DNA of 62,326 nucleotides from an uncultured Caulobacterales bacterium (lineage in GTDB: Bacteria; Pseudomonadota; Alphaproteobacteria; Caulobacterales; Caulobacteraceae). The translations under genes were made by a program, and so were the position numbers. Of this stretch, positions 1 to 62,326 are shown piece after piece. The notes under the pieces are model-generated. The model worked only from the letters and a program-made list of their open reading frames with translations, was not told the origin of the DNA and did not search any database. How positions within the stretch are numbered: the first letter of the stretch is position 1; every line of letters begins with the position of its first letter. The stretch is from positions 1-62,326 of the forward strand of contig CAIOJR010000247.1 of assembly GCA_903858685.1 (NCBI GenBank), read 5' to 3'.

Positions 1-81
1 AGCGTCGCTCATGGATGGAAACATAGGCCGACGCGCCACCTTTCGCCAGTCGTTCCGCCTCGCCTCAATTGCGCGTTCGAC

Positions 82-1404
82 TTGCCAAGCGCGGTGACAT
101 CAGGCACGCGCTGTCCGGTGAAACCTTCCTCAGACACTCCGCCCCCCACTTTCGACGCCGCCGTGAGCGGGCTTCCTGCGCGAATCGCCGCTGTCGATGT
201 CGTCACCGCCGCCCTGTCCCGCCGTGGCGGGTTCGAGGAGGCCATGGGACGCAAGCCCTTCGCGGCCCTGTCGGGCCCCGACCGCGCCTTTGCCCGGATG
301 CTCGCCTCAACCCTGTTGCGAGGCCTGGGCAAGATTGATTTCGTTCTGGACCAACGCCTGAAATCGCCGCCGCCGGACGAGGTGAGGATGCTGTTGCGTC
401 TTGGCGCGGCGCAGATCCTGTTCGGCCTTGCGCCCGCCTTCGCCGCGGTCTCCACGACGCTGGCGCTCCTGGAGCGCGCGCCGCGCACGATCCGCTTCAA
501 GGGTCTGGCCAACGCCGTCCTTCGCGGCATTGACCGGGAGGGCGGACAAAAGCTGGCCGAGGCGCTGGACTCCGCCCTCAATGCGCCCGCCTGGCTGCTC
601 AGCCGTTGGCGCGGCGCCTATGGCGACGCCGCCACAGACGCCATCAGCAGGCTCATTCTCGAAACCCCGCCCACGGACATCACCCCGCTGGATCCAGCCA
701 AGGCCGAAGAGATCGCGACCGCGCTGGAGGGCGTGGTTCTGACCACAGGTTCGATCCGCACCTCACGCAAGGGTGAAGTGTCCGAATGGCCGGGCTATGG
801 GGAGGGACTTTGGTGGGTCCAGGACGCCGCCGCCGCCCGCCCTGCCCTGCTGCTCGACATCCGGTCCGGCGAAACCGTCTTGGACATGTGCGCCGCGCCA
901 GGCGGCAAGACCATGCAACTCGCCGCCGCGGGCGCAGCGGTCACGGCCCTGGACAGGTCAGACCGGCGACTGGACCGGCTGCGCGAAAATCTGGCGCGTC
1001 TCAACCTGTCTGCAGAACTGATCGCCGCCGACGCCGCCGCCTATGAGGCGACACGGATCTTTGACGCCGTTCTGCTGGATGCGCCGTGCTCGGCCACGGG
1101 GACGTTTCGGCGCCATCCTGATGTGCTGTGGGGCGCAAGGCCTGCCGATATTGCGCGCTTGTCGGTCGTTCAGGCCGCTCTGCTCGACAATGCGGCCCGC
1201 CTAACCAGACCCGGCGGGCGCCTCGTCTATTGCGTCTGCTCGCTGGAGCCCGAGGAGGGCGAGGCTCAGGCCACAGGCTTCCTCAAGCGCCATCCCGAAT
1301 TCCATCGTCACGGCGAGGCGATGCGCCTTCTGCCTGCCACAGGCGACGCACCGGACGGAGGGCAGGACGGCTTTTTCGCCGTGCGTTTCGACCGCGAACC
1401 CTGA
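82..1404 (+). CDS. rsmB: 16S rRNA (cytosine-967-C5)-methyltransferase RsmB
   Basis: Transfers a methyl group from SAM to C5 of a cytosine in 16S rRNA. An N-terminal NusB-like RNA-binding region (about residues 30-160) is followed by a Rossmann methyltransferase domain. Visible motifs: SAM-binding DMCAAPGGKT near residue 268, DAPCSATG near 331 and YCVCSLEPEEGE near 383, which supply the two cysteines of the RsmB/Sun/NOP2 family. Length (about 440 aa) is normal. No in-frame ATG lies near the start: TTG at 82, GTG at 94 and GTG at 118 are all possible and none has a clear ribosome site, so the first dozen residues are uncertain. It reads toward rpe. Confidence 0.93.
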   Translation: MPSAVTSGTRCPVKPSSDTPPPTFDAAVSGLPARIAAVDVVTAALSRRGGFEEAMGRKPFAALSGPDRAFARMLASTLLRGLGKIDFVLDQRLKSPPPDEVRMLLRLGAAQILFGLAPAFAAVSTTLALLERAPRTIRFKGLANAVLRGIDREGGQKLAEALDSALNAPAWLLSRWRGAYGDAATDAISRLILETPPTDITPLDPAKAEEIATALEGVVLTTGSIRTSRKGEVSEWPGYGEGLWWVQDAAAARPALLLDIRSGETVLDMCAAPGGKTMQLAAAGAAVTALDRSDRRLDRLRENLARLNLSAELIAADAAAYEATRIFDAVLLDAPCSATGTFRRHPDVLWGARPADIARLSVVQAALLDNAARLTRPGGRLVYCVCSLEPEEGEAQATGFLKRHPEFHRHGEAMRLLPATGDAPDGGQDGFFAVRFDREP

Positions 1405-1468
1405 TTTATCGCCCAGACCGTCGCACCGCCCCATTGCCGCCCCCATTTCCATGATGTGGTGAGGCCCT

Positions 1469-1485
1469 GTTCAGCCTGCGTTCAG
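1469..1485 (+). promoter_or_regulatory. Direct repeat GTTCAG-N5-GTTCAG, possible response-regulator site
   Basis: GTTCAG occurs at 1469-1474 and again at 1480-1485, an 11-base period, about 86 bases before the lipoprotein start. Direct repeats of one helical turn are typical of OmpR/PhoB-type regulators. No regulator is identified; this is pattern only. Confidence 0.3.
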
Positions 1486-1570
1486 GCGGATGGTGACACG
1501 ACGTTGCAGTGGTCTGCGACAAGCTGTCCGACGTTCGCCGGACGGCGGAATAAAGAGGCGAAACAGTAAA

Positions 1571-2113
1571 ATGATACAGTTCAAGACGGCTTCCAGCAAG
1601 ACGGCCCCGGTCCGCGCGGCGACAATGATTGCGCTGTCGGCCCTGACAGCGCTCAGCCTGACGGCCTGCGCCGAAGCGCCCGGACAGGGCCGCTATTCGG
1701 CCTATGAATCGGGCGTCGCCGCCCATGTGGAGGAAGGGGAGGTCGTATCCTTCCGTCCGGTCGCCATCAGCGCCGACAATTCCGGGACAGGCGCAGTGGT
1801 CGGCGGCGTGACCGGCGCTGTGGTCGGTTCACAGTTTGGAGGACGCCGCCGGGATCATGCAACCTTTGGCATAGCGGGGGCCCTGGCCGGCGCCGTGCTG
1901 GGCAACGCCATCGAAAAGGGCAATGAGGCCCGGGGCTACGCCTATACGGTTCGCGTCCGGCGCACTCATGAGCTGGTCGAGATTGTCCAGCCCGACGCCT
2001 CCCCGATCCCGAATGGCTCGGCAGTTTCCATCAGCTACGGCGCGCGGGTGCGGATTGCGCCTATCTATGCGCCCGGCGCTTCTCCGCCGCCCCCGCCGCC
2101 CCCGCCGCGATAG
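1571..2113 (+). CDS. Outer-membrane lipoprotein, glycine-zipper 2TM (17 kDa antigen/SlyB-like)
   Basis: Probable lipidated envelope protein of 180 aa. The N-terminus has a basic stretch, a hydrophobic run and a lipobox LTAC with Cys33 as the lipidated residue. The middle holds two Gly/Ala-rich segments (GAVVGGVTGAVVG and GIAGALAGAVLGNAIEKG) typical of the glycine-zipper family, followed by a beta-rich region with RGYAYTVRV. The C-terminus ends in eight prolines and an arginine, which is unusual. I chose ATG 1571 because the signal peptide then starts correctly and AGAGG lies at 1553-1557; an upstream in-frame GTG at 1490 would bury the signal. Exact envelope function is unknown. Confidence 0.8.
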   Translation: MIQFKTASSKTAPVRAATMIALSALTALSLTACAEAPGQGRYSAYESGVAAHVEEGEVVSFRPVAISADNSGTGAVVGGVTGAVVGSQFGGRRRDHATFGIAGALAGAVLGNAIEKGNEARGYAYTVRVRRTHELVEIVQPDASPIPNGSAVSISYGARVRIAPIYAPGASPPPPPPPPR

Positions 2114-2219
2114 GTTGCGCAAGGCCAACCCCGTCTGCAGCGCGATCCTGGCGTTTCAGACGGCGACAGCATCCTGAGAGCGCTTGCCTTCCCACCCCGA
2201 CGGGGGCTATCGAATCCTG

Positions 2220-2906
2220 ATGAGCGCGCCCGTCATCATCGCCCCCTCCATCCTGGCCTCCGACTTCGCCCGGTTGGGGGAGGAAGCCAGAGCCGTCGCC
2301 GCCGCTGGCGCGGACTGGTTGCATATCGACGTGATGGACGGACATTTCGTGCCCAACATCACCATTGGACCGGATGTGGTGAAGGCCCTTCGACCTCATG
2401 TCGACATTCCCTTCGACGTGCATCTGATGATCGCTCCGGCCGACCCTTATCTGGAGGCGTTCCGCGAGGCGGGCGCCGACCTGATCAGCGTCCATCCCGA
2501 AGCGGGTCCTCACCTGAACCGCACGCTGCAACGGATCCGCGCCCTGGGGGCCAAGGCGGGCGTAGTGTTCAACCCCTCCACCCAGCCAGACATCATCCAG
2601 TATATGATGGATGATGTGGACCTGCTGCTCGTCATGTCGATCAATCCGGGTTTTGGCGGGCAGAGCTTCATGCATTCACAGCTGAAAAAGATCGAACGCC
2701 TTCGCGCCATGGCGGATGCCGCAGGACGGACCGACATGCTGATCGAGGTCGATGGGGGTGTGAACGCCGATACGGCGCGCCTGTGCATCGAGGCCGGGGC
2801 CAATGCGCTCGTCGCCGGAACCGCCGTGTTCAAAGGCGGACCCGTGGCCTATGCGGACAATATCACCCGGCTGAGAGGCGAGCGGGCGGCGCCCGCCGCC
2901 CTCTGA
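2220..2906 (+). CDS. rpe: Ribulose-phosphate 3-epimerase
   Basis: Interconverts D-ribulose 5-phosphate and D-xylulose 5-phosphate in the pentose phosphate and Calvin pathways; cytosolic TIM barrel of 228 aa. Family signatures are all present: APSILASDFARLGEE at the N-terminus, LHIDVMDGHFVPNITIG with the metal-binding His and Asp, VHLMI, VMSINPGFGGQ, EVDGGVN and the phosphate-binding end GTAVFKG. ATG 2220 gives the usual start (MSAPVIIAPSIL); a TTG 36 bases upstream adds a non-conserved leader. Follows the lipoprotein gene and precedes the heparinase-like gene by 15 bases. Confidence 0.95.
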   Translation: MSAPVIIAPSILASDFARLGEEARAVAAAGADWLHIDVMDGHFVPNITIGPDVVKALRPHVDIPFDVHLMIAPADPYLEAFREAGADLISVHPEAGPHLNRTLQRIRALGAKAGVVFNPSTQPDIIQYMMDDVDLLLVMSINPGFGGQSFMHSQLKKIERLRAMADAAGRTDMLIEVDGGVNADTARLCIEAGANALVAGTAVFKGGPVAYADNITRLRGERAAPAAL

Positions 2907-2921
2907 CAGAGAGAGGCGCAC

Positions 2922-4667
2922 TTGGCGGAGTCTGTGGTGCAGCGATGGCTTGACACCCTTCGGGCCTATGCCGGCGCCGCCTGGGGAAAGACGCGCCAGC
3001 ACCTGTCCACCGAGTGGTCCGGGTTGTGGATCTACCGACAGATGCTGGACAGACCCGCCGCCATCGGTCTGGGGCATCAGCCCAGGGACTTCCGGCCGGT
3101 CAGCGCCGCTCATGGCAAGGCGCTGCTCGAAGGTCGATACGATCTGGGGGGCGCCAGCCTGACCACCGGTCCGTTCGGCGACCCCTGGGGCAAGCCCAGT
3201 CCGTCACGCCGCTTTGCTGTCGCTCTGCATCGTTTCGACTGGCTGCCGCATTTGTTGACCCAGGGCGAGCCCGGCGCAAAGGAGGCCCTGAGGCTCTATA
3301 TCGGCTGGCGCGGTGAGTTCGAGGCGATCGCCCCCTTCGTATGGAGTTGCGAGACCCTGGAGCGCCGGGTGTTTCATCTGGCGTGCGGCGCGCGCGCGCT
3401 TGCCGACGTGGCGTCCGACGCCGAAGGCACGATGCTGGCGGTCATGCTGGCGCGCCAGGCGCGTCGACTGGCCGACATATATGGCCCGGACATCCGAAGC
3501 GCCGAAAGACTGGCTGTTTCGGCCATAGCCGGGACAGCGCTCACTGGGGACGCGGGCAAGCACATCCTGTCGCGCGTCATGCCGCGACTGACCCGACTGC
3601 TGGACCAGATGGTCCTGCCGGACGGCGGCGTGAAGTCCAGATCGCCGGAACAGTCGCTTGAGCTGTTGCTGGACCTGCTGACGCTTGACGACGGACTGGC
3701 GCTGCGAGGAATGGGACCGCCGCCAGCCCTCAGCCGCGCCATCGATCATCTGACAGCGGCTGTGCGCTTCTTCCGGCTCGCGGACGGAAGGCTGGCGTCA
3801 TTTCAGGGCGGGGAGGCCGCGGCCGCGCCGCGTGTGGCCGCGGCCCTGGCCCATGATGCGGCCGAGGCGCCGGTCTACCGCTTTGCGCCCCACACCGGTT
3901 ATCAGCGCCTTTCAAGCCCATTGATTGATGTCATGGTCGATACGGGCGCCCCCGCCCAGGGCGCCTGGAGCGTGGCGGCCTGCGCCCAACCCCTCGCCAT
4001 TGAGGTGGTGTGTGACGGCGACCGCCTGATCACCAATAGCGGCTGGAGCCCGGACAGCGGCGCATCGAACGGACTGCGTACGACAACAGGCGGCTCTACC
4101 GCCGTTCTGGCCGACCTGTCGGCGGGGACCGTTCTGAGCGGCTTTCGCGGCGAGGGCCTGGGCGAGCGTCTGATCCACGGCGCCACGCAGCTGCGTGTCG
4201 AGCGCAATGAGGGCGAACATGCTGTCTGGCTCGACCTCAGTCACGACGGCTGGGCGAACAGCCTCAAAATCATCCACGAGCGTCGGCTGTTTCTGGATAT
4301 CGATGCGGAGGAATTGCGCGGGGAGGATCGATTTGCCGCGACGGACGACGCGGGGCGAAGACGGGGCGTTCCCTTCGCGGTGCGCTTCCATCTGGCCTGG
4401 GACGTGCAGGCTTCTCTGGCGCGCGACGGCCGCAGCGTGATGCTGCGGGGGCCGGCGGGCAAGGGCTGGTGGATGCGCAATGACTCCGCCGCCGTCGGCT
4501 TTGAGCCGTCGATACAATATGTGGACGGGATGGCGCGTCGCTCGATGCAGATCGTGCTGTCGGGCGTCACGCCCGCCGTCGGACAGGGCGCCCGGGTGCG
4601 CTGGAAACTGGCGCGCGTGAAGGCCGCAGATCCCGCCCGCCCCGCCGCTGAGGAATCGCCATCATGA
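2922..4667 (+). CDS. Heparinase II/III family protein
   Basis: A 581-aa protein of the heparinase II/III-like family, which includes polysaccharide lyases acting on uronic-acid polymers and homologues of unproven activity. The N-terminal two thirds looks like an alpha-helical toroid (many Leu/Arg helices, e.g. SCETLERRVFHLACGARALAD). The C-terminal third has the beta-rich Hepar_II_III region, with VVCDGDRLITNSGWSPDSG near residue 370. No signal peptide is evident. The start is TTG 2922 with GAGAGAGG at 2908-2915; no nearby ATG is in frame. Its stop overlaps the next gene's ATG by four bases (ATGA), so translation is probably coupled with the sugar dehydratase. Substrate unknown. Confidence 0.8.
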   Translation: MAESVVQRWLDTLRAYAGAAWGKTRQHLSTEWSGLWIYRQMLDRPAAIGLGHQPRDFRPVSAAHGKALLEGRYDLGGASLTTGPFGDPWGKPSPSRRFAVALHRFDWLPHLLTQGEPGAKEALRLYIGWRGEFEAIAPFVWSCETLERRVFHLACGARALADVASDAEGTMLAVMLARQARRLADIYGPDIRSAERLAVSAIAGTALTGDAGKHILSRVMPRLTRLLDQMVLPDGGVKSRSPEQSLELLLDLLTLDDGLALRGMGPPPALSRAIDHLTAAVRFFRLADGRLASFQGGEAAAAPRVAAALAHDAAEAPVYRFAPHTGYQRLSSPLIDVMVDTGAPAQGAWSVAACAQPLAIEVVCDGDRLITNSGWSPDSGASNGLRTTTGGSTAVLADLSAGTVLSGFRGEGLGERLIHGATQLRVERNEGEHAVWLDLSHDGWANSLKIIHERRLFLDIDAEELRGEDRFAATDDAGRRRGVPFAVRFHLAWDVQASLARDGRSVMLRGPAGKGWWMRNDSAAVGFEPSIQYVDGMARRSMQIVLSGVTPAVGQGARVRWKLARVKAADPARPAAEESPS

Positions 4668-6544
4668 GCCGTCGCAGCGCGAGGCGAGCCTCGCAGGTCG
4701 CGCGCTGGCTGGCCTATGCTCACGACATCGGCATGGCGGGGCTGGTCATGGCGGGCGCTCTGGTTTGGCGTTATCAGTTCGAGCCCAAGGCCCTGCCCAT
4801 CGCCATGGTCTGGCGCGCCACGATCAGCTTCATGATCATCTGCGCCGTCATTTTCCCGGCCTTTCGCCTGGAGCGAAGCCTTTGGCGCTACACGGCTCTG
4901 AATGATGTCGTAAGGATTGGCCGCGCCCTGATCCTTGCAAATCTGCTGCTTTTGCCGGTGCTGTTCCTGACCGACCGTCTTGGAGACTTTCCCCGAACCG
5001 GCGTCTTCATCGAGGCCCCCTGCCTTCTGGCGGTGCTCGTCGGCGTTCGGTTGCTGGTCAGGACCGCCCACCATGGCGGATTGGCGGCGGCGTTCAGGAT
5101 CGAAGACCGGTCCGCGCCTCTGGCGATCATTGTCGGCAGTCCTGACGCCGTGGCGAGCTATCTGGGCGAACTGGAGCGCGGCGAGCGCGAACGGCTTCGG
5201 GTCGCAGGCGTCATTACGTCGGACATCCAGGCGCATCGACGGATGATCGCCGGCGCGGAAGTCCTTGGCGACCTGGACGATCTAGCCGCGGTGCTGGCGA
5301 CAACGTCAGAGGCGCGTGCGAACCGCCATGGCCCCGGCGTTCGGGTGGTTCTGGCCGATTTGCGCCCCGGTCGAGCCCTGATGGAATTGGTCGTCACCGC
5401 CGCCGCCGAATCCGGCGCCCGGGTGTCACGGCGGCGCGGCCCGGGTTCCGGGCTGGCTCAGATCGAGGCGGCGGACCTTCTGGACCGCCCGCCACGGCGG
5501 CTGGACATGGGCCGGGCCCAAACCATGATCACAGGCAAGCGCGTGCTGGTGACCGGCGCAGGCGGAACCATCGGCGGTGAACTGACGCGTCAGATCATGG
5601 CGTTCCGCCCCGCACATGTCATTCTGGTCGATGCCTCGGAATACAATCTCTACGCCATGGACCAGTCCCTGATTGAGACCCGGCCAGAGGTGAGCTGGAC
5701 GGCGCAACTGGGCGATGTGCGAGACCGGACGCGGATGGAGCGTCTGTTTCAGATCCACAGGCCCGACCTGGTGCTGCACGCCGCCGCGCTGAAGCACGTT
5801 CCTCTGATGGAGACCCATCCGGCGGAGGCGGTCCAGACCAATATCGGCGGGGCCCGCATCATCGCGGAGCTCAGCGCAGCCTATGGGGCGGCTCTTGTCT
5901 TCATCTCCACCGACAAGGCGGTCAACCCCACCAATGTGATGGGCGCAACCAAGCGGGTGGCGGAAAAGGTCGTGCGCGCCATCTGCGCCGCCAGCGGCAA
6001 TCAGGTCTCGGTCGTGCGATTCGGCAATGTGCTGGGCTCAGCGGGCTCGGTCGTACCCCTGTTTGAGCGCCAGATTGCTGAAGGCGGACCGGTGACGGTG
6101 ACCGACCCCAACATGGTGCGCTATTTCATGACGGTGCAGGAGGCGGCCAGTCTTGTGCTACAAGCCGCCGCCCTGCCGGCAGGCGACGACGCCACAGTGG
6201 GCGCAAGCGGGGTCTATGTGCTGGATATGGGCGAGCCGGTGAAGATCGAGGCCCTGGCCCGCCAGCTGATCCGCCTGCACGGACTTCGCCCCGGAAACGA
6301 CATCGCAATCCGCTACAGCGGCTTGCGACCCGGGGAAAAGCTGTATGAGGAAATCTTCTACGATGCTGAACAGGTCAGCGCCACAGCGGCGGACGGGGTT
6401 CTGGCGACCTTCGATCCAGCGCCGGGCTGGGAAGACTTATCCCCGCAGATCGATGATCTGCTCAAGGCCGCCGCGTGTCAGGACGAGGCCGGCGCCCTGA
6501 TTCGGCTGCACGCTCTGGAACCCGCCTTCACGCGGATCGCCTGA
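4664..6544 (+). CDS. Membrane-bound nucleoside-diphosphate-sugar 4,6-dehydratase (CapD/WbpM/FlmA class)
   Basis: A 626-aa long-form dehydratase/epimerase for nucleotide sugars used in O-antigen, capsule or glycan synthesis. The first about 150 residues hold four hydrophobic segments (inner membrane). They are followed by a CoA-binding-like region and an extended SDR domain beginning LVTGAGGTIGGE near residue 297. The catalytic positions read Ser415 (in FISTDKA), Met426 and Lys430 (VMGATK), i.e. the Ser-Met-Lys triad of WbpM/PglF-type 4,6-dehydratases instead of the usual Tyr. The C-terminus has RPGEKLYEEIFY, typical of the family. Translationally coupled to the heparinase-like gene. The product sugar cannot be read from sequence. 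Confidence 0.88.
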   Translation: MSRRSARRASQVARWLAYAHDIGMAGLVMAGALVWRYQFEPKALPIAMVWRATISFMIICAVIFPAFRLERSLWRYTALNDVVRIGRALILANLLLLPVLFLTDRLGDFPRTGVFIEAPCLLAVLVGVRLLVRTAHHGGLAAAFRIEDRSAPLAIIVGSPDAVASYLGELERGERERLRVAGVITSDIQAHRRMIAGAEVLGDLDDLAAVLATTSEARANRHGPGVRVVLADLRPGRALMELVVTAAAESGARVSRRRGPGSGLAQIEAADLLDRPPRRLDMGRAQTMITGKRVLVTGAGGTIGGELTRQIMAFRPAHVILVDASEYNLYAMDQSLIETRPEVSWTAQLGDVRDRTRMERLFQIHRPDLVLHAAALKHVPLMETHPAEAVQTNIGGARIIAELSAAYGAALVFISTDKAVNPTNVMGATKRVAEKVVRAICAASGNQVSVVRFGNVLGSAGSVVPLFERQIAEGGPVTVTDPNMVRYFMTVQEAASLVLQAAALPAGDDATVGASGVYVLDMGEPVKIEALARQLIRLHGLRPGNDIAIRYSGLRPGEKLYEEIFYDAEQVSATAADGVLATFDPAPGWEDLSPQIDDLLKAAACQDEAGALIRLHALEPAFTRIA

Positions 6545-6558
6545 AGCCGTCGGACCGG

Positions 6559-7542
6559 TCAAAGCATGGATGGAATGACGCGATCCGGGGGACGGTGGCC
6601 GTCCATGAAGGTCTTGATATTGATGATGACCTTCTCGCCCATGTCGATCCGGCTTTCGACCGTCGCCGACCCCATATGGGGCAGAAGCACGACATTGGGC
6701 AGCTTCAGGAGCTTGGGATTGATCGCGGGCTCATTCTCATAAACGTCAAGGCCAGCGCCTGCAATCTCGCCCCGGGCCAGCATATTGGCGAGCGAGGCCT
6801 CGTCAATGACCTCGCCGCGCGATGTATTGACCACGATGGCGTGAGGTTGCAGCAGCTTCAATCGCCGCGCCGACAACAGATGGAAGGTGGCGGGCGTGTG
6901 CGGGCAGTTGACGCTGATCACGTCCATCCGGGCGAGCATCTGGTCGAGGCTTTCCCAATAGGTCGCCTCAAGGTCTTCTGCGATGCGGGCCGAAACCGGC
7001 TTGCGGTTGTGATAGTGGATCGACAGGCCGAATGCGCGCGCCCGACGGGCCACCGCCTGACCGATCCGACCCATGCCGACGACGCCAAGACGCTTTCCGG
7101 CGATCCGCCGACCCAGCATCCAGGTTGGCGACCAACCCGAAAATCCGCCCGACTGCACCACGTTCGCGCCCTCCACCAGGCGGCGGGCTGCGGCGAGAAT
7201 CAGCGCCATGGTCATGTCGGCGGTATCTTCCGTCAGCACGCCCGGTGTATTGGTGACCGTAATTCCTCGCGCGTTGGCGGTGGCGACATCAATATTGTCC
7301 ACCCCGGCGCCGAAATTGGCGATCAGGCGCAGATTGGGACCCGCGCGGGATAGGATGCGACTGTCGATGCGATCGGTTACGGTGGGAACCAGAACCTCAG
7401 CCTCGCTGATGGCTTCCACAAGCTCATCGGCGGACATGGGTTTATCCGCAAGGTTGAGCCTTGTATCGAACAGCTCGCACATCCGGGTTTCCACCGGATC
7501 GGGCAGCTTGCGTGTCACAACGACTTTGGGCTTTTGTGCCAT
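6559..7542 (-). CDS. D-2-hydroxyacid dehydrogenase (glyoxylate/hydroxypyruvate reductase type)
   Basis: NAD(P)H-dependent reduction of a 2-ketoacid such as glyoxylate or hydroxypyruvate to the D-hydroxyacid. 327 aa with the usual split catalytic domain around a Rossmann domain (LGVVGMGRIGQAVARRARAFG near residue 150). The catalytic set is visible: Arg in NTSRGEVID, Glu in DVYENEP, His in LLPHMGSAT. The gene converges on the dehydratase gene (14 bases between stops) and diverges from the SH3 lipoprotein gene. Its ATG and an ATG on the other strand share the tetramer CATG at 7540-7543. Exact substrate is not fixed by sequence. Confidence 0.9.
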   Translation of the reverse strand: MAQKPKVVVTRKLPDPVETRMCELFDTRLNLADKPMSADELVEAISEAEVLVPTVTDRIDSRILSRAGPNLRLIANFGAGVDNIDVATANARGITVTNTPGVLTEDTADMTMALILAAARRLVEGANVVQSGGFSGWSPTWMLGRRIAGKRLGVVGMGRIGQAVARRARAFGLSIHYHNRKPVSARIAEDLEATYWESLDQMLARMDVISVNCPHTPATFHLLSARRLKLLQPHAIVVNTSRGEVIDEASLANMLARGEIAGAGLDVYENEPAINPKLLKLPNVVLLPHMGSATVESRIDMGEKVIINIKTFMDGHRPPDRVIPSML

Positions 7543-8209
7543 GGACGATCAGGTAACGGAGCAACGGGCGCAGACGCCCAGGGGATGGCGAGGACCGTTG
7601 AACAGCCGCCGCCCCCAGACCTTTAGCAAACAGCCGCGCTGCGTCCAATGGCGAAAGGGCGTCAGCCGGCTTGCAAGCGTTGTCATGCTCGCTTTCCTGG
7701 CGGCCGGCTGTCAGGGGCGCCGTGACGGCGAAGGCGCAGGCGCGCCGGCCATGGACCCCTCCTGCCGTCCCACGCCCTCAGGCCTGCCTGTGCCGCGCTA
7801 TGTGGCGCTGAAACACGACCCGGCCAATGCGCGTGTCGGGCCGGGCGACGACTACAAGCTTCTGTGGGTCTATCACGCCAGGGGCCTGCCCCTGATGGTG
7901 GTGGAGGAAACCGCCGAATGGCGCCGCGTGCGCGACCCGGAGGACGGTCTGGCCTGGGTTCACAAACGCGTGCTCGACGGAGAGCGCACGGTCATGCGCA
8001 CCCTGCCTTCGGACCTCGCCCTGCTCGACCGACCCGCCGCTGACGGCAGGGCTCAGGCGGTTCTGGCCAGTCACGCCATCGCCACGCTGAACACGTGCAA
8101 AAGCGGCTGGTGTCGGGTCACAGCGGACCATGCCAGCGGCTGGGCGCCGCAAACCGCACTTTGGGGCGCATCCGACCCGCCGGCCGGCGAGGGGTGCCGA
8201 AAGCCGTGA
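7541..8209 (+). CDS. SH3-domain lipoprotein (bacterial SH3_4/DUF1058 type)
   Basis: Exported protein with bacterial SH3-like repeats, probably anchored to an envelope membrane and possibly touching peptidoglycan. A hydrophobic stretch ends in LAAGC, a lipobox. Two SH3-like units follow, one around ANARVGPGDDYKLLWVY and one around IATLNTCKSGWCRVTADHASGWAP. The start is uncertain: ATG 7541 gives 222 aa with a long basic leader, TTG 7598 gives a more usual signal peptide, and ATG 7685 starts inside the hydrophobic core. A similar gene commonly lies beside the hydroxyacid dehydrogenase gene in alphaproteobacteria, from memory. Confidence 0.72.
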   Translation: MDDQVTEQRAQTPRGWRGPLNSRRPQTFSKQPRCVQWRKGVSRLASVVMLAFLAAGCQGRRDGEGAGAPAMDPSCRPTPSGLPVPRYVALKHDPANARVGPGDDYKLLWVYHARGLPLMVVEETAEWRRVRDPEDGLAWVHKRVLDGERTVMRTLPSDLALLDRPAADGRAQAVLASHAIATLNTCKSGWCRVTADHASGWAPQTALWGASDPPAGEGCRKP

Positions 8210-8401
8210 TCGCAGACGTTTTCGCGCGCGTTTTTACACCGAAAACGCCCGTTTTCCGGGCCTGAGACCGCATTGGCCTGCGCTCTAGCAGTTGAGGCGC
8301 GGGCGCCTCTGTTGTAACCCATGCCCAATTGTTACCGGCAGGACCCCGTGCGACACCGCGCGACAAGGCGCCCAGCCCCCACTTCGGAAGCCATCTCCGG
8401 C

Positions 8402-8920
8402 ATGACCGCTTTCAAATCCAGCTATGATCGTGACGACCTGCTCGCCTGTGCGCGGGGAGAGCTTTTTGGCCCCGGAAACGCCCAGCTTCCAGCGCCGCCC
8501 ATGCTGATGATGGACCGCATCACCGAGATCACCGCGGACGGCGGCAAATATGGCAAGGGCTTCATCCGCGCCGAACTCGACATAAATCCGGACATGTGGT
8601 TCTTCCAATGTCATTTCCTGAACGATCCCGTCATGCCGGGCAGCCTGGGCGTGGACGCCATGTGGCAACTGGTCGGGTTCTTTCTCGGCTGGTCGGGCAA
8701 GCCCGGTCGCGGTCGCGCCCTTCATGCCGATGAAGTGAAGTTCTCCGGCCAGGTGACGCAAAAGATCAAAAAGGTCACATATCTGGTCGACATGAAGCGG
8801 GTGATCGACCGTAGTCTGGTTCTGGGCATAGGCGACGCCGTCATGTTCGCCGACGAAAAGCAGATCTATACGGCGCAGGGACTGCGCGTGGGCCTGTTCG
8901 ACCCCAAAGACCTCGACTAG
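8402..8920 (+). CDS. fabA: 3-hydroxydecanoyl-ACP dehydratase/isomerase FabA
   Basis: Dehydrates 3-hydroxyacyl-ACP and isomerises trans-2- to cis-3-decenoyl-ACP, the entry to unsaturated fatty acids. 172 aa, the family length. The hot-dog fold active site is clear: His71 in [15 protein letters not shown] and Asp85 in GVDAMWQ, matching His70/Asp84 of E. coli FabA. ATG 8402 was chosen because it gives the normal FabA length; an upstream ATG at 8321 would add 27 non-conserved residues. First gene of fabA-fabB-fabI. The 192 bases upstream (8210-8401) hold no gene that I can support. Confidence 0.96.
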
Positions 8921-8973
8921 TTATCGCATAGCTAACATATAAGAAACCAAGACAGCGGGAGCGGAGAGCAGGC

Positions 8974-10200
8974 ATGCGTCGAGTCGCGATCACAGGAATC
9001 GGCATTGTTTCCAGCATCGGAAACTCAAAGGAGACTGTGACCGCGTCACTGCGCGAGGCCCGCTCGGGCGTCGTGGCCGCTCCGGAATACAGGGAGCTCG
9101 GCTTTCGCTGCCAGGTGCACGCCAAACCGGACATTGACTGGGAGAGCCTGGTCGATCGCCGCGCCGCGCGCTTTCTGGCCGAAGGCACAGGACACGCCCA
9201 TGTCGCCATGGACCAGGCCATTGCGGACGCTGGGCTGACCGAAGCTGAAGTATCCACCGAGCGGACCGGTCTGATCGTCGGCTCCGGCGGCCCCTCGGCG
9301 CGCACCATTGTCAGCGCCGCCGACATCACCCGCGACAAGGGTCCCAAGCGCATCGGCCCGTTCGCCGTGCCCAAGGCCATGAGTTCAGGGCCGTCGGCGG
9401 TGCTGTCCACATGGTTCAAGATTCGCGGAATCAACTATTCCATCTCGTCAGCCTGTGCGACCTCCACCCATTGCGTCGGCGCAGCAGCTGAGCAGATTAT
9501 GCTGGGCCGTCAGGACATCATGTTCGCTGGCGGCTGCGAAGAGCTGGACTGGACCCTGTCGAACCTGTTCGACGCCATGGGCGCCATGTCATCCAAGTAT
9601 AATGACACACCGGCCACCGCTTCGCGCGCCTATGACCTCAACCGCGACGGCTTTGTCATTGCGGGCGGGGCAGGCATTCTGGTGCTGGAAGATCTCGAGC
9701 GCGCCCAGGCCAGGGGCGCGCACATCTATGCCGAAATCACCGGATACGCCGCCAATTCCGACGGCCATGACATGGTGGCGCCGTCCGGCGAAGGCGCGGT
9801 GCGCTGCATGAAGATGGCCATGGAAGGTTTTGCGGGTCGCAAGCCCGGCCGGATCGACTATCTCAACCCCCACGGCACCGGCACGCCAGTCGGCGATGAG
9901 AAGGAGATCGGGGCGATTCGTGAAGTGTTCGGCGCCGATATGCCGCCCATCTCCTCGACCAAGTCGCTCTCCGGCCACTCACTGGGCGCTGCGGGCGTAC
10001 AGGAAGCGATCTATTGCCTCTTGATGATGGAAGGCAATTTCATCGCCAGGAGCGCCAATATCCAGACCCTGGACCCGGCCTTCGAAGGCGCCAATATCGT
10101 GCTTGAGACGGTGGAGAATGCAAAGCTGGACACCATCATGTCCAACAGCTTCGGCTTTGGCGGCACCAATGGCTGCCTGATCATGAGCCGGGTGAACTGA
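8974..10200 (+). CDS. fabB: 3-oxoacyl-ACP synthase I (FabB)
   Basis: Beta-ketoacyl-ACP synthase that elongates cis-unsaturated acyl-ACPs made by FabA. 408 aa thiolase fold. Catalytic Cys161 lies in [12 protein letters not shown], and the two histidines in [11 protein letters not shown] and [11 protein letters not shown]; the C-terminal [10 protein letters not shown] loop is present. GGAG-rich sequence lies just upstream of ATG 8974. The fabA partner ends 53 bases upstream and fabI follows after 45 bases, so the three are probably co-transcribed. A TATAAG-like hexamer in the fabA-fabB gap could add an internal promoter, unproven. Confidence 0.96.
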
Positions 10201-10245
10201 CCATCGCGCCACGGCGCATCAAAGACCAACCGAAAGAAGACCGAC

Positions 10246-11064
10246 ATGGCCGATGAGATGAACCTGCCCAAGGGCGAGCTCATGAAGGGCAAGAAAGGCC
10301 TCGTCATGGGCGTGGCCAATCACAACTCCATCGCCTGGGGCATCGCCAGCCAGTTGGCGGCCCAGGGCGCGGAAATTGCGTTCAGCTATATCGACGCCAT
10401 GGAAAAGCGCGTCCGTCCGCTGGGCGAATCCATTGGGGTGAGGGTGTTCGTTCCGGCCGAAGTGACCGACGACGCCTCGATGGACGCCTGTTTTGCGATG
10501 CTTGAAAAGGAATTCGGCACACTGGACTTCGTGGTCCACGCCATCGCCTTTTCCGACAAGAACGAACTTCGCGGCTCATTCGTGGACAACACGACGCGAG
10601 AGAACTTCCTGCGCTCCATGGATATTTCGGCCTTTTCGTTCGTCGACACGGCCAGGCGCGCCGCCAGGCTCATGCCCAATGGCGGCTCCATGATCACCCT
10701 GACCTATCTGGGCTCGGAACGGGTCATTCCCAACTATAATGTCATGGGCGTGTGCAAGGCGGCGCTGGAAGCGGCGACCCGCTATATTGCGCGCGACCTG
10801 GGTCCGAAGAAGATCCGCGTCAACGCGATTTCGGCCGGCGCCATCCGCACCCTGTCGCTGGCCGGCATTCAGGACGGCCGCAAGATGATCGCCCAGGGCC
10901 GGCAATTCTCGGCATTGAAGGAAGACACCTCCGTCGAAGGCGTGGCGGGCTGCGCCCTGTGGCTTCTGTCCGATCTCGGGCGCTCCACCACCGGCGAAGT
11001 GATTCACGTGGATGCAGGCTTCCACATGATCGGTCTGCCGGATGAGGCGCAGGACGAGGGTTGA
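10246..11064 (+). CDS. fabI: Enoyl-ACP reductase (NADH) FabI
   Basis: Reduces trans-2-enoyl-ACP, the last step of each elongation cycle, and is the target family of triclosan and isoniazid-like inhibitors. 272 aa divergent SDR. The cofactor loop reads GLVMGVANHNSIAWGIA, and the catalytic Tyr-x6-Lys is in IPNYNVMGVCKAALE. The C-terminus GEVIHVDAGFHMIG is standard for FabI. It carries a 10-residue N-terminal extension common in alphaproteobacteria. End of the fab block; the amn gene follows. Confidence 0.96.
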   Translation: MADEMNLPKGELMKGKKGLVMGVANHNSIAWGIASQLAAQGAEIAFSYIDAMEKRVRPLGESIGVRVFVPAEVTDDASMDACFAMLEKEFGTLDFVVHAIAFSDKNELRGSFVDNTTRENFLRSMDISAFSFVDTARRAARLMPNGGSMITLTYLGSERVIPNYNVMGVCKAALEAATRYIARDLGPKKIRVNAISAGAIRTLSLAGIQDGRKMIAQGRQFSALKEDTSVEGVAGCALWLLSDLGRSTTGEVIHVDAGFHMIGLPDEAQDEG

Positions 11065-11104
11065 GGACACGCGTCAACCAAAAAGGTTCATGATGATGTC
11101 TTGT

Positions 11105-11136
11105 GCGGCGGTCTCGCCAAACGGCTTTTCCGCCGC
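11105..11136 (+). promoter_or_regulatory. Stem-loop in the amn leader
   Basis: GCGGCGG (11105-11111) pairs with CCGCCGC (11130-11136) around an 18-base loop, ending 11 bases before the amn ATG. No T-run follows, so it is not an obvious terminator, and no Shine-Dalgarno is visible between stem and ATG. Confidence 0.35.
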
Positions 11137-11147
11137 TAGATTTCATC

Positions 11148-12599
11148 ATGACCCAATATGACACCCCACAGTCCGTAGCCGACGCCCTGGAAGCGCACTA
11201 CGCAGCCTCTGTCTCCAGACTGCGCGACGCCTTGTCGAAATATCTCAGTTCCGGCGAGCGTCCGGACGCAGACGCCCGCATGAGGGGCGCCTTCGCCTAT
11301 CCCGAGCTGGTGCTGACCTATCAGTCCGATGGACCGCCGCCGCGCCCGCCGCGCGCCTTCGCCCTGATCCGCCGCCCAGGCGTCTATGCCGCCACCATGA
11401 CGCGCCCGGCCCTGTTTCGCCCCTATCTGGTGGAGCAGCTAAGTCTGTTGATGCGCGACTATGGCGTCACAGTGGAGGTTCGCCCCTCGACTCAGGAAAT
11501 CCCTTTTCCATTCGTGCTGGAGGGCGGCGACGGTCTGGACCTGAATGGCGCGGCCAGCGCAGATCTCGCGCGCTGGTTTCCGACGACGCACCTGTCCGAC
11601 ATCGGGGACGAGGTGGCGGACGGCCTGTGGGAGCCTCTGCTGGAAGATTCCAGTCCCCTGTCCCTGTTCGACGCCCTGCGCGTGGATTTCAGTCTGGCCC
11701 GGCTGAAACACTATACGGGCGCGCCGGTGGAGCACACCCAGTCCTTCATCCTTTTCACCAACTACCACCGCTATGTGGATGAATTTGTCCGCTGGGGCAT
11801 TTCCGAGATCCAGAGCGGCGGCCCCTATGTGCGCCTGTCCTGCGCGGGCGGGGTCGTTGTGGATCGCAACACACAGGACGCCGAGCAGAAGGTGGCGGAG
11901 GCGCCCTGGCGGCGTCACCAGATGCCCGCCTATCACCTGATCCGCGAGGACGGACAGGGGGTGACGCTGGTGAACATCGGCGTGGGACCGTCCAATGCCA
12001 AGACCATCACCGACCATCTGGCCGTACTGCGACCGCAGGCCTGGCTGATGATCGGCCATTGCGGCGGCCTTCGCCCCAGCCAGACCATAGGCGACTATGT
12101 GCTGGCCCACGCCTATCTGCGCGACGATCACGTTCTGGACGACGTTTTACCGCCGGAAGTGCCGATCCCGGCCATCGCTGAAGTCCAGCTGGCCATGTCC
12201 CGAGCGGCCGAGATCGTGACCGGTGAAAGCGGCGAGGCGCTGAAGCGCCGTCTGCGCACCGGCACCGTCGTGACCACGGATGATCGAAACTGGGAACTGC
12301 GCTACACGGCTTCGGCCCTGCGCTTCAACCAGTCCCGCGCGGTCGCCATCGACATGGAAAGCGCCACGATCGCGGCGCAGGGTTATCGGTTCCGGGTGCC
12401 CTATGGCACGCTGCTCTGCGTCTCCGACAAGCCGCTTCACGGCGAGCTGAAGTTGCCGGGCCAGGCCAACCGCTTCTATGAGCAGGCGATCAACCAGCAT
12501 CTGCGCATCGGCATCGCCGCAATCGATGTCCTTCGCAACGAGGGGCAGGCCTTACACAGCCGCAAGCTTCGCGCTTTTGACGAACCGCCCTTCCGCTGA
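11148..12599 (+). CDS. amn: AMP nucleosidase
   Basis: Hydrolyses AMP to adenine and ribose 5-phosphate, helping to set the adenylate pool. From ATG 11148 the product is 483 aa, the size of E. coli Amn. The N-terminal Amn-specific region contains VLTYQSDGPPPRPPRAFALI. The C-terminal nucleoside-phosphorylase-like domain contains LVNIGVGPSNAKTITDHLAVL and AVAIDMESATIAAQGYRFRVPYGTLLCVSDKPLHGE. An in-frame GTG at 11103 is less likely because the conserved part begins at MTQYDTPQSVADAL. The gene stands alone after fabI, with a 42-base gap to the phosphatase start region. Confidence 0.93.
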   Translation: MTQYDTPQSVADALEAHYAASVSRLRDALSKYLSSGERPDADARMRGAFAYPELVLTYQSDGPPPRPPRAFALIRRPGVYAATMTRPALFRPYLVEQLSLLMRDYGVTVEVRPSTQEIPFPFVLEGGDGLDLNGAASADLARWFPTTHLSDIGDEVADGLWEPLLEDSSPLSLFDALRVDFSLARLKHYTGAPVEHTQSFILFTNYHRYVDEFVRWGISEIQSGGPYVRLSCAGGVVVDRNTQDAEQKVAEAPWRRHQMPAYHLIREDGQGVTLVNIGVGPSNAKTITDHLAVLRPQAWLMIGHCGGLRPSQTIGDYVLAHAYLRDDHVLDDVLPPEVPIPAIAEVQLAMSRAAEIVTGESGEALKRRLRTGTVVTTDDRNWELRYTASALRFNQSRAVAIDMESATIAAQGYRFRVPYGTLLCVSDKPLHGELKLPGQANRFYEQAINQHLRIGIAAIDVLRNEGQALHSRKLRAFDEPPFR

Positions 12600-12647
12600 T
12601 CCCGTCGCCATCTCGCAAATGTCAACAAACCGGCCTAGGCTTTGCGG

Positions 12648-13430
12648 ATGACAAACAAACGCATCCTGCCCTTCGACGCGGTCGACAATTTCCGGGACTA
12701 TGGGGACTACGCGACCCAACACGGCGCGCATCTGGCCCGGGGAGTGCTTTATCGCTCCGCGCACCACGCCCGCGCCACAGACGCCGACCGATCCAGGATG
12801 GGCGAACTGGGCGTCGCCGTGATCGTGGACTTGCGACGTCGCAGCGAAAGGGACCGGGAGCCGTCTCGCCGGCCCGCGCTCTTCCAGGGCGACGTGATCG
12901 AGAACGATATTGGCGATGTTGGCGTCGCGCCGCACCTGACCTTCGTCATGAACAATGATCTGACGCCGCAGAATGTCCGCGATTTCATGATCGAGGAATA
13001 TCGCCGCATCCCGTTCGAGCCGCGCCACCTTGATCTTTATCGCCGCTATTTCCGCGCGCTTGCCGAGGCGCGCGGTCCGGTGCTGATCCACTGCGCGGCC
13101 GGCAAGGACCGCACGGGCCTGTTAGCCGCACTAACCCACAAGATTGTGGGCGTGCACGCCGACGACATCATGACGGACTATCTTCTGACCAATAGCGCCG
13201 CCCGGATCGAGGAGCGCGCGCCGCAGTCACAGGCCACGATCAGCCAGACCACCGGCAAGACGCCGTCGCTGGACGCAGTTCGCGCCTTTCTCGGCGTACT
13301 GCCGGACTATCTCGACGCCGCCTTTGCCGAAATCAATTCCGGTCATGGGGCGCTGGACGCCTATCTGGAACGGGCTCTGGGCGTCGACGCCGATCTGAAG
13401 GCCAGACTCCGCGCCAGATTGCTTGCCTGA
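12648..13430 (+). CDS. Tyrosine/serine phosphatase (Y_phosphatase3 family)
   Basis: Probable dual-specificity protein or phosphoinositide phosphatase of the MptpB-like family. 260 aa from ATG 12648. N-terminal FDAVDNFRDYGDY and RSAHHARATDADR match the family start; the P-loop is HCAAGKDRTG with Cys149 as nucleophile and Arg155 as phosphate binder. The aspartates of the family are in DLRRRSERDREPS. No signal peptide, so probably cytosolic. A 14-base repeat overlaps its stop codon. Substrate unknown. Confidence 0.82.
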   Translation: MTNKRILPFDAVDNFRDYGDYATQHGAHLARGVLYRSAHHARATDADRSRMGELGVAVIVDLRRRSERDREPSRRPALFQGDVIENDIGDVGVAPHLTFVMNNDLTPQNVRDFMIEEYRRIPFEPRHLDLYRRYFRALAEARGPVLIHCAAGKDRTGLLAALTHKIVGVHADDIMTDYLLTNSAARIEERAPQSQATISQTTGKTPSLDAVRAFLGVLPDYLDAAFAEINSGHGALDAYLERALGVDADLKARLRARLLA

Positions 13431-13446
13431 GACCAGATTGCTTGCC
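13414..13446 (+). repeat. 14-bp direct repeat, 19-bp period
   Basis: CCAGATTGCTTGCC occurs at 13414-13427 and 13433-13446, straddling the phosphatase stop codon (13428-13430). It looks like a small local duplication at the gene end. Confidence 0.75.
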
Positions 13447-13610
13447 GGGGGAGCGGGGACTGCGCGCGCGAAAGCGCCGCATCAATTGCTATCGCCGGAA
13501 TATCCGAACGTCTGATCGCCGGTAACCCAAGGTCGCGGATTGTCGCGCGCGCCCTTACCCCCTAGGCTCAGCCCCCTAGCCCGCCGTCACAGGGCCGAAC
13601 TGGAAACCAG

Positions 13611-15902
13611 ATGTCGACCGATAACCGCACCCTTACCGACCAGGAAGCCCTCGATTTCCACCGTTACCCTACGCCCGGCAAGATCGCCGTTGTGGCGACC
13701 AAGCCCATGGCGACGCAACGGGACCTGAGCCTCGCCTATTCACCTGGCGTAGCTGCGCCCGTCCACGCCATCGCGGCGGACCCGGAGGCCGCCTATGATT
13801 ACACCTCCAAGGGCAATCTGGTGGCGGTCATCTCCAATGGCACAGCCATATTGGGACTGGGCGACCTGGGCGCACTGGCCTCCAAACCGGTGATGGAGGG
13901 CAAGAGCGTCCTGTTCAAGCGCTTCGCCGATGTGGATTCGATCGACATCGAACTGTCCTCCAAGGACCCCGATGAAATCATCACCGTGGTGAAGAATATC
14001 GGCGTCACGTTCGGCGGCATCAATCTGGAAGACATCAAGAGCCCGGAATGCTTCCGCATCGAGACGGAGCTTCAGGAGCTGCTGGACATACCGGTGTTCC
14101 ATGACGACCAGCACGGCACGGCGATCATCTCGGCCGCCGGACTGATCAATGCCTGTCACATCACCGGACGAGAACTGTCCCAGATCAAGGTGGTGCTGAA
14201 CGGTCCGGGCGCTGCGGGCATCGCCACCATGGAACTGATCAAATCCATGGGCGTCAGGCCTGAAAACGTCATCGCGGTCGATTCCAAGGGCGTACTCTAT
14301 CAGGGCCGCACCGAAGGCATGAACCAGTGGAAGAGCGCGCACGCCGTATCGACGCCGCACCGGACCCTGGCCGAAGCGGTCAAGGGCGCAGACGTCCTGA
14401 TGGGCCTGTCGACCAAGGGCGCCTTTACGCCCGAGATGATTGCGACCATGGCGCCCAATCCGATCATCTTCGCCATGGCCAACCCCGACCCGGAAATCAC
14501 CCCGGAAGAGGTTCACGCCATCCGCAGCGATGCCATCATGGCCACCGGGCGGTCCGACTATCCCAACCAGGTCAACAATGTACTGGGCTTTCCCTACATC
14601 TTCCGCGGCGCGCTCGATGTGCGGGCGCGGCGGGTTAATAACGAGATGAAGATCGCCTGCGCCCAGGCTCTGGCTCAGCTGGCGCGCGAAGACGTGCCCG
14701 ACGAAGTGGCCGCCGCCTATCAAGGCCGCCAGCTTCGGTTCGGGCCGGAATACATCATTCCCTCGCCCTTCGACCCGCGTCTGATCTGGTACATCCCGCC
14801 CTTCGTGGCGCAGGCGGCGATGGACACCGGCGTGGCGCGCCGCCCCATAGCCGACATGCCCGCCTATCGCGCCAGCCTGGCCCGTCGCCTGGACCCCTCG
14901 GCCGATTTCCTGCAAAAGATTTCCGGCGCGGTGCAGCGGGGACGTCGCAAGCGCATCGTGTTCGCCGAGGGCGAAGAGGCCAGCGTGATCCGCGCCGCCC
15001 ACGCCTTCCAGAGCCAGGGCTTTGGCCGCGCCATCCTTTGCGGCCGCGAGGAGCTGATCCTGCGCAACATGGCGGATCTGGGTCTGTCGCCCGAAGAGGC
15101 CGATCTCGAGATCATCAATGCGCGGATGTCGGACCGCAACGCCGAATATGTCGACTTCCTCTACCAACGCCTTCAGCGTCAGGGCTTCTTGCTGCGCGAC
15201 GTCCAGCGCCTGATCAATCAGGACCGCAACTCGTTCGCCGCCACCATGGTGGCCATGGGGCACGCCGACGGCATGGTGACGGGCGTCACGCGCAATTTCG
15301 ATCAGGCGCTGGACGAGGTTCTTCGCGTCATTGATCCATCCTCAGACAGCCGGGTCATGGGCATGAGCGTGCTGCTGACCAAGGGGCGCACGATCTTTGT
15401 CACCGACACCACGGTGTCGGAACTGCCGGAGCCGGCCGCCCTTGTCGAAATTGCGCTCGAGGCCGCCCATGCGGCGCGCCGGCTGGGCCACGAGCCGCGC
15501 GTCGCCTTCCTGTCCTACACAACCTTTGGCAACCCGGCCGGAGCCCGAGGCGAAAAGATCCGCGAAGCTGTGGAGATGATGGATTCCCGCACCGATGTGG
15601 ACTTCGAATATGAGGGCGAAATCCCGCCGGATGTGGCGCTGAACACCGACGCGCGGTCGAACTATCCGTTCCAGAGACTGACCGGCGACGCCAATGTGCT
15701 GGTCATGCCGGCCATCCACTCGGCCTCCATCGCCACCAAGCTCGTCCAGGCCCTGGGCGGCGCCACCGTGGTGGGGCCGCTGCTTCTGGGCCTGTCTAAG
15801 CCGGTTCAGATCTGCCAGTTGTCCGCGTCGGTGACCCAGATCCTGAACATGGCCATCTTCGCGGCTTTCGATGTCCGCGCAGGGGTCGAGCGCGACATCT
15901 GA
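13611..15902 (+). CDS. maeB: NADP-dependent malic enzyme with C-terminal phosphotransacetylase-like domain
   Basis: Oxidative decarboxylation of malate to pyruvate with NADP, supplying NADPH and pyruvate. 763 aa. The malic enzyme part spans about 1-425: SLAYSPGVAAPV, KGNLVAVISNGTAILGLGDLG, the metal site in IPVFHDDQHGTAI, and the cofactor loop NGPGAAGIATMEL. Residues about 435-763 are a phosphate acetyl/butyryl transferase-like domain (RIVFAEGEEASVIRAA, DGMVTGVTRNFDQAL, GPLLLGLSKPVQICQLSASVTQI). In MaeB this domain is considered regulatory (acetyl-CoA), not catalytic. It ends 3 bases from the convergent AmpG-like gene. Confidence 0.95.
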   Translation: MSTDNRTLTDQEALDFHRYPTPGKIAVVATKPMATQRDLSLAYSPGVAAPVHAIAADPEAAYDYTSKGNLVAVISNGTAILGLGDLGALASKPVMEGKSVLFKRFADVDSIDIELSSKDPDEIITVVKNIGVTFGGINLEDIKSPECFRIETELQELLDIPVFHDDQHGTAIISAAGLINACHITGRELSQIKVVLNGPGAAGIATMELIKSMGVRPENVIAVDSKGVLYQGRTEGMNQWKSAHAVSTPHRTLAEAVKGADVLMGLSTKGAFTPEMIATMAPNPIIFAMANPDPEITPEEVHAIRSDAIMATGRSDYPNQVNNVLGFPYIFRGALDVRARRVNNEMKIACAQALAQLAREDVPDEVAAAYQGRQLRFGPEYIIPSPFDPRLIWYIPPFVAQAAMDTGVARRPIADMPAYRASLARRLDPSADFLQKISGAVQRGRRKRIVFAEGEEASVIRAAHAFQSQGFGRAILCGREELILRNMADLGLSPEEADLEIINARMSDRNAEYVDFLYQRLQRQGFLLRDVQRLINQDRNSFAATMVAMGHADGMVTGVTRNFDQALDEVLRVIDPSSDSRVMGMSVLLTKGRTIFVTDTTVSELPEPAALVEIALEAAHAARRLGHEPRVAFLSYTTFGNPAGARGEKIREAVEMMDSRTDVDFEYEGEIPPDVALNTDARSNYPFQRLTGDANVLVMPAIHSASIATKLVQALGGATVVGPLLLGLSKPVQICQLSASVTQILNMAIFAAFDVRAGVERDI

Positions 15903-15905
15903 AGC

Positions 15906-17261
15906 CTAGCTTTGGCTCAGAGCCGCCTTGCGCTGGCGCTCAATCTGGCGCGCCAGCACAAGGCACAGGACCACAGCGGGCAGGCCAAAGGCGGCCGCGC
16001 CCAGATAGAAGGCGGCATAGGCGTGCATCAGCCCCCGCCCCTGCTGCAGGCTGTCGACCACGGCGCCGGAAAACCCTTTCAGCGTCTTGCCGGTAAAGGC
16101 CAGGGCCGAGGTCAGCACCGCATATTGCGTCGCGGTGTAGCCCAGAGTGGTGAGGCTGGACATATAGGCGACCAGCGCGACGCCGGAAAAGCCGATGGCG
16201 AAGCTGTCAAAGCCCATCACAGCCTCGAACAGACCCGGTTGAACGCCGTTCAGCGCCAGAATCGCAAACAGGCCTATAGCCGGTGGCTGGATCACAGCCC
16301 CGATGATCAGGGTCCGCGCATAGCCGATCCGCACGGCGCTCAGGCCGCCCAGGCTGACGCCGACCACTGTGCACCACAGGCCGATCGTGCCCCTGACCAG
16401 CCCCACCGTGGCCTTGGATAGCCCCAGATCCTTGTAGAACGGATTGGAGATCGGCCCGCGAAGATAGTCCGGAAGGTGGTACAGCGTAATGGTCAGCAGC
16501 ATGATCACGGCAAACAGTCCGTGATCGCGGAAAAACGAGATGAATGGCCCGATAATGGCGTCGTAAAGACCACGCGGAGACAGGAGGGGCGCCGCCAGTG
16601 CACGGGCCTCAAGCGCCTCTTCGGCCTCTCGCGGCTCCTTCGCGCAAAGGACGGCGACCATTCCCACTGCGGCCAGCGCGGCCATGATCCCATAGCTGAT
16701 CGGCCATCCCATCGCCTGGGCCAGAAGCAAAATCAGGGATTCGGTGACCAGAAGGGCTGCACGATAGCCAAGACTATAGGCCGAGGTCAGAAGCCCCAGC
16801 TCGTCACCGCTCTCGGCGATCTCGATCCGCCAGGCGTCGACGACAATGTCCTGCGTCGCGGAGGCGAAGGCCACCACCACAGCCGCCGCCGCGAGGGGCG
16901 CGAGGCCGCCATCCGGGCCGATCATGGCCATGGCGCCCAGGCCGAGGCCGATCACGATCTGGGCCAGCAGCATCCAGCCCCGTCGGCGCCCCATCAGGCC
17001 CGTCAGGGGCGCGCCCACCCGGTCGATGATCGGCGCCCAGAGAAATTTCAGCGTATAGGCCAGCCCGACCCATGAGGCGAAGCCGATGGCGGTCAGACTG
17101 ACATGGCCCTCACGCAGCCAATAGCCCAAGGTGTTGCCGGTGAGCAGGAAGGGCAGGCCTGAAGAAAATCCAAGCGCGGCCATGACCGCGACCCTGGGCC
17201 GGCGAAGCGCCTTGAGCGTATCCATCATCCGACGTTTTCGCCGGGTCGGGTGAGAGGTCAT
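15906..17261 (-). CDS. AmpG-family MFS permease (muropeptide transporter-like)
   Basis: A 451-aa inner-membrane major facilitator with about 12 hydrophobic segments. The N-terminal half has the AmpG signatures GFSSGLPFLLTGNTLGYWLREG and LKFLWAPIIDRVGAP, followed by FASATQDIVVDAWRIE, which is strongly conserved in AmpG permeases that import anhydromuropeptides during wall recycling. ATG 17261 gives a short basic leader; an internal start at MMDTLKALRRPRV is also possible. It converges on maeB. No beta-lactamase or recycling gene is adjacent, so the substrate is by family only. Confidence 0.85.
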   Translation of the reverse strand: MTSHPTRRKRRMMDTLKALRRPRVAVMAALGFSSGLPFLLTGNTLGYWLREGHVSLTAIGFASWVGLAYTLKFLWAPIIDRVGAPLTGLMGRRRGWMLLAQIVIGLGLGAMAMIGPDGGLAPLAAAAVVVAFASATQDIVVDAWRIEIAESGDELGLLTSAYSLGYRAALLVTESLILLLAQAMGWPISYGIMAALAAVGMVAVLCAKEPREAEEALEARALAAPLLSPRGLYDAIIGPFISFFRDHGLFAVIMLLTITLYHLPDYLRGPISNPFYKDLGLSKATVGLVRGTIGLWCTVVGVSLGGLSAVRIGYARTLIIGAVIQPPAIGLFAILALNGVQPGLFEAVMGFDSFAIGFSGVALVAYMSSLTTLGYTATQYAVLTSALAFTGKTLKGFSGAVVDSLQQGRGLMHAYAAFYLGAAAFGLPAVVLCLVLARQIERQRKAALSQS

Positions 17262-17333
17262 GCGTCACGTCACAATGGTTTGGTCGCCCAAGGTGACGGG
17301 ACTGCCCGCACGGTGCAAGCCTTGGCGCCGCCT

Positions 17334-18950
17334 TTAGCGCGCGCCAATCTGGCTGCGTCGCCTTTTTCGCACCGGTGAGCGCTTCGGCGGCTCCGACAGA
17401 CGCGCGATGATCGCATTGAGGGCGGTCGGCGCGATGGGCTTTGTCAGAAAATCGTCCATGCCCGCCTCCAGACAGGCGCGACGATCATCCTCGAACGCAT
17501 TGGCCGTCAGGGCGACAATGGGTGTGGTCAAACCCTGGGCGCGCAGACGACGTGTCGCCTCCAGCCCATCCATGCCCGGCATGCGGACATCCATGAGGAT
17601 CAGGTCATATGGCGCCATGCTGGCGGCCTCCACCGCCTCCTCGCCGCTCGCGGCGCGATCCACGGTGCAACCGGCCTTGGACAAAAGCGCTTTGGCCAGT
17701 AGGGCGTTCACAGCGTTGTCCTCCGCAAGCAGGACCCGCAGGCCCAGCGCCGCCGGATTGACACCGTCACGCTCGTCTTCCCGCAAGGGCGCCGCTGCCT
17801 TGGCCTTTTCCGTCTCTATCCCCAAAATGGCGTGCAGACGCGTAATGATCGATACGCGCCGAAGGGGCTTGATCAGATAACCCTGATATCCCGCATCGCG
17901 ATAACGGCTGATCTGGTCGCGATCTTCCGGCATCAACAGGACAAAGGCCGCAACGCCGCGTGGAGGCCGCTCGATCATATCCGGCGACCGGTCCGAGGGG
18001 TCCACGAGCACAGCGTCATAAAATGGATCCACCCGCTCGAAATCGCTGACCAACACAGCACGGGCCCCCGATGCGCGGATCTGGGCCAGGGCGGCTTCTC
18101 GGACGACGGGCGAGGATGAAATGACGGCCAGGGTCCGCCCAGACAGTGGCGGTTTCGGGATGGTTGCGGCGTCGGGAAGATCAAAATCCGCCTCCATCCA
18201 AAACTCCGCGCCCCAATAGTCGTCTTCGGTTTGACGATGATTGGTCACGCCGATCTCAGCGTTCATCGCGTCGGCGATACGGCGCACAATGGCCAGCCCC
18301 AGACCCGCGCCGCCCGCCTCAAGGCCCGCTTGTTCCTGCACGAACTCTTCAAAGATGCGCTCAGCCACATCAGGCGAGACGCCAGGTCCGGTGTCGCGCA
18401 CTGATAGGCGTATGCGCGCACGCTTGGCCAGGACCGACACAGTTCGCGCCTGGATCAGGACGCCGCCGCCCGCCGCCCGCGCCGCCGTCATCTTCACGGC
18501 ATTGCCGGCCAGATTGAACAGCACCTGCCGCAACCGACCGTCATCAGCCAATATGCGCGGGGCTTTGCGATCCATGGCCCAGGAAATGTCCAGTCCAGCC
18601 GCATGAGCGCGCGGAGACAAAAGCTCCACCACGCCCTGCAGCAGGTCTTCGACGTCCACGGCGTTGCACTCCACCTCAACCCGCCCAGATTCCAGCTTGG
18701 CCAGGTCGAGTATGTCATTAACCAGACTGAGGAGATGGTCACCGCTCGCCCGGAGCGACGCCAGATAGGCGCGCTGTGTATCGTCCAACTGGGTCTCGGC
18801 CAAAAGCCCCGCCATGCCCAGAACCCCATTGAGGGGCGTGCGAATTTCGTGACTGAGCGTGGCCAGGGCGCCCGCGCGGGCGAGCAGCCCGGTCTCGGAT
18901 GCGGGAACACGATTTGCGCTGGATGCGCGATCTGGATGCGGTGACGCCAT
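17334..18950 (-). CDS. Soluble hybrid histidine kinase, pseudo-receiver plus receiver (ShkA-like)
   Basis: 538 aa, no membrane segment and no PAS domain. Domains in order: dimerisation/phosphotransfer with His34 in LSHEIRTPLNG; ATPase domain with N-box around FNLAGN (146-150), DTGPG (186-190) and GAGLGLA (214-220); a degenerate receiver (about 272-378) lacking the acidic pair on strand 1 (ISSS instead); and a complete receiver (about 405-520) with LLAEDN, Asp454 and Lys504. The pseudo-receiver has Arg344, Tyr358 and Arg364, spaced like R324/Y338/R344 that I recall as the c-di-GMP contacts of Caulobacter ShkA, and the linker holds an acidic-Arg patch (EDERD, 391-395). The ShkA assignment is inference; the hybrid kinase call is firm. 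Confidence 0.9.
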   Translation of the reverse strand: MASPHPDRASSANRVPASETGLLARAGALATLSHEIRTPLNGVLGMAGLLAETQLDDTQRAYLASLRASGDHLLSLVNDILDLAKLESGRVEVECNAVDVEDLLQGVVELLSPRAHAAGLDISWAMDRKAPRILADDGRLRQVLFNLAGNAVKMTAARAAGGGVLIQARTVSVLAKRARIRLSVRDTGPGVSPDVAERIFEEFVQEQAGLEAGGAGLGLAIVRRIADAMNAEIGVTNHRQTEDDYWGAEFWMEADFDLPDAATIPKPPLSGRTLAVISSSPVVREAALAQIRASGARAVLVSDFERVDPFYDAVLVDPSDRSPDMIERPPRGVAAFVLLMPEDRDQISRYRDAGYQGYLIKPLRRVSIITRLHAILGIETEKAKAAAPLREDERDGVNPAALGLRVLLAEDNAVNALLAKALLSKAGCTVDRAASGEEAVEAASMAPYDLILMDVRMPGMDGLEATRRLRAQGLTTPIVALTANAFEDDRRACLEAGMDDFLTKPIAPTALNAIIARLSEPPKRSPVRKRRRSQIGAR

Positions 18951-18994
18951 GGGCTCAAACTAGCATCGACGACTTAACGTTCGCCTTAGATGGG

Positions 18995-20536
18995 TCACAT
19001 GTGATTCGGGGGCGCCAGGCCGGCCGGTTGTGTGCGGCGATAGATCAGCGCTTCAGCCAGATGCAGCCTGCGCACGCGGTCTGATCCGTCCAGATCCGCA
19101 ATCGTGCGGGCCAGACGCAGGGTGCGCGTCCACCCTCGCGCCGTCAGGCCGCCCGATTCCGCCGCGCGGTTCAACAGAGCCTGGCCGGGCGCATCCAGGG
19201 CCGCAATCCGCTCGAGCAGACGCCCCTCAATCCGAGCATTCAGTCCCGATCCTGGCGCGAGGCCATGCGCCTGGGCCCTCTCTTCCTGAAGGTCCCGCGC
19301 CGCGCTGACGCGCATGGCGGCCTCGGCCGTGCCCTCCGCCGGGGCCGGCAGGGACAGGTCGGACGCCGTGACTGGCGGCACATCCACATGCAGGTCGATG
19401 CGATCCATCAGGGGGCCGGATATGCGGCCCTGATAGTCGCTCTGACACCGCGGCGCACGCCCGCAATAACCCTTCCCTGCGCCGCCATGACCGCAGCGAC
19501 AGGGGTTCATGGCGCCGACCAGTTGCACGCGTGCAGGGTAGCGCACATGGGCGTTGGCCCGCGCCACCATCACCTCCCCCGTTTCCAGTGGTTGACGCAG
19601 ACTGTCCAGCACCTGAGGCGGAAACTCTGGCAGCTCATCCAGGAACAGGACGCCATTGTGGGCCAGCGACACTTCGCCCGGCTTGGCGCGCGCGCCGCCG
19701 CCGACCAGAGCCGCCATGCTGGCCGAGTGATGCGGACTGCGAAACGGCCGGGCGCGGGTCAGGGCGCCGCGCGCGATCAGGCCCGCCACCGAATGGACCA
19801 TGGAGGTTTCCAACAGCTCCCGCGCGGACAGGGGCGGCAACAGTCCTGGCAGGCGACTGGCCATCATCGACTTTCCCGAGCCAGGCGGACCGCAGAACAG
19901 GAGGTTGTGGCCGCCCGCCGCAGCGACCTCCAGAGCCCGCTTGGCCTGTTCCTGACCCTTGACATCCTTCAGGTCGGCGCCGGGCGGCGGGTCGAGGAGA
20001 GTTCCCGGCTCCGGCGGACTGATGACCTGAGTCCCCCGAAAGTGATTGATCAGAGCGATCAGGGAGCGCGCCGCCAGAATGGGCGCGTCGCCCGCCCAGG
20101 CCGCCTCCGGTCCGCAGGCTTCAGGGCAGATCAGACCAAGCCCCATGGCATGGGCGGCGACAGCGGCAGGCAAGGTCCCCGCCGTGGGCGCCAGCCGACC
20201 ATCCAGGCTGAGCTCGCCAAAGGCCATCCAACCCGACAGGGCGTCTTCGGGGATGACGCCCATGGTCGCCAGCAATCCCAGGGCAATGGGCAGGTCGTAA
20301 TGACTACCCTCCTTGGGCAGGTCCGCCGGGGCCAGATTGACCACCAGACGTTTGGCGGGCAGAGCCAGACCCAGCCCGGCAAAGGCGGCGCGAACCCGTT
20401 CGCGACTTTCCGCGACCGCCTTGTCTCCAAGACCCACGACGATGAAGGTGACCTGACCGGAGCTGATCTGCACCTCTACATCCACCCGACGGGCGTCCAC
20501 CCCCTCGAAGGCCGCTGTCACAATTCGCGCCGCCAA
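18995..20536 (-). CDS. comM: ComM/YifB-type Mg-chelatase-like AAA+ ATPase
   Basis: Hexameric AAA+ protein; in Vibrio, ComM is a helicase that promotes branch migration during natural transformation. 513 aa. The N-terminal domain has VDVEVQISSGQVTFIVVGLGDKAV and LPKEGSHYDLPIALGLL. The ATPase domain has Walker A GPPGSGKS, Walker B GVLFLDELPEF, and PCRCGHGG in the family's zinc-like insertion. The start is TTG 20536: GGAGG at 20542-20546 lies five bases upstream and the protein then begins at the family position (AARIVTAAFEGVDARR). A TTG at 20548 would overlap that ribosome site. It lies 44 bases before the hybrid kinase on the same strand. Confidence 0.93.
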   Translation of the reverse strand: MAARIVTAAFEGVDARRVDVEVQISSGQVTFIVVGLGDKAVAESRERVRAAFAGLGLALPAKRLVVNLAPADLPKEGSHYDLPIALGLLATMGVIPEDALSGWMAFGELSLDGRLAPTAGTLPAAVAAHAMGLGLICPEACGPEAAWAGDAPILAARSLIALINHFRGTQVISPPEPGTLLDPPPGADLKDVKGQEQAKRALEVAAAGGHNLLFCGPPGSGKSMMASRLPGLLPPLSARELLETSMVHSVAGLIARGALTRARPFRSPHHSASMAALVGGGARAKPGEVSLAHNGVLFLDELPEFPPQVLDSLRQPLETGEVMVARANAHVRYPARVQLVGAMNPCRCGHGGAGKGYCGRAPRCQSDYQGRISGPLMDRIDLHVDVPPVTASDLSLPAPAEGTAEAAMRVSAARDLQEERAQAHGLAPGSGLNARIEGRLLERIAALDAPGQALLNRAAESGGLTARGWTRTLRLARTIADLDGSDRVRRLHLAEALIYRRTQPAGLAPPNHM

Positions 20537-20627
20537 GGTCGCCTCCAATGCAATTCATCAGCGCGCACAGAGCCGCAGGCGCGGCCAGCTCGCAATCAGA
20601 CTTGCAGGGGGTAGACGATATGTCGCG

Positions 20628-21488
20628 CTAGGGTTGCTTTTTCAGGGCGACAAGCACCGCTTCTGCAAAGGCCCGCCCCCGGTCCGGCGCGAGCGAAAAA
20701 TAGAGATCCGGCTCAATCGCCTCCAATTCCATCAGGGCGAGGCGCCCCTCCAGATCGCGCACCATGTCGATCCGGGCATAGACAAGGCCGTCGGGCGCAG
20801 CGGCCAGGGTTCTGGCCGCCAGATCAAACGCCTCATCGGTGGGCGTAAAGGCGCTCAGCCTGGCGCCGAATTGAGGCTGGACGCGAAAATCGTCGGGCGC
20901 CGCCACCTTGCGCACCGCGTGACTGAAACGGCCGCCAAAATAGAACAGCGACCACTCCCCCTCTTCTGCGACCGACGGCAGGTAGGGCTGGATCATCCGG
21001 TCTGCGGCCGGCGCAGGCGCCGCCTCGCCCCTTCGCAACCGCGTGGTCAGGTGCGACCCGGCGGAGACCAGGGGCTTGATCACCAGAGTGTCGCTGTTGA
21101 ACTGCTCGAACGCGGCCTCGACCACCGAAGCTGAGGTTTCCAAAGGCGTCAGCGTCGGAATGATCCGAACCCCCTCGGCAGCCAGCGCCTTGAGGTAGGT
21201 CTTGCGCGTGTTCCATAGGAGAACGGATGGCGGGTTGATCAGGGGCGTCGTGGGATTCCAGTCGCGAAGCATGGCGGTCCAGGCGTCGAGTTGGAAATGA
21301 TAGCCCCAGGCCAGCCCTGCCAGAACGCCGTCGACATCGGCAGGCGCTGGCTGCACCCAGGGATGCGGCGTCACCTCGACCCCCAGTTCATGAAAGATCG
21401 CGCTATAGCCGGAGATGGGCGGCAGGATGCGCTCTCCGTAAAGGGGGTCGGCAGGGTCAGGGCAAAGAACGGCGAGGCGAAGCGTCAT
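20628..21488 (-). CDS. ATP-grasp family protein (RimK/glutathione-synthetase-like), function unknown
   Basis: 286 aa. ATP-grasp enzymes join a carboxylate to an amine or thiol through an acyl phosphate. The pre-domain starts LRLAVLCPDPADPLYGERI; WNTRKTYLKAL leads into the ATP-binding region, with TLVIKPLVSAGSHLTTRL as the glycine-rich lid/Lys strand and the metal-binding acidic end ARIDMVRDLEGRLALMELEAIEPDLYF. I use ATG 21488; ATG 21500 is equally possible (AGGA at 21502-21505 sits too close to it). No partner biosynthetic genes are nearby, so neither substrate nor pathway can be assigned. Confidence 0.75.
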   Translation of the reverse strand: MTLRLAVLCPDPADPLYGERILPPISGYSAIFHELGVEVTPHPWVQPAPADVDGVLAGLAWGYHFQLDAWTAMLRDWNPTTPLINPPSVLLWNTRKTYLKALAAEGVRIIPTLTPLETSASVVEAAFEQFNSDTLVIKPLVSAGSHLTTRLRRGEAAPAPAADRMIQPYLPSVAEEGEWSLFYFGGRFSHAVRKVAAPDDFRVQPQFGARLSAFTPTDEAFDLAARTLAAAPDGLVYARIDMVRDLEGRLALMELEAIEPDLYFSLAPDRGRAFAEAVLVALKKQP

Positions 21489-21538
21489 GAAGCGAAACAT
21501 ATCCTGACTGGGAACGAAAGGGACGCACAGAGCGGGGG

Positions 21539-21895
21539 CTAATGGGACGATCTGGCAAGGCGCTGGGCGTTCATGCCGCTCTCGATGCATTCGGCGGCGG
21601 TGGGCGGGGTCTCACCGAGGCGTCTGGGGCCGGACATGACATGTGTGACGCGCGGCCCGTCCGGGCCGTCGCGATAGGCCACCATCAGGGCGCACGCCTC
21701 AAATCGGTAGGTCCAGAGCGCGCCCTGCCCCTCCGCATGAATCAGGGACGGCTCACCCAAACGAGCGCGCACATCAGCTGGCGCGTCTCCGACCAGGGAT
21801 TCTGAAGCGCGCGTTGCGCAGAGAGCGGGCGACGCCAGACCCGCCAGAACGGCGAGGGCGACGACGAACGCAGTCGGGCGGAGGCGGCTGATCAT
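21539..21895 (-). CDS. Small exported protein with BamE/SmpA-like LGEP motif
   Basis: 118 aa with an N-terminal signal peptide (ISRLRPTAFVVALAVLAGLASPALC). The mature part has DAPADVRARLGEPSLIHAEG and ALWTYRFEACALMVAY, the pattern of small periplasmic domains resembling BamE/OmlA (helix, LGEP turn, then beta strands with a Trp). The Cys at the signal end is in PALC, a poor lipobox, so lipidation is doubtful. ATG 21895 places the signal peptide at the start; 22 residues upstream remain open but non-hydrophobic. Function unknown. It lies 50 bases upstream of the ATP-grasp gene on the same strand. Confidence 0.65.
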   Translation of the reverse strand: MISRLRPTAFVVALAVLAGLASPALCATRASESLVGDAPADVRARLGEPSLIHAEGQGALWTYRFEACALMVAYRDGPDGPRVTHVMSGPRRLGETPPTAAECIESGMNAQRLARSSH

Positions 21896-21992
21896 GGAGC
21901 AGAAGCCATAAAGTATTTCACCGCCGGGATGAACCCGGCCCACGCCTGTCGGCGCCGTCAATAACCGTGCTATAGGAATATCCAGACCTCCA

Positions 21993-22020
21993 TTGCCCCC
22001 GGCGCGGGCGTCACTATACT
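21993..22020 (+). promoter_or_regulatory. Candidate sigma-70-type promoter for the adenosine kinase/his genes
   Basis: TTGCCC (21993-21998), 16-base spacer, TATACT (22015-22020), 47 bases ahead of ATG 22068. The -10 matches the consensus at 5 of 6 positions. Confidence 0.45.
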
Positions 22021-22067
22021 CCGCCGCCCTCAGACCCGCCCCATCTTAACCCTCTCCGAGACTGTCA

Positions 22068-23060
22068 ATGACCGCATCCTACGACGTGGCCGCCGTCGGC
22101 AACGCCATTGTGGACGTTATCGCGCCCGCACAGGACAACTTTCTGGCCCAGGAAGACCTGTCGAAAGGCGCCATGATGCTGATTGATGACCAACGGGCGG
22201 GCCATCTGTATTCGCGCATGGCGGCGGGCGTTGAGGCGTCCGGCGGTTCAGCAGGCAATACGGTGGCGGGCGTCGCCAGTCTGGGCGGACGCGCGGCCTA
22301 TATTGGCAAGATCGCCGAGGACGGTCTGGGAAAGGTCTTTCTGCACGACATCAGGGCTCAGGGCGTTCATTTCGACCCTACGCCCCTGACCGGTGGTCCG
22401 GGCACTGGGCGTTGCCTGATCAATGTGACGCCGGACGGCCAGCGCACCATGTGCACCTGCCTGGGCGCTGCAAGTCTTTTGACGCCGGCCGACGTCGATC
22501 CCGAAATCGTGCGCAACGCCGCCATCGTCTATCTGGAAGGCTATCTGTTCGACCCCGACGACGCCCGGCACGCCTTCGCCAAGGCCGCCCGCATCGCCCG
22601 AGACGCCGGGCGCAAGATTGCGCTCACCCTGTCCGACGCCTTTGTGGTTGAACGCCATCGGCCAGCCCTGCTCGCCTTTATCGACAGCGAAATCGACATC
22701 GTCTTCGCCAATGAGGCCGAGGTGACGGCCCTGTTCCAGACGACCGACTTTGACACCGCCGCCAGCCTGCTGGCCGCGCGAGTGAGAACGGCCTGCGTCA
22801 CGCGGGGCGACAGGGGCTCTGTCATCTATACCGACGGCGCTGCTGAATTCGTGCCTGCAGCGCCGGCGAGACAGGTGCTGGACACCACCGGCGCGGGCGA
22901 CCAGTACGCTGCAGGCGTCATGTTCGGCCTGGCGCGCGGTCTGGCGCCTGCCACATGCGGCCGCCTGGGCTCTCTTGCGGCGGCTGAAGTTATTGACCAT
23001 TACGGCCCACGGCCCCAGACCTCGCTGAAGTCGCTCGCGACCGAGGCAGGCCTTATCTGA
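22068..23060 (+). CDS. Adenosine kinase (PfkB/ribokinase family)
   Basis: Probably phosphorylates adenosine to AMP. 330 aa ribokinase fold. Features: AVGNAIVDVIA at the N-terminus, GGSAGNTVAGVASLGG (PfkB signature 1 region), GTGRCLINVTPDGQRTMCTCLGA as in adenosine kinases of proteobacteria, and PfkB signature 2 DTTGAGDQYAAG with the catalytic Asp. A sugar-kinase specificity cannot be excluded from sequence alone. It lies 21 bases upstream of hisB and may share its transcript. Confidence 0.85.
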   Translation: MTASYDVAAVGNAIVDVIAPAQDNFLAQEDLSKGAMMLIDDQRAGHLYSRMAAGVEASGGSAGNTVAGVASLGGRAAYIGKIAEDGLGKVFLHDIRAQGVHFDPTPLTGGPGTGRCLINVTPDGQRTMCTCLGAASLLTPADVDPEIVRNAAIVYLEGYLFDPDDARHAFAKAARIARDAGRKIALTLSDAFVVERHRPALLAFIDSEIDIVFANEAEVTALFQTTDFDTAASLLAARVRTACVTRGDRGSVIYTDGAAEFVPAAPARQVLDTTGAGDQYAAGVMFGLARGLAPATCGRLGSLAAAEVIDHYGPRPQTSLKSLATEAGLI

Positions 23061-23081
23061 CCCCGAAGGGACACGCGCGCC

Positions 23082-23696
23082 ATGACGGACAAGACCATGA
23101 CAAGCACGCCGCGAGCCGCCGAGATCGTGCGTGAGACCAAGGAAACCCACATTCGGGTGAAGCTGGCGCTGGACGGAACCGGAAGGTGCGCCATCGGCAC
23201 CGGGATCGGCTTCTATGATCACATGCTGGAGGCCTTCGGCCGCCATGGCGGCTTTGATCTGGAAATCGAGGCCCGGGGCGATCTGCATATCGACATGCAC
23301 CATACGGTGGAGGATGTGGGCATTGTGCTCGGTCAGGCCTTCGCCGCCGCCCTGCCGGGCTTCAAGGGCGTGCGCCGGTTTGGCCATGCCTACATCCCCA
23401 TGGATGAGACGCTGAGCCGTTGCGCGGTGGATCTCTGCAACCGACCCTATCTGGTCTGGAAGGTGAACTTCACCCGCGACAAGCTCGGCGATTTCGACAC
23501 CGAACTTTTCAAGGAATTCCACCACGCCTTCGCCATGAATGCGGGCGCCTGCGTGCATCTCGAAACCCTCTATGGCGAGAATAACCACCATATCGCCGAA
23601 AGCGGCTTCAAGGCCCTGGCGCGCGCCCTGCGCCTGGCCGTCGAGATCGACGCCAAGGCCGGCGGCGAGGCCGCGTCTACAAAAGGTGTACTGTAG
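23082..23696 (+). CDS. hisB: Imidazoleglycerol-phosphate dehydratase HisB
   Basis: Converts imidazole-glycerol phosphate to imidazole-acetol phosphate in histidine synthesis. 204 aa monofunctional form. Mn-binding motifs: GFYDHMLEAFGRHGGFDL, HHTVEDVGIVLG, FKEFHHAFA and ENNHHIAESGFKALARAL. AAGGGA precedes ATG 23082; a second in-frame ATG at 23097 is possible. hisH follows after 5 bases. Confidence 0.97.
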   Translation: MTDKTMTSTPRAAEIVRETKETHIRVKLALDGTGRCAIGTGIGFYDHMLEAFGRHGGFDLEIEARGDLHIDMHHTVEDVGIVLGQAFAAALPGFKGVRRFGHAYIPMDETLSRCAVDLCNRPYLVWKVNFTRDKLGDFDTELFKEFHHAFAMNAGACVHLETLYGENNHHIAESGFKALARALRLAVEIDAKAGGEAASTKGVL

Positions 23697-23701
23697 CCGC
23701 T

Positions 23702-24346
23702 ATGCGCAGCGTCGCCCTGATTGATTACGGCTCGGGAAACCTTCCCTCGGCTGAAAAGGCGCTATGGGCGGCGGCTCGCGCGTCGGGTCGACATCGGGAC
23801 ATCCGCGCCACGTCCGACCCCGACTTCATCGCCCGCGCCGACAGCATTGTCCTGCCGGGCGTTGGCGCCTTTCGCGCCTGCATGGCGGCCCTGTCCGCAC
23901 GCGAAGGCGTGATCGAGGCGCTGAACATGGCGGTCAAGACGCGAGGCGCCCCGTTTCTGGGCATTTGCGTGGGCATGCAGCTCCTCGCCGACAGGGGGCT
24001 GGAATTCGGCGAGACTCAGGGTCTTGGCTGGATCAGCGGCGAGGTCAGACGTCTGACGCCCGATGATCCTCACTGCAAGGTCCCCCATATGGGCTGGAAT
24101 AATATAGATCCGGCAAGCGACCATGTTCTGGCCCAGGCGATCAGGCCGGGCGAGCATATGTATTTTACACACTCCTTCGCCTTCTATCCCAAAGACGCGG
24201 CGAATATAGCCGCAACCGTCGACCATGGCGGCCCGTTCGCCGCCATGGTGGCGCGGGACAATGTTGCGGGGGTCCAATTCCACCCGGAGAAGAGCCAGGC
24301 CGCGGGCCTCGCCCTGATCCAGCGCTTCCTGGAGTGGCGACCTTGA
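23702..24346 (+). CDS. hisH: Imidazole glycerol phosphate synthase, glutaminase subunit HisH
   Basis: Class I glutamine amidotransferase that channels ammonia to HisF. 214 aa. Nucleophile Cys89 in [13 protein letters not shown]; the catalytic His-Glu pair is in VQFHPEKSQ near the C-terminus; N-terminal [15 protein letters not shown] is the HisH signature. Its TGA stop overlaps the TTG start of hisA, so translation of the two is coupled. Confidence 0.97.
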
Positions 24347-25089
24347 TCCTCTATCCGGCTATTGATCTGAAGGGCGGACGATGTGTTCGTCTTCTGCGTG
24401 GAGACATGAACGCGGTCACCGTCTTCAACGACGATCCGGCGGATCAGGCGGGTCGCTTCGCCAAGGACGGATTCCAGTGGCTGCACGTCGTCGATCTGGA
24501 CGGCGCGGTCGAGGGCCGCTCCATGAACGCCAAGGCGGTGGGCGCTATTCTGCGCGAAGTCGCCATTCCGGTTCAGGTCGGGGGCGGCGTGCGCACGCTC
24601 AGCGCTGTGGAAGCCTGGCTTGAGGCGGGGGTCAGCCGTGTCATCCTGGGCACCGTCGCCGTGAGCAATCCGGCGCTGGTGCGTCAGGCCGCCGCCGCTT
24701 TTCCCGAACAGGTGGCCGTGGCGGTGGATGTGCGTGATGGAAAGGTGGCCGTGCATGGCTGGGTCGAAACGTCCGACCTGACGGCTGTCGACATCGCCCG
24801 CCGGTTCGAGGATGCGGGCGTGAGTGCGCTGATCGTGACCGATATTGGCCGCGACGGCACGCTGGAAGGCGTCAATGTCGCCATGATCGGCGAAGTGGCC
24901 GACGCCGTGGGCATCCCGGTCATTGCATCCGGCGGAATGGCGACCATCGCCGATATTGAAGCGCTGAAGGCGCGCCCAGGCGCGCCGGTCGCGGGCGCCA
25001 TTCTGGGCAAGTCGCTCTATACAGGCTCAATCCGGCCGGCCGAGGCGCTGGTCGCCGCACGCCGGACCAGTTCCGCCCTTCCGATCTGA
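24343..25089 (+). CDS. hisA: Phosphoribosylformimino-AICAR-phosphate isomerase HisA
   Basis: Amadori isomerase (ProFAR to PRFAR) of histidine synthesis; TIM barrel of 248 aa. N-terminal [19 protein letters not shown] carries the catalytic Asp, VQVGGGVRT and [15 protein letters not shown] carry phosphate- and substrate-binding loops. TTG 24343 is preferred: GGAG at 24331-24334 is eight bases upstream and the product then starts MILYPAIDL, the usual HisA start. A GTG at 24334 is in frame but overlaps that ribosome site. Confidence 0.96.
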
Positions 25090-25098
25090 GGCCGGAGC

Positions 25099-25857
25099 AT
25101 GATCAAGACTCGCGTCATTCCCTGTCTGGACGTGAAAGACGGCCGCGTGGTCAAGGGCGTCAACTTCGTGTCCCTTCGCGACGCCGGCGACCCGGTGGAG
25201 CAGGCCCGCGCCTATGACGCCGCCGGCGCTGATGAGCTGATGTTTCTGGACATCACGGCTTCGTCCGACAATCGATCGGCCATCTTCGACGTGATCGCCC
25301 GCACGGCGGAGGTCTGTTTCATGCCCGTCTCGGTCGGCGGCGGCGTGCGCAGCGTGGAAGATGCGCGCAAGCTGCTTCGGGCGGGCGCGGACAAGGTGTC
25401 GGTGAACACCGCCGCCGTGGAGGACCCCGATCTGATCGCCCGACTGGCGGACGCCTTTGGGGCGCAATGTGTGGTGGCCGCCATTGACGCCAAGGCCAAG
25501 GGTCCCGACCATTGGGGCGTCTTCACCTATGGCGGCCGGCGCGACACCGGGATCGACGCCATCGCATACGCCATGACGGCTGTGGACAGGGGAGCGGGCG
25601 AGATCCTGTTGACCTCCATGGACCGGGACGGCGCCAAGTCCGGCTATGACAATCAGCTTTTGCACCTTGTCACCACGGCAGTGCACGTGCCGGTGATCGC
25701 GTCCGGCGGGGCGGGAAACGCCGCCCACCTGATCGACGCGGTGAAGATCGGCGGGGCGGACGCGGTGCTCGCCGCCTCCATATTCCACTTTGGCGAAATC
25801 TCCATCAGCCAGGCCAAACAAGCCCTGGCCGAGGCTGGCGTTCCTGTGAGGATGTAA
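25099..25857 (+). CDS. hisF: Imidazole glycerol phosphate synthase, cyclase subunit HisF
   Basis: Uses HisH-derived ammonia to convert PRFAR to imidazole-glycerol phosphate and AICAR. 252 aa TIM barrel. Signatures: [22 protein letters not shown] with the catalytic Asp, [27 protein letters not shown] with the second catalytic Asp, and IASGGAGN. The stop overlaps the hisE ATG (TAATG), and hisA ends 9 bases upstream. Confidence 0.97.
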
Positions 25858-26198
25858 TGGCGTCCCAGTCTGCTGATCCGACCCTTGCGGAAGTCATGGC
25901 GCGCCTGGAGGCCGTTATCGCCTCGCGCCTGGGCGGCGACCCTGCAGCCTCTTACACAGCCAGGCTCCTGGCCGACCCAGCGCTGGCGGCCAAGAAGATG
26001 GGCGAGGAGGCGATAGAAACGGTCATCGCCGCCGTCCGCAACGATCCGACGGCTCTGGCCGCCGAAAGCGCGGACCTGATCTATCACTGGCTGGTTCTCC
26101 TCGCATCGCGGGGCGTGAGCACTGGCGCGGTCGCCGCCGCACTGGCCGCGCGGGAAGGCGTTTCCGGCCATGCTGAAAAGGCCGCGCGCAAAAGCTGA
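25857..26198 (+). CDS. hisE: Phosphoribosyl-ATP pyrophosphatase HisE
   Basis: Hydrolyses phosphoribosyl-ATP to phosphoribosyl-AMP, an early histidine step. 113 aa all-alpha MazG-like fold. The metal-binding core is AKKMGEEAIETVIAAV followed by ESADLIYHWLVLLASRGVS. Starts by one-base overlap with the hisF stop. It is the last his gene here; hisI, hisG, hisZ, hisC and hisD are not in the window. Confidence 0.95.
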   Translation: MASQSADPTLAEVMARLEAVIASRLGGDPAASYTARLLADPALAAKKMGEEAIETVIAAVRNDPTALAAESADLIYHWLVLLASRGVSTGAVAAALAAREGVSGHAEKAARKS

Positions 26199-26203
26199 GC
26201 CGG

Positions 26204-26228
26204 GGGCGTGGAATTCTTCGCCACGCCC
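26204..26228 (+). terminator. Hairpin after hisE, weak terminator candidate
   Basis: GGGCGTGG (26204-26211) pairs with CCACGCCC (26221-26228) with a 9-base loop, just after the hisE stop. No T-run follows, so termination would need Rho or is incomplete. Confidence 0.35.
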
Positions 26229-26312
26229 ACCATTTGTTAGGCAGACCCTTGCGAAAGTCGAATTGGCGTCGCAAACGGCGAGGCGTAGGCGCTACCTTCC
26301 CTTACGGCTTCG

Positions 26313-26340
26313 TTGACACTGCGGGGGGCGGGGCTAAAAG
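26313..26340 (+). promoter_or_regulatory. Candidate promoter for sdhCDAB
   Basis: Perfect -35 TTGACA (26313-26318), 16-base G-rich spacer, TAAAAG (26335-26340), about 100 bases before the sdhC ATG. The rest of the 241-base hisE-sdhC gap shows nothing else I can support. Confidence 0.4.
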
Positions 26341-26439
26341 TCCGCCCGCGCGTCATGGGTCGAGTGGACTTGAGAACCGAAGCGCGTAACAGGTTGGGCT
26401 TCCTGAAGCGGAGCCGTCGAGCGGGAGACCGAAACGCAC

Positions 26440-26859
26440 ATGGCCGACGCAACGACAACCGGCAAGGTCGGGGGCTCCAAACCCCTCTCTCCACATATGC
26501 AGATCTGGCGCTGGCACGTGACCATGGCCGCATCGATCTTCACCCGGGCCACGGGCATTGCGCTCTATGCCGGCGCATTGATCGCCGCAGGCTGGTTCAC
26601 CGCCCTGATGCTGGGGCCTGACGCCTATGGGTGCTATGTGGGCCTGCTCGGATCGCTCCTGGGCAAGCTGGTCATGTTCGGCCTGACCATTTCGATCTTC
26701 TATCATCTGGCGGCGGGCCTTCGGCATCTGGCGTTCGACATGGGCGCAGGCTTCCAGCCGCGGACAGCGAACATGACGGCTGTCGGGTGCTTCGCCTTCG
26801 CCGTTGTGGCCAGCCTGGTGGTCTGGTTCCTGGCCTGGCAAACGGGGGGGCTGCATTGA
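26440..26859 (+). CDS. sdhC: Succinate dehydrogenase cytochrome b556 subunit SdhC
   Basis: Membrane anchor of complex II, helping bind heme b and ubiquinone. 139 aa with three transmembrane helices. The SIxHRxTG signature reads SIFTRATG: Ser and Arg are kept but the usual His is Thr. The heme-ligand helix is kept (FYHLAAGLRHLAFDMG). Its TGA overlaps the TTG start of sdhD, so the two anchors are coupled. Confidence 0.93.
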   Translation: MADATTTGKVGGSKPLSPHMQIWRWHVTMAASIFTRATGIALYAGALIAAGWFTALMLGPDAYGCYVGLLGSLLGKLVMFGLTISIFYHLAAGLRHLAFDMGAGFQPRTANMTAVGCFAFAVVASLVVWFLAWQTGGLH

Positions 26860-27257
26860 GCAAGCAAGATTTCCGCACGGCGCTGGGTCGCGCTCGCGGC
26901 CTGGGTTCGGCCCATCACGGGGTGAACGCCTTCATCATTGAACGCGGCACTTCGGTCGCTCTGGTTCCGCTCTGCCTCTGGGCCGTCTACGCCGCCATCA
27001 AGGTGGCGCCGCTGGGCTATGAGAGCGCGGTCCTCCTGCTGCGCCAACCGGTCAACGCCATCCTGGCCCTTCTGTTGGTGGGCGTGTCCTTCACCCACAT
27101 GCGGGTGGGTCTGAAGGTGGTGATCGAAGACTATATCGAGACGCCGCTCGCCAAGATCGCCGCCCTGATGCTGAACAGCGCCGTGTGCTGGCTGGGCTGG
27201 GCCGTATCTTCCTTCGCCATTCTCTGGGTCGCCTTCGTCGGCGGACCCGTTCATTAA
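26856..27257 (+). CDS. sdhD: Succinate dehydrogenase membrane anchor SdhD
   Basis: Second anchor subunit of complex II, 133 aa with three membrane helices. SAHHGVNAFIIERGTSVAL opens the first helix and THMRVGLKVVIEDYIE holds the conserved His and Asp-Tyr near heme and quinone. Start is TTG 26856, overlapping the sdhC stop (TTGA); no ATG fits. sdhA follows within 20 bases. Confidence 0.93.
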   Translation: MSKQDFRTALGRARGLGSAHHGVNAFIIERGTSVALVPLCLWAVYAAIKVAPLGYESAVLLLRQPVNAILALLLVGVSFTHMRVGLKVVIEDYIETPLAKIAALMLNSAVCWLGWAVSSFAILWVAFVGGPVH

Positions 27258-27275
27258 GCCGGACGGTCATTGACC

Positions 27276-29063
27276 ATGGGTTCCTATAAGTTCGTCGATC
27301 ACAGCTACGATGTCGTCGTGGTGGGCGCAGGCGGTTCGGGCCTGCGCGCCGCGCTGGGTTGCGCCCAGGCCGGTCTCAAGACCGCGTGCGTGTCCAAGGT
27401 CTTCCCGACCCGCAGCCATACCGTGGCCGCTCAGGGCGGCATCTCGGCCAGCCTTGGCAATATGAGTCAGGACGACTGGCGCTGGCACATGTACGACACT
27501 GTCAAGGGGTCGGACTGGCTGGGCGACCAGGACGCCATCGAATATCTGTGCCGAAATGCGCCCGCCGCCGTCTATGAACTGGAGCACTGGGGCGTGCCCT
27601 TCTCCCGCACGGATGAAGGCCGCATCTATCAGCGCGCGTTCGGCGGCATGACCAAGAATTATGGTGAAGGGCCCATTCAGCGCACCTGCGCCGCAGCCGA
27701 CCGCACCGGTCACGCCATTCTTCACACCCTGTATGGCCAGTCCCTGCGCAATTCGGTGGAGTTCTTCATCGAATATTTTGCGCTGGACCTGATCATGGAT
27801 GGCGACACCTGCCGGGGCGTCACGGCCTGGAAGCTGGATGACGGCACGCTGCACCGCTTCTCCGCCAAGCTGGTCATTCTGGCGACCGGCGGCTATGGCC
27901 GCGCCTATTTCTCCTGCACCTCGGCCCATACCTGCACCGGCGACGGCAACGCCATGGTGCTGCGCGCGGGTCTGCCCCTGCAGGACATGGAGTTCGTTCA
28001 GTTCCACCCGACCGGCATCTACGGCGCCGGTTGCCTCATCACCGAAGGGGCCCGGGGCGAGGGCGGATATCTCACCAATTCCGAGGGAGAGCGCTTCATG
28101 GAGCGCTATGCCCCCTCCGCCAAGGATCTGGCCAGCCGCGACGTCGTGTCCCGCGCCATGACGGTGGAAATTCGCGAGGGCCGCGGCGTCGGTCCCAACA
28201 AGGACCACATCCACCTGCACCTGGATCATCTTGACCCGAAGATCCTGCACGAACGCCTGCCCGGCATTTCCGAGTCCGCAAAGATCTTTGCGGGTGTCGA
28301 CGTGACCAAGGAGCCGATCCCTGTTCTTCCAACGGTCCACTACAATATGGGCGGCATCCCGACCAATTATCACGGGGAAGTCCTGACCAAGGTCAATGGC
28401 GACGCCGACACGGTGGTGCCCGGCCTTATGGCCGTTGGCGAGGCGGCGTGCGTCTCGGTTCACGGCGCCAATCGCCTGGGCTCCAACTCCCTGACCGATC
28501 TTGTGGTGTTCGGCCGTGCGGCGGGTCTGCGCGCCGCCGAGATCGTCGACCGGGCCGCCAAGCCGCCGGAACCCAAGGACGCCTGGACCGACAGCCATCT
28601 GGCCCGCTTCGACCGCTTCCGCTACGCGTCGGGTGCGGAGCCGACTGCGGCGCTGCGATTGGACATGCAGAAGGCCATGCAGGAAGACGTGGCGGTGTTC
28701 CGCACCGACGACGCCCTGCAGAGCGGCGTGCAGCGTGTGGCCCAGGTGATCGAACGCGCCCGGAATATCGGCGTGTCCGACCGGGGTCTGGTCTGGAACA
28801 CCGATCTGATGGAAACGCTGGAATTCGACAATCTGATCGGCCAGGCGGCGGTGACGGCCAATTCAGCGGCCAATCGTCAGGAAAGCCGGGGCGCCCATGC
28901 CCGGGAAGACTTCAAGGACCGGGATGACAAGACCTGGATGAAGCATACCCTAGCCTGGTATGACCAGACGACAGGCAAGGTGAAACTGGATGACCGTCCG
29001 GTTCACACCTACACCATGACCGACGACATCGACTATATCGCGCCCAAGGCGCGGGTTTACTGA
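27276..29063 (+). CDS. sdhA: Succinate dehydrogenase flavoprotein subunit SdhA
   Basis: Oxidises succinate to fumarate with covalently bound FAD. 595 aa from ATG 27276 (an in-frame TTG at 27270 adds two residues). FAD-binding [15 protein letters not shown]; covalent FAD His in [16 protein letters not shown]; active-site regions [22 protein letters not shown] and [19 protein letters not shown]. The C-terminus [13 protein letters not shown] is typical. Full length and intact. Confidence 0.98.
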
Positions 29064-29080
29064 GGCGGGGCAAGACACAG

Positions 29081-29863
29081 ATGGTCCAGTTCACCCTTCC
29101 GCGTAATTCCAAAGTCACCAAGGGCAAGCATCACGCGGCCCCGGCGGACGCCAAGACGGTCAAGACCTTCAAGGTCTATCGCTATGACCCTGAAACCGGC
29201 GCCAATCCGCGTTGGGACACCTATGACGTGGCCGTAGATCAGTGCGGACCCATGGTGCTCGACGCCATATTGCACATCAAGAACACCATGGACCCGACCC
29301 TGGCTTTTCGACGGTCGTGCCGTGAAGGGGTGTGCGGCTCCTGCGCCATGAATATTGGCGGGCGCAACACGCTGGCCTGCACCCACGCCTGGGCTGACAC
29401 GCCGGGCGAGGTGGTGCAGATCTCGCCCCTGCCGCACATGCCGGTGGTGAAGGATCTGGTGCCGGACCTGACCCTGTTTTTCGCCCAGTATTCGTCGATC
29501 GAGCCCTGGCTTCAGACCGACACGCCGACGCCGCAGCGGGAATGGACCCAGGCGCCGGCCGACCGGGCCAGGCTGGACGGCCTCTATGAGTGCATTCTGT
29601 GCGCGTGCTGTTCGACCTCCTGCCCCAGCTATTGGTGGAATGGGGACAAGTATCTGGGACCGGCGGCGCTTCTTCAGGCCTATCGCTGGCTGGTGGACAG
29701 CCGGGATGAATCCACGGGCGACCGTCTGGACGGACTTGAAGACCCCTTCAAGCTCTATCGCTGCCATACGATCATGAATTGCGCCCAGGTCTGCCCCAAG
29801 GGGCTGAACCCGGCCAAGGCGATTGCCGGCATCAAGCGCATGCTGGTCGAGCGGGTCGTCTGA
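29081..29863 (+). CDS. sdhB: Succinate dehydrogenase iron-sulfur subunit SdhB
   Basis: Carries electrons from FAD to quinone through 2Fe-2S, 4Fe-4S and 3Fe-4S clusters. 260 aa. 2Fe-2S ligands in [22 protein letters not shown]; the ferredoxin-like part has [19 protein letters not shown] and [15 protein letters not shown]. An N-terminal extension of about 25 residues is common in alphaproteobacteria. Last of sdhCDAB; the thioredoxin-fold gene starts only 6 bases later. Confidence 0.98.
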
Positions 29864-29869
29864 CGGGCC

Positions 29870-30532
29870 ATGGCGCGCGCACTGCAGAAGCCTGGGCTGT
29901 TTGCGGCATTGGCCGTGACCACTGCCCTTGTCATAGCCGGAGCCCTCACGCTGATGTCCACGCCGGTCAAGGCTGCGGATCTCCCGAATGGCGGCATCCA
30001 CACCATCACCCAGGACGAGGCGAAGTTGCGCGCCCTTTTGGAACAGTCAGGCTGGGTCTCGCCCGGCCTGTCCCAGACCCGCTTCGTCTACATGGTCTCG
30101 TTCCGCTCGTGCCCTGACTGCATCCGCTTTGAAACCGAACAGTTTCCCGATCTGCACAGGGCCGGCATAGATACGCGCGTCATCGTCGTCGCGCGCCGCG
30201 CCAAGTCAACCCAGGCTGAGCGGTCCGGCGTGGCCGAGCTATGGGCGCGGCGTGACTGGAAGACCTATGAAACCTGGACCGGAATGCCCGTCCAGGCCTG
30301 GACGGCCGAGGGCCTGATCAATGCCGATCTGGACGCCGGGCGCGCGGGCGAGGTCGAAAAAGGTCGCGAACTGGTCGAACAACTGCGCCCGCTGATGGCT
30401 GAAAACGGCATCAGTTTCGCCTATCCGCTTCTGATCTGGCAGGACAAGGACGGCCACCTGCGCGGCTGCGCCTGCGAAGACCGCATCACCTATCCCTTTG
30501 TGCGCGCCGAACTCGGCTTGCCCAACGGCTGA
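29870..30532 (+). CDS. Periplasmic thioredoxin-fold protein with CPDC motif, function unknown
   Basis: 220 aa. An N-terminal hydrophobic stretch (LFAALAVTTALVIAGALTLMSTPVKA) looks like a signal peptide ending in VKAA. The core has FVYMVSFRSCPDCIRFE, a CxxC redox site in thioredoxin/DsbC-like context, a long helical insert, then YPLLIWQDKDGHLRGCACEDR with a cis-Pro-like position and two more cysteines. I do not recognise a named family. It begins 6 bases after sdhB, so it is very probably on the sdh transcript, and it converges on folC with a 3-base gap. Confidence 0.65.
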   Translation: MARALQKPGLFAALAVTTALVIAGALTLMSTPVKAADLPNGGIHTITQDEAKLRALLEQSGWVSPGLSQTRFVYMVSFRSCPDCIRFETEQFPDLHRAGIDTRVIVVARRAKSTQAERSGVAELWARRDWKTYETWTGMPVQAWTAEGLINADLDAGRAGEVEKGRELVEQLRPLMAENGISFAYPLLIWQDKDGHLRGCACEDRITYPFVRAELGLPNG

Positions 30533-30535
30533 TGG

Positions 30536-31855
30536 TCAATTCGGCAGGGTCTCGGGCGACAGGGCCAGAACCTCTCCTGCCAGGTAGAGAGAACCGCAGA
30601 TCAGAATATGAGGCGAGGGTCCGTGGGCGTCTGTGGCGCGCGCGACGGCGTCAGACACGTCGTCTGCGATTTCAGCCGCCAGCCCGACAGATTTTGCGAT
30701 CCCGGCCAGAGATTCAGGTTTTGCGGCGGCCTCTGCAGCAAAGCCGGTCAGGATCAGACGCGGCGCCAGCGACACGAAAGCTTCCAGCACGCCCTTGGCG
30801 TCCTTGTTCGCCAACAGGCCCAGTATGATCGTCACGGGACGCCCGTCACGGGCCGCCATCTGGCGCATGGCGTCAGACGCCGCACGCGCTCCATGAGGAT
30901 TATGACCGCCGTCGAGCCACAGATCCGAACCGACAGCCGCCGTGCGCGCGCCGAGCGGGCCGGCTGACAACCGCTGCATCCGCGCGGGCCAGACAACCGT
31001 CTGAAGGCCACGCCCTATGGCCGCGGCGTCGATCCTGTGATCATCGAAGGCCAGCAGCGCGGCTATGGCCAATCCGGCATTGTCGATCTGATGCGCGCCG
31101 ACCAGGGCCGGCGACGGAAGATCCAGCAGGCGTGTCTCGTCCTGCCAGACCATTCCGCCAGCTCCGGCATGCGCGTCGAAAGCCTGGCCCATCCAGCGCA
31201 GCCCGACGCCCGCCCGATCGGCCTCGACTTCGATCGCCCTCCGCGCATCGTCAGCCTGACGGGCCACAACGCCAACGCATCCTGGTTTCAGGATGCCGGC
31301 CTTTTCGCGCGCTATCCCCGACAGTTCGTCGCCAAGAAACTCGCGATGGTCATAGTCGACTGGCGTGATGACCGCGACGCGCGGCGGCGGCAGGATATTG
31401 GTCGAATCAAACCGGCCGCCGAGCCCGACCTCGACAATCAGCAGATCGGCCGGCTCGCGTGAAAAGGCGACCAGAGCCGCAACCGTCGTGATCTCAAAAA
31501 ACGTGATCTCCTGACCCGCATTGACCGCCTCCACCTCGGCCAGAATATCGGCCAGAGCCGCATCCTGGATCAACCGCCCCGCCAATCGGATCCGCTCTGC
31601 GAAACGCACCAGATGCGGCGAGGTGAAGACATGCACGCTCAGGCCCGCCGCCTCAGCTATGGCTCGCATCAGGGCCATAGTGGAGCCCTTGCCGTTGGTT
31701 CCCGCCACGTGGATCACCGGCGGCAGCTTGTCTTCCGGATGGTCCAAAGCCGCGCAAAGCCGTTCGATCCGCCCCAGGGACAGGTCGATCTTCTTCGGGT
31801 GCAGCCCCATCAGACGCCGGAGCGCGGCGTCGTGAGGCCCAAGAAAATCACTCAA
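30536..31855 (-). CDS. folC: Bifunctional dihydrofolate synthase/folylpolyglutamate synthase FolC
   Basis: Adds L-glutamate to dihydropteroate and to folates. 439 aa Mur-ligase fold. Visible: MGLHPKKIDLSLGRIERL, ATP loop HVAGTNGKGSTMALM, FTSPHLVRFAERIRL (folate loop), EVGLGGRFDSTN and VITPVDYDHREFLG, and DGGHNPHGARA in the C-terminal domain. Its ATG overlaps the stop of the upstream ABC exporter gene by four bases. Confidence 0.95.
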   Translation of the reverse strand: MSDFLGPHDAALRRLMGLHPKKIDLSLGRIERLCAALDHPEDKLPPVIHVAGTNGKGSTMALMRAIAEAAGLSVHVFTSPHLVRFAERIRLAGRLIQDAALADILAEVEAVNAGQEITFFEITTVAALVAFSREPADLLIVEVGLGGRFDSTNILPPPRVAVITPVDYDHREFLGDELSGIAREKAGILKPGCVGVVARQADDARRAIEVEADRAGVGLRWMGQAFDAHAGAGGMVWQDETRLLDLPSPALVGAHQIDNAGLAIAALLAFDDHRIDAAAIGRGLQTVVWPARMQRLSAGPLGARTAAVGSDLWLDGGHNPHGARAASDAMRQMAARDGRPVTIILGLLANKDAKGVLEAFVSLAPRLILTGFAAEAAAKPESLAGIAKSVGLAAEIADDVSDAVARATDAHGPSPHILICGSLYLAGEVLALSPETLPN

Positions 31856-33705
31856 ACCGTGTCCGCCTCTTCCAACCGGGGCTGTCCCTGACCAAATTGC
31901 AGCTCCGCCAGATGGGCGTAGAGACCGCCACGCGCCACCAGGTCCGCATGACGCCCCTCTTCAACCACCCTGCCCTCGTCCATGACGATGATCCGGTCCG
32001 CGTTCAGCACGGTGGCCAGACGATGGGCGATCACCAGAGTCGTCCGCGATCCCATGGCGCGATCCAGAGCGGACTGGACCAGCCGCTCATTTTCGGCGTC
32101 CAGCGCACTGGTGGCCTCATCCAGCAACAGAATCGGCGCGTCTCGAACCAGGGCGCGGGCAATGGCCAGCCGCTGCTTCTGCCCCCCGGACAGGGTGCGT
32201 CCACGCTCGCCGAGGGACTGGTTGAAGCCTTCGGGCAGGGCCTCGATGAAGCCCAGCGCCTCGGCGCTGGCGGCCGCTGCGCGCACATCGTCCAATGAGG
32301 CCTCCGACCGGCCAAAGCGGATATTGTCGGCGGCTGAACCGGAGAACAGGGCGGCGTCCTGGGCGACCAGCGCCAGCCGGGCACGCACAGCCTTCGGATC
32401 GGCGTCTCGCAGATTGACGCCGTCGATCGCCACGATCCCCGCCTGAGGATCATAAAAGCGCAGAAGCAGGCGCAGCACTGTGCTCTTACCCGCGCCGGAC
32501 GGGCCAACCAGAGCCACCGTCTCGCCGGGCTGAACCGTCAGCGAAAAGCCGTTCAGCGCAGGCAGGTCAGGCCGCCCCGGATAGGCGAAACGCACATCGG
32601 CGAATGTGATCGCGCCATGGGCGGGGCTCGGCAAAGCCACGGGATGGCGCGGCGCAGCGATGGTGGGGGTTGCGGCCAGCAGTTCATTGATCCGCGACAT
32701 GGCGCCGGACGCCTTCTGCACTTCGCCCCAGACCTCGCCCAAGGCGCCGACGGAGCCAGCCGCCAGAACCGCCAGAACCAGAAATTGCAGAAGGGCGCCG
32801 TTGCTGATCTCGCCGGACCGGACGGCCTGCACGCCCAGCCACAGGACCGCCGCCACGCCGGCGAAAACCAGCCCCATGACCATGGCCGTCATGATGGCGC
32901 GTGCGCTGATCCGCGACAGGGATGCGGCGAAGGCCTGTTCCACTGCGCCATCGAAGCGATGCGAGGCCGCCGCCTCGCGTCCGAAAGCCTGCACTGTCTC
33001 CAGCTGGTCAAGGCTTTCTCCGGCGAACGCCACCGCGTCCGCAAACCTGTCCTGCGCCTGCACCGACAGGGACCGAACCCGACGACCAAACAGAAAAAGC
33101 GGGATGAGGACGACGGGCACGATCGCTATGACGCCCAGGGTCAGTTTCGGCGATACGACCGTAATCAGGGCGAGCGCACCGATCATCGTCAGGACATTGC
33201 GCAACGCGATCGACAAGGATACGCCGGCCATCGACTCGATAATGGCGATGTCCGCGGTCATGCGCGACAGGACCTCGCCCGTGCGGATGGTGAGAAACCA
33301 TGACTGATCCAGCGTCAGGACATGGGCGTAGAGCTTGCGACGAAGATCGGCGACGACCCGCTCGCCCAGACGGGTCACGAAATAGAACCGGCTGGCGGTG
33401 GCGAGCGCCAGGGCCAGGGCGACGCCCACCGCCAAGATAAAGTCCCGCGTCCGGAACCCGTGATCAATCGCCAGACGCAGCGCACCGGTCATGCCCAGGG
33501 TAAGGGAGGACGACACGATCAGACACAGGCCAGCCATCAGGGCCTGTGGCCAGTGCGAGGCCACAAGGGGAAAGAGTCGCGCCAAGGGACGCAGGTCACG
33601 TGACCTGGCGCGCTTACCCTTGGCCGCGTCGATATCGGCCGCCAACAGGGCGCCTGAGCTGGGGCGCCCCTGCACTTGAGGGCCGGAGCCCGATATTTCC
33701 GTCAT
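31852..33705 (-). CDS. ABC exporter, fused permease and ATPase (MsbA/HlyB-type half transporter)
   Basis: 617 aa homodimer-type exporter. About residues 40-330 form six membrane helices, including GMTGALRLAIDHGF and VVADLRRKLYAHVLTLDQSWF. The ATPase domain (about 365-600) has Walker A VGPSGAGKSTVLR, Q-loop VAQDAALF, signature LSGGQKQRLAIARAL, Walker B ILLLDEATSALD and the switch His in VIAHRLATV. The N-terminal 40 residues are hydrophilic. Lipid, peptide or drug substrate cannot be decided. The folC gene overlaps its end, and rpmE diverges from it. Confidence 0.9.
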   Translation of the reverse strand: MTEISGSGPQVQGRPSSGALLAADIDAAKGKRARSRDLRPLARLFPLVASHWPQALMAGLCLIVSSSLTLGMTGALRLAIDHGFRTRDFILAVGVALALALATASRFYFVTRLGERVVADLRRKLYAHVLTLDQSWFLTIRTGEVLSRMTADIAIIESMAGVSLSIALRNVLTMIGALALITVVSPKLTLGVIAIVPVVLIPLFLFGRRVRSLSVQAQDRFADAVAFAGESLDQLETVQAFGREAAASHRFDGAVEQAFAASLSRISARAIMTAMVMGLVFAGVAAVLWLGVQAVRSGEISNGALLQFLVLAVLAAGSVGALGEVWGEVQKASGAMSRINELLAATPTIAAPRHPVALPSPAHGAITFADVRFAYPGRPDLPALNGFSLTVQPGETVALVGPSGAGKSTVLRLLLRFYDPQAGIVAIDGVNLRDADPKAVRARLALVAQDAALFSGSAADNIRFGRSEASLDDVRAAAASAEALGFIEALPEGFNQSLGERGRTLSGGQKQRLAIARALVRDAPILLLDEATSALDAENERLVQSALDRAMGSRTTLVIAHRLATVLNADRIIVMDEGRVVEEGRHADLVARGGLYAHLAELQFGQGQPRLEEADTV

Positions 33706-33742
33706 TCCGTCACCTCAAAAAGCACTCTGCGCACAGGCCCAC

Positions 33743-33770
33743 TTGCCAGAGGCCCGGCCTATCGTGTAAA
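33743..33770 (+). promoter_or_regulatory. Candidate rpmE promoter
   Basis: TTGCCA (33743-33748), 16-base spacer, TGTAAA (33765-33770). A start site near 33777 would place the leader hairpin at 33786-33807 at the very beginning of the transcript. Confidence 0.35.
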
Positions 33771-33785
33771 CGCTCGCGTCTTGGT

Positions 33786-33815
33786 GGCCCGCCTTAACCG
33801 GCGGGCCCTTTCTAT
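33786..33815 (+). promoter_or_regulatory. Leader hairpin before rpmE (terminator-like, possible attenuator)
   Basis: GGCCCGCC (33786-33793), loop TTAACC, GGCGGGCC (33800-33807): a perfect 8-bp GC stem, followed by CTTTCTATT. The gene on its left runs the other way, so no plus-strand gene needs a terminator here. It lies in the rpmE 5' leader, 61 bases before the ATG. Confidence 0.45.
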
Positions 33816-33868
33816 TCACGTGTTCGTCCCGTGTGATCGGGCATATCAAAAGTCGGTTGGACCACGCC

Positions 33869-34096
33869 ATGAAACAAGACACCCACCCCGACTATCACTT
33901 CATCAATGTGGTGATGACCAACGGGACGACCTACCAAACCCGCTCTACCTACGGCAAGGCGGGCGCAACCCTGGATCTCGATATCGATCCCTCGACCCAT
34001 CCGGCCTGGACCGGCGGCCAGCAACACCTGCTGGATCGGGGCGGTCGCGTGTCGCGCTTCAACGCCAAATTCGCAGGCTTTACCGGAAAGCGCTGA
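33869..34096 (+). CDS. rpmE: 50S ribosomal protein L31
   Basis: Surface protein of the large ribosomal subunit. 75 aa, starting [19 protein letters not shown] and carrying STHPAWTGG and [15 protein letters not shown], the L31 signature. It is the zinc-free type: no cysteines at all. ATG 33869 gives the standard start; an upstream ATG at 33833 would add 12 residues. A strong terminator follows. Confidence 0.97.
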
Positions 34097-34140
34097 TCAG
34101 CGCTGTCTGACACCCGGTTCTGATCCAGAACCCGCTTTTG

Positions 34141-34173
34141 AAAACCTCCCCGGCGCGGCTGTGGGAGGTTTTT
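34141..34173 (+). terminator. Intrinsic terminator of rpmE
   Basis: AAAACCTCCC (34141-34150) pairs with GGGAGGTTTT (34163-34172) around a 12-base loop and runs into T residues. Confidence 0.85.
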
Positions 34174-34200
34174 CTATGGCCGGTCGACGGCGCGACCGCC

Positions 34201-34244
34201 AAAATGAAAACGGGCCGGCCGCCTTGTGGCGACCGGCCCGTTTT
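34201..34244 (-). terminator. Intrinsic terminator of gcrA
   Basis: A 17-base stem: 34207-34223 pairs with 34228-34244 around TTGT. The single non-Watson-Crick pair is G-U in the minus-strand RNA but C-A on plus, so the structure suits minus-strand transcripts. T-rich sequence follows on minus. Confidence 0.85.
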
Positions 34245-34285
34245 CGAACCCGGCGTTGAGCCCCGGTCTGGGGTTCTGCGTCGGA

Positions 34286-34816
34286 CTAGATATAGCGGCG
34301 CAAAGAGCGCGCCAGTTCTGAGCCGTCCGTGCGACGCGCCTTCTTCTGCTGTGGCTGATAGGCGATGCGCGCATGTTCTGCGCAATAGGGACCGTCTTCG
34401 CCTGTGCGGCGCCCGCAGAAGCTGAACCCGTCCGTCGCGGGATCGCCGATCGGCCACTTGCACATATGGGCGCCCAGGGTCAGCACCGTGGCTGAGCCTG
34501 GCTCTTCATGCCGATAGACAGGCACATGGGCGGGCGGCGCGGATGGCTGGACCGGGGCCGGCTCGACACGGCGCGCAACGGGTGCGGGCTGAACCTGGGT
34601 TGCGGGCCGTGCGGGACGCGGCGCCTTGAACACCGGGCGCGCCGGTTGCGACGGTGCGGCGCGGCCAGACAGGCCGAGACGGTGAACCTTGCCGATCACG
34701 GCGTTGCGCGTCACGCCGCCCAGTTGCTTGGCGATCTGGCTGGCGCTGAGCCCGTCAAGCCAAAGCTTCTTCAACGTCGCGACCCGGTCGTCTGTCCATC
34801 CTGTTGCCGTTTCCAC
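34286..34816 (-). CDS. gcrA: Cell-cycle transcription regulator GcrA
   Basis: In Caulobacter, GcrA binds sigma-70 and stimulates promoters carrying CcrM-methylated GANTC sites in S phase. 176 aa from GTG 34816. The N-terminal helix-turn-helix reads GWTDDRVATLKKLWLDGLSA and SQIAKQLGGVTRNAVIGKVH. A Pro/Ala-rich linker (about 60-120) follows, then the sigma-binding C-terminal region with CKWPIGDP and FCGRRTGEDGPYCAEHA. The GTG is preferred because the family starts METATGWTDD; the frame stays open upstream without conservation. A dyad and one GANTC site (34968-34972) lie upstream. Confidence 0.96.
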   Translation of the reverse strand: METATGWTDDRVATLKKLWLDGLSASQIAKQLGGVTRNAVIGKVHRLGLSGRAAPSQPARPVFKAPRPARPATQVQPAPVARRVEPAPVQPSAPPAHVPVYRHEEPGSATVLTLGAHMCKWPIGDPATDGFSFCGRRTGEDGPYCAEHARIAYQPQQKKARRTDGSELARSLRRYI

Positions 34817-34901
34817 GTGCGCCCCCGAATTTATGATCGTCGAATTGGTGGATACTAAATGTAGCGTGGTCGGCGGCGAGCCATACCCGCCAGACACTAG
34901 A

Positions 34902-34915
34902 TATCGTAAACGATA
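34902..34915. promoter_or_regulatory. Inverted repeat TATCGT-AA-ACGATA in the gcrA / ABC-permease divergent region
   Basis: Perfect 6-2-6 dyad about 86 bases upstream of the gcrA GTG and 119 bases upstream of the divergent permease ATG. Operator-like; the binding protein is unknown. Confidence 0.4.
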
Positions 34916-35033
34916 CGTTAAGACACACAATAGGCGCCAAGCCCTTCGTCCACAGAAACCACATGTTGATTCGTCGCACCCTGACGTCGGCGACATCTTG
35001 CACAAGCGGCTCTGAGCGCGCACATCTGCAGAC

Positions 35034-35903
35034 ATGACCGACGCACCCGCAGCCCTTGCGCCCTCGCCCGCCTCCAAGGCCACCCAACCTTTCCGGGCCA
35101 ATCCCGCGATCATCCCGCCGCAACCGCGCGCCTATCATGGGGTGAACTGGACGGGGCTGAAGACCCTTTACCTCAAGGAGGTGCGGCGGTTCTGGAAGGT
35201 CGGGATGCAGACCGTCGCGGCGCCGGTTGTGACGACCTTGCTCTATATGATGATCTTCGTGGTAGCGATGAAGGGGGCAAGGCCCGCCGTGGAAGGCGTG
35301 CCCTTCGCTCAGTTCGTCGCACCGGGCCTGATCATGATGGCGATCCTGAACAACGCCTTCGCCAATTCGTCCTCATCCCTGATCCAGGCGAAAATCATGG
35401 GCACGGCGCCGGACTTTCTTACGCCGCCCCTTTCGCCGCTGGAGCTGACGGTCGCCTTCGCCGCCGGTGCGGCGACGCGCGGCATCGTGGTCGGACTGGT
35501 GACGGCGGCCGCAGTATGGCCCTTTTCGCATTACGGCGTCGCCGCGCCGTCAGCTGTGATTTACTTCACCGCCATCGCCTCCCTGATGATGGCGTTTGTC
35601 GGCGTGCTGACGGGCCTGTGGGCGGAGAAGTTCGATCATTTGGCGGCGATTACGAACTTCATCATCATGCCCCTCACATTCCTGTCAGGCACATTTTACA
35701 GCATCAACGCCCTGCCCCAGCCCTTCCGGTCCGCGGCGGCCTATAATCCGTTCTTTTTCGTGATTGACGGATTCCGGTACGGCTTCGTCGGCCATTCGGA
35801 CGGAAACATTGGGGTCGGCGTGATCTATTCCGCCGTTCTGACGCTCACGCTCGGCGCCGCCTGCTGGCTGATCATTCGTAGCGGTTGGCGCCTGAAAAGC
35901 TAG
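35034..35903 (+). CDS. ABC-2 type transporter permease
   Basis: 289 aa inner-membrane permease with six hydrophobic segments. ABC-2 features: LKTLYLKEVRRFWKVGMQT entry helix, FAQFVAPGLIMMAILNNAFANSS (split here as FAQFVAPGLIMMAIL and NNAFANSS), FLTPPLSPLEL cytoplasmic loop, and MPLTFLSGTFYSINALP followed by YNPFFFVIDGFRYGFVG. A hydrophilic Pro/Ala-rich N-terminus of about 45 aa precedes it. Such permeases need a separate ATPase, but none is adjacent: the neighbours are gcrA (divergent) and murI (convergent). Substrate unknown. Confidence 0.85.
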   Translation: MTDAPAALAPSPASKATQPFRANPAIIPPQPRAYHGVNWTGLKTLYLKEVRRFWKVGMQTVAAPVVTTLLYMMIFVVAMKGARPAVEGVPFAQFVAPGLIMMAILNNAFANSSSSLIQAKIMGTAPDFLTPPLSPLELTVAFAAGAATRGIVVGLVTAAAVWPFSHYGVAAPSAVIYFTAIASLMMAFVGVLTGLWAEKFDHLAAITNFIIMPLTFLSGTFYSINALPQPFRSAAAYNPFFFVIDGFRYGFVGHSDGNIGVGVIYSAVLTLTLGAACWLIIRSGWRLKS

Positions 35904-35912
35904 GATTGGAAA

Positions 35913-35931
35913 GGCCGGATCGCCTTCGGCC
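35913..35931. terminator. Weak hairpin between permease and murI ends
   Basis: GGCCG (35913-35917) pairs with CGGCC (35927-35931) between convergent stops; flanking A/T on both sides is short. Possible bidirectional terminator. Confidence 0.3.
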
Positions 35932-35958
35932 CCCTTCCCGGAAGCCTGCCCCCTCCTG

Positions 35959-36810
35959 CTAGGTCGCCTCAAAGCGCAGAGGCGCCCCCCAGAAGCTCGT
36001 CAGCAATGGGGTCGCCTCGCCCGGCTGGCCCGTGGTCACAAACCGTCGAAGCGCAGTCGCACCGGGATCATATTCGGGGTGACGGGCCAGATAGAGCTGC
36101 AGACTGTCCGCCACCGCTGTGGGCTGGTGGATCAGCGGAATGGAGGGCGCAAGCGCCTCGCGAAACAGGTCGGCGATAATCTCATAATGGGTGCAGCCCA
36201 GTATGGCGCGATCCGGCGCACGGCCGATGCGACGCGTCAAAGCCCCAACATGCTTTTCGACCTCGGCCTTCAGCACGTCGCGCTCGACACCGTTTTCGAT
36301 CAGACGCGCCAGATTGGGACAGGGCTCGGAAAAGACAGCAACATCCTGACGGCGCTTGTCGATCTCGATCTCATAGACCCGGCTGGCCACGGTGCCGGGC
36401 GTCGAAAAAATCCCGATCACGTCAAGCTTCTCGACCTTGTCGCCCCGACGCTCCGCTTCATGTTCCCATGGCAGGCCGGTCGCCGCCTCGATCGTGGGGA
36501 CGATGATGCCCAGCACATTCACGGCTCTGCCGATCTGTTGGCGATATTGCGGGATCCAGGTCTGTTGCAGCCGCCGCAAGGCGAATGCCGAGGCCGTGTT
36601 GCAGGCCAGCACGACCAAACCGGCGCCCGCCTCAAACAGATATTCACAGGCCGCGCGGGTCAGGACGACGACCTCCTCCCCCGACTTTCCGCCATAGGGG
36701 GCGTTTTTCTGGTCGCCCAGATAGATGAAATCAGCCTGGGGCAGGCGCTCCACCAGCGCGCGATGGACGCTCAGACCGCCGACCCCGGTATCAAAAACAC
36801 CGATACTCAC
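35959..36810 (-). CDS. murI: Glutamate racemase
   Basis: Makes D-glutamate for peptidoglycan. 283 aa. IGVFDTGVGGLSVHRAL (catalytic Asp), YLGDQKNAPYGGKS, the first catalytic Cys in VVLACNTASAFALR and the second in AILGCTHYEIIAD are all present. A short insertion around EHEAERRGDKVEK makes it slightly longer than the usual 265-270 aa. It lies 4 bases downstream of the quinone oxidoreductase gene. Confidence 0.95.
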   Translation of the reverse strand: MSIGVFDTGVGGLSVHRALVERLPQADFIYLGDQKNAPYGGKSGEEVVVLTRAACEYLFEAGAGLVVLACNTASAFALRRLQQTWIPQYRQQIGRAVNVLGIIVPTIEAATGLPWEHEAERRGDKVEKLDVIGIFSTPGTVASRVYEIEIDKRRQDVAVFSEPCPNLARLIENGVERDVLKAEVEKHVGALTRRIGRAPDRAILGCTHYEIIADLFREALAPSIPLIHQPTAVADSLQLYLARHPEYDPGATALRRFVTTGQPGEATPLLTSFWGAPLRFEAT

Positions 36811-36814
36811 TGAA

Positions 36815-37807
36815 TCAGACCTCCAGAATCACCTTGCCCAGATGCGCGCCTGTTTCGAGCAGGGCGTGGGCGCTCGCCGCCTCTTCAAGGGGGAAGGTGC
36901 GGTCGATCACCGCCTTGACCCGGCCATCGAGCACCCATGGCCACACCGTCTTTTCCAGAGCCGCAGCCAGACGCGCCTTCTCGTCGGCGCTACGGGGACG
37001 CAGGGTGGAGCCGGTCACCACCAGCCGCCGCACCATGATCTTCGACAGGTCGAGCTCTGCCTTCGGTCCAGCCTGGAATGCGATCATCACCAACCGACCG
37101 CCGGGCTTGAGGCAATCCAGATTGCGCGGCGCATAGTCGCCGCCCACCATGTCGAGGATCACATCGGCGCCGCCAAAGGCCAGAACGGGCGCGACGAAGT
37201 CGTCCTCGCTCGTGTCTATGGCCAGATCGGCGCCCAGCGCGCGGGCCTGATCGGCCTTTTGTGCGCCACGGCCTGTGGCGATCACCTTCGCCCCGGCGGC
37301 CTTGGCCATCTGGATGGCGGCGACGCCGATGCCGCTGGTGGCGCCGTGGACGAGCAAGGTCTCGCCCGCTTTCAGCGCGCCGTCCTCAAACACATTAGCG
37401 AAGACGGTGAACAGGGTTTCCGGCAGGGCGGCGGCTTGGGCCATGCTCAGCCCGTCGGGGATTGGCAAGGCGTGACGGGCGTCCACCACTGCATATTGGG
37501 CATAGCCGCCCCCGCCCAACAGCGCCGCCACCCGATCGCCGACCTTCCAGCGCAAGGCGCCTTCGCCCAAGGCCGCAACTTCGCCCGCGACCTCCAGCCC
37601 CAACGTGTTCGGCGCGCCGGGGGGCGCGGGATAGAAACCCCGCCGCTGCAGGATGTCAGGCCGATTGACGCCCGCCGCATGAACCCGGATCAGAATCTGT
37701 CCCGGTCCGGGCTGCGGCGTCTCGATCCGGATCGGGTGAAGCGCTTCCGCAGCGCCTGCCCCGCCCTCTACGGCGATGGCGGTCATCTCAGTCGGAACAG
37801 CGGTCAT
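36815..37807 (-). CDS. NAD(P)H quinone oxidoreductase, PIG3/QOR-like MDR family
   Basis: 330 aa zinc-free medium-chain dehydrogenase. GroES-like N-terminal domain with GVNRPDILQRRGFYPAPPGAP (split as GVNRPDILQRRG and FYPAPPGAP), then a Rossmann domain with LLVHGATSGIGVAAIQMAKA. It lacks the catalytic-zinc Cys/His set of alcohol dehydrogenases. The pattern is that of p53-inducible quinone reductase PIG3 homologues, which reduce quinones with NADPH. Probably one transcript with murI. Confidence 0.88.
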   Translation of the reverse strand: MTAVPTEMTAIAVEGGAGAAEALHPIRIETPQPGPGQILIRVHAAGVNRPDILQRRGFYPAPPGAPNTLGLEVAGEVAALGEGALRWKVGDRVAALLGGGGYAQYAVVDARHALPIPDGLSMAQAAALPETLFTVFANVFEDGALKAGETLLVHGATSGIGVAAIQMAKAAGAKVIATGRGAQKADQARALGADLAIDTSEDDFVAPVLAFGGADVILDMVGGDYAPRNLDCLKPGGRLVMIAFQAGPKAELDLSKIMVRRLVVTGSTLRPRSADEKARLAAALEKTVWPWVLDGRVKAVIDRTFPLEEAASAHALLETGAHLGKVILEV

Positions 37808-37921
37808 GGCGTCCTCGGGTCGAGTTGAAACCTCGCCTGAGGCGATGGTTCTTGCTAGTCTTGTCGCTTGGCGCGTCCTGTCTCTTTTGGCAAGCGCCCA
37901 GACGCCAAAGGGAGGCTGATC

Positions 37922-38131
37922 ATGAGCGAAGACCCCGTATCCACGCGCGTCGGGCGCGGCGCTCTGGTGCAGAGTCTGTCTCTGGAAGACCTCGATCTCT
38001 ACTCGGTGGAGGAGCTGGGCGAACGGATCGCCAGCCTCACCGCAGAAATTGATCGCGCCAGGTCAGCGCGGGATCGAAAGCAGGCGAGCAAATCCGCCGC
38101 AGATGCGCTATTTTCACGCAGGGCCGATTGA
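37922..38131 (+). CDS. DUF1192 family protein
   Basis: 69 aa, acidic start then a short coiled coil: LEDLDLYSVEELGERIASLT followed by AEIDRARSARDRKQ, the DUF1192 pattern. Ribosome site GGGAGG precedes ATG 37922 by about 7 bases. Function is unknown; in alphaproteobacteria it usually sits just ahead of the DUF1465 (rcdA) gene, as here. Confidence 0.88.
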   Translation: MSEDPVSTRVGRGALVQSLSLEDLDLYSVEELGERIASLTAEIDRARSARDRKQASKSAADALFSRRAD

Positions 38132-38242
38132 GGTGGAGACAGTGGCACGGCGGTTGCATTCTGAGCCTCGAAACGAGAAAGATTGTATTGCCCGCCCGCG
38201 CGCTCCATCGCCGATCGGGCCGCCAAGAGGATAGATGACGTG

Positions 38243-38782
38243 ATGAACGAGGCAGGTTCCGCCCTCAATGCCCGCGCCGCCATAGCGGAAGACTTTGCAC
38301 GCTCGGAGTTGTTTGACCGCACGTTCCGCGAGGGCATGGACATCGTCGAGGCCGCCGCCACCTATCTGGATGGTCCGGGTCGCCAGGAATCCAAGCTCCT
38401 GTCCCGCAACGCCGCCCTGGCTTACGCCAGTGAAAGCATGCGTCTGACCACGCGCCTGATGCAGGTGGCGTCCTGGCTTCTGGTCCAGCGCGCTGTGCGG
38501 GAAGGGGATATGAGCTCGATGGACGCCTGCGATGATCGTTACCGCATCGGCCCCAAACCCGGCGCCCGCGGCAATGGAAGCCTGCAACCGCCGACCGAGG
38601 CCCGTGCGGGAGAGCCCCTGCCGAACGGCCTGACCGAGTTGATGGAACGGTCCGAGCGGCTCTATGACCGCATCTCCCATCTGGACCGTCGCATGTATGT
38701 CGAGGGCGAAGCGGACGCGCGCCCCAATGCCGTCCTGTCCCAGTTTGAACGCCTGCGCGCCGCCTTTGACGGGCCCTTATAA
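38243..38782 (+). CDS. rcdA: RcdA family ClpXP adaptor (DUF1465)
   Basis: In Caulobacter, RcdA works with CpdR and PopA to deliver CtrA and other proteins to the ClpXP protease at the swarmer-to-stalked transition. 179 aa, all-helical: FARSELFDRTFREGMDIVEA, then YASESMRLTTRLMQVASWLLVQRA as the central helix, and LMERSERLYDRISHLDRRM. About 35 residues between helices two and three are flexible. ATG 38243 (or GTG 38240) follows AGAGGA at 38226-38231. It converges on nrdB with a shared hairpin terminator. Confidence 0.9.
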   Translation: MNEAGSALNARAAIAEDFARSELFDRTFREGMDIVEAAATYLDGPGRQESKLLSRNAALAYASESMRLTTRLMQVASWLLVQRAVREGDMSSMDACDDRYRIGPKPGARGNGSLQPPTEARAGEPLPNGLTELMERSERLYDRISHLDRRMYVEGEADARPNAVLSQFERLRAAFDGPL

Positions 38783-38822
38783 ACCGCCGACCAGGCTCGC
38801 GCTCCTGCACGACTGAAGAAAT

Positions 38823-38853
38823 GGGCCGGCGCCATATGGCGGCTGGCCCTTCT
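38823..38853. terminator. Bidirectional terminator between rcdA and nrdB
   Basis: A GC-rich stem from GGGCCGGCGCC (38823-38833), loop ATAT, to GGCGGCTGGCCC (38838-38849), with one bulge. TTCT follows on plus and, on the minus strand, ATTTCTTC. Confidence 0.65.
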
Positions 38854-38878
38854 CGTGTGAGGCCGAAACCAGCTTGAA

Positions 38879-39934
38879 CTATTCGGCAGGCACGGAGGTT
38901 TCGACCCGACGCTTCATGAGCTCGTCAAAGCTTGACCAGACCCCGTCCGGGCCCTGCCACTGACCCCGGGTGGCGGCCTTGGAATATTCAGTGGCGCGGG
39001 CTTCGAAGAAATTGGCGTGCTCGACGCCCGACAGCATGGCCTGCAGCCAGGGCAGTGGATTTTCCTTCACGCCATACAGTTCCGGCAGCTCCAGCTGGCG
39101 CAGACGCCAGTCGGCGATGAAGCGGATATATTGCTTGATGTCGTCCGGCGTCATGCCCTGCACCTCGCCCGCCTCGAAGGCGAGGTCGATGAAGCGGTCT
39201 TCCAGACTGACCACCGTGCGGCAGTTCTCCACAATGTCGTCCGCCACGGACTTGGTCACCGCGCCGGTTTCCTTGGCGAAGGCGTGATAGAGCTTGATCA
39301 TGCCCTCGCAGTGGAGGCTCTCGTCGCGCACAGACCAGGACACGATCTGCCCCATGCCCTTCATCTTGTTGAAACGCGGGAAATTCATCAGCATCGCAAA
39401 GGAGGCGAACAGCTGAAGTCCTTCTGTAAAGGCGCCGAACATGGCCAGGGTGCGGGCGATGTCGCCCTCGGTCTCAACGCCAAAGGTCTGCATATAGTCG
39501 TGCTTGGCGCGCATGGCCTCATAGTCGAGGAAGGCCGAAAACTCGGTGTCGGGCATGCCGATGGTTTCCAAAAGCAGCGCATAGGCCGCAATATGGATAG
39601 TCTCCATATTGGAGAAGGCCGACAGCATCATCTTCACCTCGGTCGGTTTGAAGACGCGGCTGTAGCGTTCCATATAGTTGTCGTTGACCTCGACATCGGA
39701 CTGGGTGAAGAAGCGGAAGATCTGGGTCAGCAGGTTGCGCTCGCCGTCGGTCAGCTTGCCCGCCCAGTCTTTGCAGTCCTCGCCCAGGGGCACTTCTTCC
39801 GGCACCCAGTGGACCTGCTGCTGCTTCTTCCAGAACTCATAGGCCCACGGATAGCGGAACGGCTTGTAGCTGTAGGAGGGCGTGAGAAGGCCAGGCTTTA
39901 TGAGCGCCTTCGGGGTCGGAGCAATCAGCGTCAT
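38879..39934 (-). CDS. nrdB: Ribonucleotide reductase class I, beta subunit
   Basis: Holds the di-iron/tyrosyl-radical cofactor that starts reduction of ribonucleotides. 351 aa. Metal ligands visible: Asp80 (FTQSD), Glu111 and His114, with radical Tyr118, in NMETIHIAAY, and later RDESLHCEG. The helical ferritin-like core is intact. No N-terminal ATP-cone is present. It is transcribed alone, 224 bases downstream of nrdA on the same strand, with a terminator between them, so it probably has its own promoter. Confidence 0.96.
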   Translation of the reverse strand: MTLIAPTPKALIKPGLLTPSYSYKPFRYPWAYEFWKKQQQVHWVPEEVPLGEDCKDWAGKLTDGERNLLTQIFRFFTQSDVEVNDNYMERYSRVFKPTEVKMMLSAFSNMETIHIAAYALLLETIGMPDTEFSAFLDYEAMRAKHDYMQTFGVETEGDIARTLAMFGAFTEGLQLFASFAMLMNFPRFNKMKGMGQIVSWSVRDESLHCEGMIKLYHAFAKETGAVTKSVADDIVENCRTVVSLEDRFIDLAFEAGEVQGMTPDDIKQYIRFIADWRLRQLELPELYGVKENPLPWLQAMLSGVEHANFFEARATEYSKAATRGQWQGPDGVWSSFDELMKRRVETSVPAE

Positions 39935-40000
39935 CTCAACTCACCATTCCACACGTCAGCCACAGGGCAGAATCAGCATCTGCAGCTCGAATTGTCGAGT

Positions 40001-40009
40001 CATATGGTG
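40001..40009 (-). promoter_or_regulatory. CACCATAT-type motif upstream of nrdB (proximal copy)
   Basis: Minus strand CACCATATG, 66 bases before the nrdB start. The same core occurs at 40057-40065 and upstream of nrdA. A GANTC site (GAGTC, 39997-40001) abuts it. Confidence 0.3.
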
Positions 40010-40050
40010 AACGAAACCTTTACCAAGTCTAGTGGCGCCAGAGGTTCGGC

Positions 40051-40066
40051 CCACAGCATATGGTGT
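40051..40066 (-). promoter_or_regulatory. NrdR-box-like element upstream of nrdB
   Basis: Minus strand ACACCATATGCTGTGG, about 12 of 16 positions compatible with the NrdR consensus as I recall it (acaCwAtATaTwGtgt). It lies 116 bases upstream of the nrdB ATG. Confidence 0.35.
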
Positions 40067-40097
40067 GCCTGTGGATGGAATGGGCGATATGACGCCC

Positions 40098-40134
40098 AAA
40101 ACGAAGAAGGGCCGCCAACTGGCGCTGGCGGCCC
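40098..40134 (-). terminator. Intrinsic terminator of nrdA
   Basis: On minus, GGGCCGCC (40134-40127) pairs with GGCGGCCC (40116-40109), followed by TTCTTCGTTTT, just after the nrdA stop. Confidence 0.8.
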
Positions 40135-40158
40135 CAATTTCTAAGTCTGCGTTTCGCC

Positions 40159-42027
40159 TCACTGGCAGGCGAGGCATTCCTCATAGTCGGTCTTGGCGGC
40201 GCTGTGGACGCTGGCTTCGACGATGTCGGCTCCGGCATAGGCGGCGCGCTGGACTGACTTGGAGCGCAGATAATAGAGCGACTTCACGCCGCGTTCCCAG
40301 GCCGACCAGTGCAGCATATGCAGGTCCCACTTGTCCGTGTCGCCCGCCAGGAACAGGTTGAGCGACTGCGACTGGCAGATGTCAGGCGTGCGGTCGGCGG
40401 CCAGATCGATGATCCAGCGCTGGTCGATTTCGAAGGCGGTCTTGAAGGTGTCCTTCTCGTCCTGGGTCAGGAAATCCAGGTGCATGACCGAGCCTTCGTT
40501 TTCCAGAATGGAGGCCCAGACCGCATCCGTATTCTTGCCCTTCAGCTCCAGAACCTTTTCCAGATAGGGATTCTTGACGGCGAAGGAGCCGGACAGAGTC
40601 TTGTGGGTGTAGCAGTTGGCCGGGATCGGCTCGATGCCCGCGCTCGTGCCGCCGCAGATGATGGAGATGGACGCGGTGGGCGCAATGGCCAGCTTGTGGC
40701 TGAAACGCTCCATCACGCCGCGGTCGGCGGCGTCGGGACAGGGGCCGCGCTCTTCAGCCAGAAGCCGGGAGGCCTTGTCGGCTTCGCGTCGCAGATGCTT
40801 GAACACCCGCATGTTCCACGACTTGGCCAGAGCGCTTTCAAAGGGCACGTTCTGAGCCTGGAGGAAGGAGTGGAAGCCCATCAGGCCCAGACCCACGGAG
40901 CGCTCGCGCATGGCGGCATAGATGGCCGGGTCCATTTCAGGCGGCGCGCGGTCGATGAAGTCCTGCAGCACATTATCGAGGAAGCGGAACACGTCCTCGA
41001 CAAAGGTCGGATGGTCGCGCCACTCCATGAAGGTCTCTGCATTCACCGAGGACAGGCAGCACACTGCGGTGCGTTCCTTGTCCAGATGGTCCTTGCCGGT
41101 GTGCAGCATGATTTCCGAGCACAGGTTGGACTGGCGAACCTTCAGCCCCAGCTCCTTCTGGTGCGCCGGCATGGAGCGGTTCACCGTGTCGGAGAAGATC
41201 AGATAGGGCTCGCCGGTTTGCAGGCGGATTTCCAGGATCTTCTGCCACAGAGACCGCGCGTCGACATAGCGCACCGGCTCGCCGGTCTTGGGCGAGCGCA
41301 TGGCGAACTTCTCGCCGTCGCGCACGGCCTCCATGAATTCGTCGGTAATGGCGATGCCGTGGTGGAGGTTCAGGGACTTGCGGTTGAAGTCGCCTGACGG
41401 CTTGCGGATCTCCAGGAACTCTTCGATCTCGGGATGATGGATGTCGAGATAGACGGCGGCCGAACCGCGACGCAGGGAGCCCTGACTGATGGCGAGCGTC
41501 AGGCTGTCCATCACGCGAATGAAGGGAATGATGCCCGAGGTCTGACCCGCGCCCTTCACCTTTTCGCCGATAGAGCGGACATTGCCCCAATAGGTGCCGA
41601 TGCCGCCGCCATTGGCCGCCAGAAATACGTTCTCGTTCCAGGTGCCGACAATGCCGTCGAGGCTGTCCGGCACGGCGTTGAGGAAGCACGAAATGGGCAG
41701 GCCGCGATCGGCGCCGCCATTGGACAGAACCGGGGTGGCAGGCATGAACCACAGGCGCGAAATATAGTCATAGACCCGCTGGGCGTGGTCGGCGTCGTCG
41801 GCATAGGCCGTGGCCACCCGGGCGAACATGTCCTGATAGCTTTCGCCTGGCAGGAGATAACGGTCCTCCAGCGTGGTCTTGCCGAAGTCCGTCAGAAGGG
41901 CGTCGCGCGAGCGGTCGACCTCGACGCTCTTGATCAGGCTCAGACGCGGCCGGTCGGCCTGGCGCGCAGGCTTGCCCGCGCGCGCCTTGGACGGCTCCTG
42001 AACCTTCATCGCTTCATTGCCAGCCAT
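40159..42027 (-). CDS. nrdA: Ribonucleotide reductase class I, alpha (catalytic) subunit
   Basis: Reduces ribonucleoside diphosphates. 622 aa from ATG 42027 (AGGGG upstream); ATG 42102 would add a non-conserved leader. Active-site parts visible: PISCFLN (redox Cys), NLCSEI (radical Cys region), a CCLSSVNAETF loop, two substrate loops around NGGGIGTYWGNVRS, and a C-terminal CLAC thiol pair (ECLACQ). It is much shorter than E. coli NrdA (761 aa) because the N-terminal ATP-cone (overall activity site) is missing; the first 90 residues are basic and then helical. Confidence 0.95.
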   Translation of the reverse strand: MAGNEAMKVQEPSKARAGKPARQADRPRLSLIKSVEVDRSRDALLTDFGKTTLEDRYLLPGESYQDMFARVATAYADDADHAQRVYDYISRLWFMPATPVLSNGGADRGLPISCFLNAVPDSLDGIVGTWNENVFLAANGGGIGTYWGNVRSIGEKVKGAGQTSGIIPFIRVMDSLTLAISQGSLRRGSAAVYLDIHHPEIEEFLEIRKPSGDFNRKSLNLHHGIAITDEFMEAVRDGEKFAMRSPKTGEPVRYVDARSLWQKILEIRLQTGEPYLIFSDTVNRSMPAHQKELGLKVRQSNLCSEIMLHTGKDHLDKERTAVCCLSSVNAETFMEWRDHPTFVEDVFRFLDNVLQDFIDRAPPEMDPAIYAAMRERSVGLGLMGFHSFLQAQNVPFESALAKSWNMRVFKHLRREADKASRLLAEERGPCPDAADRGVMERFSHKLAIAPTASISIICGGTSAGIEPIPANCYTHKTLSGSFAVKNPYLEKVLELKGKNTDAVWASILENEGSVMHLDFLTQDEKDTFKTAFEIDQRWIIDLAADRTPDICQSQSLNLFLAGDTDKWDLHMLHWSAWERGVKSLYYLRSKSVQRAAYAGADIVEASVHSAAKTDYEECLACQ

Positions 42028-42124
42028 CGTCAAAAACCCCTCGAGAACATCTATTCGGGCGACGCCCCGAAGGATCGGAAATCCGACCCTCCACCCATAC
42101 ATCTAGTATGAGAGCCACCCCACA

Positions 42125-42140
42125 GCCCGATATATGGTGC
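42125..42140 (-). promoter_or_regulatory. NrdR-box-like element upstream of nrdA
   Basis: Minus strand GCACCATATATCGGGC, sharing CACCATAT with the two nrdB copies, 98 bases upstream of the nrdA ATG. Confidence 0.35.
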
Positions 42141-42195
42141 GCGAAAGCCGTCCGACTCGTCAACAAGGAGAAATGGGGCGAGGCGGACTTTTTCG

Positions 42196-42210
42196 TTAAC
42201 AACTCCTTAC
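42196..42210 (+). promoter_or_regulatory. CtrA-box-like sequence TTAA-N7-TTAC
   Basis: TTAA at 42196-42199, seven bases, TTAC at 42207-42210; one mismatch to TTAA-N7-TTAA. A second TTAA half is at 42236-42239. Located between divergent nrdA and the hydrolase gene. Confidence 0.25.
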
Positions 42211-42326
42211 CACGAGGCTCCATAAGGGGTCACCGTTAACGTGCTGGAAGAGTCTTTCACAGCGGTGCGGGCTTGTACGCAACGCAGGGGGTGACATGAT
42301 CTTCGCTGGCGCCTAAAGGCGGTTGC

Positions 42327-43592
42327 ATGACCATCCGATTCTCTTCTCTCAAAAACGCCTATCAGGCGATGCGCAGCCACACTGGCGGGAGGGCGATTCG
42401 CCTCTATATTCCCGGCGCGGCGGCTGAACCCCTGGCCCTGGCGGACGACATGGCCCAGGACCCGGAGATGGGTCGCGGCGTCACCTGTGTCGGGGTGTGG
42501 ATCCCGGGCATGAACGCCACTGACTGGGCCAGCCTGTGCGACGGGGCCCAGACAACCTTCGCCACGCCCGCCTGGTCGACCAGCCGCCGGTCCGGTCGAC
42601 TGAAGATCCTGCCGCTGGCCTATAGCCAGACCTGGGACTGGATCAGCCGCACGCCGATCGACGCCGCCATTGTGCAGGTCTCTCCGCCCGACGCCCGGGG
42701 CCTGTGCAGCTACAGTCTGACCGCAGACTTCACAGATGCGGTTCTGAACCGGGACGTGCCGGTGCTGGGCCTGCTCAATCCCATGCTGCCCATCGTGCGC
42801 GGGGCGCCGAGCGTGTCCATCGACCGGTTCCAATGGGTGGCCGAGGTTGCGCATCCGCCAGCGACCTATGACGCCGGCGGCGATGATGCGCTGAGCCGGG
42901 CGGTCGCGGCTCAGGTGGCCAGGCTGATCGATGACGGTTTTGCGCTCCAGACCGGCATAGGCAAGCTGCCGGTCGCGATCATGGACGCCCTGAAGGACCG
43001 GCGCGGCCTGCGCATCCATTCCGGCATGGTGGCCGACAGCCTGATCAGCCTGATCGATGCGGGCGCCATTGCTTCTGGCGAGGGCGCCATTACAGCGGGC
43101 GCCATCATGGGCTCGCCCACGCTGGGCCGACGCCTCGCCGACGATCCCAGGGTCCGGTTGGTCAGCGTGCCGGACACCCATGGCTACGGCGTGGTGTCAA
43201 GGATTCCAGGGCTTGCGGCGGTCAATTCGGCCCTGGAGGTGGACCTGTTCGGTCAGGCCAATGCGGAACGCACAGGCGCCAGGCTCGTTTCAAGCGTGGG
43301 CGGACTGGGCGACTTCCTGCGTGGCGCGGGCGCTGCGCCGGGCGGCCTGCCCATCGTGGCCCTGCCGTCGGAAACCGCAAACGGCAAGATCAGCAAGATC
43401 GTGCCCCTGCTGTCACCGGGCGTGGTCACAGTTGGCCGAACCGAGATCGGCATTGTGGTGACCGAGCATGGCGCGGCCGATCTGCGCGGTCTGGACACAG
43501 ACGCCCGTGCCGAAGCGCTGATCGCCATCGCCGCCCCAATCCGCCGGGACGAGCTTGCCCAGGCCTGGGCTGAACTCCGCGCTCAACTGTAG
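42327..43592 (+). CDS. Acetyl-CoA hydrolase/transferase family protein
   Basis: Probably transfers or hydrolyses CoA from short acyl-CoAs (type I CoA-transferase fold). 421 aa. Central signatures: LQTGIGKLPVAIMDALKDR, HSGMVADSLISLIDAGAI and SALEVDLFGQANAE, where the Glu aligns with the catalytic Glu of this family. The C-terminus has VVTEHGAADLRGL, also typical. Shorter than CatA-type enzymes (about 500 aa). Direction is divergent from nrdA and convergent with the M1 fusion gene (9 bases). Acyl specificity unknown. Confidence 0.83.
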   Translation: MTIRFSSLKNAYQAMRSHTGGRAIRLYIPGAAAEPLALADDMAQDPEMGRGVTCVGVWIPGMNATDWASLCDGAQTTFATPAWSTSRRSGRLKILPLAYSQTWDWISRTPIDAAIVQVSPPDARGLCSYSLTADFTDAVLNRDVPVLGLLNPMLPIVRGAPSVSIDRFQWVAEVAHPPATYDAGGDDALSRAVAAQVARLIDDGFALQTGIGKLPVAIMDALKDRRGLRIHSGMVADSLISLIDAGAIASGEGAITAGAIMGSPTLGRRLADDPRVRLVSVPDTHGYGVVSRIPGLAAVNSALEVDLFGQANAERTGARLVSSVGGLGDFLRGAGAAPGGLPIVALPSETANGKISKIVPLLSPGVVTVGRTEIGIVVTEHGAADLRGLDTDARAEALIAIAAPIRRDELAQAWAELRAQL

Positions 43593-43601
43593 TTCGGCGC
43601 G

Positions 43602-46600
43602 TCAGAGTCCGACATTGACCAGATTGTCGTCGCTATTGCGGTCGATCAGCTTGTTATAGGGGTCAATCCCGGCCTTTTTCGGCGGACTGGCCAGGATGAG
43701 GGTGATGCTGGCCTGGCCGGAATGGACCCTGATACGCTGCATTTTCACAAGATTGGCGGCGGTATAGGCGTCCTTTCCCGGCTCCCGCGTGAAAAAGCCG
43801 ACATCAACCCAGTCATCCATTGGCGCTTCGGTCTCCTTGCCGTGACCGTCCGCATATAGCTTGTGCGCCTCGAAATTGAGGGTCACGTCATAGCGGCCAT
43901 CGGCGCGGCGACGGGCGTGGGCCGATCGGGCCTTCAGGTCATAGAGGGTGATTTTCTCGAACAGGTCGGTGATCAACGCCTGCTGATCGGGTCGCGCCTC
44001 CTGACGGAACAGATCCACCAGCGCCTTCGAGGTCGGGTAGGGCGCGCCCCGGAAGGCGAAACGCGAGAGGAAGGTGCGAAGGGCGTGGTTGACGGCGGCT
44101 TCGCCCAGTTCTTCCTTCAGCCGGTACATGACCAGCGAACCCTTGCGATAGTGGATATAGGGCTGGTTCTCCACACGCTCCAGCGGCAGCTCCTCCACCA
44201 CGTCGCCGCCGCGCGCACGCAGATAGCGATCCAGTTCATACTTCAAGAACTTGCGGATCTGGGCCTGGCCGTAGAGCTTTTCCATCACCATCAAAGCGGA
44301 ATACTGGGCAAGCGTTTCGTCCAGCATGGTGGCGCCCTGCATGTTGGCGCCGATCAGCTGATGCGCCCACCACTGATGGCCGATTTCGTGGGCGGTGACA
44401 TAGGTCACCATGTCGATCTTGTTCGGATCCCGGGCGTCCAGAATCCAGCCCAGACCTTCAGAAAACGGAATGGTGTTGGCGAAGGACTGGGCGAAATCGG
44501 CATAGGCCGGGAATTCCAGAACCCGGGCCTGGCGGAACTGGTAGGGGCTGAAATTGGCCTGGTCATAATCAAGGCTCGCCTTCAGGGCCGCAATCATCCG
44601 ATCCACATTCCACGCATGGGCGGGATGGTAATAGACCGACAGATCCACACCCTTGTAGGCTTGGCTGCGCACGGCATAGGCCGCCGACTGAATGGAGAAG
44701 AATCGCTGGATCGGCGCGTCGGTTTTGAACTGCGAGATCCGACGACCACCCTCGATGCGATCGGAAACGCGGTATCCGGGCGCGATCGGGGTCTGATCGG
44801 CCACGGTCGAGACCGTGATGTCGGCATTGACCCAGTCCGCATCCTTGCCGAGCAGGCTATAGGCGCGGGCCTGTTCATCCTCAAGCTTCGGCATCCTCTG
44901 CTCGACCGGCAGTCCATATTTGCGGCGCTTGGCGCGGTCCTGAATCAGGCCCTCGCGGCCCATGCCAAGGTCGGGCGTAATGTCTCGATCATCAAGGAAG
45001 GTCCCGTTGTCATAGACCCGAGACCATCCATTATCGTCATTGCGAAAGCCGTTCAGGCCCCTTTCAGTCTGGAACGACAGGGTGCGATGCTCGCCGGGCG
45101 CCAGGGGCGTGTCGAATGTGAAGATGCGGTAGTTGAAACGCTCAAACGTCTCTTTCGGTCGGGCGCCCTCGACGCTCAACCCATCGACACGCACATCCAT
45201 GGCAAAACGCACATGCAGATCGCGGATGGGTTGTCCGGTTCGGTTCTGGAACACATAGACGCCGCGCGTCACGGCGCGGTGCTCATGAGGATAGAGATCG
45301 ACGGCCAGCTTCACATCGCTGATTCGGGGCTGGGGAATGCTCTCATAGCGCAGCAGCGTCTTCTCATAATCCGCCAGCCGCGCCTCCTCATCCTTGCCCG
45401 ACCGATAGGTGTTCAGGATGTGGGTGTTGTAGAAGATGAAGCCCCCAAGGCCGATCGCGCCGATCAGGCCCGCCGCAAGGGCCAGGCCGGCAGCCCCGTT
45501 CAGGCGCCGTGGCAGCCGCATCAGACGCGGCGCAAGGGCGATGTTGCGCCCGCGCCGCCAGACGGCGTAGGTCAGGATCAGCAGAACCAATGCGATGGCC
45601 GACCAGTAGCCCTCGAACCAGTCTCGGATCAGGCCGAACTGGCCCTCTCCATTCATATCCGACAACGGGACGAGCGGCGCCGACCCATAGCGGTAGAGAA
45701 AGTCCTCGAAATGCAGCCCCGCCATGGTGGCCTTGACCACCAGATAGACCAGCATCACCGCATAGCCGATGAATTTGTGCGGGGTGAGCGACTGCACGAA
45801 AACCGCCAGTACAGCAATCTGGATCACGGTCACGGCTGAGGGCGCCACATACCAGGCCAGATATTTGCCAGGCTCCAGCTCAAGCCAGCCCTTGGCCGCC
45901 TGCACCACCATGGCCGCGAGGACGCTCGTCAGCAGCATGGAGAGCAGCACGAGGGATATGGCCAGCACCTTGGGCGCGGCGAACACCCAGTCAGGCGCAG
46001 GCGTGGAATCGATGATCTCTTCGGTTCGGCAATCCCGCTCGCGCCACACCAGATCGCCGGCGTAATAGACGGCCACGATGACCGGAATGAAGACAAAACC
46101 GCCGCGCAGCACGCCGATCATGACCCGTGTCACGGGATAAATGTCGGTCTCGTAAAGGCTGTTGGTGAACCACAGGCCCGCGGACGCATTGATGACGCCC
46201 AGCGCCAGCAATACGGAAAAGGCGGGGCTTTTAAACACCTGGGCCATGTCGAGCCGCGTTCGCGCCACGAACTGAATCCAGGCTGTGCGGCCGACACCCG
46301 GCGTCCTGAGCGCACCCGCCGGAAGCGGCGTCGGATTCGGCGCGAGGTCGGCGCGTTCCAGCCGCTCCGGCTTGCGGGCGCGGCCGGCCGCCTCAAAACG
46401 GTAAAGCCGATGGGCCAACGCCAGCACGGCGACGGCGACGGCGGTCCATAACAGACGCGACCACAACAGGGCGCCCGCCAGCGGCAGGTTGAGCGTATTG
46501 CGCTCCGCCACTGTCCAGTACTTGGTCCCCACACTGTAGGCCGCGAGGCCGAAGGGCTCGGCGACCGCCATCACCTTTTCGAACTCAGGCCGGTCCGTCA

Positions 46601-47183
46601 CGGCGGTCGACACCATCCAGATCATCAGCAGGGCGACAACGCTGACATAGGTCGCCATGAGCGAGCGGGTGGCCGTGGCGACAGAGAAGAACAGGGCGGA
46701 GGTGAGGAACAGGCTCGGCGCCCCCAGAACCAGATAGGCATAGGCGTAATCACCCAGACGGATCGGCCCCAGCGTCTCCCTGTCGAGCCATGGCGACATG
46801 GCGCCGATCAGAACGCCGAAAGGCACGGCCAGAAAGGCGATCAGGACGGCCATGAAGGCGCCCGCAAACCGCCCATAGAGGTAGTCGAACTTCGTGATCC
46901 GGCTTGAACGCAGAATTGGACCAAAGCCCGTTTCGTCGTCACGGACCACGACATTGGCGACCAGCGCCGTGGACGCGAACATGAAGAACAGCGGCATGAT
47001 GAGGTGAAGCTGCGCCACGGCGAAAGGCGCATTGCGATGGATATTGCCGTTGTCGCCGCCCACATGCACCTGATCCACAGCCATGGCCGTGAAGCTCAGA
47101 AGGAAGAACAGCACCACTGCGACCCAGAAGATCGGGTTTTTGAGCTGATAGCGAAGTTCAAACCGGGCGATGCTGAAAAACAT
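43602..47183 (-). CDS. ABC-2 permease fused to M1-family zinc aminopeptidase
   Basis: 1193 aa. Residues 1 to about 600 are membrane-embedded: two blocks of six or so helices, each starting like an ABC-2 permease (FFSIARFELRYQLKNPIFWV; later TRLDMAQVFKSPAFSVLLAL). The remainder is an M1 peptidase module with the zinc motif HEIGHQWW near residue 929, a Glu 19 residues later (MLDETLAQYSAL), and a tyrosine region YIHYRKGSLVMYRLKEELGE. The usual GAMEN exopeptidase motif is not recognisable; IPFSEGLGW occupies its place. Its ATPase gene lies 12 bases upstream. Likely an inner-membrane transporter with a periplasmic peptidase domain; substrate unknown. Confidence 0.9.
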   Translation of the reverse strand: MFFSIARFELRYQLKNPIFWVAVVLFFLLSFTAMAVDQVHVGGDNGNIHRNAPFAVAQLHLIMPLFFMFASTALVANVVVRDDETGFGPILRSSRITKFDYLYGRFAGAFMAVLIAFLAVPFGVLIGAMSPWLDRETLGPIRLGDYAYAYLVLGAPSLFLTSALFFSVATATRSLMATYVSVVALLMIWMVSTAVTDRPEFEKVMAVAEPFGLAAYSVGTKYWTVAERNTLNLPLAGALLWSRLLWTAVAVAVLALAHRLYRFEAAGRARKPERLERADLAPNPTPLPAGALRTPGVGRTAWIQFVARTRLDMAQVFKSPAFSVLLALGVINASAGLWFTNSLYETDIYPVTRVMIGVLRGGFVFIPVIVAVYYAGDLVWRERDCRTEEIIDSTPAPDWVFAAPKVLAISLVLLSMLLTSVLAAMVVQAAKGWLELEPGKYLAWYVAPSAVTVIQIAVLAVFVQSLTPHKFIGYAVMLVYLVVKATMAGLHFEDFLYRYGSAPLVPLSDMNGEGQFGLIRDWFEGYWSAIALVLLILTYAVWRRGRNIALAPRLMRLPRRLNGAAGLALAAGLIGAIGLGGFIFYNTHILNTYRSGKDEEARLADYEKTLLRYESIPQPRISDVKLAVDLYPHEHRAVTRGVYVFQNRTGQPIRDLHVRFAMDVRVDGLSVEGARPKETFERFNYRIFTFDTPLAPGEHRTLSFQTERGLNGFRNDDNGWSRVYDNGTFLDDRDITPDLGMGREGLIQDRAKRRKYGLPVEQRMPKLEDEQARAYSLLGKDADWVNADITVSTVADQTPIAPGYRVSDRIEGGRRISQFKTDAPIQRFFSIQSAAYAVRSQAYKGVDLSVYYHPAHAWNVDRMIAALKASLDYDQANFSPYQFRQARVLEFPAYADFAQSFANTIPFSEGLGWILDARDPNKIDMVTYVTAHEIGHQWWAHQLIGANMQGATMLDETLAQYSALMVMEKLYGQAQIRKFLKYELDRYLRARGGDVVEELPLERVENQPYIHYRKGSLVMYRLKEELGEAAVNHALRTFLSRFAFRGAPYPTSKALVDLFRQEARPDQQALITDLFEKITLYDLKARSAHARRRADGRYDVTLNFEAHKLYADGHGKETEAPMDDWVDVGFFTREPGKDAYTAANLVKMQRIRVHSGQASITLILASPPKKAGIDPYNKLIDRNSDDNLVNVGL

Positions 47184-47195
47184 GAGCGCGTCCGA

Positions 47196-48074
47196 TCAGG
47201 CGGCGCGACGGGAAGCGGCGAGGGCGGTGAAATAGACCTCCTCAAGCCCGCCTTGATGCGCTGTGAAACCTTCACCCGGATCGTGATCTGACAGAATATG
47301 GACCGCCGTGCGGCCGCTGATCAGGCGCGTCGAGATCAGTTCATGGTGCTGACGCAGCGCCTCCAGTTCCGTCCGGTCGATGATCTTTTTCCAGATGCGG
47401 CCCTCAAGCTCGTGCATCAGTTCATGGGGGGCGCCCTGACGTATGATCCGCCCCCCCGCTATGATCGCCATGGCCGGACAGAGATCGGCCACGTCCTCGA
47501 CAATATGGGTCGACAGGATCACCACCACGTGTTCGCCAATGTCGGCCAGAAGATTGAGAAAGCGGTTGCGTTCCTCCGGATCCAGCCCCGCTGTCGGCTC
47601 ATCCACAATGATGAGCGAGGGGCCGCCGATCAGGGCCTGTGCAATGCCGAATCTCTGGCGCATGCCTCCGGAAAATCCCGCAATCGCCTTTTTGCGCACC
47701 GACCATAGATTGACCTGCTCCAGCAGGCGCTCGACCTCCGCACGGCGCACGGCGGGATCAGCGACCCCCTTCAGAATCGCCATGTGATCAAGCATGTCGT
47801 AGGCGCTGATCCGGGGATAGACGCCAAAGTCCTGGGGCAGATAGCCAAGCAGGCGCCGCAAGTCCTGCGGCTCGCGCACGACATCGATCGCATCGAATCG
47901 GATCGATCCGGAGGTGGGAGTCTGCAGGGTGGCGATGCATCGCATCAGGGTGGACTTGCCGGCTCCATTGGGGCCGAGCAGTCCATACATGCCCGGCTTG
48001 ATCGACAGACTGACCCTGTCCAGCGCCTGGACGCCATTGGGATAGACGTGGCTGAGCTCGTCAATTTCGAGCAT
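47196..48074 (-). CDS. ABC transporter ATP-binding protein, partner of the permease/peptidase fusion
   Basis: 292 aa from ATG 48074 with AGGGAA upstream; a longer frame to 48140 has no ribosome site. Walker A LLGPNGAGKSTLMRC, Q-loop YLPQDFGVYP, signature FSGGMRQRFGIAQAL, Walker B LIIVDEPTAGLDPEERN, then the switch His in LSTHIVEDV. A C-terminal extension of about 75 aa is typical of ATPases serving ABC-2 permeases. Twelve bases separate it from the permease, so they form one operon. Confidence 0.93.
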   Translation of the reverse strand: MLEIDELSHVYPNGVQALDRVSLSIKPGMYGLLGPNGAGKSTLMRCIATLQTPTSGSIRFDAIDVVREPQDLRRLLGYLPQDFGVYPRISAYDMLDHMAILKGVADPAVRRAEVERLLEQVNLWSVRKKAIAGFSGGMRQRFGIAQALIGGPSLIIVDEPTAGLDPEERNRFLNLLADIGEHVVVILSTHIVEDVADLCPAMAIIAGGRIIRQGAPHELMHELEGRIWKKIIDRTELEALRQHHELISTRLISGRTAVHILSDHDPGEGFTAHQGGLEEVYFTALAASRRAA

Positions 48075-48236
48075 GTGCTGTTCCCTGTCCCGCGTCGGCA
48101 AGAACCCGACGCCGGGAGACGTTGCCCCGCTGCCTGACAATAGGCAAGTGAACCAACCGTCATGTTTTGATCCGCCAGCTCAAACCGGGTCTGACGCGGC
48201 TTTATCTAGCGCAGAGGCTTTGGAACGGCTATTTCA

Positions 48237-48923
48237 ATGGCCATGACCGACACGCCCTTCACCCCCGCCCCCGCCGTTTTCGCTGAGATCGAGGGATCGC
48301 CGGCGCGGTTTCCTGTTCGCCGGATCTATTGCGTCGGGCGGAACTATGCCGCCCATCGTCGGGAAATGGGGGGTGACGACCGTGAACCGCCATTCTTCTT
48401 CTCCAAACCAGCGGACGCCGTCGTCGCCAGCGGCTCCACCATCCCCTATGCGGCGGCGACCTCCAATCTTCATCATGAGGTGGAACTGGTTGTGGCCCTG
48501 AAAGGCGGAGGCGTCGACGTGCCGGTCGATTCCGCGCTGGAGCTGGTCTTCGGCTACGCTGCAGGGGTCGATCTGACGCGGCGCGACCTGCAAACCGCGT
48601 CTCGCAACAAGGGACAGCCCTGGGATTCCGCCAAGGGCTTTGACCAGTCCGCCCCGCTGGGCCCTATTCGCCCATGGTCAGGTGCTGCGCCACAAGGCCG
48701 GATCAGCCTGACGGTCAATGGCGCGGTGAGGCAGGACGCCAGTCTGGCCGACATGATCTGGAACGTCGCCGAGATCATCTCCGAATGCTCTCGCCTGTGG
48801 CGGCTGGCGCCGGGCGACCTGATCTATACGGGCACGCCGGAAGGCGTGGGGCCGCTGATCAGCGGCGACCAAGTTGAGGTGTCCATAGAAGATGTCGGCG
48901 CACTGAATATCACGATTGCGTGA
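48237..48923 (+). CDS. Fumarylacetoacetate hydrolase (FAH) family protein
   Basis: 228 aa; FAH-fold enzymes hydrolyse or decarboxylate acylpyruvates and related diketo acids. Signatures: RIYCVGRNYAAHRREMG, FFSKPADAVV, HHEVELVVALKGGG with metal-binding Glu residues, GYAAGVDLTRRDLQ, and YTGTPEGVGPL near the end. The pattern is closest to acylpyruvase/fumarylpyruvate hydrolase. Alternative start ATG 48243. Divergent from the ABC ATPase; carbonic anhydrase follows after 90 bases. Substrate is by family only. Confidence 0.87.
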   Translation: MAMTDTPFTPAPAVFAEIEGSPARFPVRRIYCVGRNYAAHRREMGGDDREPPFFFSKPADAVVASGSTIPYAAATSNLHHEVELVVALKGGGVDVPVDSALELVFGYAAGVDLTRRDLQTASRNKGQPWDSAKGFDQSAPLGPIRPWSGAAPQGRISLTVNGAVRQDASLADMIWNVAEIISECSRLWRLAPGDLIYTGTPEGVGPLISGDQVEVSIEDVGALNITIA

Positions 48924-49013
48924 TCCTGATCTAAGCGATGCGACCATCCGGCGGGACGACCCTGTCGGCGATTAGCCATGACTGTCCCTCAACCCGCGAT
49001 GTGAGCCCCACCC

Positions 49014-49643
49014 ATGACTGCGATCAGCAACCTGATTGACAATAATCGGGCCTGGGCCTCGGGAAAGACCGAGGTTGATCCGGACTTTTTCGCGCGACTG
49101 GTTCGCCAGCAGGCCCCGGACTATCTGTGGATCGGCTGCTCTGACAGTCGGGTGCCGGCCAATGAAATCGTCGGGCTGGATCCTGGCGAGCTATTCGTCC
49201 ACCGCAATGTCGCCAATCTGGCGCCGCCGCAGGATGCAAATTATCTGTCTGTGCTGCAGTTCGCCGTGGAGGTCCTGAAGGTAAAACACATTCTGGTGGT
49301 CGGCCATTATGGCTGCGGCGGGGTCATTGCCTCGACCGAACATACCCATCATGGCCTGATCGACCACTGGCTGACGCCGATCCGCTACCTGGCCAAGGAG
49401 CATCATGACGAGTTGCACGCCTTGCCGGAAGGCAGTCCGCGCTTTGATCGGCTCTGCGAGCTCAATGTGATCCGTCAGGTGCGCAATGTCGCGTCCAATC
49501 CCTTCGTCATGACCGCCTGGGAAAAGGGCGAGGATCTGACGGTCCACGGCTGGTGCTATTCCATCGAGAACGGGCTGGTCAGCGATCTGGGGGTGTCTGT
49601 GTCCACCAATGAGGAAGTGGAGCGCATGTTCGGCCGCGTCTGA
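49014..49643 (+). CDS. Beta-class carbonic anhydrase
   Basis: Interconverts CO2 and bicarbonate. 209 aa. Zinc ligands Cys42, His98 and Cys101 with Asp44-Arg46 in GCSDSRVPANEIVGL and VVGHYGCGGV, at the same positions as in E. coli Can. LDPGELFVHRNVANLA and the C-terminal VHGWCYSIENGLVSDL are typical of this clade. It converges on the AKR gene with a 4-base gap. Confidence 0.95.
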   Translation: MTAISNLIDNNRAWASGKTEVDPDFFARLVRQQAPDYLWIGCSDSRVPANEIVGLDPGELFVHRNVANLAPPQDANYLSVLQFAVEVLKVKHILVVGHYGCGGVIASTEHTHHGLIDHWLTPIRYLAKEHHDELHALPEGSPRFDRLCELNVIRQVRNVASNPFVMTAWEKGEDLTVHGWCYSIENGLVSDLGVSVSTNEEVERMFGRV

Positions 49644-49647
49644 CCGC

Positions 49648-50526
49648 TCAGGCGGCGGCCCAAAGACCCGCGCCCTGGACTGCGCCTGAATCAAGCGAAA
49701 GATTTGTCCAGTCCAGGTCCGGCGACGGCGCAGTGGCGGCGGCGATGACGGCCCTCAGTTCCGCGGCGGACGCCACGCCGACAATCACCGACTGGGCTTC
49801 CGGACGTTGCAGGGCGAAGGCAAGCGCCGCCTGCAACGGGTCTGCGCCGGCTTCTGCGATCTGTCGACGGATGCGCGACAGTCGCGGCCCGGCGTCCGTC
49901 AGGGCTGGCGGCAGCCCGTCTCTTGGCAGGAACAAAAGTCCCTGCATGAAGATGGACCGCAGATGGACCTCAACGCCCTGTTCCGCCAACCGTTCCAGAT
50001 CACCGCTCCGCACCAGGCGCTGGTCCAGCAGACTCACCGGAACCTGCACAATGTCGGGTTTGAAACGCCGGGCCAGAGCCGCGGGCGAGTCGTTGACTGT
50101 GGCGGACACGCCAACCTTGTCAAACAGTCCCTCATCCTTCAGGCCCTGAACCATTTTCCACAGCTCATCGCCGTCAGGACCGGTCAAGTCTTCCGCCCCG
50201 CCGACCAGCAAGGCGTAGGCCCTTGGCGCGCCAAGCGCACGCAGCGACCGGCGGGCCTGGGCCTCGACATTCGAAACGCCCCCGTCCACACCGATGGTCC
50301 GGGTGACGATGCGAAAGGGCCGGGTGCGCGGCATGGTTCGGCCGATCACCTCCTCGGCAGAGCCAAAGGCTGCGGAGGTGTCCAGAAGTCGCAGGCCATT
50401 GTCAGCCGCCAGGCCAAGCGTGGCCTGAGCCTCGGTCTCGCTCATCCGACCTCGGAGATTGGACAGGCCATGGTCCAGCCCGAACTGGGCCGTGCCAAGC
50501 CCGAGCTTGTCGATTGAAGCGCTCAC
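49648..50526 (-). CDS. Aldo/keto-reductase-like protein with altered catalytic residues
   Basis: 292 aa TIM-barrel protein resembling the AKR group found in sugar and cofactor pathways (LGLGTAQFGLDHGLSNLRG, then LRLLDTSAAFGSAEEVIG). The Asp of the tetrad is kept (Asp49), but the Tyr position is Phe54, the Lys position reads Arg76 (IVTRTIG) and the usual His after strand 4 is absent (YALLVGGAED). VIVGVASAAEL, the NADP-binding end, is still recognisable. It may be a non-reductase relative. It starts 334 bases from the rimP start and diverges from it. Confidence 0.75.
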   Translation of the reverse strand: MSASIDKLGLGTAQFGLDHGLSNLRGRMSETEAQATLGLAADNGLRLLDTSAAFGSAEEVIGRTMPRTRPFRIVTRTIGVDGGVSNVEAQARRSLRALGAPRAYALLVGGAEDLTGPDGDELWKMVQGLKDEGLFDKVGVSATVNDSPAALARRFKPDIVQVPVSLLDQRLVRSGDLERLAEQGVEVHLRSIFMQGLLFLPRDGLPPALTDAGPRLSRIRRQIAEAGADPLQAALAFALQRPEAQSVIVGVASAAELRAVIAAATAPSPDLDWTNLSLDSGAVQGAGLWAAA

Positions 50527-50860
50527 AAGCGGGCGCCGACGCCAGTCTGGATCAGACGGCGCGAAGGGGCTGTGACCGGAAAGCGGCGGAAAAGGCGCGC
50601 CAAGTGGAACTCCCGTAAAAACGCACGGTGGGAAAACGCAGTATCGCGCAAAGAAGCCACCGATTGCTTAACGAACCCTTTGGACAGAATATCGCAGCAG
50701 ATAGGATCGCAAATGAGACAGCCTCTTCCCTATCCGCTCTTGTCGCGCTAAACAGGGGTTCACATCGATCGTTTGTCCTGGATGGGGCTTTCGAGCGGCG
50801 GTCTCCGGGCCAGCCGCTTTTTTGTTGCTCAGGCCTGATCATCACACTGGAGGCGCGCCC
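50527..50860 (+). other. 334-base gap holding the rimP-nusA leader
   Basis: No gene is supportable here. It must contain the promoters of the aldo/keto-reductase-like gene (minus) and of rimP (plus), but no convincing -35/-10 pair stands out. The right end holds an intrinsic terminator (50793-50823) and the rimP ribosome site GGAGG (50849-50853). Confidence 0.6.
50793..50823 (+). terminator. Intrinsic terminator in the rimP leader (attenuator candidate)
   Basis: AGCGGC (50794-50799) pairs with GCCGCT (50813-50818), extended by GG/CC inside, and is followed by six T residues. No plus-strand gene lies upstream, so it would stop rimP operon transcripts early or end a small leader RNA. It lies 38 bases before the rimP TTG. 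Confidence 0.65.
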
Positions 50861-51445
50861 TTGCGCGGTAAAACGCCGGAAGACCGGAGACTGCTGGAAC
50901 TGCTGGATCCCGTTTCGGAATCTGTCGGTTATGAAATCGTGCGCCTGCGCATGATGGGCGGTGTCGGACGGCGAACCCTCCAGATCATGGGCGAGCGCCC
51001 CGACGGCGACATGAATGTTGACGACTGCTCCATTCTGTCCCGCGCCGTCAGCGATGTGCTGGACGCCGCCGACCCGATTTCAGGCGACTATGTGCTGGAA
51101 GTGTCCAGCCCCGGCGTCGATCGGCCCCTGACCCGGCTGAAGGATTTCGAAACCTACGAAGGTTATGAAGCCCGGCTTGAGCTTGACCGGCTTGCGGAGG
51201 GACGCAAACGCTTCCGCGGCATTCTGGCCGGCATTGACGAAGAACAGGTCTGTATCGATCTGGAAGGCGAAGAAGACACCACCCTGATTCCCTTTGTGTG
51301 GATCACCGAGGCCAAGCTCAGCCTGACGGACGACCTGATGAAACGCGGCGCTGAACAGCGCGCCAGGCGTATCGCCGAAGGCGGCGGCGCCGATATTGAC
51401 GACCTAGACGACAACGATCCGAACGAAACAGAGGAGGAGGCCTGA
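50861..51445 (+). CDS. rimP: Ribosome maturation factor RimP
   Basis: Needed for maturation of the 30S subunit. 194 aa from TTG 50861, which has GGAGG seven bases upstream; the frame is open further up but without conservation. [20 protein letters not shown] and [17 protein letters not shown] (N-terminal domain), [20 protein letters not shown] (the RimP signature), then an SM-like C-terminal domain. An acidic tail ([15 protein letters not shown]) is added. Two bases separate it from nusA. Confidence 0.95.
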
Positions 51446-51447
51446 CC

Positions 51448-53100
51448 ATGGCCCTCACCGGAATCAGCGCCAACCGTCTTGAACTTCTGCAGATCGCCGA
51501 CGCGGTCGCTCGCGAGAAGTCGATCGAGAAGGAAGTGGTTATCGAGGCTATCGAAGAAGCGATCACCAAGGGCGCCCGTTCGCGCTATGGCGCCGAACAC
51601 GATATCCGCGCCACCATCAACCCCGTCACCGGCGAACTCACGCTGATGCGTTACGTGACGGTGGTCGAGGACGAGGCCGACACCGAAGGCGTCATTGGCG
51701 TAGAGCGACTTGCCAGCGCCAAACGCCGTTACAAGGACGCAGCCGTCGGCAAGACCTATGAAGAGGTCCTGCCGCCCTTCGAATTCGGCCGGGTGCAAAC
51801 CCAGATGGCGCGTCAGGTCGTGACCCACAAGGTCCGCGAGGCAGAGCGCGAACGTCAGTTCGAAGAGTTCAAGGACCGCGTTGGCGAAGTCGTCAACGGC
51901 ACTGTGAAGCGCGTCGAATACGGCAATGTCATCGTCGATCTGGGTCGAGGCGAGGGCATCATGCGCCGCGACCAGTCCATCCCGCGCGAGAACTTCAATA
52001 TCAGCGACCGTGTGCGCTGCTATATCTATGATGTGCGCCGCGAGACCAAGGGTCCGCAGATCATGCTCAGCCGCGCTCATGGCGGCTTCATGGCCAAACT
52101 GTTCGCGCAGGAGGTTCCCGAGGTCTATGACGGCGTGATCGAAATCCGTGCGGTAGCCCGCGATCCAGGCAGCCGCGCCAAGATGGCGGTGGTGTCCAAT
52201 GACGGTTCCATCGACCCCGTCGGCGCCTGCGTGGGCATGCGCGGCAGCCGGGTTCAGGCCGTCGTGGCCGAACTGCAGGGCGAAAAGATCGACATTATCC
52301 AGTGGAGCCCGGACGAAGCCACCTTCATCGTCAATGCGCTCGCTCCTGCTGAAGTCACCAAGGTGGTGATGGACGAGGAGGATGGCCGCGTCGAAGTTGT
52401 GGTGCCCGACGATCAGTTGTCCCTCGCCATTGGTCGCCGTGGACAGAATGTGCGCCTGGCGTCCCAGCTGACCGGCTGGCAGATCGACATCACGACCGAA
52501 AGCCAGGAGAGCGAGCGTCGTCAGCGCGAGTTCGCCGAACGCACCCAGTTGTTCCAGGAGGCGCTGGACGTCGACGAAATGGTCGCACAGCTGCTGGTCA
52601 CCGAAGGCTTCGCCGCCATCGAGGACATCGCCTATGTCGACGAGAACGAACTGGCCTCCATCGAGGGCTTCGACGAAGAGACCGCAATCGAGCTGCAGAC
52701 CCGTGCACGCGAAGCGCTGGAGCGTGAAGCCGCCGAGCTCGACGCCAAGCGTCGCGAGCTGGGCGTTGAGGATCCCGTTCTGGACGTGGAGGGCGTGACC
52801 CTTCCCATGTCTGTGGCCCTGGGTCAGGCGGGGGTGAAGACCCTGGAAGACCTGGCCGATCTGGCCACGGATGAGCTGCGCGGCGCCTTCGAAAGCAAGG
52901 GCGGCGAACGGGTGCGTAATCCGGGGGCGCTGGAATCGTTCAATCTGTCTGTCGAAGACGCAGAAGCCATCATCCTGCGCGCCCGCGTGGCCGCCGGCTG
53001 GATCGACGCCGCCGATATTGCACCGCCTGAAGTGGAAGAGGCGTCTGACGAAGCCGATTCAGAGGCGGGGTCTGACGAAGAGGCGAGCGACGAGGCCTGA
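51448..53100 (+). CDS. nusA: Transcription termination/antitermination factor NusA
   Basis: Binds RNA polymerase and controls pausing, termination and antitermination. 550 aa. Order: N-terminal RNAP-binding domain (1-130, ANRLELLQIADAVAREKSIE), S1 domain (about 135-200, NGTVKRVEYGNVIVDLGRGE), KH1 and KH2 (about 205-350, GACVGMRGSRVQAVVAELQG and LAIGRRGQNVRLASQLTGW), two acidic repeats, then a Glu/Asp/Ala tail (EEASDEADSEAGSDEEASDE). Couples tightly to rimP. Confidence 0.98.
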   Translation: MALTGISANRLELLQIADAVAREKSIEKEVVIEAIEEAITKGARSRYGAEHDIRATINPVTGELTLMRYVTVVEDEADTEGVIGVERLASAKRRYKDAAVGKTYEEVLPPFEFGRVQTQMARQVVTHKVREAERERQFEEFKDRVGEVVNGTVKRVEYGNVIVDLGRGEGIMRRDQSIPRENFNISDRVRCYIYDVRRETKGPQIMLSRAHGGFMAKLFAQEVPEVYDGVIEIRAVARDPGSRAKMAVVSNDGSIDPVGACVGMRGSRVQAVVAELQGEKIDIIQWSPDEATFIVNALAPAEVTKVVMDEEDGRVEVVVPDDQLSLAIGRRGQNVRLASQLTGWQIDITTESQESERRQREFAERTQLFQEALDVDEMVAQLLVTEGFAAIEDIAYVDENELASIEGFDEETAIELQTRAREALEREAAELDAKRRELGVEDPVLDVEGVTLPMSVALGQAGVKTLEDLADLATDELRGAFESKGGERVRNPGALESFNLSVEDAEAIILRARVAAGWIDAADIAPPEVEEASDEADSEAGSDEEASDEA

Positions 53101-53130
53101 GCCTCGTTGTCTGACGACGCAATCTGACCT

Positions 53131-53136
53131 GGAGGA
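53131..53136 (+). promoter_or_regulatory. Ribosome site GGAGGA that points to a CTG start for ylxR
   Basis: GGAGGA ends nine bases before CTG 53146. No ATG, GTG or TTG exists in frame between the upstream stop (53125-53127) and ATG 53242, yet conserved YlxR sequence is encoded before that ATG. Confidence 0.6.
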
Positions 53137-53145
53137 ACTGGCTCG

Positions 53146-53832
53146 CTGATCGACTCCGCCGTCCCCGCACCCGCTGTTGCGGCGCCTCGCACCCATCGCG
53201 AGGCGTCTCGCCAGCGCCGCGACCTTGTTTCTGGCGAGGTCATGGCCGAAGATGGCCTGGTTCGTTTTGTGGCGAGCCCGGACGGCGTCGTGACGCCCGA
53301 TCTTGGGCGTCGTCTGCCGGGTCGCGGCATGTGGGTCGCGGCAAACCGGGCGGCTGTGGATCAGGCGGCGCGGAAGGGCGGGTTCTCCCGCTCCGCCAAG
53401 GCAAAGCTCTCCGCGCCGGACGACCTGTCCGATCAGGTGGAGCAACTCCTGCTGCGCCGCCTGATTGACGGCCTGGGCCTTGCGCGTCGGGCGGGCGAGC
53501 TTACTTACGGATTCGAAAAGGTCGAAGCGGCCATCGGCGCCGGCAAGGTCGCCTGGATCATCGAAGCCCAGGACAGCGCAGAGGACGGGCGCCGCAAGAT
53601 CGTTCAGGCGATCCGGCGTCTCACCCTTTCGGAGCGCCCCATGAAGCGACGCACCATTCCGCGCCGAATGGGACTCTTCACTGCCGATGAATTGAGTTTG
53701 GCCTTAGGGCTGGGAAATGTGATACACCTCGCCTTCCTTGCGGGGCGAAGCGCCGATAGCTGGACGAAAGACGTCGAGCGACTGGCAGGCTTCCGCCCGC
53801 TCCTTCCCGAGAGTTGGCGCGAGGAGCCGTGA
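53146..53832 (+). CDS. ylxR: YlxR (DUF448) RNA-binding protein with C-terminal L7Ae-like domain
   Basis: Probable RNA/ribosome-associated protein. 228 aa if read from CTG 53146. N-terminal YlxR domain: RQRRDLVSGEVMAEDGLVRF and VVTPDLGRRLPGRGMWV with AARKGGFSRSAK; the family motif before the first ATG (R-x-C-I-x-T-G-E in other members) is represented by RRDLVSGE. Residues about 130-190 look L7Ae/YlxQ-like (LLLRRLIDGLGLARRAGELT, then YGFEKVEAAIGAGKVAWIIE). A start at ATG 53242 would delete the first strand of the fold. Sits between nusA and infB, its usual place. Confidence 0.85.
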   Translation: MIDSAVPAPAVAAPRTHREASRQRRDLVSGEVMAEDGLVRFVASPDGVVTPDLGRRLPGRGMWVAANRAAVDQAARKGGFSRSAKAKLSAPDDLSDQVEQLLLRRLIDGLGLARRAGELTYGFEKVEAAIGAGKVAWIIEAQDSAEDGRRKIVQAIRRLTLSERPMKRRTIPRRMGLFTADELSLALGLGNVIHLAFLAGRSADSWTKDVERLAGFRPLLPESWREEP

Positions 53833-54044
53833 TGCACGGGCCAGCGGCACGCTCTTGTGGAGTTGGCGCCGTTGGTTCGGTATGGGTTATTTGGGAGACG
53901 GTCGGCGCACAAAATTGGGCGGCGGCCGCTTGATCTATTGGCGCGGCTCTTTGGCTCTGGTCAAAGGGCGGCCTGATATTTGAACGTCTGGGGCCGTGTT
54001 CCTCCTTGTTTCCAAGGGGGCGCGGCGATGAGTAAAGCGAGCGG

Positions 54045-57000
54045 ATGAGCGACGCGAACGACAATGATGGCGGCCAGAACGGCGGAAATCCGGCTGGAAC
54101 AGGCGGGCGTGCGCCCCTGACCCTGAAACCGCGCGGCAGTGCTGTAAACACCGGCGTCGTCCGGCAGAGCTTCAGCCACGGGCGGTCGAAGACTGTGGTT
54201 GTTGAAACAAAGCGTCGCCGCGAAGGCGAACGCCCGGCCGTTGAAGTGCGCCGCCCTGCAGGCGCGCAAACACCGCCGCCGGTGGCGTCCCGCGCTGAAT
54301 CTGCACCGCCGCCGCCACGTCCGGCCGCGCCGCAGCAATCATCGTCTGCGAACCTAAACCTGTCTCAAAGCGAACTTGCCGCACGCCAGCGCGCGCTTGA
54401 CGCGGCGCGTCAGGCCGCTGAAGCCAGACAGGCTCAGGAGTCCAGGATCAGGGCGGAGCAGTCGGCTCGCGAAGCCGTCGCCCAACCCCCTGAGGCGCGC
54501 GAAGCCCAGGCCGTGGCGCCCTCGCCGCCGCCCGCCGTCGCCAGCGCACCGGCGCCATCGCCCGTGACAACGCCTGTTTCTGCCCATGCCCCGGCCGCCC
54601 CTGTTCAGGCCGAAGCTTCGGCCCCAGCCAGCCAGTCGCCTGCGGAGGCTGTAAAGCCCGAGGCGCGCGCAGCAGAGGCCCGCGCCCCCGACCAACGCCC
54701 CCCGGAGCCCGCCGCCCCCGACCCTCGCGCGCCGGATGCAAGGGGTGTCGAGCCCCGCCAACCGGCCGCGCGATCATTTGGCGCCCGCGACGTTCGTCGT
54801 GACGATGCGACCCCGCCGCCGCGCGCGCCGCGCCCGGATCCGCGAAATGACGGTCGGACGCCGGAAGGTCGCGTCTACGAACCACCGCGTCGCGAAGGCG
54901 CCTCCTATCCTGAACGCTCCACCCGCCCGCCCGGCGGCGCCCCCGACCGCGGCCCCCGTCCGCAAGCCGGCGCCGGCGGCGGTTACAACGACCGTGGCCC
55001 GCGTCCGCAGGGCGACCGTCCGGACCGGGGTCCCGATCGCGGCGGCGACCGTGGACCACGTCCTCAAGGTCAAGCCTATGCTGGCGACCGTCCACGTTCG
55101 GCGCCCGGAGAGACCGTGCGTTATTCCGCGCTGGCGCCGCGTCCGGCGGGCCCGCGCACAGGCGGTGCGCCGCGCGGCGCCGCGTCGGCGCCTTCAGCGC
55201 CTGAAATCACCAAGACGACTCGTTCTGCGCCTCCGCGCGCAACGGATCGTCGCCCTGCAGCGGCAGTGGACGACGATGACGGCGCGCGTCGTCGCGGCGG
55301 CGGCGGACCTGGCGGCCCGAAAAAGGCCGAACCGGCCAAGGCTGTTTCGCGCGGCAAGGGAGAGCCCAAGCGTCGTGAAGGTCGCCTGACCATTCAGGTT
55401 GCCGCCGGCGGGGAGGGATCCGATGACCGGATGCGCTCGCTGGCCTCTGTGCGTCGCGCCCGGGAGCGGGAACGTGAAAAGCGTGCCCGTGGCCTCGGTG
55501 GACAGGAAACACCGCGCGTCATTCGCGAAGTGGTGATTCCCGACGCCATAACCGTGCAGGATCTGGCCCAACGCATGGCCACCCGCGGTGTGGACGTGAT
55601 CAAGTTCATGATGCGCCAGGGCGCCATGATGACCATCAACGACGTGCTGGACGCGGATACGGCCGAACTGATCGCGACGGAGTTCGGTCACTCTGTAAAG
55701 CGTGTTTCGGAAAGCGATGTCGAAACCGGCTTCATCTCCGAAGAGGACCGCGTGGAAGACACAGTCCCCCGCCCGCCCGTGGTGGCGGTCATGGGTCACG
55801 TCGACCACGGCAAGACCTCTCTGCTCGACGCCTTGCGCGCAACCGATGTCGCCACCGGCGAGCATGGCGGCATAACGCAGCACATCGGCGCCTATCAGGT
55901 CCGACTGCCGGACGGGGAACGCGTGACCTTCCTGGACACGCCCGGCCACGCCGCCTTCTCCGCCATGCGGGCGCGCGGCGCCAATGTGACCGATATTGTG
56001 GTTCTGGTGGTTGCAGCCGACGACGGCGTGATGCCCCAGACGATCGAGGCGATCCATCACGCACGGGCGGCCAATGCGCCGATCATCGTGGCCATCAACA
56101 AGATCGACAAGGCCGACGCGGATCCTACCCGGGTCATCAACGAGCTTTTGAGCCACGAGATCGTTGTGGAAAGCCTGGGCGGTGAAACCCAGGTCGTGGA
56201 AGTTTCGGCGACAAAGCGACTCGGTCTGGACGAGTTGCTGGAAGCCATTCTGCTTCAGTCCGAAGTGATGGACCTGCGGGCCAATCCGTCCCGTTCGGCA
56301 GAGGGCGTGGTCATCGAATCCAAGCTCGACAAGGGTCGCGGCCCTGTGGCGACGGTTCTGGTCAAGCGGGGCACCCTGAAGCGCGGCGACATTGTCGTGG
56401 CGGGGGCGGCCTGGGGCCGTGTTCGGGCGCTGATCAATGAGCGCGACGAACAGATTGCAGAGGCTGAACCCTCCACGCCGGTGGAGGTCCTCGGCCTCGA
56501 CCAGACGCCTGACCCGGGCGAGACCCTGGCCGTGGTGGAGAACGAGGCCCGCGCACGTGAACTGACTGAGTATCGCGAGCGTCTGAAGCGCGACAAGGCC
56601 GTGTCGCCGATCGCGGCGGGCGCCAGTCTTGCGGACATGATGGCCAAGCTCCAGACCAAGAAGGTCTCAGAACTGCCGATCATCATCAAGGCGGATGTGC
56701 AAGGCTCGGCGGAGGCTATTGTCGGGGCTCTGGAAAAGCTGGGAACCGACGAGGTTCGCGCCCGGATCATTCATTCCGCCGCCGGCGCCATCACCGAAAG
56801 CGATGTGCTCTTGGCCAAGGGCGCCGGTTGTTCGATCCTGGGCTTCAACGTGCGGGCCTCACGTCAAGCCAGAGATCTGGCCGAACGGGAAGGCGTGGAA
56901 ATCCGCTACTACGCGATCATTTACGACCTGATCGACGACATCAAGGGCGTGATGTCCGGCATGTTGGCGCCCATCCAACGCGAGACCTTCCTGGGGAATG

Positions 57001-57281
57001 CGGAGGTTCAGCAGACCTTCGACATCACCAAGATCGGTCGCGTGGCGGGCTGCAAGGTGGTCGAGGGCGTGGTCCGCAAGGGCGCCAAGGTTCGGATCAT
57101 CCGCAATGATGTGGTGATTCAGGAAATGGGCACGCTGCAGACCCTCAAGCGTTTCAAGGACGAGGTCAACGAAGTGCAGGTCGGTCAGGAATGCGGCATG
57201 GCGTTCCAGAACTTCCAGGACCTCAAGGCCGGCGATTTCATCGAATGCTTCACGGTTGAGACCATCCAGCGGACCCTCTAG
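54045..57281 (+). CDS. infB: Translation initiation factor IF-2
   Basis: GTPase that delivers fMet-tRNA to the 30S subunit. 1078 aa, long for IF-2. N-terminal NFSHGR-like segment ([20 protein letters not shown]); then about 400 residues of Ala/Pro/Arg-rich, probably disordered sequence with GPRPQ repeats (about 305-345); IF2-N region ([20 protein letters not shown]); G-domain with GHVDHGKTS near 584, [13 protein letters not shown]; then IF-2 domains II-IV ending [12 protein letters not shown]. 212 bases separate ylxR from infB and hold nothing else I can name. A strong terminator follows. Confidence 0.97.
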
Positions 57282-57301
57282 GCCAAGCTTGTCAATGCAA
57301 C

Positions 57302-57338
57302 AAAAACGGCCCGGACGTATTCTCGTCCGGGCCGTTTC
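57302..57338 (+). terminator. Intrinsic terminator of infB
   Basis: AAACGGCCCGGACG (57304-57317), six-base loop, CGTCCGGGCCGTTT (57324-57337): a perfect 14-bp stem 22 bases after the infB stop. Confidence 0.9.
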
Positions 57339-57383
57339 GTCATCAATGGGCAGTTCTGAGCACCACTTCCCGCCAGGGCTAGG

Positions 57384-57415
57384 GCAAGATCCGATCTGGT
57401 CAGATCAGATCTTGC
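57384..57415. repeat. 32-base palindrome between infB and the DUF1150 gene
   Basis: GCAAGATC (57384-57391) and GATCTTGC (57408-57415) flank GATCTG-GT-CAGATC (57393-57406). The only unmatched pair (C57392/A57407) becomes G-U in minus-strand RNA. No T-run follows, so it is not a classical terminator; REP-like element possible. Confidence 0.6.
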
Positions 57416-57480
57416 TCATAACCCCATATATTTAGAGCCTTTCCTGCGACGAACCGGTGTCCGCTTCGTCGGAAAATATT

Positions 57481-57753
57481 CTAGTGAACGCTGACGGGCG
57501 CGAGATCATGCGCAAGCGCGGCGGCATAGGCAGATTCCCGATCGCTCAGGACAGCCATGCAGGTTCCGTCGGCGCCATGAACAGCGAACAGAACCTGCTC
57601 AGGGGCGGGGGCGTCTTCGGCAAAGGCGTCCGGATGTATCGCCAGCAGGTCTACTGCGCGAATCTGGCGTACATAGACCAGAGCAGGGCCGCCCAGGGCT
57701 GCGAAAGCCTCCGGCGTAAGGGTTTGGGGAGAATGCAGTTGTGGCGTCGTCAT
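57481..57753 (-). CDS. DUF1150 family protein
   Basis: 90 aa. The conserved part is TPEAFAALGGPALVYVRQI followed by VLFAVHGADGTCMAVLSDRE, the DUF1150 pattern. Function unknown; in alphaproteobacteria it commonly lies next to small heat-shock genes, as here (49 bases after hsp20, same strand), so it is probably heat-induced with it. Confidence 0.83.
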   Translation of the reverse strand: MTTPQLHSPQTLTPEAFAALGGPALVYVRQIRAVDLLAIHPDAFAEDAPAPEQVLFAVHGADGTCMAVLSDRESAYAAALAHDLAPVSVH

Positions 57754-57802
57754 GACCGCCTCCTTTCACTCAGGACCATGGAATGCCTGACGATGGTCAA
57801 CC

Positions 57803-58225
57803 TCAAGGGTGGGTTCGAATCGCGATTTTCACGACCTGGCGCAGCGGTTCGACCCGCACCACGTCGATATGAAGCAGACCATGTTCCAGCGTGGCCCCTT
57901 CAACTTCCATTCCGTCTGCCAGCACGAAATTACGCATGAATCCGCGCGCGGCGATGCCGCGGTGCAGATAGGCCGACTCATTTCGTCCATCGCCTTCACG
58001 GCGCCCGCAAATTACGAGCTGGTTATCCTCCACCGTTACGCTCAACTGTTCCGGGGAAAATCCCGCGACAGCCAAGGTAATGCAGACACGGGTCTCGCCG
58101 GTCTGCTCGACATTATACGGAGGATAGCTGTCCGCCGCCGCCTTGGCCGCCCGCTCGATCAGGGCGCGGGTGTGCTCAAAGCCCAGCAAAAAAGGACTGT
58201 CAAACAGGATGGTTCGCGTCGTCAT
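57803..58225 (-). CDS. Hsp20/alpha-crystallin family small heat-shock protein (IbpA-like)
   Basis: ATP-independent holdase that keeps unfolding proteins soluble. 140 aa. N-terminal SPFLLGFEHTRALIERAAK, then YPPYNVEQTGETRVCITLAV as the start of the alpha-crystallin domain, and ISR signature-like LVICGRREGDG and FLRNF-type AARGFMRNFVLADGMEV. The C-terminal IxI-like tail reads VVKIAIRTHP. Expression is probably set by a ROSE-type thermometer in its leader (58232-58294). Confidence 0.93.
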   Translation of the reverse strand: MTTRTILFDSPFLLGFEHTRALIERAAKAAADSYPPYNVEQTGETRVCITLAVAGFSPEQLSVTVEDNQLVICGRREGDGRNESAYLHRGIAARGFMRNFVLADGMEVEGATLEHGLLHIDVVRVEPLRQVVKIAIRTHP

Positions 58226-58231
58226 ACACTC

Positions 58232-58294
58232 AAGTCCTTGTCATCAAGCGACTTTTGTCCGGCTGACTGCGCCCGGAAGCGGCGCGCAGCAGCC
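58232..58294 (-). ncRNA. ROSE-like RNA thermometer in the hsp20 leader
   Basis: Minus-strand RNA. The ATG-proximal hairpin (58254-58232) is AAGUC, bulged G, CUUG, loop AUGA, CAAG, GACUU. Its 3' strand holds the Shine-Dalgarno AGGA (58238-58235), nine bases before the ATG, paired to UCGCU, which matches the ROSE motif UYGCU with its looped-out G. A second hairpin (58294-58261) pairs GGCUG with CAGCC and UGCGC with GCGCA. This is the arrangement known from rhizobial small heat-shock genes: SD hidden at normal temperature, released on heating. Confidence 0.8.
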
Positions 58295-58364
58295 TTTCGA
58301 TCCTGGATATGACCCCGCTGCCGACCCCTTTCAATATGTAGGGGCCAAGAAGGTGCAATAAGAG

Positions 58365-59069
58365 TCAGGCCGGAACTCTCGATCCATCCCAGGCCAGCAC
58401 ATGGCCACTATCCGCCGGCGTCAGGTTCGAGAGAACGTCAAGCAGATGGGCCGCACTGACCCCGGGCGTAAACATCTGTTCCGGACGAACGCTGCGCTGA
58501 AAGGGTTGGGAAAGCGGCGTCTCCACCGTTCCGGGGTGCAGGCCGACACAAATGGTCAGGGGCCGTTCCCGGGAAAGCTCCACCGCCAGGGTCCGGATAA
58601 TCATATTCAACGCGGCCTTGGATGCCCGATAACTATGCCACCCTCCCAGTCGATTGTCGGATATGGACCCCACCCGCGCCGACAGACAGGCAAAGACACT
58701 CAGCTTGTCTTTAGGCAGCAGGGGCAGGAAATGTTTAGCCACCAGGGCAGGGCCCAAGGTGTTGATACGAAAGGCCTCCAGCATGCTCTCCGGGTCCAGG
58801 GCGCGATAGGTTCGCTCGGGCCGCATCCTGTCCGTCTGGAGCGCTCCGGTTGCGACAATGACCAGTTGGGCCGTGCGCACGCGCGACGCCGCCGCCGCAA
58901 TGCTCGCCTCATCCGTCAGATCGATGCGTCCGGCAGTCACGCCCGGCGGCGGTGAACCGGCGCTGCGGCTGAAGCCATAGACGGTCTGAAATGCGCCGCC
59001 GGCGACGAGGTGCGCCGCCAGCGCCGCCCCGATACCGCCTGAAGCCCCGATAACCACCGCCTGCCTCAT
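58365..59069 (-). CDS. Short-chain dehydrogenase/reductase (C-factor-like)
   Basis: 234 aa from ATG 59069, which has GGAGG upstream; the frame continues to 59162 without a signal. Rossmann motif VVIGASGGIGAAL, VIVATGAL, catalytic Ser in LSARVGSISDN, Tyr-x3-Lys in YRASKAALNM, and HPGTVETPLSQPF. The short size and TVYGFSRSAGSPP are like the csgA/C-signal subgroup of SDRs. Substrate unknown. It lies upstream of hsp20 on the same strand with a 139-base gap. Confidence 0.85.
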   Translation of the reverse strand: MRQAVVIGASGGIGAALAAHLVAGGAFQTVYGFSRSAGSPPPGVTAGRIDLTDEASIAAAASRVRTAQLVIVATGALQTDRMRPERTYRALDPESMLEAFRINTLGPALVAKHFLPLLPKDKLSVFACLSARVGSISDNRLGGWHSYRASKAALNMIIRTLAVELSRERPLTICVGLHPGTVETPLSQPFQRSVRPEQMFTPGVSAAHLLDVLSNLTPADSGHVLAWDGSRVPA

Positions 59070-59121
59070 GCCCGCCTCCGATTGTTCACGCACAGATGGG
59101 GGCGGTGTCAGCAGCGCACAA

Positions 59122-59154
59122 ACAAAAAGGGCGGCGGATAAATCCGCCGCCCTT
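59122..59154 (-). terminator. Intrinsic terminator of the TonB-dependent receptor gene
   Basis: AAGGGCGGCGGAT (59127-59139) pairs with ATCCGCCGCCCTT (59142-59154); on the minus strand it runs into TTTTTG, 30 bases after the receptor stop. Confidence 0.85.
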
Positions 59155-59183
59155 GCACCCATCAGGATGCGACCCGCAAGGGC

Positions 59184-61985
59184 CTAGAAGTGGTAGTGCA
59201 CTTCCGCCCCGATCAGACGCGGAGGCGTCAGGTCATAGGACTGTTGATAGGTGTACTTGGACCCAGCCGGCAGACCGCCAGCGGGCGCAGCCGCCCAGGT
59301 CGCACCAGCCGCAGCGTCGTAACCGATGCTGTCGAACAGGTTCTTCACATAGGCCACGAGCTCATAATTGCCGTGGTTGCTGGTCCAGGTGCCGCGCAGA
59401 TCGACCTGGGACCATGATGGCGCCACGTCGTACTGGCTGCGGGTGAAGATGGACGAGTAGGACTTGTCCTTCCAGATATAGGAACCCGACACGGTCAGAT
59501 TGCCCGGCTCGAACTCCCAGGTGTAGTTCGCGTTGAAGGCAATCTTGTTTTCAGGCGATTGGGGCAGGGAATTGCCCTTCACGCTCTGCACGACGTTATT
59601 GCTCGTGGTGCCGTTCCAGGTGGAGATGGCGGTGCCGCGCGGCTTGGCGCCTTGAGCCAGAGCCAGCGGGTCAGCCGGGTCGAGGAAACAACCATTGCTG
59701 GCCGCCGACAGGGTGCCCGTGAAGGCGGGGCAGTCTGTCAGGATTTCCGTGTGGTCATAGCCATAGGTCAGGGACAGGTGAAGATTGCGCATCGGCGTCC
59801 AGCCGGTCGTAATCTCGATACCGTCCGACACGGCCTTCGGGATGTTGATGAACTGCGTCAGGTTCGTGCTGCCGCCGGGGATCAGCACGGGCTGGGCCAG
59901 GGGCAGCTGATCGTTCGCATAGTCATAATAGAACATGGCCACGTCGAAGGTCAGGGTCTTCTCAAACCAAGACTTCTTCAAACCCAGTTCGTAGTCGTTG
60001 ACCGATTCCGGAGCGGCTTCCGAATTGGCGCCGATGAAGCCGGCGTTAAGCGCAAAGGCCTTGTAACCGCGGTTGTAACGGGCATAGGCGAGGGTGTCCT
60101 TGTCAGGCGTCCATTCCACGCCCAGCGTCCCGGTGACCGCGTCGGAATGGTCCAGCAGATGACGCACGGCGTCGCCCGCAAATCCGCCCGTCGTCGGGAA
60201 TGAGACCGTGCTGTTAATTCCCTTGCCCGGCGCATAGCTGACCAGGAAGCGGGTGATGTCGAGCACAGGCGTATATTGGCCCAGCAGACCGGCAAGTGTG
60301 CTGTTGGTGAACTGCAGGTAGCGCGCTTCTTCCTGCGCCGACTTGCGGTCATAGGTGTAGCGGATACCAGCCGTCAGCTTCCACGCATCATTGAACTTGT
60401 AATCGATCTGAGCGAAGGCCGCGGTGGTGTTGATATGGTCCTGATAGTTCAGATAGAGGAAATCACCAGCCTGATTTGGATTATTGACCGTCTGGCCAGG
60501 CGCCGCAGCCGCGCCCAGAAGGCTGCTGATATACTGGGTGGCTTCCGTGCCCTTCACCAGATCAACCACATTCCAGGTCGAGCCGTTGAGCTGGGGTTGG
60601 TCCGAAGCTTCCGTTTCCGGGTTATTGTCCGTTTCGTCATAGTAATAGGCGCCGGCGATCCAGCTCAGCTTGCCGCCGCCCGTGGAGCTGAAGGTCAGTT
60701 CATGGCTCCACCAGTCGGTCTGGGTCGTGAAGGTGAAGTTTTCGTGGCCACTGACCGTCAGAGGGCTACAGGAGCCCGCCGCCAGGGCGTTGTGATAGCC
60801 GCACACATTGCCAGCCGCGACGCCGACAGCCGCCAGCGGATAGAGCGGAAGCTGATAGGACGTCAGAGACGAGGGCTGGTTGAGGAAGTTAGGACCCGAC
60901 AGGGAGTAATGATACTGGCTGTAACCACCCACATATTTCATGTCGAACCCGTCGAAATGGTGGGTCCAGTGGAAGTTGAACGAATAGGCGCCGTGCACAT
61001 TGATCGAGGTCGGCGTGTTCTGGGAGATGGTGCGATTCTTCAGGGTGGTCGGGTTGATGCTGCCCGGCGTGCCGGTCACGATTGAACCGGGAATAACCCC
61101 AGCCGTGGCGTCCGGATTGAAGAACAGCGTGTTGGAGCCGACAAGCTCTGTGTCATAGGCGCCGATCGTGGGCGTGCCGAGCAGGCCGCCGGGGCCGCCG
61201 CGGTCGCCGTTGAAGCGCAGATCATAGGCCATGAACCAGATCTCGTCCTTCTCCTTCTTGTACTGAAGTTGAAGTTCGACATAGGGGTCATGGTGCACTT
61301 CGCCGGTGGACTTGCCCGCCGTGTTCTTGAAATAGCCCTTGTCCTGATCGACATTGTAGCCGCTCAGGCGGAAGGACAGGCCTTCCACGCCGCCGACCGG
61401 CCCGGTCACTGTGGCTTCCAGCTTGTTGTACTGATAATTCCCGATCGCTGCGCGAACTTCGCCGCCGAAGGTTTCCGACGGACGACGCGACTGCGTGTTG
61501 ATGACGCCGCCGATGGCGTTACGGCCATACAGGGTGTTCTGCGGGCCCAGCAGCACTTCCACCTGATCCACGATCATATCATCGCGACCCACCAGGAAGG
61601 TGGAGTTGGTGAAGAGGTCGTTGTCGTAAACACCCACCGATGAGTCAGCCGCATAGATATTGGTGGAGCGCGCCAGACCGCGCATCACCGGACGGTCAAG
61701 CTGACTTGAATAGGTCAGGCCGGGCGTGAAGTTGGTCATGTCCTGAACGCTGTTGATCCCGATCAGGGCGCGTTCTTTTGAGGTGAAGGCGGTGACGGCG
61801 ACTGGAACCTCTTGCAGGTTCACGGAGCGCTTTTCAGCGGTAACCACCACTTCTTCAACGACATTGCCCTTGGCGGGCTTGGCGGCGTCTGCCGCGCCAG
61901 CATCGTCGGCCCAGGCGGCTCCGCCTGATATCGCCGCCGCCAGGGCGGCCGATGCAAAGAGTACACCCTTGGTGTGCTTATTCAT
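59184..61985 (-). CDS. TonB-dependent outer-membrane receptor
   Basis: 933 aa. Signal peptide VLFASAALAAAISGGAAWA; plug domain with VEEVVVTAEKRSVNLQEVPV, PVMRGLARSTNI and VEVLLGPQNTLYGRNAIGG; a 22-strand-type barrel ending in RLIGAEVHYHF with the C-terminal Phe. The plug type (EVVVTAEKRxxNLQ-VPV) is the one expanded in Caulobacterales and sphingomonads for plant- or aromatic-derived and other compounds. No uptake or catabolic gene is adjacent in the window, so the ligand is unknown. GGAGG lies upstream of the ATG; a 20-base dyad lies 148 bases upstream. Confidence 0.93.
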   Translation of the reverse strand: MNKHTKGVLFASAALAAAISGGAAWADDAGAADAAKPAKGNVVEEVVVTAEKRSVNLQEVPVAVTAFTSKERALIGINSVQDMTNFTPGLTYSSQLDRPVMRGLARSTNIYAADSSVGVYDNDLFTNSTFLVGRDDMIVDQVEVLLGPQNTLYGRNAIGGVINTQSRRPSETFGGEVRAAIGNYQYNKLEATVTGPVGGVEGLSFRLSGYNVDQDKGYFKNTAGKSTGEVHHDPYVELQLQYKKEKDEIWFMAYDLRFNGDRGGPGGLLGTPTIGAYDTELVGSNTLFFNPDATAGVIPGSIVTGTPGSINPTTLKNRTISQNTPTSINVHGAYSFNFHWTHHFDGFDMKYVGGYSQYHYSLSGPNFLNQPSSLTSYQLPLYPLAAVGVAAGNVCGYHNALAAGSCSPLTVSGHENFTFTTQTDWWSHELTFSSTGGGKLSWIAGAYYYDETDNNPETEASDQPQLNGSTWNVVDLVKGTEATQYISSLLGAAAAPGQTVNNPNQAGDFLYLNYQDHINTTAAFAQIDYKFNDAWKLTAGIRYTYDRKSAQEEARYLQFTNSTLAGLLGQYTPVLDITRFLVSYAPGKGINSTVSFPTTGGFAGDAVRHLLDHSDAVTGTLGVEWTPDKDTLAYARYNRGYKAFALNAGFIGANSEAAPESVNDYELGLKKSWFEKTLTFDVAMFYYDYANDQLPLAQPVLIPGGSTNLTQFINIPKAVSDGIEITTGWTPMRNLHLSLTYGYDHTEILTDCPAFTGTLSAASNGCFLDPADPLALAQGAKPRGTAISTWNGTTSNNVVQSVKGNSLPQSPENKIAFNANYTWEFEPGNLTVSGSYIWKDKSYSSIFTRSQYDVAPSWSQVDLRGTWTSNHGNYELVAYVKNLFDSIGYDAAAGATWAAAPAGGLPAGSKYTYQQSYDLTPPRLIGAEVHYHF

Positions 61986-62132
61986 TCCCTATTCCTCCCA
62001 GAGTACCTTGCCGCTTTTTCGCAGCTTTGGTTGGAGACAGCGTCATATGCAATCTTCGACTGGGATAGTGCCGCCTTGCACCTTACTGACGGAAGTTCAC
62101 AAATGTCGCAAATATGCCACAGGCGCCGTAGC

Positions 62133-62152
62133 GTTATCTGATCACTGATAAC
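62133..62152. promoter_or_regulatory. Dyad GTTATCTGATCACTGATAAC upstream of the TonB receptor
   Basis: GTTATC and GATAAC arms 8 bases apart with a TGATCA palindrome between. It lies 148 bases before the receptor ATG, in a 280-base gap with the tRNA. A short GCCGC-TTTTT-GCGGC hairpin is nearby at 62161-62175. Confidence 0.45.
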
Positions 62153-62230
62153 TTAAAAGCGCCGCTTTTTGCGGCAAATCGGACCAAAACGACGCATTAA
62201 GGTTAACCACCGCCTGAAGAGCGCCGAAAC

Positions 62231-62260
62231 AAAAAAGCCTCCGCAGTGTCCTGCGGAGGC
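62231..62260 (-). terminator. Intrinsic terminator of the tRNA gene
   Basis: GCCTCCGCAG (62237-62246), loop TGTC, CTGCGGAGGC (62251-62260): perfect 10-bp stem; on minus it is followed by six T residues. Confidence 0.92.
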
Positions 62261-62265
62261 TGATT

Positions 62266-62326
62266 TGGTGGAGCTAAGCGGAGTCGAACCGCTGACCTCT
62301 TGAATGCCATTCAAGCGCTCTACCAG
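62266..62326 (-). tRNA. tRNA-Ala(GGC), 5' part cut by the window edge
   Basis: Minus strand. The visible 61 bases hold the end of the D-arm, an anticodon stem-loop with T-GGC-A (anticodon GGC), the variable loop, a T-arm with GGTTCGACTCC, the acceptor 3' strand and an encoded CCA at 62268-62266. The acceptor 5' strand and first D-arm bases lie beyond the edge. Confidence 0.93.

Follow-up and report, generated by a model that had tools for sequence, protein, structure and literature searches.

A shkA orthologue with a conserved R/Y/R triad and linker lock in another genus of the Caulobacter family

The hybrid histidine kinase ShkA of Caulobacter crescentus is the closest described system to the protein analyzed here. 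According to the accessible part of PMC7010744, the activation of ShkA by c-di-GMP and its DDR lock are established. The ShkA mutant that lost c-di-GMP binding is Y338A, and suppressor mutations hit D369 and R371. Orthologues are shown in the same text for Caulobacter, Phenylobacterium, Asticcacaulis, and Brevundimonas. In an excerpt of PMC12700997, shkA stands among the regulators that are largely conserved across the family, and the available text of PMC12632262 cites ShkA as a case in which a pseudo-receiver binds a ligand. In BarA/GacS-type kinases, too, a pseudo-receiver and a receiver come after the HisKA and HATPase domains. These kinases carry membrane and sensor parts.

The stretch of DNA analyzed here (the window, 62,326 nucleotides) comes from a genome of 3.87 Mb in 279 contigs, which belongs to the family of Caulobacter in a different genus. 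The ShkA family and its mechanism are already published, and the window protein is a well-kept member. With a probability of roughly 0.88, the window carries the shkA orthologue of a Caulobacter family member, whose product is gated by c-di-GMP as in C. crescentus and relays to ShpA and TacA. The developmental c-di-GMP switch of Caulobacter would then persist in one more genus of the family, together with its partners and its lock.

The shkA gene, its protein, and its neighborhood

The features of the locus are collected in Table 1. The original prediction described a soluble kinase with a DHp domain (H34), an ATPase domain, a pseudo-receiver, and a full receiver, in this order and with no sensor part. 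The order was confirmed by the Pfam domains together with the full-length match to ShkA. Pfam recognized no sensor domain, and just 26 residues stand N-terminal to HisKA. In the Pfam scan of the 538-aa protein, no domain was recognized in the Rec1 stretch either, though this stretch aligns along its entire length with ShkA Rec1.

Table 1 Positions of the shkA gene, its protein features, and the associated genes and sites in the window. The names of both shkA neighbors are presumed.
Feature	Position	Strand	Evidence or context
shkA orthologue, ATG start, encoding a soluble hybrid histidine kinase of 538 aa	17334..18950	-	ORF, 6qrj match, C. vibrioides best match
DHp domain, HisKA, residues 27-89	18684..18872	-	Pfam PF00512, E 6.6e-20
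H34, predicted autophosphorylated histidine, SHE motif	18849..18851	-	His in all aligned rows covering the position
ATP-binding CA domain, HATPase_c, residues 136-254	18189..18545	-	Pfam PF02518, E 2.2e-20
Rec1 pseudo-receiver, residues 266-380	17811..18155	-	ShkA alignment; first Foldseek match of the model is 6qrl
R344 (ShkA R324)	17919..17921	-	alignment
Y358 (ShkA Y338)	17877..17879	-	alignment
R364 (ShkA R344)	17859..17861	-	alignment
D392-E393-R394, DDR-type linker lock (ShkA D369-D370-R371)	17769..17777	-	alignment
Rec2, full receiver, residues 406-515	17406..17735	-	Pfam PF00072, E 2.9e-32
D454, predicted phospho-acceptor of Rec2 (ShkA D430)	17589..17591	-	alignment
AmpG-like transporter gene, conserved downstream neighbor	15906..17261	-	tblastn against relatives
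comM/yifB-like gene, conserved upstream neighbor	18995..20548	-	tblastn against relatives
Exact sigma-54 -24/-12 pattern	38143-38158	+	upstream of DUF1465 gene; shuffles expect 0.05
DUF1465 gene, PF07323	frame 38183-38782		just behind a DUF1192 gene

The two receivers were compared by aligning Rec1 on Rec2. The acidic pair of Rec2 (E410-D411) is replaced by S278-S279 in Rec1, in agreement with the claim that the first receiver lacks its acidic pair. T482 of Rec2 is replaced by L339, and D454 and K504 retain the Rec1 counterparts D317 and K361. Rec2 itself is complete, with E410, D411, D454, T482, and K504.

Among all solved chains, the best match of the protein was 6qrj, the full-length Caulobacter ShkA (E 1.5e-132, residues 28-516), and the next match stood at 2e-55. 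R344, Y358, and R364 were found where the original prediction had placed them. The alignment with ShkA puts them exactly on R324, Y338, and R344, so that the claimed ShkA spacing of the triad holds and the three residues fall on positions of the ShkA ligand site. In the ShkA structure paper, R324 and R344 are said to contact c-di-GMP directly. The conserved spacing results from homology and is therefore not independent evidence. Further ShkA pairings in the same alignment are D387 with D411, D430 with D454, and K480 with K504.

The acidic-arginine patch EDERD (391-395) had been proposed to lie where ShkA has its DDR motif, and D392-E393-R394 indeed aligns with this motif. Both lock residues that were hit by suppressor mutations, D369 and R371, are kept in the window protein, and the middle residue is changed from D to E. 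C. crescentus ShkA (6qrj, 6qrl) and the window protein thus share the domain order, the R/Y/R triad, the D-x-R lock, the complete Rec2, and the gene neighborhood, with ShpA and TacA in the genome. They differ in the linker, which is D-E-R instead of D-D-R in the window protein, and in the N terminus, which is about 11 residues longer.

Structure models were also compared with solved chains. The first PDB match of the full-length AlphaFold2 model (mean pLDDT 74.1) was 6qrj. The separate Rec1 model has a mean pLDDT of 76.7, and the confidence of both models is middling. In Foldseek, the first match of the Rec1 model was 6qrl (E 8.3e-08), the structure of ShkA Rec1 with c-di-GMP; the second-best protein came at 5.4e-04. 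ShkA was not singled out when the Rec1 model was aligned with VIA: 6qrl and 6qrj had a Z of 8.5, the best row 9.5, and rank 50 8.1. Residues 317-334 of Rec1, between the third and fourth strands, are free of helix in the full-length model, and the separate Rec1 model has two three-residue turns near this stretch. Helix alpha3 is missing from ShkA Rec1 in the accessible text of PMC7010744.

Among the solved chains, no unrelated hybrid-kinase group matched more closely, and 6qrj stood first both by sequence and by model. By E-value, BarA is the best NCBIfam match, but the protein scored 293.6 bits on the BarA equivalog NF008318 against a cut-off of 890. The generic BarA/GacS label was rejected on this curated cut-off and on the full-length ShkA match. 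It is highly improbable that the protein belongs to the generic BarA/GacS-type hybrid kinases, with a pseudo-receiver that would be structural or serve another ligand and a triad that would be a trait of the wider receiver family. Pseudo-receivers between the CA domain and the receiver are described as widespread in the available part of PMC7010744, which fits such a kinase; the full-length match, the linker lock, the neighborhood, and the partners all favor ShkA instead.

Orthology was examined from both sides. With the C. vibrioides orthologue as the query, the window gene was the top match in its genome, at 443 bits, with the second-best match at 148. The identity to the C. vibrioides orthologue is 50% to 53%. 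The forward search into C. vibrioides used Rec1 only, and the Rec1 query found one place in the window's genome and one place in C. vibrioides. The AmpG-like gene adjoins shkA in 27 of the 29 relative loci, in all six loci of a second set, and also in C. vibrioides; three of these six are the same genes as in the 29, and L057 stood outside the neighborhood test. The comM-like gene lies directly upstream of shkA in all five same-genus loci. In all six loci of the second set it is also upstream, at a distance of about 2 to 6 kb, on the opposite strand in one of them and with the match running into the locus edge in two. The best match in both directions and the shared comM-shkA-ampG neighborhood show that the window gene is the shkA orthologue, and the domain order, the key residues, and the partners in the genome were found alongside them.

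The R/Y/R triad and the linker lock in other kinases

The triad was searched for in control receivers, namely 55 receivers with a usable lysine/arginine-proline motif out of the 56 that were recognized by the Rec2 profile in other kinases. None of the 55 had the full R/Y/R at ShkA spacing. At single positions, Arg at -14 was found in 1 receiver, Tyr in 13, and Arg at +6 in 7. A chance spacing of R/Y/R is ruled out by this control.

A Rec1 profile was then matched to the genomes of the class. Matches were found in 37 of 385 genomes, and 32 of the 37 lie beyond the order. Thirty loci were kept from this search, with 25 of them beyond the order (L207-L213, L215-L232). The triad positions of these 25 read R/Y/R in 18, Q/Y/R in 2, R/F/R in 2, and K/Y/R, R/W/R, and R/H/R in 1 each. 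The sample carries a bias and is not an independent one, since the search profile itself includes the triad and a single genus supplied several of the loci. By eye, the full acidic pair is kept in six of the 25 (L220, L224, L226, L227, L229, L230), of which five have R/Y/R, and these six are therefore not pseudo-receivers by that mark. The other 13 of the 18 R/Y/R domains are without the full pair, also by eye. This recurrence beyond the order, in some cases with the full acidic pair, is a further point on the side of a generic BarA/GacS-type kinase. The triad as a mark of ShkA only was rejected on the 18 of 25 domains of this biased sample, and the triad alone cannot identify ShkA.

The triad kinases from beyond the order, such as L207-L213, have R/Y/R at the same columns, in a receiver-like domain between the CA domain and the terminal receiver. 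In contrast to the window protein, they are longer, and a clear DDR-type linker was not seen in their aligned rows. A PAS domain passed the Pfam cut-off in four of seven scanned kinases of this kind and fell below it in one more. Of 50 kinases with a downstream receiver, 1 showed a long unrecognized gap, too few for an unbiased set of other pseudo-receivers.

These sequences suggest that the triad marks a broader group than ShkA. Either the reading of c-di-GMP would be wider, or the triad would be necessary but insufficient. It is conceivable, but rather doubtful, that an R-x13-Y-x5-R face on a receiver-like domain serves widely as a c-di-GMP input module in hybrid kinases of the Alphaproteobacteria, PAS kinases from beyond the Caulobacter order among them; the full acidic pairs seen in some of the domains make this slightly less likely. 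If true, PAS kinases with the triad would combine another signal and c-di-GMP within one protein. The triad kinases from beyond the order provide a concrete list of candidates for c-di-GMP binding.

Within the order, the Rec1 query matched 46 of 60 genomes. Besides the window's own genome, these are 29 of the 35 others from the same genus or family and 16 of 24 from other families of the order. All five other genomes of the window's genus were matched. The weakest matches (E near 1e-4) may be non-orthologues and stand outside the alignment; the matches of G042, G043, G048, G051, and G059 and a second one in G014 did not enter it. The alignment comprised 46 distinct genes from 52 rows, after the removal of four duplicates, the 6qrj row, and the distant L058. 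The triad was R/Y/R in 40 of these genes, R/W/R in 5, and R/F/R in 1, which is a broken gene. D-E-R was the commonest linker (33 genes), and D-D-R was found in 6. R/Y/R is present in all 39 genes with either linker, and the single R/Y/R gene without the lock is L200.

In L193, L195, L197, L199, and L201, all from one other family of the order, the triad is R-W-R and no D-x-R lock was seen in this alignment. These genes may represent a natural variant of ShkA control, and the order-wide alignment thus offers natural variants for tests of the mechanism.

The R-W-R genes without the lock indicate that ShkA control can drift. By the same course, the window gene could be a true ShkA orthologue that kept the fold and lost the control by c-di-GMP in its lineage, so that the kinase would be constitutive or differently gated. 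This is very unlikely, as both the triad and the D-E-R linker are preserved, in the window as well as in all five same-genus genomes.

A split shkA was seen in L196 (741-2191), from the single-contig genome G016 of the same family. DHp, CA, and Rec1 end in one frame, and Rec2 continues in another; a sequencing error may be the cause. In C. crescentus, a kinase that has lost Rec2 is no longer coupled to c-di-GMP, as described in the accessible part of PMC7010744.

Phosphorelay partners and the proposed mechanism

Orthologues of tacA and shpA were sought in the same genome, and both are present. The ShpA candidate is a 125-residue ORF with an Hpt match, and it matched PDB 2ooc, a chain named histidine phosphotransferase, with an E of 1.2e-23. 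Its C. vibrioides counterpart matched the same chain with an E of 1.2e-71. This chain is presumably ShpA. The reference list of PMC5590869, in its accessible part, includes a paper on a ShpA crystal structure.

Four strong matches and three weak ones to sigma-54 activators were found in the genome. One of the four strong activators passes the curated FlbD cut-off and is thus a gene separate from the TacA candidate. Two others lie a few kilobases apart on one contig and were taken as NtrC and NtrX by their position. The fourth is the TacA candidate; among the matches listed, it shares 73-74% identity with the non-FlbD activator found in four relatives. Its C. vibrioides counterpart has 488 aa from its ATG and an Asp at 54. 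Similarly, the candidate of the window's genome has an Asp at 54 when started at the second ATG. A TacA D54E mutant is included in the available text of PMC7010744, which fits an Asp at 54. The name of the putative TacA orthologue therefore comes from the exclusion of FlbD and of the NtrC/NtrX pair, plus the Asp at 54. Nine GGDEF matches were also found in the genome, and one of them, a 456-aa ORF with two receivers and a GGDEF domain, has the PleD layout.

The original prediction of a c-di-GMP-gated kinase feeding a TacA-type regulator is supported at the level of sequence. From the aligned residues we infer ligand binding, and gating of the window kinase by c-di-GMP is very likely. By analogy with C. 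crescentus, the D-E-R linker would help to keep Rec2 and Rec1 packed against the kinase core at low c-di-GMP, and autophosphorylation would be blocked. When c-di-GMP from a PleD-type cyclase rises, it would bind the alpha4-beta5-alpha5 face of Rec1 via R344, Y358, and R364. The bound Rec1 would free the kinase core, and H34 would be phosphorylated. From H34, the phosphate would move first to D454 of Rec2, next to the ShpA histidine, and finally to the receiver of TacA, the sigma-54 activator. Phosphorylated TacA would start the swarmer-to-stalked program.

Sigma-54 sites upstream of spmX and DUF1465 genes

An SpmX-like ORF is present in the genome and is cut by a contig end. Sites resembling sigma-54 promoters were scanned upstream of SpmX-like genes in 11 genomes. 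Two mismatches were found in two genomes, three in two (one of which is C. vibrioides), and four or more in seven; because the domain match served to set the gene starts, small offsets in the scan are possible. In the same genus (L255-L258), a clear site upstream of spmX was missing in three of four genomes (four or more mismatches), and the fourth had two mismatches. Most same-genus spmX-like genes are thus without a recognizable sigma-54 site, despite the TacA orthologue in the window's genome, and spmX, one known output of TacA, finds no clear support as an output here. The mostly unrecognizable spmX promoters of the genus are also a point in favor of a lost c-di-GMP control. A common activator motif was not found between the spmX and DUF1465 promoters, where only two spmX promoters were compared.

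The exact sigma-54 pattern in the window lies upstream of the DUF1465 gene. The -24/-12 pattern was not found on either strand of other loci that total 443 kb and partly overlap. Upstream of the DUF1465 genes of 15 genomes, including the window, the site was exact in 11, had one mismatch in 1 and two mismatches in 2, and was absent in 1. The DUF1465 gene is a candidate target of TacA, FlbD, or NtrC.
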